A DNA stretch of 64,000 bases. Origin: Macrosoma leucophasiata (lineage: Eukaryota > Arthropoda > Insecta > Lepidoptera > Hedylidae). The stretch is from assembly GCA_036365455.1 (NCBI GenBank), contig JAWQUS010000032.1:14330001-14394000 (forward strand). The letters run 5' to 3'. A program made the position numbers and the translations under genes. The notes under the pieces are model-generated. The model saw nothing but the letters and a program-made list of their open reading frames with translations. It had not been told where the DNA came from and ran no database searches. This document shows, one piece after another, positions 1-64,000 of this stretch (position 1 is its first letter; each line of letters starts with the position of its first letter).

Positions 1-23
1 TATGCCAATCAAAGAGTTTTTTT

Positions 24-306
24 ATTGGTGGTAGAGCTCCAGTGACGGAGCTCGCGAGCGTAGGCACCACCGCGTTACCTAATATACTTGCTGCTAAATG
101 ATAGTGTTCAGCACTATCGTGTTACGGTCACGTGGGAATGTACGGCCCTGAAATTTCTGGCACAGAGGCATAACACCTTAGGCCTCAGAAGTGGTAACGC
201 ATCTGCCTTTTGACCTCTGGTATTTGTGTGGGCGTCTATAGGCTGCAGTCATCACTTAACATCAATGTGAACTGCATGCTTGTTAGCCACTATCATTACA
301 TAAAGA
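24..306 (+). repeat. Family A SINE-like repeat, near full length
   Basis: First copy of the commonest repeat here. Copies of about 285 bp begin near ACTGGTGGTAGAGCTCCAG, pass through a block reading CTAATATACTTGCCGCTAAA and one reading GGTCTTTGTGTGGGTGTC, and end TTACATAAAAAA. I see no terminal inverted repeats. The fixed A-rich 3' end suggests a retroposon (SINE or LINE tail), but I find no convincing tRNA-type A/B boxes, so the class is uncertain. It has no coding capacity. A small extra scrap (GAGGGCGTAGGCATCACCGC) follows at about 372-392. Confidence 0.85.
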
Positions 307-392
307 GGTAACATTTTTTAATTTCAAAAGTTTAAGGCGTTCCCACAATGAAACTACTTTCAGTAACACTTGAGGGCGTAGGCATCACCGCC

Positions 393-1564
393 CACATTCG
401 CTCCTTATGTCTGAGATCTACCATAACTAAAAAATATATATTGATAAACGTTTGAATTCCGCGAATTTATCTTAATTAGTAAGTTTTTAATAACTAGTTA
501 AACTTAAATATAGCCTTGTTATTTGTGTCAGGATGAAAATTAGCAAGCGGCTCACGTAGGTGCTAGGGATGCAAACGATTTTATCGATGTATCACCCCAA
601 AAAAAAACAAATGCGATTCGGCCTTTTTATTATTGCACTTTATATAAGTGATGACTCGTCTTGGCACGGTCGAAGTTTACTAGCAGGCTTTGAAAGTCTT
701 AAAAAGTTACGCAGCCTTCTATCCTGCCTACTACTCTTACCATAGGAGAGCCCTATGGATCCGATGCTCGGCCTGCTTCGCCTTAGATCGTTATGGGGCA
801 GAAAAAGTCATAGTATTAGCGGGGCTTCATCATCCGCTTGAGTGATTTCCAAAGTTACTGACTTAGTTACTTGCCATAAATATCTTGGACTGTTGATAGT
901 TTTTTTTTTATAAGTAATAAACTAAATAACCTTTCCCTTCTTATCTTGGAAACTACTAGACCCAAAAATAAGATTATTTTATTTAAAATGGCCACTTTAC
1001 TCAAAATGTTAATTCGACTATAAAGGATTAGCGAAGCATATTTATTGAAACCGTTAAAATGAATTTTTAATCACTTGGCATTTTAAGATTAACCTATGTT
1101 TCGACAAGTTACAAAAAAAAGAAAAACTACTTACTTAAATAGATAGGTTCCTACATTATGTCAATTTCCATCTTTTAAACGAAATACTTATGACTTACAA
1201 CAGATAAGTGTATCAATAGGTCTAATGTCTTCTTTCAAATATAATTAGGCAAACGCTTCAGAGATGTATGTTTGTTTGCCACAATATTATCGATATATCG
1301 ATGTTTATCTTTACGATCTCTACATCCCTAGTTGCGGCTGGTCTCCCTTGAACTTGTTTGTGAATTGAATTATCTTCACAAATCCACCCACGTGTGCTGT
1401 CCACTAATTGATATGCGATTTTATTTCCAATTGATTTTATCTGTATTGTCCTTTGTTATAATTGTGCTGTGATATCATACGGCTTAATATCCTTTGCTGA
1501 AGTTTTTCTTGGTGAAGTCTAAGAATTTTATCACTATGTTTATGAGACGGAACTCTATACAAAT
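393..1564. other. AT-rich stretch, no gene seen
   Basis: AT-rich sequence on both strands. The only reading frame of note, at 560-745, has no recognisable motif, no splice context and biased low-complexity composition. I see no exon, RNA gene or named repeat here. Confidence 0.5.
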
Positions 1565-1822
1565 ACAGTACGCAGCAAGAAATATGGAACATCGTGCCTA
1601 CGAAAGAGAGCATCGGCTAGTTTTGACTTCGTAGAGCGTTATCTCTGCTGCACACTGCCTACGTAAGCACTGACAGTCATGTATTGGTCAAAACTTGATC
1701 AAAATGGTTGATAAACGTCAAATACGTAGGTACGGTGCGAAAGATATAACGCTCTATAGACCCGAAATAAGCCGAAGTCTCCTTCCTAAGCTGGATGTGC
1801 AATATTTATTGTTGAGCACTGT
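1565..1822. mobile_element. Family E MITE (ACAGT...ACTGT ends), copy 1
   Basis: About 258 bp bounded by ACAGTACGCAGCAAGAAAT on the left and its imperfect inverse ending GTTGAGCACTGT on the right. Inside the ends is a second imperfect inverted block (GAGCGTTATCTCT near the left, AACGCTCTATAG near the right). The structure is that of a non-autonomous DNA transposon. A second right half (1823-1970) follows in tandem, so the right arm is duplicated. Related copies are at 3732-3984, 36967-37188 and the split copy 22288-24957. Confidence 0.75.
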
Positions 1823-1970
1823 AAGCACTGATAGTCCGGTATTGGTCAAAACTTGATCAAAATGGTCGACAAACGTCACATAGGTAAGGCGCGAAAGAGA
1901 TAATGCTCTACAGAGCCGAAATCTCCTTTCTAAGCTCGATGTGTAATATTTTTTGTTGGATATAGTCATA
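1823..1970. repeat. Tandem duplicate of the family E right half
   Basis: Repeats the central and right parts of the preceding element (TTGGTCAAAACTTGATCAAA through the GTGTAATATTTTTTGTTGGA end) with substitutions. The frame at 1754-1969 on the minus strand is a by-product of this repeat. Confidence 0.7.
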
Positions 1971-1998
1971 ATCTGTACTAATCGTGTGGATTAGAACT

Positions 1999-2174
1999 TA
2001 AGGCCCCTCTACACGATGGGCCATTGCGATGGTCCACTGCGGTGGGCCAGCGTGTAGAGTGCGTAGTGGTGTCGGATGGCTTATGGCGAGTGGGGTGGCC
2101 GAGAAATGGCGCCGGTGTCGGGTTTTCGGCCGCACATCAAAGATGGTAGTACGCATCTACACATGGGCCCCTTA
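1999..2174. mobile_element. Short MITE with TAAGGCCCCTCTACAC-type ends
   Basis: About 176 bp. The left end reads TAAGGCCCCTCTACACGATG and the right end is its imperfect inverse, CATCTACACATGGGCCCCTTA (read to 2174). The GC-rich interior stands out from the AT-rich flanks. It is non-coding. A related scrap (CATCGTGTAG...) is seen near 2458-2530. Confidence 0.65.
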
Positions 2175-2228
2175 AACAGTGCATGCATACGTGCTGTAAA
2201 GATATTTCGCCGCTGCGGCTAATGTTTC

Positions 2229-2411
2229 CAAGTCCATCAAACTCAAACTCGTTTAATCACTTGGAAATAATAGAATTTGCTTGTGATAGGTCAAATTACA
2301 AATATAAAATTAAAGCGAATAACAACTGATAAGTTGATTAATATGTCAAAGTAAACAAAATAAAATAAATAATGGTCCAAAAAACTTAATAATAAAAATA
2401 GGTATCAACAT
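2229..2411 (-). repeat. LINE 3' UTR fragment with (TTTGAG)n-type tail
   Basis: Nearly identical to 17822-18005, including TCACTTGGAAATAATAG and GCGAATAACAACTGAT. The CAAACTCAAACTC run at the left edge reads as a TTTGAG-repeat 3' tail on the minus strand, which suggests the 3' end of a non-LTR retroposon. No coding part is attached here. Confidence 0.55.
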
Positions 2412-3275
2412 CTCTCAATCATCTCAAAAGGAGTTAAGACCACAAGTGACTGTCGTCATCGTGTAGTTGCGTTTCAGCCATCGCTTGGCCATCTCGCTGG
2501 ATCAGCGCTGGCTCATCGTGTGAGCCATTAGAACAATATCAAACTGACAGAATAGTGTGCACTGGCGCTTAGATTAGGCAACACGTTAGTGCCTAGGATT
2601 TTCAGTGTGATAATCAAAGTGCTAACAACAACAAAAATACGACATGAATACATAACAGCGATACATCAATAGCTGTAACTACATAATGTTTGCATCCATA
2701 TGCTAATCGCGTTACACTCTAGCGATCACCGTCGCTTTCACTGCCTGTTTTATTGTTATCTGTTACATACTTTATTTATGTCTGGCCTTTTTTTTTATAT
2801 GAATTGGAGGTGGCTTACAAACATTTCAAATGGATGATAAACTGCAGCCTGTAGATATCTACACAAAATTTAGATCAAATGCAGATTCCCCAAAAACCCC
2901 AAAGATGGGGTTTTTATTATGTGATGAGAGTGGTAGCACTAGAATTTTCTTCTACTGGAAGAGAATTCTTCCATTAGTACAGTCAGTCAACCGAACAATG
3001 GCGATCAAGTCTTTGCAACACGTCGGTAGTAAATATAATAACGTGAGATGGGCAACCACCAAACAAAAAATATTTTAGTATGAGAATCTAAGACATTAGC
3101 AATTCTGATACGATTCACTGTAGAAGAACATAGTACCTACGTCCTAGCGCGGCGTCGGACTGGCTATTATAGTCGAGAGGCGGGCCCCAGTCAACTCAGG
3201 CTTCTTACGGGTCCGGCTTGCGAGGCTTGCCGCAAGTATCAGATCTACTATTCAGTCTTAGGCCCCAGGCCTTTT

Positions 3276-3559
3276 ACTAGTAGTAGAGCTCCAGTGACGG
3301 AGCTCGCGGGCGTAGGCACCCCCGCATTACCTAATTTACTTGCCGCTAAATGGTAGTGTTCAACACTTTCGTGTTCCGGACAGGTGGTAATGTACGGCTC
3401 TGTAATTTCCGGCACAGAGGCATAACACCTTAGGCCTCAGGAGTGGTAACGCTTTTGCATTTTGACCTTGGTCTTTGTGTGGGTATCTATAGGCTGCAGT
3501 CATCACTTACCATCAATGTGAGCTGCATGCTTGTTTGCCACTTCCATTACATAAAAAAA
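3276..3559 (+). repeat. Family A repeat, near full length
   Basis: Starts ACTAGTAGTAGAGCTCCAG and ends CCATTACATAAAAAAAG. Same order of blocks as the copy at 24-306. Confidence 0.85.
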
Positions 3560-3731
3560 GGCGTGTGCCGAGCCACCCGAACCCTTCCGGGGTCCTGGTA
3601 TGCCCTCTAGAATCCAAAATACAATAATCTCTCTTGCAAGTTGCAACATAATCTACCCGATTTTCTGTAATATCGTAGGTAGGTATGTGGTTTTAAAAGT
3701 ATTTCGATCCTTCCTTCCTTTACATTTGTAT

Positions 3732-3984
3732 ACAGTGCTTATCAAGAAATAATGCACATCGAGCCTATGAAAATGACAATCGGCTAGTTTCGGCTTTATA
3801 GAGCGTTATCTTTGCTGCACACTGCCTACGTAAGCATCCGTAGTCCGGTATTAGTCAAATCTTGATCAAAATGGTCGACAAACGTCAAATAGGTAAGGTA
3901 CGAAAGAGATAACGCTCTACAGATTCGAAATAAGCCGACGTCTCTTTCTGAGGTCGATATGCATTATTTCTTGTTGGATACTGT
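3732..3984. mobile_element. Family E MITE, copy 2
   Basis: About 253 bp from ACAGTGCTTATCAAGAAAT to TTTCTTGTTGGATACTGT, with the internal GAGCGTTATC / AACGCTCTAC inverted blocks. Non-coding. Confidence 0.8.
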
Positions 3985-4249
3985 TCTTATTTGTGATGCC
4001 GATTATGAAATTGTCGAAATAAAGTACATAAAACATAAAATGTCATTTTTATTTATGTAGATCGCTGTGTCTTTGACTTCAAGCCCACGAACTCATTCCG
4101 AGATTGTTTTGTAGTTCACTAATAAGGATAAACGGAAGTGCAGTCCATGGTAAGCGAATACCTACTGCAGTGTTGAGTCTGTTAAGAATATATTTTAGAC
4201 TGGCCTTGGACAAAAGGCCTCTTATATTACCTTTCAGGTACGATTCCGA

Positions 4250-4540
4250 ACTCCGCTGCACCGCGTAGGGATAGGCAGAGGTAAATGCATACATTCAAGC
4301 ATACCTACATGCAAACACCCACGATTCGCCGGTTACGTTTTTGGCCCATGTAACAGGTGGCGAGCCTGTTGACATCTCTGGGCACATTACCAAACTTCGA
4401 GGTACTGGGAAATTTCCAGAAGATAGAAAATGCCCAATAGAACCATAGACAAAGGACTTTACACCATTATCTCTGATAACCCCCTACACGGGAATCGAAC
4501 CCAGGATCTTAGCGTAGCAGGCAGCAGGCTACCGAGGCAG
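4250..4540 (-). repeat. tRNA-derived SINE (family B), copy 1
   Basis: Read on the minus strand it begins with a degenerate tRNA-like head (CTGCCTCGGTAGCCTGCTGC..., then B-box-like GGGTTCGATTCCC), continues through a body containing AGTACCTCGAAGTTTGG and CCTGTTACATGGGCC, and ends near CTGCCTATCCCTACGCGGTG. The minus-strand frame at 4459-4854 is an artefact of this SINE and its flank. Confidence 0.75.
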
Positions 4541-4817
4541 TTTAAGGAGGCAGCTCGGAATGCAATCTCATATAAACATTGTAGAGACCAGTAGAGCTGC
4601 GGCAGCTCTGCGGCGGCAGCACTGCTGCGTGCAGCGGATTTCAGAATCGTACTTATCTTCACTGATATGACAGTCCAATGGTTATTGTGAACCTCTTTGT
4701 AGGAAAGAAATATCTTCATGCAATTAGAGAGGCAGCTGCAGCTCTCTATAAAATTAAGTTCAGTATTTCTTGCATGAATCGTAGCATAGATACCTAGTAT
4801 CTTTATTTCTTTCTTTA

Positions 4818-5205
4818 ATAATAAATAATAATGGCAACCCATTATACGTCCCACTGCTGGGCACGACTCTCTCCCCCTTTTTTTTTGAGGGGAGGCCTGG
4901 AGCTTACTCCACCACGCTGCTCCAATGCGGATTGGTGGAGGTGTTGGGGTTAGTGGCCAACCCGCTGTCGGATGTTTTCAAACCGCCCATAAGGCCTCCG
5001 ACAAGGTTTAACGACTGCTATCTATCGATAGCAACCGGGACCGACGGCTTAACGAGCCCTCCGAAGCACGGAAACGCGCATTTAATTTGCCACTAGCGGT
5101 CACCCATGACACTACCCGACCGCGCCCGTAGTGCTTAATCGAGTAGATCTCTTATGATCTACACCAGCCGCGGGGTCATGCGCGCTTCACGGAATACTCT
5201 TATAC
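4818..5205 (-). repeat. Retroposon 3' region with (ATT)n tail (family M)
   Basis: On the minus strand the element ends ...CCCAGCAGTGGGACG, then GGTTGCCATTATTATT, a 3' tail of ATT repeats. The plus-strand copies at 50283-50425 and 48480-48552 share the GAGAGACTCGTG..CAGCA.TGGGA block and the same tail. The body (4860-5200) is GC-richer than its surroundings. It is probably a SINE or the 3' end of a LINE. Confidence 0.6.
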
Positions 5206-7046
5206 AAATAATATTCACATTCGTTGGATATTTATAACCAACAGCTTCCATTACATTTGGTAACCGCACCCACAGACAACTGCCCCTCCTTCCATTACCA
5301 ATGAATAGAAGTGATCACAACTATTCACAACCATCACATAAACACACAGACACACCAACAATGGCTAAATGTCTTTCAACTCTCATACATTAATATGTCA
5401 GCAGATAACAGCGGCCCACGTCAGATTATTTAAATAAAATTATCATATATTACTAATGATCCATTTAATTGATTTATCTGCAGGATATTTCTTAGGATTT
5501 TGTTGCGAAAACGGTTGCGGTTAATGCAATGGCACTCGGCTGTCTGGTTTTCCTCATTCATATATTTGTTATTTCAACGCCCTATTTCAAAAGTTTCGTC
5601 TATCTTACATAATTAATGTGAAACCAAGTAAAGCCGGACAAGTGCGAGTCAGACTCCCGATCCCAGGGTTCCGGACAATTGAGAAATTACTTCATTCAGT
5701 TTCCGGTTTGCTTATAAGAAAATAAGAAGTCTTTTATAACAGACAGATAGTTACACGTACGTGTGATACTATAAAGTTTCCTTTTTGCTTTTGAGGGACT
5801 GACTGAATCCTAAAAAAATACTGAGTAGGTACGTACTACGTAAACGTATGAGGTTATAAAAAACAACGAAACCTTGTTTGATGAATGTGAAAGACATTTT
5901 GGTCCGGATTTTCTCGCGTAAACAACACTCCTAATTACCGTGACCACTAATTGCGGGTGTATTGTATAAGCTGGTAGCTGGAAAGTGCACGAAACGAAGT
6001 TGGGAGTATTGTACACACGAGAAAATCCCCAAATATAATTTCTACAACAGAACTGACAGAACTGTGTTATAAAGAAATTCCAAAGCATTGTACTTAATCG
6101 TATTGCTATATCGCTCTAAACGTATATCTACTAGGGAGTTGAGTAAAATAATTTCATTGAACAACTGAATGAAATCTCACCTGTACTAACCGATCTTTAT
6201 TCGACCAATTTAACAGTTTAATTAAAAATGAGTACGAACGAAAAGAACGATGGAAATGCCAGGCATTTTTATTGTGATCCTGAATGTTTTGGAGACATTA
6301 AATATAATTTCTTACTGTTACATACGTACAGGTATTTAGTCTGAATGGACCGTGGTCCTTGCGGTCGTAATCGAAAATCGTCTACCATCGATATGGACTA
6401 CAAGATCGTTCTTAATACCATCCTTTAAACTCAACCAACTAAACTAAGGCTGAATCGTATTGCGCAAAATTTCGTTTTTGAAACTCTTTGAAACACCAGC
6501 CTTTGCTTTTAGTTTTGTACTGTTACTTATGCGTTCTAAGAATTCTCTTATTCTTACGCCTGTACTAGTTGTGCTCGCTGGGCTATGTGTACCTACTTAA
6601 TACTTAACGCCGATATAAGATAGTATGTGGGAGGGAGGTATGTATTGATCGGATGAGGTCATGTTGGTAATCCCTCAGAATTCCCCGTTATGTTAATAAC
6701 TTTAAGTGCGTTTGTCTGGAAAGTATTAGAATGTCTGGCTTTGTGCCTCACAAACCTGACACTAATTCAGCCATACTAATCCCATTCAAGCTTTTTCGAA
6801 AAAATAGTGTAATGGGTGTCACTTGTATGTTGGTATTGAGAATAATGATCTCTTTTGGATCCATTTTCAAAATGGTAGGTACATGATGGTTTGTGGTACC
6901 TCACTAATAGCCCCCTACCAAAGGCGTCGTCAGGAGGTGATAGGAGTAGATAGCTACATTCTATCTCCCATAGATTAAAAGTAGCTCAATTTTCAGCAAA
7001 CTGGACTGCTATCTACCATCATCATCATCATAATAATATACATGCT
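5206..7046. other. No gene seen; one short retroposon scrap
   Basis: AT-rich, with no open frame above 92 codons and no splice-bounded coding stretch. At about 5630-5690 a scrap reading GCCGGACAAGTGCGAGTC resembles a common insect retroposon end, and an inverse-oriented relative lies at 30905-30970. A short ATC/ATA microsatellite lies at 7016-7040. Confidence 0.5.
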
Positions 7047-7727
7047 ACTATTTGTAGAGCTTCAGTGACGGAGCTCGCGGGCGTAGGCACCACCGCAATA
7101 CCTTATATACTTGCCGCGAAATGGTAGTGTTCAGCTCTATCGTGATCCGGTTAGATGGTAATATATAGCCCCGTAATGACTATCACAGAGAGATGAGTGA
7201 CGGAGCTCGCGGGCGTAGGCACCACCGCATTACCTAATATACTTGCTGCTAAATGTTCAACATTATCGTGTTCTGTGGTAATCCACCTGACTGGAAGACG
7301 ATAATGTTGAACACTTAGGGCGAGATTCACAGACCGCACTACGACTTTACTTTCGAGCAAAGTACGCTTCGAACTGTCAAAACCCATACATTTCTGACAG
7401 TTCTAAGCATACTTTGCTCAAAGTAAAGTCATAATGCGGTCTGTGAATCTCGCACTTAGAAACAGAAGAAGAAAAAAACAGGAGGAATAACATCTAAACA
7501 AACAGAGGCATAACATCTTTGGCCTCAAGAGTAGTAACGTATCTTTTCGAAGTCCACACTCTCACACTCCTGCATGCTTGATTACCGCTTGCATTAGGTA
7601 CATAAAAAAGTAGTAATTCGGGTAGTAACGCATCTGCATTTTGACCTCCGGTCTTTGTGTAGGTGTCTATAAGCTGCAACATCAATGTGAACTGCATGTT
7701 TGTTTGCCACCTCCATTACCTAAAAAA
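7047..7727 (+). repeat. Cluster of broken family A copies
   Basis: At least three partial plus-strand copies: 7047-7192 (starts ACTATTTGTAGAGCTTCAG), 7193-7311 (restarts at GAGTGACGGAGCTCGCGGGC), and 3' parts at 7500-7607 and 7608-7727, each ending in A-rich TTACATAAAAAA-like sequence. A fold-back MITE (7319-7452) splits the second copy. Confidence 0.75.
7319..7452. mobile_element. Family G fold-back MITE with 7-bp duplication
   Basis: 134 bp, almost entirely two inverted arms: GGCGAGATTCACAGACCGCA at the left and TGCGGTCTGTGAATCTCG at the right, with AAAGTACGCTTCGAACTGTC facing GACAGTTCTAAGCATACTTT inside. It is flanked by the direct repeat CACTTAG (7312-7318 and 7453-7459). A second copy is at 57178-57305. 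Non-coding. Confidence 0.8.
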
Positions 7728-8306
7728 TATGACTTATCTAAACATGGATTTTCTTTTCAAATATATGAACGTTAAAGGCTATAGACCGGAATGAACTAAG
7801 TACATTCCTTACAATTTCTCGCCAGTCTCAAGGCCCGCAGCCGTTGGGTATTAAATGACAGACGACAGTTATGAATGGAAACGGCTCCGAGGTGCCAAGG
7901 TGGCAGTGGGCGGGTTTCGTCACATATAATATTGTTATCCTGACGATTTCGTATTTTGATTTCGCAAAATATACATAGACACCAAATTATTGTGTGCGAT
8001 TTGCAATGTTGATTTTACCATATTTCATAATTATTATCTTCTTTTCAATGAAGGTATTTGGGCCGCTAATGCTCATACGATTAAAAGGTGATATGAGCGT
8101 TTGATTTTCCAAATGTAATATGGATGTTGCTTTTTTACTGCTCAAAATAGAGACCTTATACCTCTAGTTACCAGAGAATATGTAACAATACTACGTTACA
8201 TGTCTCTATGCCTCTACCTCTTCTGGGGCCTCAACATTATACCTAGTCTTGTACTATAGATACCATTTATTACCATTACCATACCATACCATTATTTTAT
8301 CTTAGG

Positions 8307-8440
8307 AAAGTGGCAAATAAGCATGCCGCTCACATTGATGTTAAGTGATGACTGCAGCCTATAGACATTTACACAAAAACCAGAGGTCAAAATGCAGATG
8401 CGTCGCCAGGTCGCCATCTCTGAGACCTTAGTTGTTATAT
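8307..8440 (-). repeat. Family A fragment (3' half)
   Basis: Minus-strand 3' half: AAGTGGCAAATAAGCATGC through GATGACTGCAGCCTATAG to the CCTTAG..TGTTAT block, then truncated where a Helitron-like end begins. Confidence 0.75.
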
Positions 8441-8628
8441 GCGGCCCGTCCCGGCTTCGCCCGCGCTGCTCCGTTCCTATTATTCATAGCGTGATGATAT
8501 AGCCTTCCTCGATAAATGGGCTATCTAACACTGAAAAAACTTTTCAAATCGGACCAGTAGTTGCTGAGATTAGCGCGTTCAAACAAAGAAACAAACAGAC
8601 TTCAACTTTATAATATTAAGTATAGATT
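8441..8628 (-). mobile_element. Helitron-like fragment (family J)
   Basis: Starts GCGGCCCGTCCCGGCTTCGC and ends TATAATATTAAGTATAGATT. On the minus strand this is the usual short Helitron-like layout, with AATCTATACTTAATATTATA at the 5' side and a GC-rich 3' end. Relatives are at 20560-20748, 20893-21430 and 37871-38057. The terminal CTAG is not kept here. Confidence 0.6.
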
Positions 8629-9822
8629 ACAGACTATAGAGCGACCCGCGCATGGTTATTCCAGTTGCATCTTCTAATCGCATAAGGTGTGATAACTCTA
8701 CACTCCTAACAGTGCCCTAAGTCAAGATTGAGACTTACAGGGTTCTCCCTTAAGCGGTTGCTTAAATATTAAGGCTGAGAGTCACTCGCCACTTACTCGT
8801 TGAAGTACACCACAAAGCTTCTCGATATAAGCCATCTACTCAACGAATCATAATGTAAAGAAGTGTAACTAAGTAAAAAAATTGGTTCCATATACCACAT
8901 GGTACACCGTACGCGGAGGAGAAATGGGACACGCCGCGCCGCAGCGCGTCAGACTAGCGTTTCCGTGCCGCTCGGCGAACATACATAATCGAATGCCAGC
9001 ATTGTACTCGTATATTATTATGTTGAAAGTGTGAGTGTGTTTGTTATGTTTGCAGTTAGTTTGTTTGTGTAAATGGAACCAAAATCGAAGCGAAAATTGT
9101 AGGAGACTCACATTTCTACTAATTATTTATTCGTAGTAGGCAGGCATAACAACTGTTAATTACCGCTCTTGTGATTGTCAAACTATATCAGAACGTAATA
9201 GATAATATATCCAATGTAACACTCTGCCCTCTGCCCCTCTACAATATTGAACCCCACCTTACCCTACTCAAGAAAAACAAAAGACGGAACGTCTACGGCG
9301 TAGCGTAGGCACTGTATTGCAGCTCTACTACCAGTCATTGTTATGAATGAATTGTCTTTCTTTATTAATTCCACTTTCTAAAACAATATTTAAACCAGTA
9401 TATCCAGTTGATAACTTTATTAAAACTCAATTTTAACATACGATAACCTAGGCATTACAATATTATCACCTTTGTTCCAATAGGTACAAAGTAAATTATC
9501 GCTTTCAATGCAAATACCTGAATGAAATTCTGTGCTATTCAGAAATACATTCATTTAAAAGTCAACGTACTATTAGATTACAATTTAATGCCTTTTTATT
9601 CGCGAAACAGCTTATCACACCCACTTCTTTCGTTGACGCAATGCCTTCTCGCGCTTCGACACACTGACAGATGCTAAAGTACGCGAGCGCGCGAAACACA
9701 ACTGTCAACTATTAAAAAAAAGCACGTGATTTTAAAAGTTTGCATTAGGATTTGTGATCCTAGTTGTTTATCAAATCTCACGAGCTGATAAGAATTTGAG
9801 ATTGTAGTTTTATACGTTATTT
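8629..9822. other. No gene seen
   Basis: Mixed AT-rich sequence. The short minus-strand frame at 8869-9111 has no motif or splice context. A GC-rich patch at 8915-8975 and a GCGCGAAACAC patch near 9685 are unexplained. The stretch just upstream of 9823 may hold promoter elements for the candidate exon below. Confidence 0.45.
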
Positions 9823-9824
9823 TC

Positions 9825-10010
9825 AGTTCACTACACAGTTTTTTTCGGTGTGAAGTTGTTCGTTGTTTTTAGTTTTTAATTTTTTCGCGATTATAACCAG
9901 TCGGTGCTCAGTGTAGAGTTTTGTTAAGTGAATTTTAAGTGTACCTAAATATTTGTTTGGAACAAGTTTTTAAAAGAAGAACAAGATTTTTTACGTTTCA
10001 TTAAAAACAG
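9825..10010 (+). other. Possible non-coding first exon
   Basis: A perfect insect initiator match TCAGTT (TCAKTY, A at 9825) is followed by about 186 bp of T- and G-rich leader-like sequence without a long frame, ending AAAAACAG|GTTGGT, a fair splice donor at 10011. A DPE-like AGTTGT lies at +30 rather than the canonical +28. There is no coding content, so if real this is a 5' UTR exon of a plus-strand gene; the partner exon could be 11394-11500. Inference only. Confidence 0.3.
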
Positions 10011-10234
10011 GTTGGTGTATTTTATCATACAGTTTTGATGTGCAAATTCTTTCTGTATCTGATCATTACAAACACGTCTGATTAGATACAACATATTATC
10101 TTAAAATATTTTTAATTTTACTTGTTTGATATTGTTGCTGTCTTAATTTAAATTTCTACTGTATTTTTTTATGTTTCTACTACAGGTTTACTTCATTATT
10201 AACCCTAGTAGACACATACAAAGATTCCTATTAA

Positions 10235-10416
10235 TCCCTACTAATATTATAAATGCGAAAGTAACTTTGTCTGTCTGTCTGTCTGTCTGTTACCTTTTCA
10301 CGTCCTGACGACTGAACCGATTTTAATGAAATTTGGTACGGAGATAGAGTTGACTTTGAGAAAGAACACAGGCTACTTTTCGACATCCACGCGCCGAAGC
10401 CGCGGGCAACAGCTAG
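10235..10416 (+). mobile_element. Complete short Helitron-like element
   Basis: 182 bp starting TCCCTACTAATATTATAAAT and ending GGGCAACAGCTAG, placed exactly between A and T (A|TC...CTAG|T), with no inverted repeats or duplication, as expected of Helitrons. It includes a GTCTGTCTGTCT run and ACTGAACCGATTTTAATG. Non-autonomous. Relatives are at 48314-48443 and 55618-55783. Confidence 0.8.
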
Positions 10417-10604
10417 TAATGAATAAAATTTACTTATAACTTTATAATTTTTTCACGTCGTCAGTGGATATGATTGAAGTTATTTAACCCACTTCGTCAT
10501 TGTGGTTAAATACTGCGCATCATTCAGAAAAACATCATTTTGATCAAAATGTCGTAACGCAGGTAGGTAGCCATAAATGTGTAAGCAAGGATTTATTACA
10601 TTGA

Positions 10605-10700
10605 TAGATGAGGCACGGGAGGTGTGTCAGGACCGAGATATCTGGCGCTCCATACTCTCTGCCTACCCCGTTAGGGACCTGGCGTGAAGATACATACATA
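10605..10700 (+). repeat. LINE 3' end fragment (AGATACATACATACAT tail)
   Basis: Contains GGAGGTGTGTCAGGACCGAG and CTGCCTACCCCGTTAGGGAC and ends GAAGATACATACATACAT. It is the last part of the non-LTR family seen more fully at 32329-32586, whose final codons read roughly REVCQDRDIW...AYPVRDLA. Heavily 5' truncated. Confidence 0.7.
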
Positions 10701-10870
10701 CATAAGGATTTATTACCATAACGGATATCGACTTTAGACTTTACTCATAAAATTTAATGTGCTGGACTGATGAAATATCAAAGTCAGCAGGGACTGTTGT
10801 GGTAAGGGCAAAAAACCGAACTTTCTGGAGACACATGCCTTAACTCGAAGTCATAATCCCTTGATAAAAA

Positions 10871-11080
10871 GTAACGCCTGTAATCCGAAGGGATAGATAG
10901 AGATAAATGCATTCAAACATACATGCAAACACTCACGATTCGCCGTTTTATGTTTTGGCCCATGTAACAGGTGGCTGTTGACATCTCAGGGCACATTACC
11001 AAACTTCAAGGTAGGTACTAGGAAAGTTCTGGAAAATGGAAAAATCCTAATAGAACCAGAGATAAAGGATTTTACCTATG
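10871..11080 (-). repeat. tRNA-derived SINE (family B), partial
   Basis: Body and 3' end of family B on the minus strand (GTAACGCCTGTAATCCGAAG, GCCCATGTAACAGGTGGC, GGGCACATTACCAAACTTC). The tRNA-like head is missing; it is truncated next to a Helitron-like element. Confidence 0.7.
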
Positions 11081-11081
11081 A

Positions 11082-11261
11082 CTAGTTGAAAATAAAATTG
11101 TGATTTTTACTATTTCCCTTCAATTTCTTCATATTTTATAACCTTTTAAACCTTTCCTGGACTTCCAAAAATCATTCAAAACCAAAATTAGCCAAATCTG
11201 TGCAGCCGTTCTCGAGTTTTAGCGAGACTAACGAACAGCAATAGATTTTTATATATATAGA
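11082..11261 (-). mobile_element. Short Helitron-like element, inverse orientation
   Basis: On the minus strand it starts TCTATATATATAAAAATC and ends CTAG (complement of 11082-11085). The interior contains CTCGAGTTTTAGCGAGACTA and TGGACTTCCAAAAATCATTC, shared with the split plus-strand copy at 31308-31856. It lies between A and T. Confidence 0.7.
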
Positions 11262-11393
11262 TTGATAGATTTACAATCCTAACTGACAGCGATTAGATTG
11301 ATATGCTGTGTTGACATGTATCGAATAAAATTGATTTAATTATGATTAAGAACAAAATTATAAATTAGTAGCCACTAATTATCTCATTTTCAG

Positions 11394-11500
11394 GCACAGT
11401 GCAATAAATTGCTAAATCCAACGTGGGTTGTGCGCGTGTTAGTTTACGAGTTACGAGGCACTGGACCACGAAATTGACTTTCGAATTACAGTGATTGGTT
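11394..11500 (+). other. Possible non-coding internal exon
   Basis: Preceded by a good acceptor (ATCTCATTTTCAG, ending 11393), with candidate donors GATTG|GTTAAT at about 11497 and TAATG|GTATAG at about 11504. It is GC-richer than its flanks (GTGGGTTGTGCGCGTG). It has no extended frame, and could be a second 5' UTR exon paired with 9825-10010. Weak evidence. Confidence 0.22.
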
Positions 11501-11544
11501 AATGGTATAGGATATTCGCATTCCCTTAGGATTCTTGATAAGCC

Positions 11545-11760
11545 AATACAATTAGGTCTAGCGGCGTGTGACGAAGTTTTGACCGAGGCTCACGGGTTCG
11601 GTCCCGCACTGGGACCAATATTTGTATGGCCTACAGATATTTGTTTCGGGTCTGGGTATTTGTGTATGTGTTGTGTGTGTATAACGGCACCCATCACACA
11701 GGTTTATTCCTAGTGTGGGGCTGTGAGTGTAAGCGTATTTTATTTATTTTTATTTTACTA
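11545..11760 (+). repeat. tRNA-derived SINE fragment, GGTTCGGTCCCGC type
   Basis: A B-box-like GGGTTCGGTCCCGCACTGGG is followed by ATATTTGTATGGCCTACAG and TTTCGGGTCTGGGTATTTG, a body typical of lepidopteran tRNA-derived SINEs. The plus-strand frame at 11495-11713 falls wholly inside it and is not a gene. Confidence 0.6.
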
Positions 11761-12020
11761 GCTGTGCCCGCGACTTCGTGTGCGTGAGAATTTATGATTG
11801 TTCAGTGTCTACCCGGACGAAGTCGTGGTTGCAGCTAGTATAAAAGTAGCCTAAGTTACTCCTTAGTTACGTCAGCTATCTGCTAGTGAAAGTCCCGTCA
11901 AAATCGGTCAAGCTGTTCCCGAGATTAGCTGGTACAAACAGACAGACAGACAGCCAAAAATTGTAAAAAATATGGTTTTGGTATATGTACCGTGTACATA
12001 TATATTAGTGAAAACCGCAA
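11758..12020 (+). repeat. CTAGCTGTGCCCGCGAC fold-back repeat (family N)
   Basis: Begins ACTAGCTGTGCCCGCGACTT, reaches an inverted GACGAAGTCGTGGTTGCAGC at 11819-11838, and continues with GTGAAAGTCCCGTCAAAATC and an ACAGACAGACAG run. The reverse complement of the whole block recurs at 55862-56103, and parts lie at 58485-58800. Helitron-like or non-LTR derived; class unclear. Confidence 0.55.
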
Positions 12021-12374
12021 ATCGAATAAGCCGTTTCTGATATTAGCGTGCACAAACACACAGACAAACAGACATTTTTCCGGGATAAAAAGTACCCAGT
12101 GTTGTGCGCCAAAGGTTAAAGTATAATCATACTAAGTTTCATTGTAATCGGACCGGTAGTTTTTATGTGATGCTTGAACAAATAGACAGAAAATTGCCTA
12201 ATCACATATTTGGGTTCGGTATCGATCTAGTAACATCTCCTGGAATTTATTTATAATGTACAGAATTTACACTTCTACAGATTTATTATAAGTATAGATT
12301 ACAAACACACTCCAATTTTATTTAGTTGTAGGTATATACATTTTCTAAAATAGAAATTTTCTAAAATAGAAATA

Positions 12375-13022
12375 GTCTGGAAAAGACTCGGCATCAATAT
12401 TAACGGCGAGTACATCTCCCACCTCCGATTTGCAGATGATATCGTAGTCATGGCTGAGACCCTGGAAGACCTTAGCACAATGCTCAATGACCTCAGTAGG
12501 GCCTCCCAACGAGTGGGCCTTAAAATGAACATGGACAAGACGAAGATCATGTCAAATGTCCATGTTACACCCACTCCTGTTATGGTCGAGGGTACTACAC
12601 TCGAAGTTGTTGACGATTATGTATACCTGGGACAAACGGTCCAGTTAGGTCGGTCCAACTTCGAGAAAGAGGTCAATCGCCGAATCCAACTCGCTTGGGC
12701 AGCGTTCGGGAAGCTGCGGTTCATCTTCTCGTCCGACTTACCGCAGTGTCTCAAGAAAAAGGTCTTTGATCAGTGTGTGTTGCCAGTGATGACTTATGGG
12801 ACAGAAACGTGGTCGCTCACTATGGGCCTCATAAGAAGGCTCAAGGTCACTCAGAGAGCAATGGAGAGAGCTATGCTTGGAGTTTCTCTGCGAGACCGAA
12901 TCAGAAATGAGGAGATCCGCATGAGAACCAAAGTTACCGACATAGCTCACCGAATAGCGAGACTCAAGTGGCAGTGGGCAGGGCACATAGCTCGACGAAC
13001 TGACGGCCGTTGGGGCAGAGCA
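12375..13022 (+). pseudogene. RTE-type reverse transcriptase fragment
   Basis: The frame is open from VWKRLGININGEYISHLRF through FADDIVVMAE (catalytic YADD/FADD box of the palm) to an arginine-rich C-terminal part (LKWQWAGHIARRTDGRWGRA). This is the second half of the RT of an RTE-like non-LTR retroposon, including the thumb and the region usually annotated in moths as endonuclease-reverse transcriptase. The N-terminal endonuclease and RT motifs 0-4 are absent, and the sequence leaves the family after GRA, so the copy is truncated at both ends and cannot be active. Related minus-strand copies are at 45710-46445 and 61366-61795. Molecular role if intact: target-primed reverse transcription in the nucleus. 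No host function is implied. Confidence 0.85.
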
Positions 13023-13058
13023 GTTCATTACATACATTTTACAGAATTTTAACAGTAG

Positions 13059-13236
13059 TATTTATAATTGTTATATATTATTTCGCATTAACACATGCTT
13101 GTGAAATATATTTTATTTTAAAGAAAAATGGAAAGAAAAATTTGACTTCAGGCGAGACTCGAACTCGCGGCCTACTGGGAATCTAGTCCAGCCGCTCTTC
13201 CAATTGAGCTACTGAAGTCCTAAAGGGCTACTGAAG
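13059..13236 (-). mobile_element. Family C element with tRNA-like core
   Basis: Left end ATTATTTCGCATTAACACAT...AAAGAAAAATGGAAAGAAAAA, then a tRNA-like cloverleaf on the minus strand (13144-13219: D-arm GTAGCTCAATTGGAAGAGC, T-arm GCGAGTTCGAGTCTCGC, acceptor ACTTCA/TGAAGT). A 16-bp direct repeat of the tRNA 5' part (GGCTACTGAAGTCCTAAA) follows at the right. The same flank and core occur at 52124-52410. Confidence 0.65.
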
Positions 13237-13307
13237 TCCTAAATTAGTAGTAGTATTTATACTTAGTATTCTATCATAATCATTTCAGCTAAAAGTCGTC
13301 TACTACA

Positions 13308-13600
13308 AGGTGGCAAACAAGCATGCAGGTCACCAAAGAGTATACAAATACTACGTAAGACAGGTCACATTGATGTTAAGTAATGACTGTAGCCTACAGG
13401 CACTTACAAAAAGTCCAAAGCTCAAAATGCAGATGCTTTGCCACCCCTGAGACTTTAGCTGTTATATTGAAAGTTATAACGGGGCCATACATTACCATCT
13501 TACCGGAATACGACAGATATAAACACTACCACTTGGCTGCAGATTAGGTAATGCGGTGCCTACGCCCTCTAGTTCCTACACTGGGACTCTACCACCAGCA
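13308..13600 (-). repeat. Family A repeat, diverged full-length copy
   Basis: Minus-strand copy from AAGGTGGCAAACAAGCATGC to GGACTCTACCACCAG. It carries a small insertion near 13335-13375 that separates two parts of the CAGTTCACATTGATG block. Confidence 0.8.
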
Positions 13601-14094
13601 AAATATAAATCCAGAAATATTCTGGATTGGTAGTGTGTATAGAAAGAAAATATATTTATATTTATTAGGACAAAAAGATATATAAAAGAAAATAAAACAG
13701 AAAAAAATTAAACAAAAAAAAATAGAATAAACACAAAAACAAAACCTAAATTTTAGAAAATTGTCCTAATTGGTCCCCAACTCAGCATTGTGCCGGATTA
13801 ATAAATCCGGCGCTGGTATTATGTTGGGGCCTTATACGGTGACACTACTGTGTGTATAGAAGTATGAAAGGATTACAAAGGTAGAAACCTTTGTCCTACG
13901 CTTTCTACCTACCTCATAATGTTGGCTTGAATACACACGGATAACTGGAACAGCTTGCAACACGGCGCCCACGCATGCTGCATGGACTCACTTCGGAAAA
14001 AAACAGTCTTGCCTTCATGTCGATTGTGAATTCATTAATAATGCATTGCGAAACGTGGACATGTTTAGTAGAACCACATTTTTCATGGAATGAT
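13601..14094. other. No gene seen
   Basis: A-rich run at 13660-13760 and ordinary sequence to 14094. The minus-strand frame 13914-14384 runs from here into a MITE and is not coding. Confidence 0.45.
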
Positions 14095-14555
14095 GGTGGC
14101 AAACATGCATGCAGTTTGATGGACGGTAAGTGACATAGAGCAACACCGGAGGGGAGTAGCCATATGCAGGCTTTCCCCTCTGTCAAAGTACAAGACCAAA
14201 TGATCTTACGCCTGTCGCCTAGATGTTTAAATGTGTGCGTGAAATTGTTTCTGTATTTTGTTAAAGTCAAGTGAGTTTCGTAGTAATAGACGATTTTTGT
14301 AGTGTGCGTGTGTGTCGCACGCATTTCCCCCCGCAAAAAATGACAGACTATTTTGCATCGGTAATACACGCTATGGCTACTCACCTCCAGTCCGCCACGA
14401 CCGGTGGACCGCGTTGCTCTATGGCAAATAACGACTCCAGCCTGAAATTATGTTAAAACGGGCGGTCGAAATGAAGATGCGTTACCACTCTTGAAACTTA
14501 AATTGTTTGCTTCTGTTATAGTTATATAGTTATAACGGAGCAATTCATAACCAAG
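14095..14555 (-). repeat. Family A copy split by a MITE
   Basis: Left part GGTGGCAAACATGCATGCAG to GTAAGTGA (14095-14133). After the inserted MITE it resumes at about 14432 with CGACTCCAGCC and GATGCGTTACCACTC and fades out near 14555. The split falls inside the usual TTAAGTGATGACTGCAGCC block, which proves that the MITE arrived later. Confidence 0.7.
14134..14423. mobile_element. Family D MITE, 8-bp target duplication, copy 1
   Basis: 290 bp between CATAGAGCAACACCGGAGGG and GACCGCGTTGCTCTATG. Flanks are GTAAGTGA and GCAAATAA (5 of 8 identical, differences all transitions), a decayed 8-bp duplication. The interior has GCATATGGCTACTCCCCTCC-type arms and a TGTGCGTGTGTGTCGCACGC block. An 8-bp duplication fits hAT or P superfamilies. 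It has no transposase; frames 14271-14456 (plus) and 13914-14384 (minus) are incidental. Confidence 0.8.
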
Positions 14556-14563
14556 ACTCTTCT

Positions 14564-14785
14564 ACTGGTGGTAGAGCTCCAGTGACGGAGCTCGCGGGCG
14601 TAGGCACCACCGCATTACCTAATATACTTGCCGCTGAATGGTAGTGTTTAGCACTATCGTGTTCCGGTCAGGTGGTAATGTACGGCCCTGTAATTTCCGG
14701 CACAGAGACATAACACCTAATGCCTCAGGAGTGGCAGTGCATCTGCATTTTGACCTCTGGTCATTGTGTAGGTGTCTATAGTAAG
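14564..14785 (+). repeat. Family A repeat, 5' three quarters
   Basis: Starts ACTGGTGGTAGAGCTCCAG and stops after GTAGGTGTCTATAG. A second scrap of the 5' region (GAGGGCGTAGGCATCACCGC...) lies at 14809-14872. Confidence 0.8.
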
Positions 14786-14899
14786 TCTACCACTTAAAGT
14801 GTCATTGAGGGCGTAGGCATCACCGCATCACCTAATCTATCTGCCTCAAAGTGGTAATTATGCACTATTGTCTTTTTTTTAAGTAATAAAAGTGGCAAA

Positions 14900-15026
14900 A
14901 TACTTGCGGCCAAATTTTGAATGGCAACCTAGTAGGATATATATTCTATAAATTATAAATATGCATAAAAATTAGATTTGCAGCATATCTGGATGAACGA
15001 AATGATTCTGCAGTGGGGTCTTAACC
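14900..15026 (+). mobile_element. Solo end of the GGTTAAGA-TIR element
   Basis: Reads TACTTGCGGCCAAATTTTGA...CATATCTGGATGAACGAAAT...GGGGTCTTAACC. It matches the right end of the 1.76-kb element at 57619-59382 (59260-59382). Only one end is present. Confidence 0.7.
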
Positions 15027-15316
15027 TTACCGATTCCGAAGAAAGACATTGTGAAGTATGCTTTATAAACATATTAACGACCGTGACTGTACACCTTTCG
15101 CTTCGTTATTTGTCCGTAGACCTTAACTTATGCCGATAATATCATTAATAATATGTGTAGGACTTGATTGAATACTTAGATATTGAGATTAGAAATTACA
15201 TTGATGTCTGATACGTACATTAAAACATCACGACCGTGTTTGTGAAAGGATAAACAGAGTTGTTTACACTTTACACCCACCTTTTATTGTCAATCTAAAT
15301 GCTTTTTTAGTAATTT

Positions 15317-15607
15317 TATTGGTGGTAGAGCTCCAGTGACGGAGCTCACGGGCGTAGGCACTACCGCATTACCTAATATACTTGCCGCTAAATGGTAGTG
15401 TTTAGCACTATCGTGTCGTGTTGTCAGGTGGTAATGTACGGCTCTGTAATTGCCGGCACAGAGGCATAACACTTTAGGCCTCAGGAGTGGTAACGCACCT
15501 GCATTTTGACCTTGGTCTTTGTGTAGGTGTCTATAGGCTGCAGTCATTACTCAATATCAATGTGAACTGCATGCTTGTTTACCACTTCCATTACATTTAA
15601 AAAAAAA
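15317..15607 (+). repeat. Family A repeat, near full length
   Basis: From TTGGTGGTAGAGCTCCAGTG to CCATTACATTTAAAAAAAA. The minus-strand frame 15290-15547 lies inside it. Confidence 0.85.
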
Positions 15608-15618
15608 TGCTATTAAGT

Positions 15619-15725
15619 TAGGTTAGTAACTTTAACAGATTTCTTTAAGTATGTAAGAGTAGGATGTGGAATTTTACAATAACTTTAACTTTAACAAATG
15701 TCTTGATGCAACCCAGGCTTAAACT
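15619..15725. mobile_element. Family H fold-back MITE, right part
   Basis: Contains AACTTTAACAGATTTCTTTA, GAGTAGGATGTGGAATTTTA and the end GATGCAACCCAGGCTTAA. Full copies are at 49209-49362 and 54885-55041. Confidence 0.65.
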
Positions 15726-15757
15726 CGAGAGCTTAACAGACGGTTATTACTATGTTA

Positions 15758-16230
15758 AAGGAGATGTTGCAAAAATGTATGGACCTCCGGCCATGTATTG
15801 TACACAATATCATTGAACAGGCAAAATCAATATAAAAACGTTTTTTACTGCATATTTTCACTTATTTAGCTTTGTTTGCAGTTACAAAACATTATTTGCA
15901 GTTAGAATTGCAACTCAAAACCAACATGGCGAATATGATGAGCGATGTCATTTTGACATTTTCATTTTCTAAATTGTATTTTGATTTATAGTAGCTGAAG
16001 ATAAAAGTAATGTTTTCTAAATACTATCGAAATCGATTGATCCCAAGTGTCGGCTGTATCGCCGCCATGTTTAACATAGTTGAAAATGATAAAATCGTTT
16101 GAATTAAATGTGGTTGTAACTCTAAAATATATTCTTGAATAAATTAATTGTATTTTTTTCGGCTTCTTCTTTAATTTACCCATTTTTTGAGGACGTGTAC
16201 GAACCAGAGCCGATCTCGCAACATCTCCTT
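15758..16230. mobile_element. Family F TIR element (PIF/Harbinger-like), copy 1
   Basis: 473 bp with ends AAGGAGATGTTGCA and inverse GCAACATCTCCTT, flanked by TTA on both sides (15755-15757, 16231-16233). A TTA/TAA duplication is the PIF/Harbinger hallmark. The interior (TTTGCAGTTACAAAACATTA, GTCGGCTGTATCGCCGCCAT) is shared with 27751-28382. No transposase is seen, so it is non-autonomous. Confidence 0.7.
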
Positions 16231-16523
16231 TTAAAGATAATAGCTATGATTGTTTTCTTCTTTTAATACAAAAACACAATTGCTAAGTAACAACGGTAGT
16301 TAAATACGGGCTACAAATAAGTAACTTATACATGTTGAGTTCTTCACTATCGAAACAGGAAAAGTGCATTAGAAGCGAAATGCAATTTCAACTTTTGAAG
16401 GCAAAAACACCAAGGCGAATGAAGATAATTTTTCAACTTAGGTATTTACCACAAGGTTTTTTTTAGACGTTTAAAATTAAACATGTAAGGTAAAAAGGTA
16501 CACGAAATAGTCCGGGTTCATAC

Positions 16524-16819
16524 CTTTTTTTATGTAATAAAAGTGGCAAACAAGCATGCAGTTCACATTGATGTTGAGTGATGACTGCAGCCTATAGACA
16601 CCCACACAAAGACCAAGCTCAAAATGCAGATGCGTTACCACTCCTGAGGCCTAAGGTGTTATGTCTCTGTGCCGGAAATTACAGAGCCATACATTACCAC
16701 CGAATACCACCGGACCGGAACACGATAGTGCTGAACACTATCATTTAGCGGCAAGTATATTAGGTAATGCGATGGTGCCTACGCCCGCGAGCTCCGTCAC
16801 TGGAGCCCTACCACCAGTA
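16524..16819 (-). repeat. Family A repeat, near full length
   Basis: Minus-strand copy from TTTTTTTATGTAATAAAAG to GGAGCCCTACCACCAGT. A 9-bp internal duplication (ACCACCGAATACCACCG) is specific to this copy. The plus-strand frame 16661-16888 is incidental. Confidence 0.85.
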
Positions 16820-16964
16820 AAACCTACCGATTTTACACAAAATATTATGAAAATTACTCAAGCTCGAGTTTGGTTACAAACATTGTGACAAACACTATGA
16901 CATCAGATGTGATGTAGGTATCAGAAAATGATTTCACGTAACCTTTATGTTTTTTAAATTATGT

Positions 16965-17270
16965 AACTTCACGCCTGTAATCCCCGAAGGGGTAGGCAGA
17001 GGCAAATGCATGCATTCAATCATACATGCAAACACCCACGACTCGCCGGTTACGTTTTGGCCCATGTAACAGGTGGCGAACCTGTTGCCATCTCCGGGCA
17101 CATTACCAAACTCCGGGGTACTGGGAAACTTCCAGAAAATGGAAAAATCCCAATAGAAGCAGAGATAAAGGATTATAAACCGTTATCTCTAATATCCCCC
17201 GACCCGGGAATCGAACCCAGGACCTCCAGCGTAATAGTAGTGGCCTGCTACCACTACGCTACTGAGGCAG
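16965..17270 (-). repeat. tRNA-derived SINE (family B), most complete copy
   Basis: On the minus strand: tRNA-like head CTGCCTCAGTAGCGTAGTGG (A-box side), GGTCCTGGGTTCGATTCCCG (B box), body, and 3' end GCCTACCCCTTCGGGGATTA then CAGGCGTGAAGTTAC. About 306 bp. The head is a pol III promoter type, not a functional tRNA, because the anticodon arm is irregular. The plus-strand frame 17006-17305 is its shadow. Confidence 0.85.
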
Positions 17271-17461
17271 TTATTTTTATTTTTAAATTAATTTATGATA
17301 CATGAAAATATGCAAGTCATGTTATAACATGGCATTACTAGAAACCACTGAGTATTGTCTCGAAGGTTTGATAATAATAAAACGCCAATTTAGGTATTTA
17401 ATACAACATAGTTCGCCAGTTCAGTTTAGTTCCATGTTGGTGAAAGATGAAGATTTTATTC

Positions 17462-17563
17462 ACACCAGCCGGCACATTACCAAACTCCGAGGATGCTACT
17501 GAAATTTACCGAAAAAATCACAAATCCCAATAGGATCTACTTACCTACTCGGAGATCAAACCC
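17462..17563 (-). repeat. tRNA-derived SINE (family B) fragment
   Basis: Contains CCGGCACATTACCAAACTCC and a decayed B-box GAGATCAAACCCGGG. It ends against a perfect hairpin. Confidence 0.6.
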
Positions 17564-17602
17564 GGGCAGTACGGCTACGCTGAGGGCGTAGCCGTACTGC
17601 CC
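17564..17602. repeat. Perfect 17-bp hairpin
   Basis: Arms GGGCAGTACGGCTACGC (17564-17580) and GCGTAGCCGTACTGCCC (17586-17602) with a 5-base loop. It sits exactly at the end of a decayed SINE head and before a tandem repeat. Confidence 0.9.
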
Positions 17603-17615
17603 GTACTTAGTATTC

Positions 17616-17720
17616 TGCTATTACCTACTAGAATGCAGTTTTAGTTCTGTTTTAATGCTATTACCTACTAGAATGCAGTTTTAGTTCTGTTTTAATGCTA
17701 TTAACTACTAGAATGCACTT
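17616..17720. repeat. 40-bp tandem repeat, about 2.6 units
   Basis: Two identical 40-bp units (17616-17655, 17656-17695), each starting TGCTATTACCTACTAGAATG, and a partial third with two substitutions. Confidence 0.9.
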
Positions 17721-17821
17721 TAGATCATTAGGCAAGATCTGCGGTGTATCGCTCACCGATCGCGCGCGTAATGAAGATATAAGAAAGAGGCTTTGTGAAT
17801 GAAAGTATCGGTGTAAAAATA

Positions 17822-18005
17822 AACTCAAACTCAAACTCAAAAATTCTTTTAATCACTTGGAAATAATAGTATTTGCTTGTGATAGGTCAAATTACAAATA
17901 TAAAATTAAAGCGAATAACAACTGATACGTTGATTAATATGTCAAAGTAAATAAATTAATAATAGTCCAAAAATACTTAATAATAAAAATAGGTATCAAC
18001 AGAAT
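17822..18005 (-). repeat. LINE 3' UTR fragment with (TTTGAG)n tail
   Basis: AAACTCAAACTCAAACTCAA at the left edge is a TTTGAG-repeat tail read on the minus strand. The body matches 2229-2411 closely. The following 18006-18240 (GGGACATTCCTTGTCATTCA..) may be more of the same 3' UTR. Confidence 0.6.
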
Positions 18006-18292
18006 GTTCCATACTCTCTTTTACAAACGGCAAGATAAGACTAAACAAAAAAATATGGGACATTCCTTGTCATTCACTGGCAGAGTTCCAAAGCCCACAT
18101 TACTGAGAAAAAACCTGCCAAAACAAAACTCAGTAGGGTCTTTTCAAAATATGTTCCTTAAAACTATTTTCACAATATGAAACTTATAACTATGTTTTAC
18201 AATGTCAAGTACAATGCACATTCATTTCACAAAATTATTGTTTAGTCTTGTGGAGCTAGACCAGCATTTGTCCAGGCATCTGTCTTCAATAA

Positions 18293-18860
18293 AAAAAGGC
18301 ATGCGCCGATGGTTTCGGCATGTAGAAAGAATATAGAATGAGCGACTAAACAGTTTAAACAATGCGAATGTCAAACACGAAGACCAAAACTGACCTACCT
18401 TGACCAAATTGGTCGAGTAGGTACTGTCTAAGTGTGGGATCAAGAGTCTTAGGAATCGGCGTGCATCATAGAGCAACACCGGAGGGTAGAGAGTAGCCAT
18501 ATGCAGGCTTTCCCCTCTGTCAAAGTACAAGCCCAAATGGGCCTATACCTGTCGCCTAGATGTTTAAATGTGTGCGTGAAATTGTTTCTGTATTTTGTTA
18601 AAGTCAAGATGTGAGTTTCGTAGCAATAGACGATTTTTGTAGTGTGCGTGTGTGTCGCACGCATTTCCCCCCGCAAAAAATGACAGACTGTTTGTCAGAA
18701 ATGACTCCAGTCCGCCGCGGCCGGTGGACCGTGTTGCTCTATGGCGTGCATAGATGAAAATAATGATAAATGTAGAAGGAGCTCGGGAGATGTGCCAGGA
18801 CTGGGATAACTGGCGCTCCACACTCTCTCCAAGTGACTTGGCGTAAAAAATGTGAAAATA
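18293..18860 (+). pseudogene. Non-LTR retroposon 3' end, split by a MITE
   Basis: Degenerate final part of the family seen at 32329-32586. 18293-18466 carries GATGGTTTCGGCATGTAGAA and the region corresponding to PRLTYxDQIGRV. It continues at 18752 with AAATGTAGAAGGAGCTCGGG, GTGCCAGGACTGGGATAACT and CTTGGCGTAAAA. The break at 18467-18743 is a MITE insertion with a perfect 8-bp duplication. No intact frame remains. Confidence 0.7.
18467..18743. mobile_element. Family D MITE, perfect 8-bp duplication, copy 2
   Basis: 277 bp from CATAGAGCAACACCGGAGGG to GACCGTGTTGCTCTATG, flanked on both sides by GCGTGCAT (18459-18466, 18744-18751), inserted in a LINE 3' end. Same orientation as the copy at 14134-14423. 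Confidence 0.88.
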
Positions 18861-18943
18861 CATAGATAAATACGCTGACGCAGACCCCTTTCAGTTTGTC
18901 ATAGACCCCCAGGGGTCGATATAGACCACTTTGGGAATCACTG

Positions 18944-19005
18944 GATTAGGTAATGCGGTGCTGCCTACGCCCGCGAGCTTCGTCATCAGAGGTCTATCAC
19001 CAGTA
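18944..19005 (-). repeat. Family A 5' fragment
   Basis: ATTAGGTAATGCGGTG...GTCTATCACCAGTAAAA, the minus-strand 5' end only. Confidence 0.7.
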
Positions 19006-19360
19006 AAAGTACAGTACCATATAGTTTCAGTTTATGACTGATGACAAAAAGAGCAAGATTATTAAAAAAAATAAGCTTTACAGTTACCATAACGTACTCC
19101 TACGAATGACTTGTTACTTACTTCATTACTTTCCTTTAATATCGTCCAGGCATTGATTTTATCAATTTTATAATCGTATACGCATGTGGGTGCCTTGTGC
19201 AATACTTTATATGATTGGTACTCAATCTGCGGCCCGCCGAAAAATAATTAACCGGATCGGTAAATTGACCACTTGAGGATTGAGCGGGCGTTATCGACCG
19301 CATATAGAAAATCAATTGTCATATTCTTCTCGTGAGCTTACGGGCATAAGATATGAAATG

Positions 19361-19526
19361 CCCTGTAATTTCCGGCACAGAGGCATAACACCTTAGGCAT
19401 CAGGAGTGGCAACGCATCTGCAGTTTGACCTTGGTCAGTGTGGGTGTCTATAGGCTGCAGTCATCACTTAACATCAATGTGAACTGCATGCTTGTTTGCA
19501 AGTTTTATTACACGAAAAAAAAAAAC
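19361..19526 (+). repeat. Family A 3' half
   Basis: Begins CCCTGTAATTTCCGGCACAG and ends with an A-rich tail after CTTGTTTGCAAGTTTTATTA. Confidence 0.8.
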
Positions 19527-20159
19527 ATCTCGAGCTCGTTCAGCGAGCTCTACCACGAATTTCCTAGTTTGTATGTTTAAATGTTCTTCTCGTGGCGGCT
19601 CGAAGTCATAACCCTACGTGCTTCGCACACAGGTGCACGTGTAAATACACGTCACTGATTGATGTCTGTGTAATAGAGTCCAAATTAAGTGTTTATATGG
19701 AATTTTGACGGAGTATCTGCGGTGTGGCTCTACTACCAGTACAAACATTGTTAATTAAATATATATATATTTTTTAATTTTTATCGTTTTAACGTACTGT
19801 TCCTCTTGTAGTGTAATCCGTTTGAAAAAAACTTAAAAAAACATGCGGGCCGCGAATTAAAACTGCCGATAACTAACTTTGATTGCTTAATCCAGTCATG
19901 CAGTTTATTGTATCGGGTTTCTCGCCAATTTTGTGTGTATGTGGGTATTGTGCATTTATCGAATGTAGCTAGTAAGCCATAAAGACTTGCATAATGGTCA
20001 TTCGATTGTCTGTATTTATATTATACCTCAGAAGAATAATTAAGTTTATACTAAGAGCACAGCCTATTTTAACGTTTTTACGCTTTTAAGAATTTCCTAA
20101 CTGTTGTTTGGATGTGTTAAGAGTCTAAAGAGGAAGTCATTTTGAGGCATCAGATTTAC
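19527..20159. other. No gene seen
   Basis: Contains a small inverted pair CTCGAGCTCGTTCAGCGAGC near 19530, a TA run at 19760-19775, and otherwise featureless AT-rich sequence. Confidence 0.45.
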
Positions 20160-20373
20160 GGTGAATTCAATGTAGATGCGTTGCCATTTCTGTGGCCTAA
20201 GTTGTTAGGTATACCTCTGTGCCAGAAATTACACGGCCAAACATTACCATCCGACCACAACAAAATAGTCTTGTAAGTACACAGTGTACCTACATTACTA
20301 TTTAGCGGCAAGTAGGTACCTATATTGGGTAATGCGGCAATGCCCACCCGCAGGATCCGTCACTGGATCACCA
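20160..20373 (-). repeat. Family A, diverged copy
   Basis: Minus-strand copy lacking the 3' end, with several small insertions (for example TACACAGTGTACCTAC at about 20278-20293). Recognisable blocks are GTAGATGCGTTGCC, CTGTGCCAGAAATTAC and CGTCACTGGATCACCA. Confidence 0.7.
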
Positions 20374-20559
20374 TTTTTTTTCAGATGTTTCCCAGTGTAG
20401 CGTAGTGTAGCGTAGTGTAGCCCTCGAAGTTTACCTATTTGAAAGCGGATTCGCCCAGTGAACACTCGTTCCCAAGCCTTACGATATGTGATAAGACTGA
20501 AAATTAAGCTGACTGGAAAAACCAAATATTATTTCTGGGCTACTGACTTTATATCAAAC

Positions 20560-21430
20560 TAGCGGCCCGCCCCGGCTGCGCACGGTTCAATTTTACCTAA
20601 ATTATTACTACAATAATAAAATAATAGTCTATAGCACTCCTGAAGTATTCTGATTGTGAAAGAATTTTCATGATCGGTTCAGTATTTCCGAAGATTAGCC
20701 TCTACAAACAAACAATCAAAGTTATAAACTTTACCTCTTTATAATATACTAGCTGTCCCGGCAAACATCGTATCGCCCTAGAAAATAAAAAAAAAATGTC
20801 CAAAAATGTCCCAATATGCTCACAAAATTTAATGAGAATCTGTCCAGCCGTTTCGGAGGAGTATGGCAACGAAAACTGTGACACGAGAATTTTATAGCGG
20901 CCCGCCCCGGCTTCGCGCGGTGCAATGTTGCCTACCCTCTCCTATTCGTCTTAGCGTGATAATTATACATAGACTAGCTGTTGCCCGCAGCTTCGCCCGC
21001 GGGGATCTCGTTTTATAAATATTTTTTCCTGAATTTTCTTTGCTATAAACCTCACGGAGCCCGAGACCTTTCCAACGAATGCAAAACCGTGGCAATCGGT
21101 TCGTGCGTTCTGGAGTTATAGCGTCAGGAAGGAAAACCCGACTTATTTTTATATAGTAGAGATATAGCCTAAAGTCTCCCTCGATATCTTTTATAGTTTA
21201 AGCAGCGTACGCAAAATAAGTAACTTTTCTGGTTGATTTTTTACACCTTGTGTCTGAAAAACCCAAATATCTTACGGAACCCTATTTTTTCCAAAATAAA
21301 ATATAGCCTATGTTACTCGTGGATAATGTTGCTTTCAAATAGTGAAAGAAGTTTTAAAATCGGTCTAGTACTTATTGAGCCTATTCAAAACAAACAAACA
21401 AATATTACCGTTTTATAATATTAGTTTAGA
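20560..21430 (-). mobile_element. Cluster of four Helitron-like elements
   Basis: Head-to-tail and nested minus-strand elements: 20560-20748 (complement starts ...CTAG at GCGGCCCGCCCCGGCTGCGC), 20749-20894 (CTAGCTGTCCCGGCAAACAT, truncated at its 5' side), and 20893-21430 (GCGGCCCGCCCCGGCTTCGC..), the last interrupted at about 20973-21170 by another (CTAGCTGTTGCCCGCAGCTT..ATATAGTAGAGAT). Each 3' end is CTAG preceded on the plus strand by A. None carries a Rep/helicase gene. Confidence 0.65.
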
Positions 21431-22287
21431 ATAATATTATTATAATATAAGTACAGACAAAAAAATTAAAATTTTAATAATGAATAACCGTTGTCTATTT
21501 TAAACGTTTCAAATATCTACTTTTAAACTTTGTAACTTATAGGTAATTGGCCGTCGTCTGTAATTCTCGGTTACATAATATACCTATGTTTATCTTTTGT
21601 AAGATAATTAAACATAATTTAATTAAACATCTTTGATAGATTCTACATGTTTATTTATCTTTTGTAAGCTGTTGTTACCCTAAAATTGTAAAAATAAAAT
21701 GTAATAAACTACAAACCTCTTTGATAGCTCTAGCGGACTAAACCGCAGTTCAAAGTGTATGAAACGTGCTTATTTATCAAACTACGGGTTTGATAAGATA
21801 AAGTTTATCAAGGACAATTTTACGTCTCTCATGGTTAAACAAAATTGTTTTTTGATATAAAACTGGTGTGGAAAGTTATCGTTTGGTGGAAATCAGCATT
21901 CTAACACGGGATGTGACTTGGCCGGCTAAAATCGATTCTTAAATTAATTGATTATTTATAAAACCTGTATAATCGATTTTCAAGTAATCGATTATTCCAT
22001 TAATAAAAATAGTTTTTTAGTTAAATTAATTTTATAGTTTTAATGAAAAAAAAAACTGAAATTCGAAGGTTTAACACTTATCTTTCTTTGTTCACCGAAA
22101 CTCTAAATAAACATAACATACAATTTACTTCGCTCATGAAAATAAAAAATAAAAATAATAAGTTATTAGCGACACGCTTCACTGAATAACGAAAATCATC
22201 TCTAAAAATTATCAACACAATAGGTGGTCTAGAAATTTTTTGCCCGCATTTTAAGGAATGAGTTTTGTAACATTTCTTAACATTTAG
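21431..22287. other. AT-rich, no gene seen
   Basis: About 75% A+T with repeated GATAAA/TTATCTTTTG motifs near 21590-21670 and ATCGATTNTTAA-like motifs near 21930-21990. No splice-bounded coding stretch. Confidence 0.45.
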
Positions 22288-23167
22288 TATAGTACCCGCC
22301 AAGATATATTTCACATCGTGCTTAGGAAAGAGACAATCGGCTAGTTTCGACTTCGTAGAGCGTTATCTCTGTTGCACACTACATACGTAAGCACTGGTAT
22401 GTGCGGCATTGGTCAAAGATCAAAATGGTTGTTGTTGATTCGTCGCGTAATACCGGTAACGGTATAGGCCTCGAGGCAAGTGCCCCTTTGCCTCGGCATC
22501 TTCTGCTCCCATACTAATGAGAGCGGCGTCTTGTCTGGGTGGCGCAGTGGTAAGCGCCGTGTCGCCGATTACGGCGCAGCGACGGAGTAGCCACCTCCCA
22601 AGTGTGGTGGTGCCGTGATGACAGCGGTGGCGCGGCGGTTGGTATTGCGGCGGCACCGCGTCGTCACGACGCGGAGTGGCGTCGCTGCGGCGGCTTTCGT
22701 CGCCCAGCGTCGAGTTTTGGGAAGCCGACAGGGGCGAGCATCCCCCGCTCCAGTGGCAACGCCCGCAGATATTGCGCGGTCGTAGCCCGGACCGTAGTCG
22801 GACCCGCGACCGCATCCCCGATGAAAGCCCCCACGTCCGGGAATCGAACCCGGGTCGGGCAGGTTACTTGACATCGTCACAGAGCTCTGCATCTAATGGC
22901 GAGCCCGGCCGAGCTTGGCTCACTAACGTATCGGATCACGATTCGGGATCGGGGCTCGGACATACGTCGGCGTCCCGGGGTGTCCGGGTTGATACCACGG
23001 AGAGAATTTCGCGCGGGAGTGCCCTCCCGTCAGGCGGCCTGCTATGTAATGGGGTAAATCCGTGGAGGTGTCCGTGAGGTCCATTTTCCGCACGATAGTA
23101 CATACCGCGCGCGAGACGGACCACGAACTCCTGCACGGATTCTACACGCAGGTCCTGTGAGATGACG

Positions 23168-24319
23168 TCATTTCTGACGTACCTCCCCGCGTTGGTTATC
23201 AAGCGTAGACACATGTTTTGCTACCTGTAGGCGACGTCGCTGCGTAGTGGAGCACAAGGCGTACCACGCTGGTGCAGCGTACGTCAACCTAGTTCGAATG
23301 TAGGTATTGTAGCTCCGCAGCTTAGTGCTCAACGGCAGCCTCGACTGCAGTACCGGACGTAGCATCGCTCGAGCAGCCGCCGCCTGGCGCACCGCGTTAT
23401 CCACGGTGGGCACCATGCGTGGCGCTCTGTCGATGGTACACCCAAGGTACTTGACCGACGGCTGCCATAGAACATCTTGGCCGCGGAGCCGTAGTGGTGG
23501 TAGTCGGTAGCGGAGTGTTCGCGTTGCGAAAGCGGCCGTCTTACCCACATTGACGGCCATCCGCCACTTATCGAACCACTCCGGCAATCTATTCAGCAAA
23601 CGTTGCATTTGCTCGTATGCAAAATGCAACCGGGGCGCCGACGTAAAGTAAGCGCTGTCGTCGGCGAACAGGGACAGCATTACATCCCTTTCTCCTTCGC
23701 GCAGATATTCGCGCAGGGTGGGGATGTCGTCTGTATACGCCGCATATAGCGACGGCGACAGACAGCTGCCCTGTGGTACTACTGCACGGATCGGATGGTG
23801 TGGCGATTCCTTCCCATCAATCGAGACGTAGAACCGCCTGCCCTCAAGGAAGCTAGGCACCACCCTGTGTAAGGCGGGATGCAGTGTATCTAATTTCGCC
23901 AAGAGTCCAACATGCCACACCCGGTCGAAGGCTTTCTCGATATCGAGAAATACTCCGACCGAGTACTGACGATTGTTGAACTCATTGGCGAGATAGTGTA
24001 GCACCCTCACCAGCTGGAGCGTCGTGGAGTGTCCCGCGCGGAAGCCAAACTGCTCCTCCCTACATGGAAGGTGTGGCCTCAGCCTCCGCAGCAGGAGATG
24101 CTCGAAGAGCTTGGCGAGGTGTGAGAGGAGCGTGATAGGGCGGTGGCTAGATGGATAGCGGCGGTCCTTGAAAATGACCCGTGCGGAGTATGCCGTTGAA
24201 TAGTCTGGTAAGGGATACCAGGCTACCCCACGGCAGATGCTGCAGCGCGGCGTTAAGGATCCCATCCGGTACCAGGACCGGATGGGATCCCTAACGCCGC
24301 GCTGCAGCCTTCTTGACAT
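23168..24319 (-). pseudogene. Reverse transcriptase of the Jockey-like LINE
   Basis: RT palm and fingers motifs are clear: SHRPITLLSHLAKLFEHLLL (motif 1), EEQFGFRAGHSTTLQLVRVL (motif 2), VGVFLDIEKAFDRVWHVGLL (motif A, catalytic Asp), VVPQGSCLSPSLYAAYTDDI (motif B), MLSLFADDSAYF (motif C, catalytic FADD) and VKYLGCTID (motif E). The first 40 or so codons are chimeric: an inverted repeat at 24239-24308 and a frame change near 24180 displace the usual GPDGIPNAALQ-type segment, which is still readable in another frame (DGILNAALQHLP). Near 23200 a further shift moves the C-terminal NAGRYVRNDVISQDLRVES into the frame ending at 22936. Catalytic residues are present but the gene is broken. Confidence 0.88.
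24239..24308. repeat. Palindrome inside the RT gene
   Basis: 32-bp arms (24239-24270, 24277-24308) with one mismatch and a 6-base spacer. The arm sequence GATCCCATCCGGT is the antisense of the RT codons for PDGI. One arm is the native coding segment and the other is an inverted duplicate inserted after the codons for RLNVKKAA. Confidence 0.88.
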
Positions 24320-24840
24320 TCAGCCGGTATCCGGCCCGACCCTCCGCAGTTCAGACGGGGAGATAAAATCATCCCCTCGGAGTGGCGGGAGTGGTGTCGA
24401 CAGTAATTCCCTTACGCGGCGCTCGCAGTCATCATGATGCGTGACGACAGCGGGGTCCGTAGAGGGTGGGTGGGGGGTAAAGACGTCCTCCAGATGAGTG
24501 GCCAGTATTTCGGCCCGGTCTCTGGCCCCGTAGCATCGTTTACCTGAATTGTCAAGTAACGGATATATCGGGGCCGGCTCGCGGGTCAGTGTGCGAGTAA
24601 GCATATATAAATTGGTGTCTCGGTCAGCCGCCCGGTCTATGGTTTCTTCCCAGGCAGCCCCACGAAATACGCTCATCGCTGCACTGACCTTATCCACGAG
24701 GCGATTAAGGTCACGCTTGACTGTCGGACATCGTGTGCGCGCCCACAGCTGACGAAGGCTGCGCTTTCTGCGCAGCATTACTTGGAGTGCGGCGGGCAGG
24801 GCGGCCCTGCGCTGTGTTGCTGGCATCGTTATAGTGGCCG
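24320..24840 (-). pseudogene. Linker/N-terminal RT part of the Jockey-like LINE
   Basis: The minus-strand frame reads QRRAALPAALQVMLRRKRSL, LWARTRCPTVKRDLNRLVDK, then DRDTNLYMLTRTL and EILATHLEDVFTPH, the region between endonuclease and RT that is conserved in Jockey-clade elements, followed by SPSELRRVGPDTG and a stop. Sequence beyond 24840 belongs to the target MITE, so the first codons of the open frame to 24958 are not part of the LINE. Confidence 0.8.
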
Positions 24841-24957
24841 CAAAATGGTTGACAAACGTTACGTAGGTAGTGTACGAAAGAAATAACGCTCTACAGAGCC
24901 GAAAATGTCCGAAGCCTTTTTCCTTAGGTCGATGTGCATTTTTTTTTGCTGAGGACA

Positions 24958-25459
24958 AACAATTCCTTTTGGGTAGTCATGTGAAAACAAATTCTAGTAA
25001 ATGCGGGAAGTAGTTAAACCACCCCTAATTGGACTAGTACCGACAAATATCTACAACTCACAAAATGTTATAGTCGTTTCGTGACAAGAAAACATAATAA
25101 TTCCGATAAATATGCAAATGGCAAATATGATATCACTGAGGGTTCATCGCTTTGTCTGTCGGCAGAGTCGGCACTCCAGTGTGGGTGGTACATGGTACAG
25201 TCCGTCATAAAAACAGTGACATTGTGGTACATCGGGTTTTTCGAGAGTTTTTTGATACTAAGGACCAAGTGGGACGACTATGGTATACTATACAATTGAG
25301 TATAATAAAGCTCTACACCTTCGAATAAATAAATAAATAATAAAATGCAAAAATAGTATGTATAAAAAAGTTAAGATTTGCGGCTTTTTGATTTTTTTAT
25401 CATCTATGAGAGCAACAGATGGTAGTATTCAGCACTATCGTATTCCGGTAGTGTATGAC
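24958..25459. other. No gene seen
   Basis: Unique-looking AT-rich DNA. Paired frames at 25068-25268 (minus) and 25081-25299 (plus) show no motif. A family A scrap (TTCAGCACTATCGTATTCCG) lies at about 25425-25450. Confidence 0.4.
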
Positions 25460-25890
25460 TTATGGTCCTATGTCCCCTAGATGGGGCAGAGGGCGTCCCC
25501 AGTGGTTCTCCGTCTCGATCGGTCTTGAGCCTCGCGCTTGATTTCACTTCCCGATCTTCTTCACTTCGTCAGTCACCGTTCATCGCCAAGTCTGCTTCGA
25601 ACGACCAAGTTTTCGGTTTCAGTCCAATGCCTGTTTTTGTACGTGATCAGGACTCCTTCCGAATGAGTGGCCAATCCAGTTCTACTTACGGCGCCTAACT
25701 TGTTCCTCGATTGAAGTTTCGTGGCAGCGTTCAAGTAGGTTGATATTAGAGATTTCTCGGGCCAGTATTTCCAGAGAATTTTGCGAAGACAACGATTAAC
25801 AAAGACCTAGAGAAAAGTAATGGCTTTACTGACCTTCCACGTTTCGCAGTCATACAATAGCACGGACTTTACGTTGTGTATGACCCCATA
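25460..25890 (-). pseudogene. Non-LTR RT C-terminal fragment
   Basis: The minus strand from about 25885 reads NVKSVLLYDCETWKVSKAIT then, after a stop, VFVNRCLRKILWKYWPEKSL, a conserved C-terminal block of RTE/CR1-like reverse transcriptases (after the thumb). The rest (25460-25720) is frameshifted. The plus-strand frame 25462-25698 is antisense to it. Confidence 0.65.
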
Positions 25891-26254
25891 AGAACTGCCA
25901 CAGAGACATGGCAACTACGGTCTCAGAGGTGGCAAGTGCGGCTACTTTTCGACTTCATCATGAGACTAACTTCATGATTATAATAATATAATACAACTAG
26001 GTATTACTATTTGGGCTCCTTTGCTCCGGGAACAATTATTTAGTTTTAAAGTTAAAGCATCTACCTGTTATCTTTTAGCGTTATACCTCTATGGTGGCAA
26101 ATAAATAGCTTTCATTGTTATAATTGCACAAAAAAATACTATTACGATATATCACACAATATAGCTTAAAAACTTTTTTAATTTTCCCAATTTTTCCTCC
26201 AAAGTGCCCATTCGTGATTTATAGCATAATGTTTATTTTTCACAATACTTACCA

Positions 26255-26445
26255 TATCTGAATTTTATTAATTAATTGTGAATTTAGAAATTAAAGGAAA
26301 AATTGAACGAAATTTTGACTACGGGTAGGAATTGAACCTGCGAACTCAGGATAACCAATCCAGCCGCTAATTGTTTCCGACAAGTGTGATTCGAGCCCGA
26401 AGTCAAATTTTTGCTTAACATTTTTCTAATTTCTTACATAATTTT
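26255..26445 (-). mobile_element. Family C element, decayed tRNA-like core
   Basis: TTTAGAAATTAAAGGAAAAA at the left and inverse TTTTTCTAATTTCTTA at the right surround a tRNA-like segment on the minus strand (about 26322-26402) with a B-box GCAGGTTCAATTCCTACCCG and an acceptor-like GACT/AGTC pair. More diverged than the copies at 13059 and 52124. Confidence 0.5.
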
Positions 26446-26773
26446 GTTATAAGTTCATGTTTTTGTTAATATCTTGCGATTTTCACCTCAACCGATTCAG
26501 CACTTACATAATGGAGAAAATCTGCTGTGACGGACGGTCTTTTTGATGTACGGAACCCTAAAAATATTGTACAATATTCACACTAACTGTCTAATTCGAG
26601 CTAATTCGTAACAAGATAGATAAGATGGTTATCGTAAATTGCAACACGAGAGTCGTAAAAAACTTGTAAAAAAGAGATTTATTTCTTGAGTTCATGGGGA
26701 CACCGCCTTGGGGCCCAATTTATTGTTTTTATTACTTATAGCGACAGCAAACATGTTTTAGACGATATTGTAA

Positions 26774-27054
26774 TTTTTTTTTATGTAATAGAAGTGGCAA
26801 ACAAGCATGCAGTTCACATTGATGTTAAGTGATGACTGCAGCCTAAAGACACCCACACAAAGACCAAGGTCAAAATGCAGATGCGTTACCACTCCTGAGG
26901 CCCGAGGTGTTATGCCTCTGTGCCGGCAATTACAGGGCATTACCACCTGAGCGGAACACGATAGTGCTGTACACTACCATTTAGCGGCAAGTATATTAGG
27001 TAATGCGGTGGTGCCTACGCCCGTGAGCTCCGTCACTGGAGCTCTACCACCAGT
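26774..27054 (-). repeat. Family A repeat, near full length
   Basis: Minus-strand copy from TTTTTTTTATGTAATAGAAG to GGAGCTCTACCACCAGT, with a small deletion in the CCGTACATTACC block. A 5' scrap in the other orientation follows at 27100-27140. Confidence 0.85.
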
Positions 27055-27664
27055 CATTATAATTTCAATGGAAATTTGAAGCAGCGAAGAAATCTTTTCA
27101 ACTGGTGGTAATACAGGGCGAGGCACCACCGTATTACCCAATCTTGACTTGTAAATTTTTTAACTCAGTAGGTCCAGTACCTACTTTCGCACAAAATGGT
27201 GTGACAGACGGACGCATGAGTGGTCATAAAAGAGTTCAGTTTTTCCTTATAAGGCACGTAACCCAAAAAAACACTCAATCCCGGATCTTTAATTTTTTTA
27301 GGCGGGGCAAAAACTGAATTATGCCACCCCCGCCCACTTCTATTTATCATCTTTATAATGTCCACTAAGACATAGGCCTTCCGGAAATAATGCATCAATT
27401 GTTGTTATTTATTCTGTGGTCTAAGTTAAGTTAATTATGAGTTGTTTATTCGTTTGTAAATAATGAATTTGGGCGCCCTCTGAACGTGCCGCCCGGGGCA
27501 TAGGCCCCGGCTTGGTCCCCCCGGCACACCATCATTTCGTAGTTTCGACTTGTGATGCAGTTAACGAAAAGTAAGTTTTAGAGTAGTCTCGATTTACGTT
27601 TGTTATAGGTACGTCAAACACAAATAAGATTGAAATAAGTCTGCCGAGTCAGAAGAGAATCAGA

Positions 27665-27686
27665 GAGAGAGAGAGAGAGAGAGAAT
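27665..27686 (+). repeat. (GA)n microsatellite
   Basis: About 10 GA units within TCAGAGAGAGAGAGAGA. Confidence 0.9.
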
Positions 27687-27750
27687 CAAGTCTGAGATGG
27701 TGGTATTTCCCTTGATAATTAACATCACCATAACATTTTAAGAAAAGTCA

Positions 27751-28382
27751 AAGGAGATGTTGCAAAAATGTATGGACCTCCGGCCATGTATTGTACATAA
27801 TATCATTAACAGGCAAAATCAATTTAAAAACGTTTTTTACTGCATATTTTCACTTATTTAGCTTTGTTTGCAGTTACAAAACATTATTTGCAGTTAGAAT
27901 TGCAACTCAAAACCAACATGGCGGATATGGCGGGCGATGTCATTTTATCATTTTCATTTTTTAAATTGTTTTTTTGATTTTGTAGTACTTGGAGAAAAAG
28001 GAAATATTTTCTAAATACTATTGAAATCGATTTTATGTGTTAAAACTACAATAATCGATTACCAATTTTAAAAAAATCATCGGAACTTCTTTAAATTGAT
28101 CGATTCGATACATTGTTTTTTTTTATAATATGTGATGCACTAGTAAGATACAGTTATCATTAGTTTTGTTTTATTTACATAGGTACCTACTATCCCAAGC
28201 GTCGGCTGTATCGCCACCATGTTGAACATGGTTGAAAATGATAAAATCGTTTGAATTAAATGTGGTTGTAACTCTAAAATACATTCTTGAACAAATTAAT
28301 TGTATTTTTTTCGGATTCTTCTTTAATTTACCCATTTTTTGAGGACATGTACGAACTAGAGCCGAGCTCGCAACATCTCCTT
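27751..28382. mobile_element. Family F TIR element, copy 2 with internal insert
   Basis: 632 bp, ends AAGGAGATGTTGCA and GCAACATCTCCTT, flanked by TCA (27748-27750) and TTA (28383-28385). It matches 15758-16230 except for about 155 extra bases at roughly 28037-28190 (ATCGATTACCAATTTTAAAA ...), which are an insertion here or a deletion in the other copy. Confidence 0.7.
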
Positions 28383-28572
28383 TTAATGGCACGTGAGATA
28401 AATGAGAAACACGATACTTCACGATAGTACGATAGCCGTCGTTTATGATAATTCGATCTATAAAACATATTAGCGTCGACTCATTATAGCCAAGTAGGCC
28501 ATTACAAAATATTATGTTCCTAATTACATATTCCGCTTAGCGCAGTAAATATTCACAACTCGATTTGCAATG

Positions 28573-28607
28573 TCATTCGGTTTGTGTTGTGGATTTTTGT
28601 GAGTTCT
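28573..28607 (+). promoter_or_regulatory. Core promoter: initiator plus DPE
   Basis: TCATTC (28573-28578) matches the insect initiator TCAKTY in full, with the start A at 28575. AGTTCT (28602-28607) matches the downstream promoter element RGWYVT in full and lies at exactly +28 to +33. There is no TATA box at -30. It is followed after a 74-base leader by the ATG at 28649. This combination is typical of TATA-less insect promoters. Confidence 0.6.
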
Positions 28608-28648
28608 TTTTATAAAAAATTGTCCATCTTTTAAATTGTTATATAAAT

Positions 28649-28669
28649 ATGGGTGTTACACGTCAAAAG
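28649..28669 (+). CDS. Unknown basic protein, coding exon 1
   Basis: ATG in a good insect context (ATAAATATGG) followed by seven codons (MGVTRQK) and the donor GTTTGT. It ends in phase 0, which is what the exon at 29974 needs. The start is chosen because it lies 74 bases downstream of a perfect initiator/DPE pair and no upstream ATG in the leader is in frame without a stop. So short an exon would be unconvincing alone; the promoter behind it and the phase match ahead of it carry the case. Intron 1 (28670-29973) holds a Helitron-like element and a SINE fragment. A transcript read would settle it. Confidence 0.5.
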
Positions 28670-28688
28670 GTTTGTTATATCTTTTACA

Positions 28689-28878
28689 TCTAATATATAA
28701 AATTCTCGTGTCACAGTTTTCGTTGCCGTACTCCTCCGAAACGGCTGGACAGATTCTCATGAAATTTTGTGAGCATATTGGGTAGGTCTGAGAATCGGCC
28801 AACATCTATTTTTCATCACATTTTTGGACATTTTTTTTTAATTTTCTAGGGCGATACGAAGTTGGCCGGGACAGCTAG
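28689..28878 (+). mobile_element. Short Helitron-like element
   Basis: 190 bp, A|TCTAATATATAAAATTC ... GCCGGGACAGCTAG|T, inside intron 1 only 20 bases after the donor. The interior CTCCGAAACGGCTGGACAGA is shared in inverse orientation with 20749-20894. Confidence 0.8.
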
Positions 28879-29283
28879 TAAATATATATATTTTTGAAGT
28901 GTAAATATTTTTAACGGCCCCTTGCACTTTTTTGAGTGGTAAAAAATGGGTTTTTGACAAAACTTGAGTTTTGACTTCTGCCGATACTCCCGGAGTGCAA
29001 CCCGTTGTTTTTTTTTATGTTATGAGGTGATGATAAAAAATCTGTGGGCATGTATGGCAAGTGAATTGAGAGTATGATGTCCTGTGAAGTGAATATAGCA
29101 GCCTATAGATACATAGGTACACGAAAACCAGTTGTTTGTGTTTTACCACTGCCTTTACTAAGACTGGGTTCTGAATAATATATCTGAATAATATAGTCGT
29201 TCAATATAAAATTTACAAAATTAATAACCACAGGAAGGGCAACGCATTTGCTTTTTGTATTGTCACAGTTCTTATAACTTTAA
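28879..29283. other. Intron sequence, nothing recognised
   Basis: Part of intron 1. A faint family A-like scrap (GCAGCCTATAGATACATAGG) is near 29098-29120; otherwise no feature. Confidence 0.4.
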
Positions 29284-29402
29284 CTGCCTCGGTAGCCTAG
29301 TGGTAGGCCCTGGGTTCGATTCCCGGGTAGGGGATTATCAGAGATAATAGTGCAAAGTCCTTAATCTCTGGTTGTATTTGGAATTTTCCATTTTTTGGAT
29401 TA
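29284..29402 (+). repeat. tRNA-derived SINE (family B), head only
   Basis: CTGCCTCGGTAGCCTAGTGG then GGGTTCGATTCCCGGGTAGG, followed by the first part of the body (GGATTATCAGAGATAATAG). The A and B boxes are only about 15 bases apart, so this is not a tRNA gene. Confidence 0.7.
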
Positions 29403-29973
29403 CTCCTTACTAGGTAAAATATGATAGTGTACCCTGTACACCCTGGTTTATTTGCCTATGCGACCTACTTACGTTTTCAAAAGATATATAAAGAAAATGT
29501 CGCATTGTCATTAGCTATTATGACAATTAAATTGATAATTTTAAAACAGTAAAGAAAGTACGAAGACAAGAAGATTTTCGAAACGAAAGATCTATCGAAT
29601 GTCCATGATTACGAATTAATAAAGGCAGGATTATAATAGTATTTCAAAATTAAAATTGATTGAAATAAGATTTCCTACCATCATGTCCTTGTGGTCAGGA
29701 GTAAGGAAGAGACGAGAATATCAATTTATCGTGGTAAACACCTACAGCTAATCGATAAAGATAATAATGTCGTTTTAAAAGATAAAAAATCTATTGTATG
29801 ATAGTTATTGGTGGTGCAATGTTATTACATATTGCATCTTTTATTTGTTATTTTTTTATAACATGAATGTGAGTACTTAGAAACTCGGTTGTAAGCCTAA
29901 AAAGTTGTAATTTTAAGTGTTTTTTTATGTTTTATTTTTAATAAATAAATCAATTATACTTATTTGGTTTCAG

Positions 29974-30029
29974 ATCGAAGAGGTTATGCAGCAGAAGGCG
30001 CCAGTGGTGCCTAATAATATCAGATTTCA
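29974..30029 (+). CDS. Unknown basic protein, coding exon 2
   Basis: A 56-base exon between acceptor TATTTGGTTTCAG (ending 29973) and the consensus donor GTAAGT (30030-30035). The single open reading is IEEVMQQKAPVVPNNIRF plus two bases, in phase 0 at its start (agreeing with exon 1) and phase 2 at its end (agreeing with the exon at 31104). Both splice signals are strong. The peptide has no known motif. It is followed by a 1.07-kb intron that contains a tRNA-Cys gene. Confidence 0.65.
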
Positions 30030-30264
30030 GTAAGTTTTTTACCTTATTATTCGTATCAAAACTTTGAGTAAGTAAATCAATATTTTTTTAATTTAACATT
30101 TATTAGATTTCTAACAGGGCGCGAAGTTACATTTGCTTATATTACTAGCGCCATCTAGTATTGCATCGTTGAACTTTGTCTACCAACAGCAACATAGAGT
30201 ACGATACCTAAAGGTCGCTTCAAACTTTATTTACCTGTATCAAAATTTCGTCAAGGCAAGTAAC

Positions 30265-30336
30265 GGGGATATAGCTCAGTGGTAGAGCATTCGACTGCAG
30301 ATCGAGAGGTCCCCGGTTCAAACCCGGGTGTCCCCT
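30265..30336 (+). tRNA. tRNA-Cys (GCA)
   Basis: 72-base cloverleaf: acceptor GGGGATA / TGTCCCC with discriminator T, D-arm AGCTC..GAGC with loop AGTGGTA, anticodon loop CTGCAGA (GCA), and T-arm CCCGG TTCAAAC CCGGG. No intron and no encoded CCA. The internal pol III promoter is intact (A box TAGCTCAGTGG, B box GGTTCAAACCC), and a T-run terminator (TTTTTTT, about 30351) follows within 20 bases. It lies in the sense orientation inside intron 2 of the surrounding protein gene. It matches animal tRNA-Cys throughout, so it is very probably functional, unlike the tRNA-like cores of the local SINEs and MITEs. Confidence 0.96.
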
Positions 30337-31103
30337 TACAGTATCATCGTTTTTTTATTTTTTTTTGTCTTTTGTTGTTAGAAATTAGTACCTAGTCATG
30401 AATGTCAATAAAATTCATAAACATAACTTCTTATCTATCAGTGCCATAACTTGATAAATGCAGAAAAACGTAGACAGAGCTATTGACATATTTAGTGAAA
30501 TTATGATAGAACATTGTTTTTTTTTGCCATAAGTTACTTCTTATTGATTACACATAAAAGTGGTAACTACACATATAAATATGTTTATGGGGCCTTGAAA
30601 ATTTCGAACTTTTCAAATATTAAACAGTTTAGCAGCATTAATTATTAGTTACTAACATAAGTAGGTAATATAGATATCCGAACAAATACCTACATAAGCC
30701 AAGGGAATAAATAATACATCCTATAACTCTACCTGAGCGTAGACAGTAGTAGACACCTTATGCACTACTTATTCATTTTCACTCACTGAGGCGAACTATA
30801 ATATATTTTGGATATATGAATACCTATGAGTGAGTGCCTACTTTATACCTACATAAATAATAGGTATAATACCCATATACATATACCTATATACAATGCC
30901 GTAGCTAGACTAGCGAGTGATAATGGTACGGAACCCTTCTAGCCCAAGTCCAACTCGCACTTGGCCTGTTCTTTTTTTTTTCATTTTTCTTGTGCAAATC
31001 CCTGCCATGATCCTAATGGGGTAATAGTTATATATAAATCTACCTCTGGCCAGTCCTTCTGGGAATTGCCAGCGCAAAATTAAATTATATTTATTATTTT
31101 CAG

Positions 31104-31285
31104 ACAGCCTCAAACAAGCTCAAGCAGTCAGGTCCGCAAAGGGCTTGCGGCGAATTTTTTCAAGGCAACTTTCAGCTCTCGCTGCAAGGCGGTGCCAGCC
31201 GCCAAACCTTCGGACTCGACCGAGAAAACCACCAAGATAGGCAGCGCGGAGACAAAACCTGTTACTAGAAATCGACCACGGAGTG
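31104..31285 (+). CDS. Unknown basic protein, coding exon 3
   Basis: 182 bases between acceptor TTTATTATTTTCAG and donor GTGGGT. It is open only in the frame set by exon 2, reading QPQTSSSSQVRKGLAANFFK, then ATFSSRCKAVPAAKPSDST, then a Lys/Thr-rich stretch ending TKPVTRNRPRS plus one base. GC content is clearly above the surrounding intron, as expected for coding sequence. The peptide is basic and Ser/Ala/Lys-rich and looks disordered. The overlapping minus-strand frame 30910-31113 is intronic and not coding. Confidence 0.75.
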
Positions 31286-31307
31286 GTGGGTGCCTTTTTA
31301 TCTTGAA

Positions 31308-31856
31308 TCTATATATATATAAATCAATTGCCGTTCATTAGTCTCGCTAAAACTCGAGAACGGCTGGACCGATTTGGCTAATTTTGATTTTGATTTTTGG
31401 AAGTCCAGGGAAGGTTTAAAAAGTAAGAAAATATGAAGAATTTTAAGGGAAACAGTAAAATCCAGAATTATATTTTCCCATACAAATTGTCCGTATCTAT
31501 CATAGAGCAACACGGCCAACGGCCGCGGCGGACTGGAGAGGAGTACCCATAGCGTTTATTACCGATGCAAAACAGTCTGTCATTTTTTGCGGGGGAAAAT
31601 GCGTGCGACACAAACGCAGACTACAACTCCGAAACTATTACTACGAAACTCACACCTTGACTTTAACAAAATACAGAAAAGATTTCACGCACACATTTAA
31701 ACATCTAGGCGACAGGTATAGGCCCATTTGGGCTTGTACTTTGACAGAGGAGAAAGCCTGCATATGGCTACTCCCCTCCGGTGTTGCTCTATGGTATCTA
31801 TCAAACCTTTGACACATTTCATTCTGAGGCAATACGAAGTTTGCCGGGTCAGCTAG
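31308..31856 (+). mobile_element. Helitron-like element split by a MITE
   Basis: Starts TCTATATATATATAAATCAA and ends GTTTGCCGGGTCAGCTAG, between A and T. It is interrupted at 31501-31793 by a family D MITE. An undisturbed relative is at 11082-11261 on the other strand. It lies in intron 3, 22 bases after the donor. Confidence 0.7.
31501..31793. mobile_element. Family D MITE, perfect 8-bp duplication, copy 3
   Basis: 293 bp, CATAGAGCAACACGGCCAAC to CTCCGGTGTTGCTCTATG, flanked by GTATCTAT on both sides (31493-31500, 31794-31801). It is opposite in orientation to copies 1 and 2. Frames 31603-31812 and 31650-31832 are incidental. Confidence 0.9.
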
Positions 31857-32016
31857 TTTATAGATAAATATGAAGTCAACACTCTGAAATGAATCAGCGA
31901 ATGACCAAACAGATTTACACTTGCGAGCTTTAAATTGGTATCACATATAGTGGGTTAACAATATATATAAAACAATAATAACATGTGATAGAATAACCCC
32001 CGTTTAAATATGATTT

Positions 32017-32301
32017 ACTGGTGGTAGAGCTCCAGTGATGGAGCTCGCGGGCATAGGCACCACCGCATTACCTAATATACTTGCCGCTAAATGGTAGTGT
32101 TCAGCACTATCGTATTCCGGCCAGGTGGTAATGTACGGCCCTGTAATTTCCGGCACATGGCCATCACACCTTAGGCCTCAGGAGTGGCAACGCATCTGCA
32201 TTTTGACTTTGGTCTTTGTGTGGGTGTCTATAGGCTGCAGTCATCACTTAACATCAATGTGAACTGCATGCTTATTTGCCACTTCTAATACATAAAAAAA
32301 A
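32017..32301 (+). repeat. Family A repeat, near full length
   Basis: ACTGGTGGTAGAGCTCCAGT to CTTCTAATACATAAAAAAAA. In intron 3 of the unknown gene. Confidence 0.88.
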
Positions 32302-32328
32302 TAGCGCCCGTTTATATACGATTCGAGT

Positions 32329-32586
32329 TTGAAGCTCGCATCGCAAGTGTACAATGCGAATGTGGATGGTTGCAGAGACCCAGGAAGACCAAGACTGACC
32401 TACCATGACCAAATAGGTCGAGTATTGTCTGAGGGTGGCGTCTTAAGTCTTAGGAATCGGCGTGCATGTAGGTATGAAGAGAATGATGAATGTAGAAGAA
32501 GCAAGGGAGGTGTGTCAGGACCGGTATATCTGGCGCCCCACTCTCTCTGCCTACCCCGTAAGGGACTTGGCGTGAAGATACATACA
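32329..32586 (+). pseudogene. Non-LTR retroposon 3' end (RTE-like), best copy
   Basis: Reads VYNANVDGCRDPGRPRLTYH, then DQIGRVLSEGGVLSLRNRRA, then after a frame change the REVCQDR/AYPVRDLA-like end, followed by GAAGATACATACAAAC. This is the last 80 or so codons of an RT-bearing LINE. It is heavily 5' truncated, as are its relatives at 10605, 18293 and 43530. Intronic. Confidence 0.75.
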
Positions 32587-32713
32587 AACAAGACTCTGAA
32601 TTTCTATTTGAAGCAAGGGAAAACTATCGTTATCTCTGTCAATGTCGTCCCACTTTCTTTTTCTAATGTAGGTAGGTATGGTAAAATGAGAGAAAATCTA
32701 CCACAACCTTTTC

Positions 32714-32873
32714 TATGTTTTGGAAGTGGCAAACAAGCAGGCAGCTCACATCGATGTTAAGTGATGACTGCAGCCTATAGACACCCACACAAAGACCAAG
32801 GTCAAAATGCAGATGCGTTACCACTCCTGAGGCCTAAGGTGGTAGGTGTGCCGGAAATTATAGGGCCGTACAA
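32714..32873 (-). repeat. Family A 3' half
   Basis: Minus-strand GGAAGTGGCAAACAAGCAGG to GGAAATTATAGGGCCGTACA, then truncated. Confidence 0.8.
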
Positions 32874-33391
32874 GGTATTTAACTGTTGCTTTGTTGTTGT
32901 GTCCATATTTACCTACCATAATATAATGCATTTTATGCACCAACTTAATGACGGGACGGTGCTGCTCATCGCGCGTAATTTTATTTACTGCCGTCACTGC
33001 AATGTTTTGTCCAACATTGTTCGGTTGGCTGACTGTACCAGCGAAATAGTTTTTTTATAGAATTTGTTTTTTTATGAAATTTCGAAACCCACCTGATTTT
33101 GTCGTAATTTTGTGTAGATTAATGAGGGCACCACAGGCTTGATTGGTGCCTGCTTGCTTAGGACACCAGGTAGCCTTTATCTGGAACTGGGAAGGTACTA
33201 TTTGAGGCGCCAAATCTGGCCAAGAGTTCGAAATTAGCCTGCATGTTAGAAGTGAGTGATGATGATGAACGTAGAAGAACGAATGGCTGGTTTGTAAAGC
33301 TAAAGAGTTGCTTGCCGCTATACGATCTAAGTATGCCTTCTCGTGTAAAGCAGTGCGAATATATAGGTATACTTACTTACTAGTAAATTTT
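32874..33391. other. Intron sequence, no clear feature
   Basis: No splice-bounded coding stretch. 33120-33230 has moderate GC and could be an old retroposon scrap, but I cannot name it. Confidence 0.35.
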
Positions 33392-33642
33392 CAGGTTACA
33401 TTGATGTTAAGTGATGACTGCAGCCTATAGACACCCACACAATGACCAGAGGTCAAAATGCAGATGCGCTGCCACTCCTGAGGCATTAGGTGTTATGCCT
33501 CTGTGCCGGAAATTACAGGGCCGTACATTACCACCTGACCGGAACACGATAGTGCTGAAGCCTACCATTTAGCGGCAAGTATATTAGGTAATGCGGTGGT
33601 GTCTACGCCCGCGAGCTCCGTCAGTGGAGCTCTACCACCAGT
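33392..33642 (-). repeat. Family A, lacking the 3' end
   Basis: Minus-strand TTACATTGATGTTAAGTGAT to GGAGCTCTACCACCAGT. It ends 95 bases before the next exon. Confidence 0.85.
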
Positions 33643-33736
33643 ATAAGTCATCAAGTATACCCGACAAGCTACGCATCGCTTTTATTTGGGCAAATGTAGG
33701 CGATTTATTCATAAAATTACTGTTTTTCTTCTCTAG

Positions 33737-34109
33737 TCACGCAGACAGAACCAAAAGTAAAAACACGGCGAGGCATCGAACGCTCCCAACCAGTGGTCAT
33801 CAGACCCGAGCGACCCTTGCAGCCTGAAAGGCCAATCAGAGCCAAATCCGCCACTCCAGTCCCCAGCACCAGGAGAAATGCGGACGAAACCCCCAGAAGT
33901 CCCGATGTTAAGACGTCTAATGTCGTCTTCAAAATTATAAAGAAATCAGCGCCACCAAAGCCGAAGTCTGAGAGCATATTGCCGCCATCTTTGAAGCCGA
34001 AGGTTCTCGAAGAGAAGACTTTGAAACGGGCGCAATATGTCAATAACAATGATGTGTGGACAAACGCGAATGTTGTGAAGGAGCATAAGGTTCTGAAGCC
34101 GCTTTTCAG
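33737..34109 (+). CDS. Unknown basic protein, coding exon 4
   Basis: 373 bases between acceptor TGTTTTTCTTCTCTAG and donor GTGAGT. The one-base carry from exon 3 plus TC gives a Val codon, then TQTEPKVKTRRGIERSQPVV, a Pro/Arg/Glu block (IRPERPLQPERPIRAKSA), a Ser/Pro/Thr block, and a more hydrophobic, possibly ordered segment (NVVFKIIKKSAPPKPK) before a C-terminal stretch with NNNDVWTNANVVKEHKVLKP. The joined exons 1-4 give about 210 residues, strongly basic, mostly of disordered composition, with no signal peptide or membrane segment. That hints at a nuclear or cytoskeletal protein, but I recognise no family. If the donor at 34110 is not used, translation stops at TGA 34111-34113 with an AATAAA at 34127-34132; if it is used, the acceptor at 38236 keeps the frame. 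Confidence 0.75.
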
Positions 34110-34126
34110 GTGAGTTTTATTTTTTA

Positions 34127-34132
34127 AATAAA
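34127..34132 (+). terminator. Possible poly(A) signal for the short form
   Basis: AATAAA 14 bases after the in-frame TGA that follows exon 4. It is only meaningful if the GTGAGT donor at 34110 is skipped. AT-rich DNA makes chance matches common. Confidence 0.3.
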
Positions 34133-36099
34133 TTACTTGATAAACAAAGACACGCGTGGCTGTCTATTTGTGAAGTAGCCGAGTCACTGGACCCGGACTG
34201 CAAAACTGCTAACTTTATGATAAAAACATTGATGAATGTCCGTAAGAGACAGATTGCAATGCACAAAAGATAAAAAAAAAATACTTGAATCTTTGTAATT
34301 TTTACCTACGATAGGTATGTAGGTGGCAGGTGGTACCATTGCAGAAGTTTGCTGTGACCCAAAACCATTGCAAATAAGACATACAAATAAGGCACCGACG
34401 TGATCTACCGACAATTTCTTCGATGGTACCTATTTTAATGATAAAACCAAAGATAATATCTTTGGATAAAACCATTGAAGTACATATATAACAATATTAA
34501 AAAAAGGAATTGCCATGTTAAGAATACTCTTAACTCATAAAACTAAATTCTATTAATAATTATTGCGATCATTCCAATTAGATCGTAAGAATTCTAAATA
34601 AAAATTTATACATACATATAAAGAATCATGGCATGTTTCATACGTTGATATAAATTAAAAAAAAAAAAAGAAAAAAAATGAATACTATGAACCTATTATG
34701 AAATAGGTATTACATATAGAACCTGAAGAACATTTCCGGGTACTGAAAATATGTTTACCTCACCGGAATAAAAATGGTCTTCCTACCAAAAGTAGAAAAA
34801 AACCCTCCATACTAAACTTTAATTTAATAAATATTTTTTTGTGTTTTTGTAAAAACATTTAAAACATTGGAAAACGTTCTTTGTTCTCAAATAATTATTT
34901 CAAAGTTGTTTATCACCTTACTTTCCTTTTTTATTTTTTTATTTTTGTACAAATCTAGCCATGATCCTTTATTTTAATATAATAATTATACAGATATCAA
35001 TTTAAACTACATAATAAAATAATATAATAAATTGCACAGATAAAGTTATTCCTAATTGTAATTTAAAAACCTGTGATTTTGTAAAAAGTCAGCTAATTAA
35101 GTACTACCAAATTTTAAATAGGGTCAGCATCTTTGCAGCAATTTCGGGGATTTTTGTTTTCCGTTTAATTTCGGAACTAATCATGTTAAGTCAAACTTGT
35201 GAATCTCTGAATAGACAGAATGATTAATTGAATGAAATAAATTGGTGATAGTCTCCAAATCTTACATTTACAATAAACATTATGTACAGCACAACGAAAA
35301 CTAAAAATTTGCATAGGTTTGTAAAATCTTTAGTTGTATATCTGATTAAAATGTATTATATATCATGTTCCTGTACCTAAAAATGTGTACGGTACACATT
35401 TTTGTAAAATCTACTTATGTTAAGGCCTAATACCTAATACAGTACCTAATACAGTAACGAAATAAAGAATCTGCTGCCTTGTTTTCTCAACCGTGTCTGT
35501 CACTGATCGAATATAAAATTGTTAGAATAACGCTACGCGTGTAAAGTGAAACTAAATTGCATATAAATATCATCAACACGTATGTTAATTTACTTACCGT
35601 ACTGCACAACGGTACGGTGAATGAATTCGTTCGTTTGGTTGACGTGATTCAAAGTTCAAATTTCAAACGCGTGCATGCAATAAAGATGTACTTATCTTTA
35701 TTCAAGTTTCCCGCCAACCTAACATGTTGCTTTTTGGCTGGGAAAGTGGCCTTATTGTGTTGGTAATAGAGTTTATTATCGCATGCAATACTGAGCGACC
35801 AGTAACACCAGTTCGCACGTGACGAAGATACATTTTTAGTCCATTATTTTATGGTATACACCTCTCTTTCTTACATCATCCACGACGAAGTAATGTTGAC
35901 TATCGCCGTGCTGCTCTCACAGGAGGAATGTTTTCCTCGGAACATTATCCGGCAAATTCTAGTGTGCACCGCGATGTACGTTAAGGTCGAACTTACTCGT
36001 GTATGGTTAGATCAGCTGCATAATACATTAAACGCAAGACAAGCATTCAGCAAGCAAGTTTGTTTGGTACGGTTGGTCGCGGACGTGTTTCGTGGGCCG
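34133..36099. other. Probable intron 4, first part; no gene seen
   Basis: AT-rich. 34184-34414 (minus) and 35557-35766 (plus) are short frames without motif. 35520-36130 is richer in G+C and CpG than the rest of the region and includes a 91-codon plus-strand frame (35851-36126) that I cannot assign. Confidence 0.4.
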
Positions 36100-36290
36100 G
36101 TGCTTTCGTATTTCGAACTTTGTTAGTTTTTAAAAAACGAAACGAACTTTTTTTTAGCAGTGCATTCGTGAATGGTGTGTTTTTAAATTGTGATTAGTGT
36201 GTGGATTTGTTTGAAGAGTCTACATTTTTATGCATGGGTGTCTATGCCAGATGTCCTGTGCGACTGATACAAAAATTTCAAGTTAAATAG
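36100..36290 (+). other. Possible 5' UTR exon or promoter region
   Basis: A CpG-richer patch followed by leader-like sequence (GTGATTAGTGTGTGGATTTG) and a candidate donor AATAG|GTACAG at 36291. No coding frame. It could be the non-coding first exon of a further plus-strand gene (for example the one whose coding exon begins at 63119) or an enhancer. Weak. Confidence 0.2.
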
Positions 36291-36966
36291 GTACAGTGTC
36301 TCGCGGTGTTGTTGCTCGCTTTCTCGCGAAGGCGTTCATTATAATGAAACAAAGTATTCATGAAAGTTAAGATAGATTATTTTGAACCTACCCTTAACAC
36401 GAGTTACATAGTTCATACTTCCAAATAAAAACTTTATCGATGGTTTTTTAGAAATCTGTCTTGACAGGCATTATTTTTGTATATTTCTGTATAATTAAAA
36501 TCGATCTACATACTTTGCTGTATGTGCTTGCTATTATTTTTGAATAGGACTTGCATAATTTTTGGTTTTTCGGGATAAGTCCCATTGTTTTAACTAAACT
36601 GCAATATTTTTTGTCTTTTATCGTGACTTACGGAGTAGTACCGAGCTACTATTTTAAATATGTTTGTACAAAAAAAAATGATGTCCTTTTCATTTGATTA
36701 AGTTTCCATTAAACCTATTATTATACCTATTATACATAATACTAATAAAACTCGTTGTTGATTCAACATAATCTGTTTAAATTGCGATATAGAAATGTTA
36801 ATTTGATAGTACCTACATCAATAGAGATATGAATGAAAAGTCTCCGTTTACATATTGCGACTTTTCAAGGCCGTATAAACAACAAATAAAAACTTCCCAC
36901 GTTAGGTAATTAATGAGTATAATGAGTAATTAAGTTATTGCACCCATAATATTTTGATAATTAGGT

Positions 36967-37188
36967 TCAGTCTCCAACAATAAATATTGCACATCGACTT
37001 AGGAAGGAGACTTCGGCTTATTTCGGATCTGTTGAGCGTTATCTCTTTCGCACTTTACCTATATGACGTTTGTCGACCATTTTGATCATGTTTTGACCAA
37101 TATCGGAGCATCAGTGCTCTACGAAGCCGAAACTAGCCGATTGTCTCTTTCGTAGGCTCGATGTGCAATATTTCTTGCTGGGTACTGT
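36967..37188. mobile_element. Family E MITE, copy 4
   Basis: 222 bp, TCAGTCTCCAACAATAAATA to TTTCTTGCTGGGTACTGT, with GACTTAGGAAGGAGAC facing GTCTCTTTCGTAGGCTC. Shorter in the centre than the copies at 1565 and 3732. Confidence 0.78.
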
Positions 37189-37870
37189 ATATCGTCTTGA
37201 AAAAGAACGCCCTTAACAATATAAAATACTATTATTGCTCGGATATACTGTTACTATTTGTTATTCCCTCATATTTGTTGAGGTAATAAGGTAATATTTT
37301 AAAATTAAATAGTTTATATTAGCCCTTTAAATAACACTAAGGTCATGATGAGCTAGAAACAGGAATAAAATTTTTATGTATTTAAGAATATCTAATATTA
37401 TCTGCTATCCAAGGGATTTAAAATATTTAGAAGTACTTAGATAAATGTATTTATATTGAATCTAGTCTTGCAATTAATTTGGGAAACTAAATTATAATTC
37501 TTTGAAGAACGTTCTACTACCTACAATACATAAGTATTGTAGTAGAACATAAACTTAACGTTGTCTTCGCCAAAGTAAGATTTGATTCAACATAAACCAA
37601 TTGGGAGGACATGATATCAAATGTCTGTACATACAAATCTTCATTTATAAAGTAAGTAAATATATAAGCAGTATAATATTTAAGATATGTGTCTATCGAG
37701 AACGACGTCGTAATGTTTGTGCATCTATTTAAATAAGTATTGTTATGAGCGTATTATGCGAGAGAAACAATAAAATATGAATAACAAAGCGAACACTATA
37801 CAGAAACACTTGCGTAATTCTCAAAAGTAGATTTCGCTTACTTTGAATAATATTTCGATATATAATAAAA
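37189..37870. other. AT-rich intron-like sequence, nothing recognised
   Basis: No coding or RNA signal. A short inverted pair around CTACAATACATAAGTATTGTAG (37517-37540) is the only structure noted. Confidence 0.4.
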
Positions 37871-38057
37871 CTAGCGGCCCGCCCCGGCTTCGCCCGCGCT
37901 GCTCTGCTCCTATTAGTCATAGCGTAATGTGAGCTATCCTATCTCTCAAGTTGGATCGAACTGCACATGGTGTGTGAATTTTATTATAATCGGTTAAGTG
38001 GTTTAGGAGTCCATTGAGGACAAACATTGTGACGCGAGATTTATATATATTATTAAG
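37871..38057 (-). mobile_element. Helitron-like element (family J)
   Basis: Complement begins ...CTAG (37871-37874), preceded by A, then GCGGCCCGCCCCGGCTTCGC; it extends to ATTATTAAGATTATA. Opposite orientation to the gene. Confidence 0.65.
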
Positions 38058-38236
38058 ATTATATTTTTGGGCAACTAACCAGAATTATGCATGAACAGTA
38101 AATCGAAGTATATAGCATTAGAATTAGACTCCAAATACTACCACAAAATGAGGAAAAGAACGTCGATATCTTAAATAGGTAGGTAATTAACATTATCATC
38201 GTACGTGTCCTATTTTCATTTGATTTATTGTTTCAG

Positions 38237-38255
38237 TAGTCTTATAGAGTTGTAG
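38237..38255 (+). CDS. Unknown basic protein, candidate last exon
   Basis: After acceptor TTTATTGTTTCAG (38224-38236), the two-base carry from exon 4 plus T gives Ser, then SLIEL and a TAG stop (38253-38255). An AATAAA at 38646-38651 would close a 3' UTR of about 400 bases. The reading phase fits, but so short a coding end could be chance. The alternative is that exon 4 is terminal. The 67-codon frame at 38271-38474 would then lie in the 3' UTR. Confidence 0.35.
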
Positions 38256-38645
38256 GTTTTAAATAGTAAAATGATACAAGCATTCAAAAGCTTGCTGAAA
38301 TCATTCTTCTTAAAAACCATCGATGTCTTTGAATCAAGACGCCGACACAATGTACAATTGTTAGAAGATGATGATTGTCATTTTATCAAATTTATGTGTC
38401 ACATCGGAAAATTCTTGATTTACACACACTGTTTAGCAGATCTGTGTTCGTTACTGCATTTCAATTATACGTGACGTACCTACACTGAATTTAAAACAAC
38501 TTGACAGTTGGCAGACGTTTCATATCTTCATTTGTATTATTTATTTGTGCTGTGGAAGATTGTACATCCTTTTCGGAGTGCACTTCCGATTACACAGCCT
38601 TCCTGGCTTTAACCTATTTTTGAAGTGCATTCAAAGTGTCCATGC

Positions 38646-38651
38646 AATAAA
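38646..38651 (+). terminator. Possible poly(A) signal
   Basis: AATAAA in GCAATAAATAAC, about 390 bases past the candidate stop at 38253-38255. Confidence 0.3.
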
Positions 38652-38764
38652 TAACATACATATATTTGTTATAATGTGGCATTTTTATTAATATATTTAT
38701 GGTTCACAAGATGACAAGTAATGTCTTTTAAATGTTATATTTCGAATAATATCCTAACTGCGTT

Positions 38765-38910
38765 TCCACTGAATTCTTCGATGGGATAGGCAGAGGTACT
38801 AAAAAGGAATGCATTAAAGCATAGCATAGTATACAAAAACTGCCAGTTACGCTTTGCACCTTAGCGAACCTATTGATATCTTTAGACACAAAATTAAACA
38901 CTGAGGGTGG
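38765..38910 (-). repeat. tRNA-derived SINE (family B), very decayed
   Basis: GATGGGATAGGCAGAGGTAC, GGAATGCATTAAAGCATAGC and GCCAGTTACGCTTTGCACC line up in order with the 3' part of family B. Confidence 0.5.
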
Positions 38911-41900
38911 CGGGTGGTGGGATGACGATTCAGATAGTTAAATATAATTCAGACAGTATCTTACATACTCTTTTACACTTGCTATTATAGAAGGGTCAGA
39001 TATATTCATGGCCAGACCTTTCAAATGTTTCATGATATTTGATATTTACTGTATGAGTAACATTAAAAACAAATACATATTCGACTAATACATGGTAATT
39101 TGAAACTCTGCGTCAGCGCTGGCCATTCGCTTATTCGATAACGATTATTTGTCCAAGTGTGATCCAAGGATGTTACGTTTTTGTTCGCATTGCAATAACA
39201 AGGTTTTGAAGTGGTGACTTGTGAGCTATTGGCGATTCATCGACCTAGCTGTCTCGTCTCAAACGTTTGAAATTCTTTACTAAAATAATTTTGTTGGTAA
39301 TAATATGGAATCGCTGCGAATACATAAAGTGATTAAAAAGATAAGTTCAACTAACTTATTATGAACGAGGAACACATAAATTACCTAATTGATTAAAAAT
39401 AGTTGTAATAATTTCTATTGTACCACAAGCATATAGGTAATAAACAATAGAAGTTGATCGTTGTGAAGTAGTTCTATGTTACAAATAATTTCATTCGGCG
39501 TAGAATTTGAAGTTGTATGGTTTTGTAATAAGCTCCTTTTCCTTCAAATAAAGTTAAATGTAAACAGACCTTTGAAATGGTTAAACAGCAGGTAATCGAT
39601 GACACCAACTGTTTCTTATGGAGCTTTATTGGGTTTATAGATCACACTTGTTAACGTCAAATAATGTACAATAATGTGGTAACTTGAGAATTTGAGGAGG
39701 ACCGGGACAATTGTCCTTCGACAGTCATTACGCGTCCTAGGGCGGCGGCGCCGACGCACTCATTAGTAGTCATTAGTTAAATTTGTATGGCACAATCGGA
39801 ACAATACGTAATAGAGTTGCCGGAGGTCGCATTTGAGTGCAATTTTTACTCGCCATTATTTCCTTTTCTATGTGAAAAACTCAGAGTTTAAAAAAAATGC
39901 AAATTTAACCCTCACTTAGTAGGTACTAGGTACGACAAAGTTTATCATATTTGTAGTTACATGCAGAGGTAATTTCATGATAGAACTAAAGACTCCAATA
40001 ATGAATAATATTTCTTATGACCTGCTATGAATTTTCCTTGAAAAAAATGTTACTGCTTACACAAAGAGATGTACTGTAGTAAATTTTGGTATAGTTCAAA
40101 AAAGTCATATAGTAAGAAGAATGTCATATTTCAGACCAGCTTTAAAGTTAAAGATTAAAGTGTCTATTTTGTGTCTGAAGAAAATATGTCCAACTAAGTT
40201 CCATTTGTTACCATGATATTTCACATTCACGATTGACCTCTGTCCACTTTCTATACTATTAGCGTGCCAGTAAATAGCCTATATCGAACCGGTAGACCGG
40301 GTTTAGCGTACAAAAAATGGTGTCAAAAGTTCTTGTTTCAAATGTAAACTCAACGTACAGATTTATTTACTGACCTTAAAAATCGAGTTAATGTTTGATA
40401 ATACTTTTAAATTTTACGTCACTTGATAAAATCTTGTTATTTTAAAGTGGCTACTGATTATTGTTATTAATAACTCAATGATATTATCTCTCAACTCAAT
40501 CATATCTATTTTTAAGAACGTACAAGATGATAATTTGCACAGATGCAATCTCTCGATAAAAAACTGATACCAAATAATATAAGGAAAAACAATCGCGGAT
40601 TAACGCATTAAATGTTCCCAAATTCGTCGATTTTATTAAAAGCTTATAGTAAAATAATAGGCGTGACCTCCTCAAAGGGCAAAGACCGCATTAATGTAAC
40701 AAACGAAAGGTTTGATGTATCGCCCTCCTTAAAGTATGCCTTTGCGTTGGTAATTGCACATCCGATTATAGGCGCTTGAAAAACGTGTCCAACAATGTGA
40801 GAACGAAAACTTGTTTTAAACCTTCTTGAATCTATAAATGTAACGTTTAACATATAATAAGATTATAATAAAGTCACACTACCTGTATATGGCGAGCTAT
40901 TTTGTGTAAAATATTTCTTAAACATTTCGAATAGCGAATGACTTCGAAATTGGAACTAGTTTTAAATAATCGCAATAAAAGTCCATAGAGGCAGATTCGT
41001 CTCCTTTCGTGCGATTGACTTGTCTTATTTGCTTTAAGAAACTAGTTTGGTTCCGACCTATTGATCTAAAGATTCTGTACAAACTTGTCTAAAAAGAGAT
41101 AAGTGATACAAGCTTCCATATTGGATTCTAGCGACCTGGCTAGGCCGCGGCGGCCACGGCTGGTCGTTCACCCGCCTAGCTTGCTTTCATTAGGGTATCT
41201 CTAATTTGAGTACTATTTTGTGAATTGCTATGCGTATATCTTCTTCATTTTTGTACAGAACATAATATTCAAATGAGGAATCTTTTGCAACTTCGTCTCT
41301 TTGGTACACTTATGTACAAAGTAAATAGCAACTTGATTATTCATGATCTGGAACGCAATGGAAAAAAATTAGATGCAAATGTAAGCCATTAGTGGGCAGC
41401 ATAGCTAATTCTGCTTCCATAATCCGTTCGACTGAGTATAATGGACTGCGCCAAGAATGCAATAGGGGATAAATTAATGTTGGTGGGGGAATTGCAACGA
41501 TGTTAAGTATTTAAGTATGATTTATTGACCTGTGTTGTCTGTTTGTTAACAATTCAATTTACTATGTTTTGCTAGCTATTGTGAGTCATTCATAGCTATA
41601 TTCTCGTTTGATAGACTTTTGATTTGATGATTGTTTACTGATGCGAAGCGAAATGAATGTAATACCAGAAATAGTTATTAAAATAATGGTTAATCTGATG
41701 ATAGCAGTTATACGTTTCTTTCGTGTCACAGAAAATTATACATAATTTTATTATTTATAATTTAAGCTTTAGTCATCAATGAAATATTTAAAAATTATGC
41801 TAGTTATAACTGATCAATTGCCCATTCATAAATTTAAATAGTACTGAAAAAACATTCTCATTCTCTTCGTCTTTCGAAAAACTTGTTTATGGTTCATGGT

Positions 41901-42194
41901 ATTTACTGCGAGTGGTTTTAAAAGTTAACCCTAAACTGAAATTGACTAAGATTATTAATTTGAGTTAAACTGTAAAACCTTCGCCAGTTCAAGATTCCTT
42001 CTCAAAACGTATCCTACCTATACATATAGTATAAAATATTAATTAAAAGTAAATCCTAACTAATAACGTATAAAACTTTAGTTATAAAAAAGCCAGCACA
42101 TCCATGTCGGCTGATTTCTACATGTTTATACAGTTGAAATTAATATTAATTATTCTATTTCCTATTTTAGATTACGTTGACATATCTTAACTTG
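38911..42194. other. 3.3 kb without recognisable features
   Basis: The longest repeat-poor stretch in the window: AT-rich, no frame above 70 codons, no tRNA-like fold. GC-richer islands at 39700-39760 and 41130-41180 (GGCCGCGGCGGCCACGGCTG) stand out and may be regulatory. It could be intronic or intergenic. Confidence 0.4.
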
Positions 42195-42975
42195 TTCTAA
42201 CCCAGGAGCAGCTAACCAAGCTTGAGCGTCTTCAGAATCCTTGCATTCGGTTCATATTTGGCTTACATAAATATGACCATATTTCTGAATTTCGTAAACA
42301 GCTCAAGTGGCTTCCAATCCATCTTCGCAGGAATACACACATCCTCTCTCTTCTATACTGCCTATTATTTTACCAGCATTATCCGTAATACCTTAAAATT
42401 TCGATTCCAATTCCTATCTCAATCTAATTGCCTTTCTCTTCGTTCTTCCAACAACCGTCTCCTTATGATGCCTCCTCACTCCTCCTCCTTCTTTGCTAAA
42501 TCCTTCACTGTTCAAGCTGTTAAGCTGTGGAATTCCTTGCCTCTGACTGTTCGACTAGCACAAACATTGGAATCGTTTAAAAATCGACTGAACAAGTATT
42601 ATCTGAATCTAGACTGACAATTTTTTTTCATATGTATATATATATGAAATATATATCTATATATTTAAAAATGTATTTAAGTAGGTATGAAGGTATATAA
42701 AATTATATATACGTATTTTATTATAAATATTTAAGTAATTATAATATTGAGATATATTAGATAGCATAATTGTTATAAGATTATTAGTTTTATGTTATTC
42801 CTTTAATTTGTACACCCCGTCTTTTTGTTCTAGATTTAGATCTCTCTAGTTTTAGGTTGCCTGGAAGAGATCACTTTAAGTGATAACGCCGCCTATTGTG
42901 CATATTTTTAATTTTGTTTTGTTTATTATTTGTCCTAAAGTGTACAATAAAGAGTATTTATTATTATTATTATTC
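42195..42975 (+). pseudogene. Non-LTR retroposon 3' end (CR1/Jockey type)
   Basis: C-terminal RT codons in two frames: KLERLQNPCIRFIFGLHKYD and FRKQLKWLPIHLRRNTHI, then after a shift near 42390 NCLSLRSSNNRLLMMPPHSS and FTVQAVKLWNSLPLTVRLAQ, ending in a stop at about 42615. The 3' UTR carries GGTTGCCTGGAAGAGATCAC and TAACGCCGCCTATTGTG, a block frequent in lepidopteran elements, then CAATAAAG and a TTA-repeat tail (42958-42974). The upstream RT is missing. Confidence 0.8.
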
Positions 42976-43388
42976 ATGTCCCATTTTTTTCGATGGATTA
43001 TGGTAACCCTAGTTTCGATAACTCGAATCGAGGCATGCCGTTCAATGGAGAAGAAATAAAAAACACACAAAGATTTATTTATCTGTTATGTTTCGATGTT
43101 AAAGAATTCTCATTTATTTACTTGTTTAACATCTGCACGGTTTTTCTAACTAGGTATATAATATAATATAATATAATATAATCATTTATTGACAAAAACA
43201 TTTTTACAATGGTTAATATTGAATCCATAGATTCCCGAACTAGTCTACACTGTATTTCGGGAATCAGTGGCTTCTCCGAGTTATAACTTAACTTAAAATT
43301 ATTTTGTCATAAAACATTGAATAAGGTAGATATATCAAGTAATCAAAAATTTTACAAAGAAGGGTGAGTATGTGAGTGAGTGAAAAAG

Positions 43389-43441
43389 TGTGTGTGTGTG
43401 TGTGTGTATGTGTGTGTGTGTGTTTGTTATTGTGTGTGTGT
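43389..43441 (+). repeat. (TG)n microsatellite
   Basis: TG repeats with a few interruptions inside the LINE 3' UTR. The minus-strand frame 43288-43488 with its His/Thr run is translated microsatellite. Confidence 0.9.
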
Positions 43442-43486
43442 GTAATAACTGTGTGTATCAGAAATCGTGTACGTCTATACTTCGCC

Positions 43487-45094
43487 ATATTATGAAAAAA
43501 ACAGATTTGCTAACATAACTTCAATACCAGATATCCCGGTTCAGACAAACCTCTCGTGCCTCGTCTACCTTCATCATTCTCTTCATACATGCACGCCGAT
43601 TCCTAAGACTTTTGACCCCACCATCAAACAGAACTCGACCTATTTGGTCATGGTAGGTCAGCCTTGGTCTTCCTGGGCCTCTGCAACATTGTATATCGCA
43701 TTGTATTCGCATTGTATATCTGTTTAGTCATTCGCTCAGGGATATCTGGCGCTTTACACTCTCTGCCTACCCCGTTAGGGACCTGGCGTGAAGATACATA
43801 ACATAACTTCAATACCATCATAGTCAAAATTCCTGAGCCATGCTGAAATAATCTTCTTAAACTCATTATTATTTGTATTTTTTATGTTTTTATTTTTATT
43901 TACAAGAGTTTTAAGTAATTTATTGTACAATTGTGTAGTAACTATATCGTACTGCTTTTGAGCAAATCTAGTCTTTGCCCTCGGAACATTTATTCTGTCT
44001 ACTCTTTTTAATGAAGTTGGTAGATAGGGTACTTTTTGGCGATGAAAACGACGCAGACTTTCATATATATACAGCTTGCGTACTGTAAATACTTTAGCTT
44101 TTTCATATAAATCTGTGGTGGGATGTTTAAAAGGAAGGTAGAGCAATACTTTTAATACAGCACGTTGGGCACGTTCTAGAGGGTTAATGTGAGTTTTAGC
44201 CGCGCAGCCCCAAGCACATATGCAATATCTAATGAGACACTCGCATAGAGCTTTATATGTTAGAATAAGTAGCTCATAATCCGCTATGGTTCGAAGAATT
44301 TTGAATACGTATATGAGTTTTCGTACTCTAGAAGCTAATAATGCGATATGCCTGCTCCAGTTTAATTTTTCATCAATCAGGACCCCAAGGTATTTTATGT
44401 CCTCAACACGTGAGAGAACGGCACAGTTACAATTTGTAGAAAGGGTTAAAGAGCGATTGCAAGGGAAGGAATGAATTTTTAAGTCAGTAAGTACAGGATT
44501 ACTTGCAGAGGTAATACTAAAGCACATAAATTTTGTTTTTGCTGTGTTCAGCGATAAAAGACTATTTTCCAACCATGCTGTAACTTTAGCAAGATCTTTT
44601 TCGGCTAGCTCATTGACTATTTGCCAAGTTGGAGCGTGGAATAATAGTACAGTGTCATCAGCAAACATTGAGATGTCCATACCAGACATGGTGAGACAGC
44701 AAAGGTCATTAATGTATACTAAAAAGAGGAGGGAAGCTAAAGTACTTCCTTGTGGTACACCGAAAGTACAAGAAGCACTGTCGCTTTCATGGTCTGCAAG
44801 TCGAACCATTTGTGTTCTACTGACAAGGTAGTCAGCGAACCAATCTCTCGCCACACCCCTTATACCCGCGTTTTCCAATCTTTTAAATAGGATAGGTATT
44901 GACACAGTATCAAACGCTTTCTGAAGATCCAGAAAGACGCCTATGCACTTATTGCCCTTATCGATCGTATCCGTAATTCGAGATGTTAAGTTCAAAACTG
45001 CATCTTCAGTAGACTTTTTTTCGCGAAATCCGTGTTGGTTATTACTTAGCAAGTTATTATTTTCTAGATAGTGCATTAATTTTTTTTTGACCAA
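43487..45094 (-). pseudogene. Reverse transcriptase of the CR1/Jockey-type LINE
   Basis: Long frame with all main RT blocks: NNQHGFREKKSTEDAVLNLT (motif 2), GVFLDLQKAFDTVSIPILFK (motif A), FGVPQGSTLASLLFLVYIND (motif B, with the usual LGPLLF changed to LASLLF), MDISMFADDTVLLFH (motif C, FADD), IKYLGVLIDEKLNWSRHI (motif D/E) and the WGCAAKTHINPLERAQRAVL C-terminal block. The native end reads YDGIEV, then, across the insert, MLANLFFS and a stop at about 43488. Apart from 5' truncation and the insert the frame is intact, so this is a fairly young copy. It lacks endonuclease and gag and cannot move by itself. Confidence 0.9.
43530..43798 (+). mobile_element. Twin-primed LINE fragment insert
   Basis: 269 bp flanked by the perfect 19-bp repeat TAACATAACTTCAATACCA (43511-43529, 43799-43817). 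The right part (about 43729-43798: GGGATATCTGGCGCTTTACA ... GGCGTGAAGATACAT) is the 3' end of the 32329-type LINE in plus orientation. The left part (43530-43728) is the immediately upstream segment of the same LINE in minus orientation (RGPGRPRLTYHDQIGRVLFD on the minus strand). This is the 5'-inversion product of twin priming. Confidence 0.88.
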
Positions 45095-45216
45095 TTTTTC
45101 TAAAACTTTAGAAAGGGTACAAAGAAGGTATTTCTTGCATTTTAAACTGTTTCCCGTAATGCACAGATGCCGTCTTGCTTTCTCTTATTCACTTTCGTTT
45201 GCATGGCGATTGGAGT

Positions 45217-45467
45217 TTACTGGTGGTAGAGTTCCATTGTCGTAGCTCTGGGGTGGAGACACCACCAAAATGCTATTTAGGACTACCGTGATCCGGTTAG
45301 ATGGTAACGTATGGCCTAACTAAGGCCTCAGGAGTGGCAATGCATCTGGATTTAGCCATCGGTTTTTTTGTGTTCTATAGGCTGCTGCATTGATGGTAAG
45401 TGATCACTTCTTCCATCTATGGGTACTGCATACTTGTTTGCCACCTATCATACAAATATCATATCAT
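45217..45467 (+). repeat. Family A, old diverged copy
   Basis: ACTGGTGGTAGAGTTCCATT to TTGTTTGCCACCTATCATAC, with deletions in the 5' third. Confidence 0.7.
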
Positions 45468-45709
45468 TAATTTAAGTATCTACTTATCTACATTCGTGTT
45501 CGTGTTTTATAAAGACAGAAGACTTTTAAGTCCCACTTAGATTTGAGTGACGTTTGAGTATTTGGCCGATTGACTTGCAAATAAAGTTATTGATTTTTAT
45601 TACATTAATTGTAATCAGACTTCACTTTAATACTTGATATTGGTTTGGTAATGTAAACAATCAACTTTGCATTAGAATTTACGAAACAAAAAATAAGTAA
45701 TGTTTCATC

Positions 45710-46445
45710 ATCATCATCATTTCAGCTAAAAAACGTCCACGGCTGAACAAAGGTCTCCCCCAAAAATTGCCACAACGAACAGTCTTGACCCGCCCTTATT
45801 CAGCGATTGCCCGCGATCTTCACCAGGTCGTCGGTCCATCTTGTGGAAGGGCCTGCCTATGCTTCGTTTTCCGGTACGCGGTCGCCAATCGAGAACTGCT
45901 GTGCCCCAACGGCCGTCAGTTCTTCGAGCTATGTGCCCTGCCCACTGCCACTTGAGTCTCGCTATTCGGTGAGCTATGTCGGTAACTTTGGTTCTCATGC
46001 GGATTTCCTCATTTTTGATTCGATCTCGCAGAGAAACTCCAAGCATAGCTCTCTCCATTGCTCTCTGAGTGACCTTGAGCCTTCTTATGAGGCCCGTAGT
46101 GAGCGACCACGTTTCTGTCCCATAAGTCATCACTAGCATCATGCATATAATATCTCTCTGTCTCACACCTCACCACCAGTTGGATAGGTTTCGAGTTCTG
46201 ATCCTGAAACCGGACCGACATGGTGGCGTTTTCATACAAGCTCCTCAGCACCTCGATGTATCGGTAGTCAACTTGACACATATGGTGTGACTGTAGCACA
46301 GCCCAAATCTCAACCGAATCGAAGGCTTTCTCATAGTCCACGAACGCTAGACATAGGGGCTGATTATACTCTTCTGTCTTCTGTATAACCTGCCGCAGCG
46401 TATGAATGTGGTCTATGGTGCCTTTACGGAAAAAAAAATGTTTAA
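45710..46445 (-). pseudogene. RTE-like LINE copy with (ATG)n tail
   Basis: On the minus strand: IDHIHTLRQVIQKTEEYNQP and CLAFVDYEKAFDSVEIWAVL (RT motif A), then YIEVLRSLYENATMSVRFQD. An internal deletion joins VVRCETER to the segment MTYGTETWSLTTGLIRRLK (motifs B-D, including FADD, are lost). It continues KWQWAGHIARRTDGRWGTAV and a 3' end GGGGGAGACCTTTGTTCAGC, then CGTGGACG, with an ATG-repeat tail at 45710-45722. Same family as 12375-13022. Confidence 0.85.
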
Positions 46446-47104
46446 TAGTATCAAACAAAAACAAATTCTTCTCTTATACTTTAATCACTCTTTTCGTTAA
46501 TTGTCTACTATTTTGAACCTAAAGTATTGTTTCTATTTTCAACCTAGAATAATAATAAACAAAAAAGATAACCGCTATAAAACGTATTTTAGATAAAAAC
46601 AAAATACACACTTGGGATCATAATTGTCAAACATATTCTTCTCCTAATGAAGTTAAAGTTCTTACAAAAATCTACTTCCATTTAAGAGAAAATTATCATC
46701 TTCTTTTATTGAAGTGAAAATATTAATATCAAACAAGATAATATTGCATTATTCAACTTATTATACCTAGTAGATATAGGTACGTAAAATAAGTCCATAA
46801 TATTTCACTAGAAACTGATTTATTCATCTTGAATCATTAAACTCACTCTAACCTCATTTTTTTCGTATTTCTGCTGGCGATCTTTCGTAAAGTAAACACA
46901 ACATTAATTGGCGTTGTTCGGATTGGCGTGTGCGGGACTCGCGCGCCCATTAAACTGCCAAATTCGAAAGTGAATATTCGCATTCGCATTCGCGAATATC
47001 AACGGCAGATATTCGCATTCGCGAATGTCTATAAATTGATATTCGTTACATCACTAATACATACTGAATAAAGCGATATTATTTTAGCAAGAGTACCTAC
47101 CTAA
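46446..47104. other. No gene seen
   Basis: AT-rich. 46972-47050 is built from ATTCGCATTCGCGAAT palindromic units (see findings). Confidence 0.4.
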
Positions 47105-47219
47105 TTGTACTATTTATTTTTCGCAATAACACAGGCGAGTGAACTTTAGAAATTAAAGAAAAAACGGAGGGAAAAATTTGATTTCGACGAAGTTATTGCG
47201 AAAAATAAAATAGTACAAT
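47105..47219. mobile_element. Family C element, minimal form without tRNA core
   Basis: Ends TTGTACTATTTATTTTTCGC (47105-47124) and the inverse GCGAAAAATAAAATAGTACA (to 47218), about 26 bp, around 60 bases that include TTAGAAATTAAAGAAAAAAC and AAAATTTGATTTCG. A further scrap of the family (AACTTCAGTAGCTTAGTGG, the tRNA 5' half) lies at 47370-47425. Confidence 0.65.
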
Positions 47220-47425
47220 AATAATTATTAAGGGCACACGGGACATCATAACGATATTGTATAAACTGCAAAGTCTATCATATCGGTTGTATAGCCATTA
47301 ATTAGTTATCAATGGATGTCGTTCACCGACCCTAAATCGGTTAAAAATCAAAAAGGGAAAGCAAAATTTAACTTCAGTAGCTTAGTGGTCCCGAAATCAT
47401 TTCTTCCGTTTTTCTTTAATATTTA

Positions 47426-48313
47426 AGAGTACCAAATGCAAACTTTGTTTAATATATTTTATCATGTTAGGTATTATATTTTATTTTAGTGGTATCCTTG
47501 AATACTGTCTGCATCTTTCAGTTCTATAATTAGCTGTCTCAATAAAGTAGGTAGGCACACGGACGGTTTTGTAATTAGGTAGGTAAGTAGTCTTTGCAAC
47601 GTCGAAATTATGTTTAATTTTAGAACTAATCAAGCCAAGTGGATTGCTTTAAGATGTACCTACCTACTTTGCGAAGTGTTTGTTAAGATCGATAATTTTC
47701 CTAATATATCGATTCGATTCCTAATATAAACAATTAAGTATATCGAAATGATTGAAGTCTTCTGCAAAATTGCGGATTTTCCAAACATTAATTCGATTTC
47801 ATATACCTACCTAACAAAACTGAAAGTGTAGGTAGGGAATAGGGAAATGCATAAGGCGGCCAACTTTCTGAAAATAGTATGCGGGACTTTTTATGGATAG
47901 ATAGAGTATGGTGACTGCGAAGTATGAAGTTTTGTCAGTATACGTATCTAACAAAATTGCATAAAAACACAAAACTTACATAATGCGTGTTGATCTACGT
48001 AGATGCTCCGCTGTTGTTTGCATGTGTGTGTGTGGGTGTAGTGTATGTTTTATGTACGTGTATGACTGTCTAGTTATGTACCTAGTAGCTTGAAAAAAAA
48101 AAGCATGGTACGTCAATGTATCGAATGCGGGACCTGCGGGACGCATCCAATGTTTTGCGGGACTATTTTATTAATTCTTACAAAGCGGGATTACATCTAG
48201 CATTACGGGACGGTCCCGCAGAATCCGGGACGGTTGGCCGCCTTAGAAATGCACGATATTGCGCTTTAAATTACTAGGTATTTAGGTACAATTCAGTTGC
48301 TTTTGTACCGAAT
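47426..48313. other. No gene seen
   Basis: AT-rich with several repeated GTAGGTAGG runs. GGGAC/GCGGGA motifs at 47875-48245 (TGCGGGACTTTTTATGG, CGGGACCTGCGGGACGCATC) hint at an unidentified dispersed repeat. Confidence 0.4.
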
Positions 48314-48443
48314 CCCTACTAATATTATAAATGCGAAAGTAACTCTGTCTATCTGTCTGTCTGTTACCTTTTCACGTCCAAACAACTGAACCGATTTTTA
48401 TGTAATTTGGTAGTAGAGCTGAGTTTAAGAAAGAACATAGGCT
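48314..48443 (+). mobile_element. Helitron-like element, 3' truncated
   Basis: TCCCTACTAATATTATAAAT ... GAACATAGGCTAC; it matches the 5' two thirds of 10235-10416. A family M fragment with ATTATTATC tail follows at 48480-48552. Confidence 0.7.
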
Positions 48444-48669
48444 ACTTAGTTATTTATTTATATAAAACGACATCCACACCAGCTCTAGGCTTCCTCCCAA
48501 GAAGGCGAGAGACTCGTGATCAGCAATGGGATGTATCAAGAGTTGCAATATTATTATCATAACTCTGGCTCGTTGAAATTCTATCTGAAAAACGATGCCA
48601 GCAATAGCGACGTTCAAAACATAGTTGATTCTAGATAAAAGATAATCATCATCATCACTCCAGCCAAAA

Positions 48670-48770
48670 GCCTGCCTGAAGTCAAAAATATATATTTTCA
48701 TTTTTTCTTTAATTTTTAAAGTTCACTCGCATGTTTTATTGCGAAAAATAAAATATTACAATGGGTGATA
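48670..48770 (-). mobile_element. Family C element, half copy
   Basis: GCCTGAAGTC (tRNA 3' part), then TTTTCTTTAATTTTTAAAGT, TCACTCGCATG and the TIR end ATTGCGAAAAATAAAATATT. Confidence 0.55.
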
Positions 48771-49208
48771 CATTTTGAAAAATTTGTTTTTTTTTTGCGT
48801 CATTGTGTCCAGAATCATGAGTACTATTACCAGTTTTTTTCTTTGGAAGCGTTCCCTTTACGCCCTGTTTAATAAGTAAGAGTAAGTAACGAAAGAGTTT
48901 TTTACAAGAACTGTAGAACAAAATAATTTAACTAGTGCCTCTTGGCCGTTCACAGTTAACAATCAAAGTTATGACGTCATTAAACAATTTTCAAATGCTT
49001 CAACAAATTTTAAAATGATGCAACCTATCGTTAGGGCTTTGACCGTTTGCTCTAGCTAAGCTAAGCTAAGTTTAATAAAACGCGGTTAAGATTAAATTTT
49101 GCATCCAATTTCAACCTTACGAACTATTTTCGTCGGTGGCATCCAAATAGTGTTGTTGAACTTGTTTAAGAGCTTGAAACGCGTTTTATTCCAACGGTGA
49201 ATTCGGCA
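48771..49208. other. No gene seen
   Basis: Contains a short AGCTAAGCTAAGCTAAG repeat at about 49053-49070; otherwise unremarkable. Confidence 0.4.
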
Positions 49209-49362
49209 CTTAGCCTGGATTGCACCACGATTTTTGTTAAAGTTAAAGTAACATTTCACATCCTTCTCTAACTTTAACAGATTTCTTTAGGTAAGAGTAG
49301 GATGTGAAATGTTACAATAACTTTCATTTTAACAAAGATAGTGATGCAACCCAGACTTAGTC
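49209..49362. mobile_element. Family H fold-back MITE, copy 1
   Basis: GCCTGGATTGCACCACGATT at the left faces GTGATGCAACCCAGACTTAG at the right. Inner arms are TTTGTTAAAGTTAAAGT and ACTTTCATTTTAACAAAG. About 154 bp, non-coding. A scrap of the family G end (AGTCTGTGAATCTCACC) is immediately downstream. Confidence 0.75.
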
Positions 49363-49424
49363 TGTGAATCTCACCCTTACTGTCATCGATCAAGTTCATC
49401 TATAGTCTGTGCTATAATTATAAG

Positions 49425-49695
49425 TGGAAGTGGTAAACAAGCATGCAGTTCACATTGATGTTAAGTGATGACTGCAGCCTATAGACACCCACACAAAGAC
49501 CAAGGTCAAAATGCAGATGCGTTACCACTCCTGAGGCCTAAGGTCTTATGCCTCTGTGCCGGAAATTACAGGGCCGTACATTACCACCTGACCGGAACAC
49601 GATAGTGTTGAACACTACCATTTAGCGGCAAGTATATTAGGTAATGCGGTGGTGCCTACGCCCGCGAGCTCCGTCACTGGAGCTCTACCACCAGT
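49425..49695 (-). repeat. Family A repeat, very close to consensus
   Basis: Minus-strand copy from GGAAGTGGTAAACAAGCATG to GGAGCTCTACCACCAGT, with few private differences, so probably a recent insertion. Confidence 0.88.
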
Positions 49696-50282
49696 AAAAA
49701 TACATAGTACCTACCTAATACGCAAAACGGCTAAAGCCCAACTACCGTGCAACACGAAGGGCCACTCCTTATTTGCATAGAGGGGAGTGTGGCGGACGGG
49801 ATTAGATCACAAATTGAATGTGCACCTCATAATTGAAAGATTCAATGGACTAGTTTGATGTATGAACTATGGCTACAACTTACAACGAATTAGTAGAAAG
49901 TGTGGTATAATTCTTAAAATACGAAGATGAAAGTAACAAACGGTATTAAAAAAATACTGGTCTGTCAGTATTTTATTTGTAGTTTATTTTTTTTTTTTTT
50001 TTGGAGTATACTAATGTTTTTATTTATTTATTTATAAAAAGAAACATATAGTTTTAAAAACATAATATGATGCAAACATAAACTTACTAGAGTTTTACCG
50101 TGCATCAGTGTCGTCGGTTACATTGTAAACTGATGAGAACAAAAAGTAATTTTAAATTAAAAAATAAGTTTCACTACATACTTCAATTAACAAATTGTAG
50201 CAATAATGAAGTGATTATACATACCTACATAGTTGTGTATTGTGTATGTGTTTGTATTCTGTATTCAACATTTTTATCTTAG
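49696..50282. other. No gene seen
   Basis: A T-run (49985-50001) and AT-rich sequence. The frame 50100-50282 has no motif. Confidence 0.4.
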
Positions 50283-50425
50283 TTTACAAGACTTGCGGGT
50301 TGGTTACTAACCCGTATCTCCACCAACCTGCGTTGGAGCAGCGTCGTGGGGTAGGCTTCAGGTCTCCCCCAAAAAGGGGAGAGACTCGTGCCCAGCAGTG
50401 GGACGTCTCAAGGGTTGCCATTATT
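50283..50425 (+). repeat. Family M retroposon 3' end
   Basis: CTTGCGGGTTGGTTACTAAC, GGTCTCCCCCAAAAAGGGGA, GAGACTCGTGCCCAGCAGTG and GGTTGCCATTATTATTATT (3' ATT tail). The frame at 50240-50506 is incidental. Confidence 0.65.
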
Positions 50426-50635
50426 ATTATTACAAAACTTTTATCTAACCTAGCCTTTGGAGCACGCCTTTCCTTAATTCGAATCGTTTTTATAGCTGTA
50501 TCCTAAATCGTTGTATGCATGATCTCTCATTCTTAAAATTATTAATTTTACAACACCGTCGCTAGCTCCTTATTGATCGATGATTTATGAAGATTAAGTA
50601 GAAGTATATTGTAAATTTCAGTGTCTCTCAGACTC

Positions 50636-51149
50636 TCACTCCTTACAATTACGTTCTAACAATTCTAATGTCCTTTCTATACCTTTTCACCTTACCAGCT
50701 TTGTATCCAGCTCTTTTCTACTTCAAGCTACACGTCTGTGGAATGCTCTCCCGGAGGAATTACGAAGACTCACCACAAAAATAGCCTTTAAAAAAGGGGT
50801 CAAGGCTCATTATGCGGCATATGCTTCTCAAAGTCATCATTAGATTCGTATGTGTATATATAATATCTATATATGTATATTAATATATGTTATTGTATAA
50901 ATATGGTATATTATATTTATCTTAACGTACAATATTGTATGTAAGTAAAAACATTAGATTGTATGTATGTGATATTCTTTTATTAGATTAGATTTACATA
51001 TTATATAATATCTTTATTCGTTACACCGTCTACTATTTTCTCTATACTACCAATGGTTGACTGGTAGAGAATGCTTTTAGCATTAAGTCCGCCATTTGTT
51101 ACAACATTTGTTAATTATTTTGTAACAATAAAGAATAAATAAATAAATA
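50636..51149 (+). pseudogene. Non-LTR retroposon 3' end (CR1/Jockey type)
   Basis: Final RT codons in frame: TLRSNNSNVLSIPFHLTS, SSSFLLQATRLWNALPEELR, RLTTKIAFKKGVKAHYAAYA, stop at 50841. The 3' UTR contains GGTTGACTGGTAGAGAATGC and TTAAGTCCGCCATTTGT, a block common in lepidopteran LINEs, and ends CAATAAAGAATAAATAAATA. A different subfamily from 42195-42975. Confidence 0.8.
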
Positions 51150-52123
51150 AGTATTTTATATTACTGAATGATTATTGGAACTGAAAGTAAAATATCCAAA
51201 AGAACCTTTTTGATTTTTCATAATAGTGATTTGCCTGCTCATCTTTATTAGTTTTGTGTCTGTTGTAGGTATACTTAAAAAAAAATCTATTGCAATCTCG
51301 GTGTTATTTCGTTTACAAATCACACCACAAAAACGGTTCAGTCAATTTTATACCCGGCTGCACATTTTTGAATAGCATTGAAGGTTTATTCACATAATTT
51401 TACCTTCCTATCGTTATGGTTTGCGGTTAAAATGAATCGACATTGTATCACGTCTGAGTTGTGGTTTAAATCAAGCTAAACAGTGGTGTATGACGACAGA
51501 AGGCGACAGTGACGTCCAAAGAAGTATCAACTTGCACAAAACCATTGCAATATAACTTCTATTCCAAGGATTTAAAGTGTTAAAGTGTATTTGGCATGCC
51601 GACACCGACGACTGTACGGTGTACCCTGTAATTACTTGAGTCAGCCATCACAATCACTTGCTAATGTGGTGCACAGCCCAGCACCGGCATAACAAGATTA
51701 AATTGAATTTAAAAAACTAGTTATATTTATAGTTAAGTGACAAATTGCACTTCTCACATTTGCTTGTCGTATCTATTAAGAATTAGGTGCGTTCTGATTA
51801 GAACAGAGTTAAAAGTTTATATCTGATTGCGTTCATGTACAAGTGTGATTTTGATACTTTATTGGGTACAAGTGGGGGCATGACTGCAACCTTAGGAAGA
51901 AGAAATGCGCCTAATCTCACAAAAGATTATTTGTGGCAGGCTGTGCCGGATTTAGCCCATAAGCAAATCAAACAATTGCTTAGGGCATCACGTCGTGGAG
52001 GGTATCAGGGATACTTTTTCTTTTCATGAACAAAAACAAGGTCCTAATGTACGAAATTAGAAGATTAATAAAAAAGTAAACTATTTACTAAATAATGATG
52101 GGGAATATTTCCCTAATAATTGT
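51150..52123. other. No gene seen
   Basis: AT-rich. The frame 51835-52029 (64 codons) has no motif and no splice context. Confidence 0.4.
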
Positions 52124-52410
52124 TTTATATTATTTCGCATTAACACATGCTTGTGAAATATATTTTATTTTTAAAGAAAAAAATAAAATATATTTCTTTA
52201 TGCCTAACTAGCATAGTTGGTAATAGATGGCGCTGCTGCTACCATAAAGCAATGCAATAGATGTGAAGGAAAAATTTGACAAATCAGGCAGGGCTTCAGT
52301 AGCTCAATTGGAAGAGCGGCTGGACTAGATTCCCAGTAGGTCGCGAGTTCGAGTCTCGCCTGAAGTCAATTTTTTCTTTCCATTTTTCTTTAAAAATAAA
52401 AAATATTTCC
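52124..52410 (+). mobile_element. Family C element with tRNA-like core, best copy
   Basis: TTGTTTTATATTATTTCGCA at the left, a TAAAATATATTTCTTTATGC segment, GATGGCGCTGCTGCTACC, then a 76-base tRNA-like cloverleaf (52292-52367) and AATTTTTTCTTTCCATTTTT, the inverse of the AAAGAAAAATGGAAAG flank seen at 13125. Cloverleaf: acceptor GGCTTCA/TGAAGTC, D-stem GCTC/GAGC, T-arm GCGAG TTCGAGT CTCGC. The anticodon stem has one mismatch around loop CTAGATT. It could be a pol III-competent pseudo-tRNA. Confidence 0.65.
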
Positions 52411-52609
52411 CTATTTTTTTGCTCATTAAGAAGGAAAAAACATGGGTAGGTGGGCACACAGGGATAAACTGCTTACGGGCATCAAGAAGTCTTAATCCGG
52501 AACTGGTTTAAGGTTAGGCATCCGAGCTGACAGAAGCCTAACTTAAACCTTTCAGTGGGATATGTTATAACTAAGCTGATTTTTGCTATCGTAATTATAA
52601 TTTTTTGCA

Positions 52610-52765
52610 ACGGTGGTAGAGCTCTAGTGACTGAGCTCGCGGGCGTAGGCACCACCGCATTACCTAATATACTTGCCGCTAAATGGTAGTGTTCAGCACT
52701 ATCGTGTTCCGGTCAGGTGGTAATGTACGGCTCTCTGATTTCCGGCACAGAGGCATAACACCTTA
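52610..52765 (+). repeat. Family A 5' half, cut by a LINE
   Basis: CGGTGGTAGAGCTCTAGTGA to AGGCATAACACCTTA; the following base begins the TAAG-repeat 3' tail of the LINE next to it. Confidence 0.8.
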
Positions 52766-53550
52766 GTAAGTAAGTAAGTAAGTATTTATTTGCATAAAAT
52801 GTAGGTAACAATTGTTGGATGGAATTGATTATACTGGTAACCTAGTACATTTTGTCACAATGCGACGTGCAAATATTATTAAAATAATATCTAATAAACA
52901 ATGTCAATGTTAATAAACGAAATTAATTACAATAAAATTAAGGCAATTCATCAATTAAATAGTTAACTATAAAATATGAATAATAAAATACCCAAATAGT
53001 GACATAATAATTGATATTCTAATTGTATGGTCAAATTTAAAATAATCAAAATTACGAATACAAAATTTCAGAAAAATGTGATGCATTACATACAGTCAAG
53101 ATTTTTTTTTCAAGTCAATACATTCTGATACAGAATAGAAGCACTTTTCAATTAACCATAATTTTACTCTTCTAACAAATATTCTAAAAGGTAAAGCTTT
53201 CATGTCACTTGGAATAGCGTTATAGATCACACCACACATTACATAACTACTTTTTAAATACATAGCAGTCCGAGGCACTTTGGATAAAACTATTCTGTCC
53301 GGATCTCTTGTATTTCTAGGAAACATTTCTTTAGCTTTTTTGAATAAATTTGGATGTAGTTTCACAAATTTTACTGCTTCGAGTATGTACATACAGGATA
53401 AATTCAGAATTCTTAACTTTTTAAATAGTGGCTTACTGGATTCCCATGGCGGTATGCCACCAATAGCTCGTATACACTTTTTTTGGGCTAAAAACACTCT
53501 TTGGATATTTGTGGAATTGCCCCATAATATACCAATTACAGTACATAAAA
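52766..53550 (-). pseudogene. Non-LTR RT C-terminal part with (TTAC)n tail
   Basis: On the minus strand from about 53550: TVIGILWGNSTNIQRVFLAQ, KKCIRAIGGIPPWESSKPLF, KKLRILNLSCMYILEAVKFV, RIFVRRVKLWLIEKCFYSV and a stop at 53096, then an AT-rich 3' UTR with AATAAATA motifs and a TTAC-repeat 3' tail (52766-52785). A Jockey/CR1-like C-terminal domain; the catalytic RT core is absent. Confidence 0.85.
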
Positions 53551-53756
53551 AAAATCTCTTGTCACCTCGAAGATTATCTATTTTTTATTGTTATCTACTT
53601 CTATTCATCGATTGTTTTGTTAACTGATAATTATTTCACTATCTAGCTGTCTGTTGCCTATGTACCCTATTCAAAATAACGATAGTTTATGTGGCCATAC
53701 CACAGAATACGATACAATACTTTCTTTACGCTGTGGCCGTACTATTTCCATAGTAA

Positions 53757-54049
53757 CATAGAGCAACACGGGCCACCGGCTGCGGCGGACTGGAGGGGAG
53801 TAGCCATAGCGTTTATTACCGTTGCTAAATAGTCTGTCATTTTTTGCGGAGGGAAATGCGTGCGACACACACGCACACTACAAAAATGGTCTATTACTAC
53901 GAAACCACGAAACTGACACCTTGACTTTAACAAAATACAGAAACAATGTCACGCACACATTTAAACATCTAGGCGACAGGTATAGGCCCGTGTACTTTGA
54001 CAGAGGGGAAAGCCTGCATATGGCTACTCCCCTCCGGTGTTGCTCTATG
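53757..54049. mobile_element. Family D MITE, near-perfect 8-bp duplication, copy 4
   Basis: 293 bp, CATAGAGCAACACGGGCCAC to CTCCGGTGTTGCTCTATG. Flanks are CATAGTAA (53749-53756) and CATAGCAA (54050-54057), 7 of 8 identical. Same orientation as copy 3. Frames at 53742-54179 on both strands are incidental. Confidence 0.88.
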
Positions 54050-54884
54050 CATAGCAAACCCTCGTCGTCCATTAACAATCCTTGTGCTCATTGCTCATCG
54101 ATTAGATAGTTTGTTATTATTGTCTGATAGTTTACACAGAACTGATACCATTGTCCTATTTTTTTTGTGTCATGAATAGGGCTTAAAACCGTAGTTTGGG
54201 GTAGTAAATAATAATTTTTGGAACGTATAGTCGTATCTTTTGTTCCTGTTTAGGTATATCATAAATGCGAAAGTGGGTATGTTTGTTTGTGAGTTGATGT
54301 TAAACTGAGAGATATTTTGAATCTTGAAAAAGAATATAAGGTTATTATACCTAAATTAAAGAGCACGTGGATGAAGTGTTGGGAATTGTGGGAAATACTG
54401 ATCTCTTTATTCATATTCTTTTTTAGCTTAATTATTACTTATATCTCTTTTGTCTCTTTCTATCTTATGCTTTTGATAAAGTAACCGAGAAAGACAAAGC
54501 TTAATAAATATACCTAATAATGCTAAAACATATTTAATGTAGGTTTAAGAATTTTTGTCCAAAAAATACTAAGAAATGGAGAGTCATACCTATATTGTCA
54601 TTTGAGTTCGCTAGCGCTCAACTCTACCAGACACTAGGTGTAATATCGAAGGATTGTCCGGTCGATGACTTATTGATGCAGTAGTTAGGTCTGATTTGCG
54701 ATTTTTTTATACTCAACCGGAATCTTCTTCGATAGTAAGTACCTACCTTCCATTAGCGGCAGATATTAGGCAATATTGTAGTGGTAATAAGGTGACTGCG
54801 TCCTCAATTTATACCTACTAGCAGTCAACAAAACAGCCTTTCGTTTTCAGATCAATTTACAAAGCTGAAATACACACTAAGATT
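54050..54884. other. No gene seen
   Basis: A degraded Helitron-like start (ATCATAAATGCGAAAGTGGG) at 54257-54280; otherwise AT-rich. Confidence 0.4.
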
Positions 54885-55041
54885 GAGCCTGAGTTGCACC
54901 ACGATAGGTATTTGTTAAAGTTAAAGTTCTTGTAACATTTCACCTACTCTAACTTTGACAGATTTTTATAAGTTAGAGAGGGATGTGAAATTTTACAATA
55001 ACTTTAACTTCAACAAATATCTTGGTGCAACTCAGGCTTAG
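54885..55041. mobile_element. Family H fold-back MITE, copy 2
   Basis: GCCTGAGTTGCACCACGATA faces TCTTGGTGCAACTCAGGCTT. Inner arms are TTTGTTAAAGTTAAAGTTC and AACTTTAACTTCAACAAA. About 155 bp. Confidence 0.8.
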
Positions 55042-55617
55042 GAGTTTTTGGCGGGAACCTTGAAAGAGGCGTATGGTGCTCTTATTTTATTTCATTTTCT
55101 TGGTGTATTTTTAAGTAATATTGAATAAAATTGGTGGCATTTTGTTTGATATAGGTTTATTACAGTGCCCGTGTATAGTGAAATATAATAACAGTGCGAA
55201 AACACGACTTTTCAGGTTGCCTCCAAAACTTCATTGTAAATGTTCTGGTATAGTAGCCATCGCTTTACTCGAATAACTTGACTGTAACTCACTTGACTGA
55301 CATATTATACTCCATAACTTATTTATTTGATACTTACATATTATACTTGATGACTATAATAAACTAACTTTTACACTGCTTAAATAAATACGAAATATCG
55401 TTTTACTTGACACTGGCAATATGCGTAGTAGCGATGCCATAATACCAAAAAAAAAAAAACTCAGGCTTAATCTTTCTAAGAACGTATTCAATTGTTCAAA
55501 ATTATAATTTTTTACAATTTTTTGCTGTTCTCAGTTAATTTTTTTGAACGACTGTTACAATTTCATGTTGAAAGGAAATATAGGTACGTGCTTATATTTC
55601 CTTCAACATGAAATTAA

Positions 55618-55783
55618 TCCCTACTAATATTATAAATGCGAATTGTAAGTTTCTTTGAATACACTTTCACACGAAAACTACGGAACCAATCATAATGTAA
55701 CTTTGTACCTATACATATTCTTGTAGGTATTAAAAGTAACATAGGATACTTTTTAAATGCTAGCGAAGCGAAGTAAAATCTAG
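55618..55783 (+). mobile_element. Helitron-like element
   Basis: TCCCTACTAATATTATAAAT ... AAGTAAAATCTAG, between A and T. An imperfect 21-bp-arm hairpin (55561-55613, TTTCATGTTGAAAGGAAATA and its inverse) ends four bases before its 5' terminus. Confidence 0.7.
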
Positions 55784-55861
55784 TCTATATACAAATAAAT
55801 AAATTTGGAGAGTCTGTTTGTAATATTAAAATGTCCGCTTTTTACTAAATGCATATGTAGG

Positions 55862-56103
55862 TATGTATACACGGTACATATACCAAAACAACATTTTTTA
55901 CAATTTTTGTCTGTCTGTCTGTTTGGCGGGACTAATCTTGGGAACGGTTCGACCGATTTCGACGGAACTTACACTGGCAGATAGCTGATGTACTAAGGAG
56001 TTACTTAGGCTAGTTTTATACTAGCTGCGCCCACGACTTCGTCCGGGTAGATACTGAACAATCATAAACTCTCACGCGGGCGAAGTCGCGGGCACAGCTA
56101 GTA
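55862..56103 (-). repeat. Family N fold-back repeat
   Basis: Reverse complement of 11758-12020: TCTGTCTGTCTGTTTGGCGG, CGACCGATTTCGACGGAAC, ACTAGCTGCGCCCACGACTT and the inverse GCGAAGTCGCGGGCACAGCT at its right end. Confidence 0.65.
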
Positions 56104-56540
56104 GATAATAAATTCGCGATGCGTTTTGTAGAGGCCACTTAAGCAAATGACTAGGTTCGACTATCACGAATTGTTACAAATACCTATGTGTATGTGTAAA
56201 TGGTACTTCGAAATGAAAGTGCTTATTAATCATCTTTAGATGCGTCTAGCAAAGTGTATCTAGACAGCTTACTACGCTGTTTGTTGTATAATCACTAATC
56301 TATCACAATGTTATCTGATAATGGTACCTACGTTGTGACATGTACCTACACGTTTCGTTGTACTGATGTGAAATCTAACTGTATGTTATCAATGTCACCG
56401 ATAAATTATTACTTAATAGAGCAAACACTGATACCGTTCCTGTAATCTCTGTCGGTTCCGATCATTTCCGCCTGTCCTTCTTGTCCTAGAATATTTGAAG
56501 CAAGACCAATCAGACATATACCAATCAGGCATAGACCGCT

Positions 56541-56925
56541 CAGACTTTTAAGGATGAGATTCACAGACCGCACAACGACTTACTTTCAGCAAAGTAGGTA
56601 CGCTTAGTACTGGCAAAGTCACAACCCATAGACCACATTCAGACTTCTAAGGATGAGATTCACAGACCGCACTACGACTTACTTTCAGCAAAGTAGATAC
56701 GCTTCGTACTGGAAAAGTCACAACCCATAGACCGGTTTCAGACTTTTAAGGATGAGATTTCTCAGACCACACTACGACTTACTTTCAGCATAGTAGGTAC
56801 GCTTAGTACTGTAAAAGTCACAACCCATACTTTATTGACAGTTCTAAGCAGACTTTACTTTGTGCAAAGTACGCTAAGTACTGTCACAAAACTCATACTT
56901 TATTGACAGTTCTCTACACAGACAA
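56541..56925. repeat. 99-bp tandem array derived from family G
   Basis: Three units starting CAGACTTTTAAGGATGAGAT (56541, 56640, 56739). Each contains ATTCACAGACCGCACTACGA and CTTACTTTCAGCAAAGTAG, the left arm of the family G fold-back MITE, plus CACAACCCATAGACC. The third unit runs into two inverted right-arm pieces (ATTGACAGTTCTAAGCAGAC) to about 56925. Confidence 0.85.
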
Positions 56926-57177
56926 ACATTGACCCACGTTGTCAAACAAATTAATACATGCAGCTAAAATGCGGCGCGTGTCCGTGCACAGCATGCGTCG
57001 CGGTGAGCCCTCACCTTAAGGAATGAGCAAAATAAACAGTTTGAAGACTCATCTCTGAAACAAAGTAGGCATTGTAATTCTTACTTAAATAGTGAGTCTG
57101 GTAAAAAAGCTGTGACAAAACGTCCGTTGAACTGCATTGATATCGGAATTTATCCGGAGTCCAACGGACTCTCTCAG

Positions 57178-57305
57178 GGCGAGATTCACAGACCGTACTA
57201 CGACTTTACTTTCAAGCAAAGTACGCTTCGAACTGTCAATACTGTACTGACAGTTCTAAGCATACTTTGCTCAAAGTAAAGTCGTTGTGCAGTCTGTGAA
57301 TCTCA
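57178..57305. mobile_element. Family G fold-back MITE, copy 2
   Basis: GGCGAGATTCACAGACCGTA at the left faces TGCAGTCTGTGAATCTCACC at the right, with the AAAGTACGCTTCGAACTGTC inner arm. Only 250 bases from the tandem array built from the same arm. Confidence 0.8.
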
Positions 57306-58212
57306 CCATCAATTTTTATTTCGGGATCGGTCATGATTACTTCGGATAGAAAACATTCAGTTCAGGTAGTTTCGGGGCGTCATTATATTCCAATGAGACG
57401 ATATTTTTTTAATGGGTAGGTAGGTTAGTTTTGTTGCGTAAAGTAAGAATTTGACGAGTGGCACTTTCATGCCTACTTAAGGTGCTATTCCGCGGGTCGC
57501 GACAGTCGTCGGCCGCGCGCGGCTATAGATGCAGTATGAAAATGTATGGAACCGATTCCGCGGCTCGCGAAAGACGCGCGCGGCCGACGACTGTCGCGAG
57601 CCGCTCGCGGCCTTGTTAGGTTAAGATCCCACTACAGCATCATTTCGTTCATCCAGATATGCTGCAAACCATATACCATATACCGCATATTTATAATCTA
57701 AAAAATATATATCCACTAGATTGGCTTTCAAAAAATGGCCGCAAGTATTTTTTATTTTTTAATTTTTGGGACAAAATTTCTTTGACTTGTTTTTTCAATA
57801 AAATATCGTCCACTTCACGGCAATATATGTAAAGACTCTGAAAAATCACGGCAGCCGATGCGCACTTGGCCGCACCTCTTTGCAGCCAGGTGTAAACAGG
57901 TATGATCAAGGAAACGTTTTTACGTTGATGACGTAGATTAATTAGTTATATATCAAATTAAAGCTATTTATTTTCTCATTATTATAGTATGCAGTTGCCA
58001 AATTAAATATGGCCGCAAATAAGGGTTGCTGGCTGTTAAAGATGGTTAATATTGTAAATATTGTGAAAAATAGCTAGCGCGAAACATCACCAGTCAGACG
58101 AGGACAGCCAATGACAGCGATACGACGCTTGTAAATCCATTGCGCATGCGTGGGAGGCTACTTTTCTCAACTATCAAATTACTTTATTAATGTAAAATTA
58201 AATGATTTAAAG

Positions 58213-58422
58213 ATGAAGGCGTGTTTTCTGTGTGACAAAACAAGCAACGTACATAACTTTAATGATGCATCATTCAAAAAGAGTTCGTGAATGTTATTAT
58301 TTCGTCGTAAAAAAATATATAAATATGCCAACACTTTATTAACAATTGAATCCACCGATGCTTTTGGATATCATACAGAGTGTTTTAAAAAAAACAGTTT
58401 TGAAGAAAAGAAAAGAAGATGA
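58213..58422 (+). pseudogene. Zinc-finger-like coding fragment, left arm
   Basis: One frame from ATG: MKACFLCDKTSNVHNFNDAS, FKKSS, a TGA (58288-58290), then MLLFRRKKIYKYANTLLTIE, STDAFGYHTECFKKNSFEEK and a stop at 58420. CxxC (FLCDK preceded by Cys) and HxxC (YHTEC) about 40 residues apart look like a C2HC zinc-binding module of the kind found at the start of some insect transposon-associated proteins. A single stop interrupts it. Family assignment is tentative. Confidence 0.5.
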
Positions 58423-58857
58423 ATTTTAAAAATTTTACAGAACACAAAAAGTAAGTAAAATTTTAATAGAATTTAAAAATAACTAGCTGTGCCCGCGACT
58501 TCGTCCGCGTAGAATTTAACAAAAATATTATTTAGTATATACGCGGACGAAGAAGGCACAGCTAGTTTAATATAATTCATAAATAAAAGTAAATTACTCC
58601 TCATTACACGGGCTATCTGCCAGTGAAAGTCCAGTCAAAATCGGTCCACCTGGCACCCGTTCCCGAAATTAGCCTGAACAAACAGACAGACAAACATTGT
58701 AAAAAATGTTGTTTTGGTCTATTTACGTAAAAACAAACAACATTTTTTACAGTTTTGGTCTTAAATTCTACGCGGACGAAGTCGCGGGCACAGCTAGTTA
58801 TTTTTAAATTCTATTAAAATTTTACTTCCTTTTTGTGTTCTGTAAAATTTTTAAAAT

Positions 58858-59066
58858 TCATCTTCTTTTCTTTTCTTCAAAACTGTTTTTTTAAAACACT
58901 CTGTATGATATCCAAAAGCATCGGTGGATTCAATTGTTAATAAAGTGTCGGCATATTTATATATTTTCTTACGACGAAATAATAACATTCACGAACACTT
59001 TTTGAATGATGCATCATTAAAGTCATGTACATTGCTTGTTTTGTCACACAGAAAACACGCCTTCAT
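58858..59066 (-). pseudogene. Zinc-finger-like coding fragment, right arm
   Basis: Inverted near-copy of 58213-58422 (ATG at 59066 on the minus strand). It has the same TGA after FKKCS, one extra Cys relative to the left copy, and a one-base deletion after the codons for YHTECFK that changes the frame. The shared stop shows that the duplication happened after the gene was already broken. Confidence 0.5.
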
Positions 59067-59518
59067 CTTTAAATAATTTAATTTTACAATAATAAAGTGA
59101 TTTGATTATCTTAACCTATTACGTATTTTCTAAAAAATTAAATTAGTAAATTAAAGCTATTTTTTTGCTCATTATTATGGTATACGGGAGCCAAATTAAT
59201 ACGGCCGCAAATAAGAGTTGCTGGCTGTTAAAGATAAAATAATATAACTAAAAATACTTGGGACCAAATTTTGATAGGCAACCTAGTGGATATAATATAT
59301 TCTCTAGATTATAATGTTGCGTAAAAATTAGGTTTGCGGCATATCTGGATGAACGAAATGATTCTGCAGCGGGATCTTAACCTATGTCTTGAAAATTTCG
59401 AAATTAGTCGGTGTTGTCTGTCAAAATGTCAAACACATTATATGTGCTGTGTAACTAGGCAGTGGTAAAATGAAATAAAACTATTTTTACGGATTTATCT
59501 CGCGTATATTAAACTAAA

Positions 59519-60007
59519 ATGATTTTTAAAATCAACCATTTCATTCATCAGTATTTAAGACCCATTAAAAGTAATATTCCATTACAAAATTCTGGCATTT
59601 ATAAATTAGATTGTGATTGTGGACTCTCATATATTGGTCAAACGAAGAGAGCTGTATCCACCCGCGTTAAAGAGCACATTGCTGATGTCAAAAACCGAAG
59701 AACAGGGAGGTCTGCAGTCTGTGAACACATAGCGGATAAGCCAAACCATTACATCCGGTTTGATAAAATTCAAATACTCGCTAGAGAACACAAACCCATT
59801 CCACGAATGGTACGCGAGGCTATTGAAATTAAAAAACACCCAAATTTCAATAGAGAAGATGGATGGCGATTATCAACATCATGGGATCCCATACTTAGCA
59901 AGATTAAATCCCAGCCGCAGCAGTCTGCAAGACCTCAAGATACCATAAGTAATTATTGTGTTAATCCTGAACGCTACGCAAGGCGTTTACGAAATCGATG
60001 GAGGTAG
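59519..60007 (+). CDS. GIY-YIG endonuclease domain of a PLE
   Basis: 162 codons, uninterrupted. Residues 26-28 are GIY and 38-40 YIG (SGIYKLDCDCGLSYIGQTKR), with the CxC pair (32, 34) typical of PLE endonucleases between them. Arg49 (STRVKEHI), the EH pair (52-53), a His near VCEHIADKPNH, and the acidic NREDGWRLSTSW block (catalytic Glu region and terminal Trp) follow. The C-terminal 35 residues are Gln/Arg-rich. The first six codons come from the inverted terminal repeat, so the ATG is accidental; the natural protein would have an upstream reverse transcriptase that is absent here. If expressed, it could only nick DNA. In the family the domain cuts the target to prime reverse transcription. 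The protein is truncated but the domain looks complete. Confidence 0.85.
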   Translation: MIFKINHFIHQYLRPIKSNIPLQNSGIYKLDCDCGLSYIGQTKRAVSTRVKEHIADVKNRRTGRSAVCEHIADKPNHYIRFDKIQILAREHKPIPRMVREAIEIKKHPNFNREDGWRLSTSWDPILSKIKSQPQQSARPQDTISNYCVNPERYARRLRNRWR

Positions 60008-60072
60008 CTACATATAATTTTTCAAACTTCTGTCAGACAAATGTCACCTCAGTCTGCCCGGGACCACGGAAG

Positions 60073-60093
60073 CTGAAAAGCGACCGAAACGTC
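60073..60093 (+). promoter_or_regulatory. Hammerhead-like core at the PLE repeat boundary
   Basis: CTGAAAAGCGACCGAAACGTC, one base short of the CTGANGA box, then CGAAAC and GTC, the order of a hammerhead ribozyme core. The GTC (60091-60093) lies two bases before the 66-bp repeat begins. PLEs are known to carry such ribozymes. Stem I and stem II pairing is weak by eye, so activity is doubtful. Confidence 0.3.
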
Positions 60094-60412
60094 GGGTTGA
60101 TTTTAAAAATCATTTTAGTTTAATATACGCGAGATAAATCCGTAAAAATAGTTTTATTTCAATGAGTGTAGCTCGCGAAAACCTAAGAACATATCAGTGG
60201 TAAAATGGTTTCACCATAGAGGTTCGTTATGTTTGCGTCATGAAATCCATGGTGTTTCTGAAAACAATATACGCACGGCCGCGCGCGGCTCGCGACAGTC
60301 GGCGGCCGCGCGCGTCTATCGCTAGCCGCGGAATCGGTTCCATACATTTTCATACTGCATCTATAGCCGCGCGCAGCCGACGACTGTCGCGACCCGCGGA
60401 ATAGCACCTTTA

Positions 60413-61365
60413 CAAAGAGAAGTCAAATTGCGGCATTCGAATCTCGCGACGCCTATTCCTTATTATGCAATGCAAACATAAGTGGAACTGCATTAAGCTT
60501 GCAACGATTAAGAATTGCCGTCATTTTATATGTATATTCTGAGTTGATTGCAAATATTGTATTAAGTATAATTGAACTAGATAGGTACTTGTTTACCTAC
60601 TACGAGTATGTCCATACATTTAAAACTGCATGGCTGAGTACCGAATCAATTAGCCTCATTGTAGGTGCGCCCGTTTGCTAATTTAGTGTCATTTAAAAAT
60701 CAATTAATATAGATTAAATTAAGGCAATCCATCCAACCAGACAACGTTTTTATTGAAGATATCGACTTTCGACATTTATTAGAATATCAGTTTATAAAAT
60801 TATGTTGTGAGCTTCACCTTATTAAAAATTACTCAAAAATCCTATTTAGTCATTTTAGCGGCCCGCCGGTGGCTTGTCTTGCAAATGGACTACTTAATAC
60901 TTATGCTTTTATAGGTACCATTGTAAAACCCTAACGCGTACCAGTGTATCTACCTACATTTATAATTCTACGTATTTTACTATTAGTAGCATTATCTTAT
61001 GATAATTGTCTCAAATACAATAGAAAGGTATTGTATTGTATTACGCGTAAACATAGAACCAACTTAAATTTTACAATTTCGCACAATAAAATTATAAACT
61101 TAGATTTTTTTTTCGTTCGACATTGTGAAAGTGAAAGTTTTTTCACATGTTTTTAAATATTGCATAACTGTGATTTTATTGTTTTAGTGCGTACATACCT
61201 AGTTCGCTTGAATTATTCAACACACTATTACGGCGAAAACTTAAAATAAAGCGAAAACTTTTTTAAAGTAAAAAAGTAGGTACCTGCTGTTTAATTAAAC
61301 TGATGTCTTTTATGTATTGGCAAAGAAGTGTGCAGTATTTAGATGATAATGTATGGTGGTAAATG
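60413..61365. other. No gene seen
   Basis: AT-rich sequence with a Helitron-like scrap (AGCGGCCCGCCGGTGGC) at 60858-60875 and no coding signal. Frames 60499-60681 and 60944-61156 have no motif. Confidence 0.4.
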
Positions 61366-61795
61366 TATGGTCATCATTTCAGCCTAAAGACATTTTTCCA
61401 CTGCTGGTCAAAAGCCTCTCATAAAGATTGCCACAACGAACGGTCCCGGGCTGCCCTCATACTGCGATTGCCCGCAACCTTCACCAGGTCGTCGTCGGTC
61501 CACCTCGTGAAGGGCTTGCATACCTACGTTTCGTCTTCCGTTACCTACGCGATTGCCATTCATGAACTCTTCCGAATCAAGGTATCTTCTTCAAAGACCA
61601 TCAGTTCTTCTAGCTATGTGCCCTGTCCACTGCCACTTGAGTTTCGCTATTCGGTAAGCTATGTCTGCTACTTTTGTCCTCATGCGGATCTCCTCATTTT
61701 TTATTCGATCTCGCAGGGAAACTCCAAGCATAGCTCTCTCCATTGTTCTCTGCGTGACCTTGAGCCTTCACATGAGGACCATAGTGAGTAATGTG
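61366..61795 (-). pseudogene. RTE-like LINE C-terminal fragment
   Basis: On the minus strand: EGSRSRRTMERAMLGVSLRD-like block (SQRTMERAMLGVSLRDRIKN reading through a frame change), then MRTKVADIAYRIAKLKWQW and, further on, the LVKVAGNRSMRAA 3' region and TGAAATGATGACC tail. Same family as 12375-13022 and 45710-46445, older and frameshifted. The plus-strand frame 61363-61791 is antisense to it. Confidence 0.75.
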
Positions 61796-61834
61796 ATAAT
61801 GATAACTATTACAAAACAACGTCTTTAAATTAGG

Positions 61835-62009
61835 TGGTAGCGCATCTCCATTTTCAACTCCGGTTTTGGTGTCTCCAGTATTCGTAATAACTATGATACA
61901 GGCAAAAACTTATGCCTCACGGGTGGCAACGCATTTGGATGTCTGGTTTTGTGTAGATGTCTATAGGCTGCAGTATATACCTAGTCATTTACCATTCATG
62001 TAATAAAAA
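61835..62009 (+). repeat. Family A, degraded 3' half
   Basis: Two overlapping decayed pieces (GGTAGCGCATCTCCATTTTC and GGTGGCAACGCATTTGGATG) ending GTAATAAAAATA. Confidence 0.55.
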
Positions 62010-63028
62010 TATAATGAATAGATGCTACGGTCCCCCAAAAACAAGAAGTCTCTGAATGAATTTAAATATTAATTAAAGTAAGGCGAAATATTTTTTGCCC
62101 CTGTTCAAAAATTGCGAGTGTTTCTTATCTGTGATTTAATATTTTTAATGATTCGGCAGGTTGAATTATTCAATACCGTGGCGAACTTTAAATAAATGCG
62201 TGACGTTGCGTCATCACACTTTACGTTTCCATAATGATAATATAATGTCGCGAACTATAATATGTTAATGGGATTCCATGTATGGAGCCATACAGCGAAC
62301 CAGGCCGTTCACATTCTCGATAGGAAATACGAAAACGAGCGTTTCGTCAAAGAATTCGGAGCTTGTGCAGAACTACTTTTAAAATTATCAATTAATAGGT
62401 ACGACATAACAAAATGGTAGCCAAGATTACCAAGGAGTTAGTTTTAACTAGAATTAGAAGTAGCTAAAATAGAGGTCGTCGGGGCACTGAGATTAGCTGT
62501 TAAAATAAATGAAATTAATCAAATATTACCTTATATTATTACTACTTCTTTCATTCTACTACTCTTCAATAAATAGGAAAGAGAAATATATAACTATTTT
62601 GGATTATATACCTAATCCGCAAAAAAATGTAAATGGAGTTGGAGTAGGTATAAGGAGTCACAAAATATTACATACCTACTCGTAATCACAAATAAAACGG
62701 TCTTACAAGTGAAATCAAAAGTGCTTATAAAAATAAGAATTTATAAAAAATGCATTAAGAAGACAAAAAAAAACGGCAGTTCAAATTAATTGAAATACTT
62801 AACTTTTTCTGCATGTCTTTATTTTTCCAGCCTGTATACAATAAAAGTTATTGAATAAAAAAATATTTACTTAGGTACCTACCTATATTATCTATTAAAC
62901 AAAATTTTAATTATTCAAGCAAAAGTGTTTTGCTATGATACTGTCAAATATTACCATTGAATTTGCATCTGGCATGACACCCTACAAACGAACCGTTTTG
63001 TAGGCACTTCAAACAACACATTCAGAAT
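62010..63028. other. Upstream region of the last gene, no other feature
   Basis: AT-rich, with a CpG-containing patch at 62180-62350. No coding frame. It may contain the regulatory region of the gene starting at 63119. Confidence 0.4.
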
Positions 63029-63034
63029 TCAGTC
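63029..63034 (+). promoter_or_regulatory. Candidate initiator
   Basis: TCAGTC matches TCAKTY with a start A at 63031, giving an 88-base leader before the ATG. No TATA box, and no DPE at +28. A second TCAGT at 63074-63078 has AGACGA at +27, one base off. Either could be the start site, or the leader could begin in a distant upstream exon. Confidence 0.25.
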
Positions 63035-63118
63035 CGCACAGCGAAAGACCGTTACGATATGCGAAACATTCGATCAGTGACACGATAATGATATAGACGT
63101 CAGACGAAAGGCGTCAAA

Positions 63119-63526
63119 ATGATGAAGTTCAAATCGTTGTTCCGTAGAGGGCCAAGCCAGGGGAAGCAGGAGGCTACCCTCAAGGGCGCCCCCTCAGTCT
63201 CCAGCCTAGACTCCAAACACCACAAAGTCGCCCCAGCGAGAGATAAATCCTTAAAAATATTCGGCTCAAAAGAGAAGCTACACAAGTCGCACAAGAAAAA
63301 GGACCTGGGGAACAACAATGCTGTGCTAGAAGACCCCGAGTTGCGCGAAGGTTTGGAGTATGAAGATGGCCAGGTTAGGGGTCACGATTACGGGAGCACC
63401 GAGGAGCTGGGGGCGTCGGTAGACGAGAGGGGGTCGCAGGAGTGTGTCAGTCTGCCGGTGACGCTCAACGCTGAACACATGCCGGGGTTCCAGGAAGTCG
63501 AGCTCAGGCCTAGACCACCATCCGAG
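63119..63526 (+). CDS. Unknown protein, first coding exon
   Basis: ATGATGAAG opens a frame of exactly 136 codons up to the strong donor GAG|GTATGT at 63527; beyond it the frame runs into AT-rich intron and the reading to 63808 is not coding. Context TCAAAATG is good, and the second ATG could also serve. The peptide starts MMKFKSLFRRGPSQGKQEAT, is Lys-rich (IFGSKEKLHKSHKKKD) to about residue 65, then acidic and Gly-rich (REGLEYEDGQVRGHDYGSTE), and ends PGFQEVELRPRPPSE. No signal peptide or membrane segment; the composition is that of a disordered N-terminus of a cytoplasmic or scaffold protein. High GC and CpG compared with flanks support coding. I do not recognise the family. The gene continues past the window. 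Confidence 0.75.
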
Positions 63527-64000
63527 GTATGTTCTATGTGTTTATTTTTTAACTTATTACTTACTAGCGACAGTGATGTCGCTACGTCGCTTGTCAAAAA
63601 ATGTTTAAAAAAGAGATTTTCAACCGAATTTAAGAAATATTGTATTGATTCATCTGAATTCTGCAAAGGTTTGTTTAAGTTTAGTGTCGTTTTAATTAAT
63701 CTATTTGCTATACGTTACCACCAGATTTTTACTAGAATTATGCTTTCATATGGCCCTAACAGAATAAGTATTAGCTGTGCAGTAGCGCCAGATACAGCAA
63801 TTGGCTGAGATAGTTTTTGGCACAAATTTACCACAAATTCTACTTACCTACTTACTATGTTATCTTTTTTAAATTATTATGTAATGTTTTGTGTGTGCCT
63901 AAAAGCACCCAAGCATAAACTATATCTACAGTCCTAGAGCGTGTAATTATCTGTCATCAATCAAAAAATGTTGTTCAATACGATTTGTGCATATTCATAT
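63527..64000 (+). other. Start of intron 1 of the last gene
   Basis: GTATGT donor, then AT-rich sequence with no further acceptor-bounded coding stretch. Confidence 0.5.

Follow-up and report, generated by a model that had tools for sequence, protein, structure and literature searches.

The window analysed here, the whole 64,000-nucleotide stretch from Macrosoma leucophasiata, contains a 722-bp insert (59473-60194) with perfect inverted ends, extra bases on one side only and an endonuclease reading frame between. The locus raises two questions: whether the insert records the truncated integration of a Penelope-like element (PLE) or is a small unit that is amplified as such, and why only one of its two ends carries a tail. 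Penelope of Drosophila virilis likewise has inverted pLTR-like ends and a one-sided extension of ~34 bp.

Structure and family of the insertion

The insert is bracketed by the target duplication CAGTGGTAAAATG, identical at 13 of 13 positions in its two copies (59460-59472 and 60195-60207). This agrees with the earlier note, which was based on the sequence alone; the length of 722 bp and the loss of reverse transcriptase (RT) given there are also borne out, as RT is absent from the 164-codon frame. The inverted ends, described in the note as a perfect 66-bp repeat, are indeed perfect; they are 67 nt long (59471-59537 against 60095-60161, 100% complementarity). The outer TG of the left arm (59471-59472) may equally belong to the target duplication, as its last two bases, which gives arms of 65-67 nt. 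Similarly, the extra bases are found on the right side only (60162-60194), with the first base of ATG as their exact start, and number 33 where the note gives 34. Two further nucleotides to the right of the tail (CA) can be assigned either to the tail or to the target duplication, giving a tail of 33-35 nt. The parts of the insertion are as follows.

59460-59472, no strand: target-site duplication, left copy, 13 bp
59473-59537, minus strand: no-tail arm, an inverted pLTR end, unit positions about -3 (-1 counting the TG at 59471-59472) to -67
59538-59542, no strand: filler of 5 nt between the two cDNA arms, in a junction that occurs nowhere else in the genome
59543-60161, plus strand: body of the tail arm, C-terminal endonuclease coding sequence and pLTR, 5'-truncated, unit positions -619 to -1; the match to the unit starts at 59543
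59513-60007, plus strand: open frame of 164 codons (59513-60004) and stop (60005-60007), the endonuclease end of the PLE protein
60049-60053, plus strand: TCAGT motif, its A at unit position -111
60095-60161, plus strand: right pLTR end, complementary to the left arm in the inverted-repeat comparison
60162-60194, plus strand: tail, ATG and 10 codons of the PLE ORF (MSVARENLRTY), the start of the ORF of autonomous copies
60195-60207, no strand: target-site duplication, right copy, 13 bp

Start site 1 of reverse transcription, which is at the start codon, is marked by the outer end of the no-tail arm (the 59473 side), and start site 2 by the outer end of the tail (the 60194 side). At its N-terminus the open frame is fused to antisense pLTR sequence; it probably does not function as a gene. 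A GC-rich imperfect inverted repeat with 36-nt arms (89%) lies immediately to the right of the insertion, at 60276-60398.

The genome (616 Mb in 61 contigs) was searched with the insert, and 40 of 1,944 first-look candidates were scored. Autonomous copies of the element occur as tandem units of 2,629 bp, a spacing observed in L020, L021, L022 and L028. The units have an 832-codon frame (824 aa from the ATG), with RVT_1 at 346-530 (E 2.3e-9), that ends in the same endonuclease sequence as the window copy. The Penelope-like identity given in the earlier note is supported: the pLTR ends are inverted, and the tail, on one side only, has the published length. The ORF of the full-length relatives combines RT with that endonuclease end and, judged by sequence, does not appear to represent an RT of another class. 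The window copy is identical to autonomous copies over 652 nt, a stretch in which the endonuclease piece lies, and is consequently recent.

The endonuclease piece of the window copy is matched by 47 of 60 candidate proteins. Names are attached to 23 of the matches: 22 are from Lepidoptera, and the remaining one is labelled E. coli. Two matches to the endonuclease end are Parnassius mnemosyne proteins named GIY-YIG, and a GIY-YIG motif, GIYKLDCDCGLSYIGQT, can be read by eye in the PLE endonuclease end. The protein named as an E. coli GIY-YIG protein (P0026) has a 43% match to the insect PLE piece; this is perhaps insect DNA inside a bacterial record. A Pfam search with the window endonuclease piece gives no family at E <= 0.1, while the full-length frame gives RVT_1 and no GIY-YIG match. 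The endonuclease piece has no match in a PDB sequence search, and a search of phage records and viral contigs gives no match. An Rfam search of 59400-60300 finds no hammerhead up to E 5; a degenerate hammerhead-core-like stretch, CTGAAAAG...CGAAACGTC at 60073-60093, is visible by eye only. The predicted RNA fold of the pLTR and tail, for a stretch that extended into the flank beyond the tail, is not unusual (z -1.31).

Domain order, pLTR structure and relatives together make it highly probable that this is a PLE of the Penelope/Poseidon type. In itself the insert is unremarkable, a PLE copy of a type abundant in insects that is recent and badly truncated. Other RT fragments are present in the window at 12354-13052, 23168-24319, 43775-45184 and 46009-46473 (RVT_1, the last below the Pfam cut-off); these are probably LINE remnants. 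Two predictions of tRNA-Ser(AGA), at 13143-13219 on the minus strand and 52292-52368 on the plus strand, are possibly tRNA-derived repeats.

Copies elsewhere in the genome

The tail recurs in thousands of copies, so its absence elsewhere, which the note gave as a refuting result, is not what the genome shows. With at most one mismatch, a 34-mer spanning the pLTR end and the tail occurs 3,239 times in the genome, far more often than chance would give (reversed control 0), and a 37-mer from the pLTR end occurs 4,070 times; the first 100 places of each were listed, all of them exact. More than 3,000 tail-bearing copies in one genome constitute a natural record of integration events.

A tail-selected sample was taken from contig C1, using 82 of the 84 tail matches listed there; C1:8967830 (held in L024) and C1:25140220 were left out. 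Among the 82 rows, 55 are head to head and clear of the edges of the sequence read at the locus and nine are single-ended, while seven are unresolved, seven have too little sequence and four are head to head but cut by such an edge. In 48 of the 55, the inverted arm starts at -11 to +6 relative to the ATG and has no tail. Two more are the two ends of a single locus, L060, with tail-like starts at +33 and +43; the remaining five have other starts (-24, -41, -210 and two far-off matches, which are probably spurious). Later counts use 57 copies, the 48 head to head and the nine single-ended. The 25 not kept consist of 11 cut by the edge of the sequence read, seven unresolved, five with odd left matches and the two L060 rows. 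The 48 include one duplicated pair, L039 and L040 (C1:1886477 and C1:1889349), 2.9 kb apart with arms and target duplication in common; this is probably a later segmental duplication.

Target duplications of at least 10 bp, mostly 12-13 bp, are found in 49 of the 57 kept copies. Where a duplication is found among the 57 copies, 48 of which are head to head, it is 8-16 bp long, with a mode of 12-13. Tails end at +32 to +37 in 43 of the 49 copies with a duplication of at least 10 bp; the range in the C1 sample is +27 to +40.

These copies bear on the nature of the insert. According to one reading it is the non-autonomous PLE derivative with endonuclease and ends that was raised in the earlier note, and autonomous copies would multiply it as one unit. 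Eleven other copies of near-equal length (715-745 bp) would fit this reading. However, each look-alike, examined by eye, has its own junction, inverted arm and target duplication (10-14 bp), and junctions, arm lengths and duplications all differ; a 33-mer across the junction of the window copy occurs once in the genome, even with up to 3 mismatches. The similar length is explained by the search, which ranked copies by their likeness to the query. Truncation points are widely spread in the tail-selected sample. Retention of the endonuclease in the window copy is incidental, since only 12 of 105 arms in the 57 classified tail-bearing copies exceed 300 nt (four tail arms and eight no-tail arms). 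A derivative of this kind is very improbable, and the note's other proposal, a snapshot of truncated PLE integration, is the one that the unique junctions support. A DNA transposon or MITE whose terminal inverted repeats measure 67 bp would also have perfect inverted ends and a target duplication, but the ends here consist of pLTR sequence from a retroelement that encodes RT and endonuclease, arm length differs between copies, ORF sequence is present at one end, and single-ended insertions occur without an inverted arm. This is the least credible of the readings considered, with hardly any probability left to it.

Tails in two-ended insertions of four families

Pairs of ends were also chosen blind to tails, either by their pLTR ends or because both arms reach the endonuclease. 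For the family of the window copy (family A), all 27 adjacent minus/plus pairs within 4 kb were taken from 100 listed of the 4,070 pLTR ends. A first pass gives 24 pairs with one exact tail and three without; on reading, the three (L110-L112) have one tail each, with mismatch. The opposite ends of the 24 pairs have no tail. Exactly one tail is consequently present in 27 of 27 pairs.

Family B, with a unit of 2,611 bp, was found via a Phthorimaea protein, and 26 pairs were taken from 100 listed of its 442 pLTR ends. At no more than one mismatch, 17 pairs have one tail, eight have none and one has two. The eight have one tail each on reading, with more mismatches; in the apparent two-tailed case, a tandem array, one of the counted ends lies within the array, and the outer ends of the array (L149 and L150) give one tail. 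No tail is present at the 17 opposite ends. With the array judged by its outer ends, all 26 pairs have exactly one tail.

In family C (unit 2,636 bp), eight pairs were taken since both arms reach the endonuclease, and the tail is defined only as the ATG-led sequence common to eight ends with different flanks. Exactly one tail is present in seven; in the eighth pair (L151/L152) the left end is unreadable. Of the two pairs taken from family D (unit 2,697 bp), both have exactly one tail.

All 62 readable pairs are thus one-tailed. If the two ends drew their start sites independently, with one common probability for both ends, at most half of the pairs would be one-tailed, and the observed result would have P of at most ~2e-19. 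The one known exception to the rule comes from the tail-selected sample: L060 (C1:20484700-20485700) has tail-like sequence at both ends, with more of the ORF included at the right end, and shows no visible target duplication. These counts suggest that, almost without exception, an inverted insertion of this kind draws on both start points and on each of them a single time. The literature searched, from which the older Drosophila papers and Craig et al. 2021 were absent, contains no statement of a strict one-tail rule; the rule is apparently undescribed before.

In every family the two start points lie ~33 nt apart. Family A has a median of 35.5 and a range of 28-51 (40 copies, by a rough measure), family B has 27-36 except for L144 (22, with an internal deletion), family C has 31-37 with L161/L162 set aside, and family D has 31-35. 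In L161/L162 (C27:18086726-18089230) ~25 consecutive A residues separate the no-tail pLTR end from the target duplication; this is perhaps due to slippage or added bases.

Most of the pairs checked share one target duplication. In family A it is at least 10 bp long in 18 of the 21 pairs checked (out of 27), L038, L041 and L096 being without it. In family B, where the check took in the array and eight other pairs out of 26, five of the eight and the array share at least 12 bp and the other three share 6-7 bp. In families C and D, all nine readable pairs share 12-15 bp.

The inverted arrangement could in principle result from two separate PLE insertions or from rearrangement after insertion, and nested and duplicated copies do exist (L039/L040, L054). 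Against this, one duplication of at least 10 bp brackets both arms in 41 of the 48 head-to-head copies on C1, as do the 12-15 bp in the nine pairs of families C and D; moreover, independent insertions would not yield the one-tail rule. Such an origin has only a very small probability.

L165/L166 (C30:17484991-17502106) is a head-to-head tandem array of family C, ~17 kb long with several full units per arm; it is bracketed by a 15-bp duplication and has one tail, as if it were one single insertion. Family B has a similar arrangement at C5:7800430-7812290, with a 12-bp duplication. Comparison of units within four tandem arrays, as a means of separating rolling-circle from tandem templates, is uninformative.

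Single-ended copies are also found. Among 22 unpaired pLTR ends without an exact tail, five have the tail on the opposite arm (L113, L116, L130, L133 and L134) and three have a mutated or short tail of their own (L115, L123 and L127). Four are single-ended and tail-less with a duplication of at least 10 bp (L114, L120, L122 and L129); the other ten are unresolved. Single-ended copies include the nine with a tail from the C1 sample and at least four without, which means that either start site can serve alone.

A proposed integration model and known Penelope-like elements

The window insert has two arms, both from the region of the ORF start, which lie head to head between the two copies of a 13-bp target duplication. 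The start codon is where one of them begins; the other has its beginning ~33 nt into the ORF. There is good reason for confidence that it is a single twin-primed, truncated integration of an autonomous PLE. In the integration proposed, the PLE protein would cut both target strands ~12-13 bp apart and leave 3' overhangs, and each exposed 3' end would prime reverse transcription internally on the element RNA, with the ORF-start site serving one strand and the tail site the other. Synthesis of the cDNAs would continue toward the RNA 5' end (~-112) or stop early; end joining, helped by microhomology or leaving a small number of filler bases, would connect the cDNA ends, and fill-in would produce the target duplication. 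For the window copy, the tail arm would have extended 619 nt past the ATG into the endonuclease region, the other arm stopping after 65-67 nt. A tail arm of 619 nt implies that the template, for instance a tandem transcript, contained further element sequence upstream of the pLTR; the same would be needed for any arm beyond ~-112.

The inner ends of the arms are relevant to the template. They lie at -94 to -113 in 26 of 105 arms, of which 14 lie at -108 to -113, beside the TCAGT at 60049-60053, which we take to be an initiator-like motif. Read from the cDNA ends and this motif, the 5' end of the RNA would be at about -112. At 48 junctions the two arms overlap by at least 1 nt in 24 cases, are blunt in seven and have filler in 17; the pLTR palindrome adds to the overlap count. 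This mixture would be expected from end joining. In 47 pairs (L040 dropped as a duplicate of L039), the no-tail arm is longer by more than 5 nt in 27 and the tail arm in 14 (P 0.06). This is suggestive at most of a longer no-tail arm, as a leading and trailing pair on one RNA might predict; the arm lengths of the 47 pairs are not correlated (Spearman -0.22, P 0.13).

From the one-tail rule we infer that the enzyme uses two start sites on the RNA, ~33 nt from each other, and that priming on each of the two cut strands takes one of them. The one-each rule would follow from a dimer with two active sites on one RNA, from use of the sites in sequence, or from RNA processing between steps. A possible form of the first is obligate paired reverse transcription. 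In this form a dimeric enzyme would hold one RNA, with active sites ~33 nt apart (~three A-form turns) and one strand at each site. The tail would then be the footprint of the second, trailing enzyme and not an optional feature, and head-to-head arrays would be single insertions from multimeric or circular RNA. This is put forward tentatively, as an idea that may well prove wrong. With sequential priming, the choice of site would be set by order in time, the first strand always taking the tail site and the second the start-codon site or the other way round, or by RNA processing between the steps, and not by two enzymes acting simultaneously on one RNA. It yields the same rule, and the RNA of an Anolis PLE has a hammerhead at the ORF start (PMC11167929). 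Nevertheless, the Anolis enzyme has no difference in start sites between strands in vitro (PMC11167929), and single-ended copies with a tail (nine) and without (at least four) indicate that neither site is obligatory for the first strand. Sequential priming is a serious candidate, whose likelihood comes near to an even chance without reaching it. Whichever of these orders applies, twin-primed integration from two sites remains the preferred reading of the insert.

Many features of the window family are shared with Poseidon PAc of Anolis carolinensis. The PAc protein cuts and extends both target strands, targets are AT-rich, copies occur in tandem, and reverse transcription starts at two adjacent internal RNA sites with the tail between them (PMC11167929). 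In contrast to the window family, with starts near +1 and +34, the commonest start in PAc is 111-118 nt inside the ORF; PAc also has a hammerhead that works with the protein, whereas none was recognised in the window copy (PMC11167929). Top-strand and bottom-strand start sites do not differ in the Anolis assay, and the main text reports no pairing of strand with site (PMC11167929); the one-each rule is accordingly not visible there, which counts against the model. PLE tails are 30-40 bp in general and PLEs can carry a hammerhead; the endonuclease of D. virilis Penelope, in the brief citation given there, needs a tail of 30-40 bp (PMC11167929). The one-tail rule in four families indicates that start sites of the kind seen in vitro are used one per strand, which is a constraint on any integration model and is testable with the published enzyme assay. 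It suggests a clear, quantitative regularity that helps to explain PLE insertion.

Pen2a_Av and other Penelope families of Adineta vaga resemble the window family in several respects: the ORF encodes RT and endonuclease, there are pLTRs with an inverted one next to them, some copies are 5'-truncated, and target duplications measure 9-10 bp (PMC3846280). Also described there are inverted pLTRs with a 31-bp tail into the ORF on one of them and a 9-bp duplication; copies are few and the tail is termed optional (PMC3846280). The window family, in contrast, is very large and has exactly one tail in each readable pair chosen blind to tails; its two starts are the start codon and a point ~33 nt into the ORF.

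In the monarch butterfly, penelope-1_dPle is a lepidopteran PLE that, like the window family, has thousands of short copies and very few intact ones (PMC8848866). There, 3029 of 3566 fragments hold only the 5' end, which the authors interpret as genomic deletions (PMC8848866). By analogy with the window family, reverse transcription that begins internally, close to where the ORF starts, would make such fragments at the time of insertion; short fragments of PLEs that hold only the 5' end, elsewhere read as genomic deletions, may thus be ordinary insertion products.
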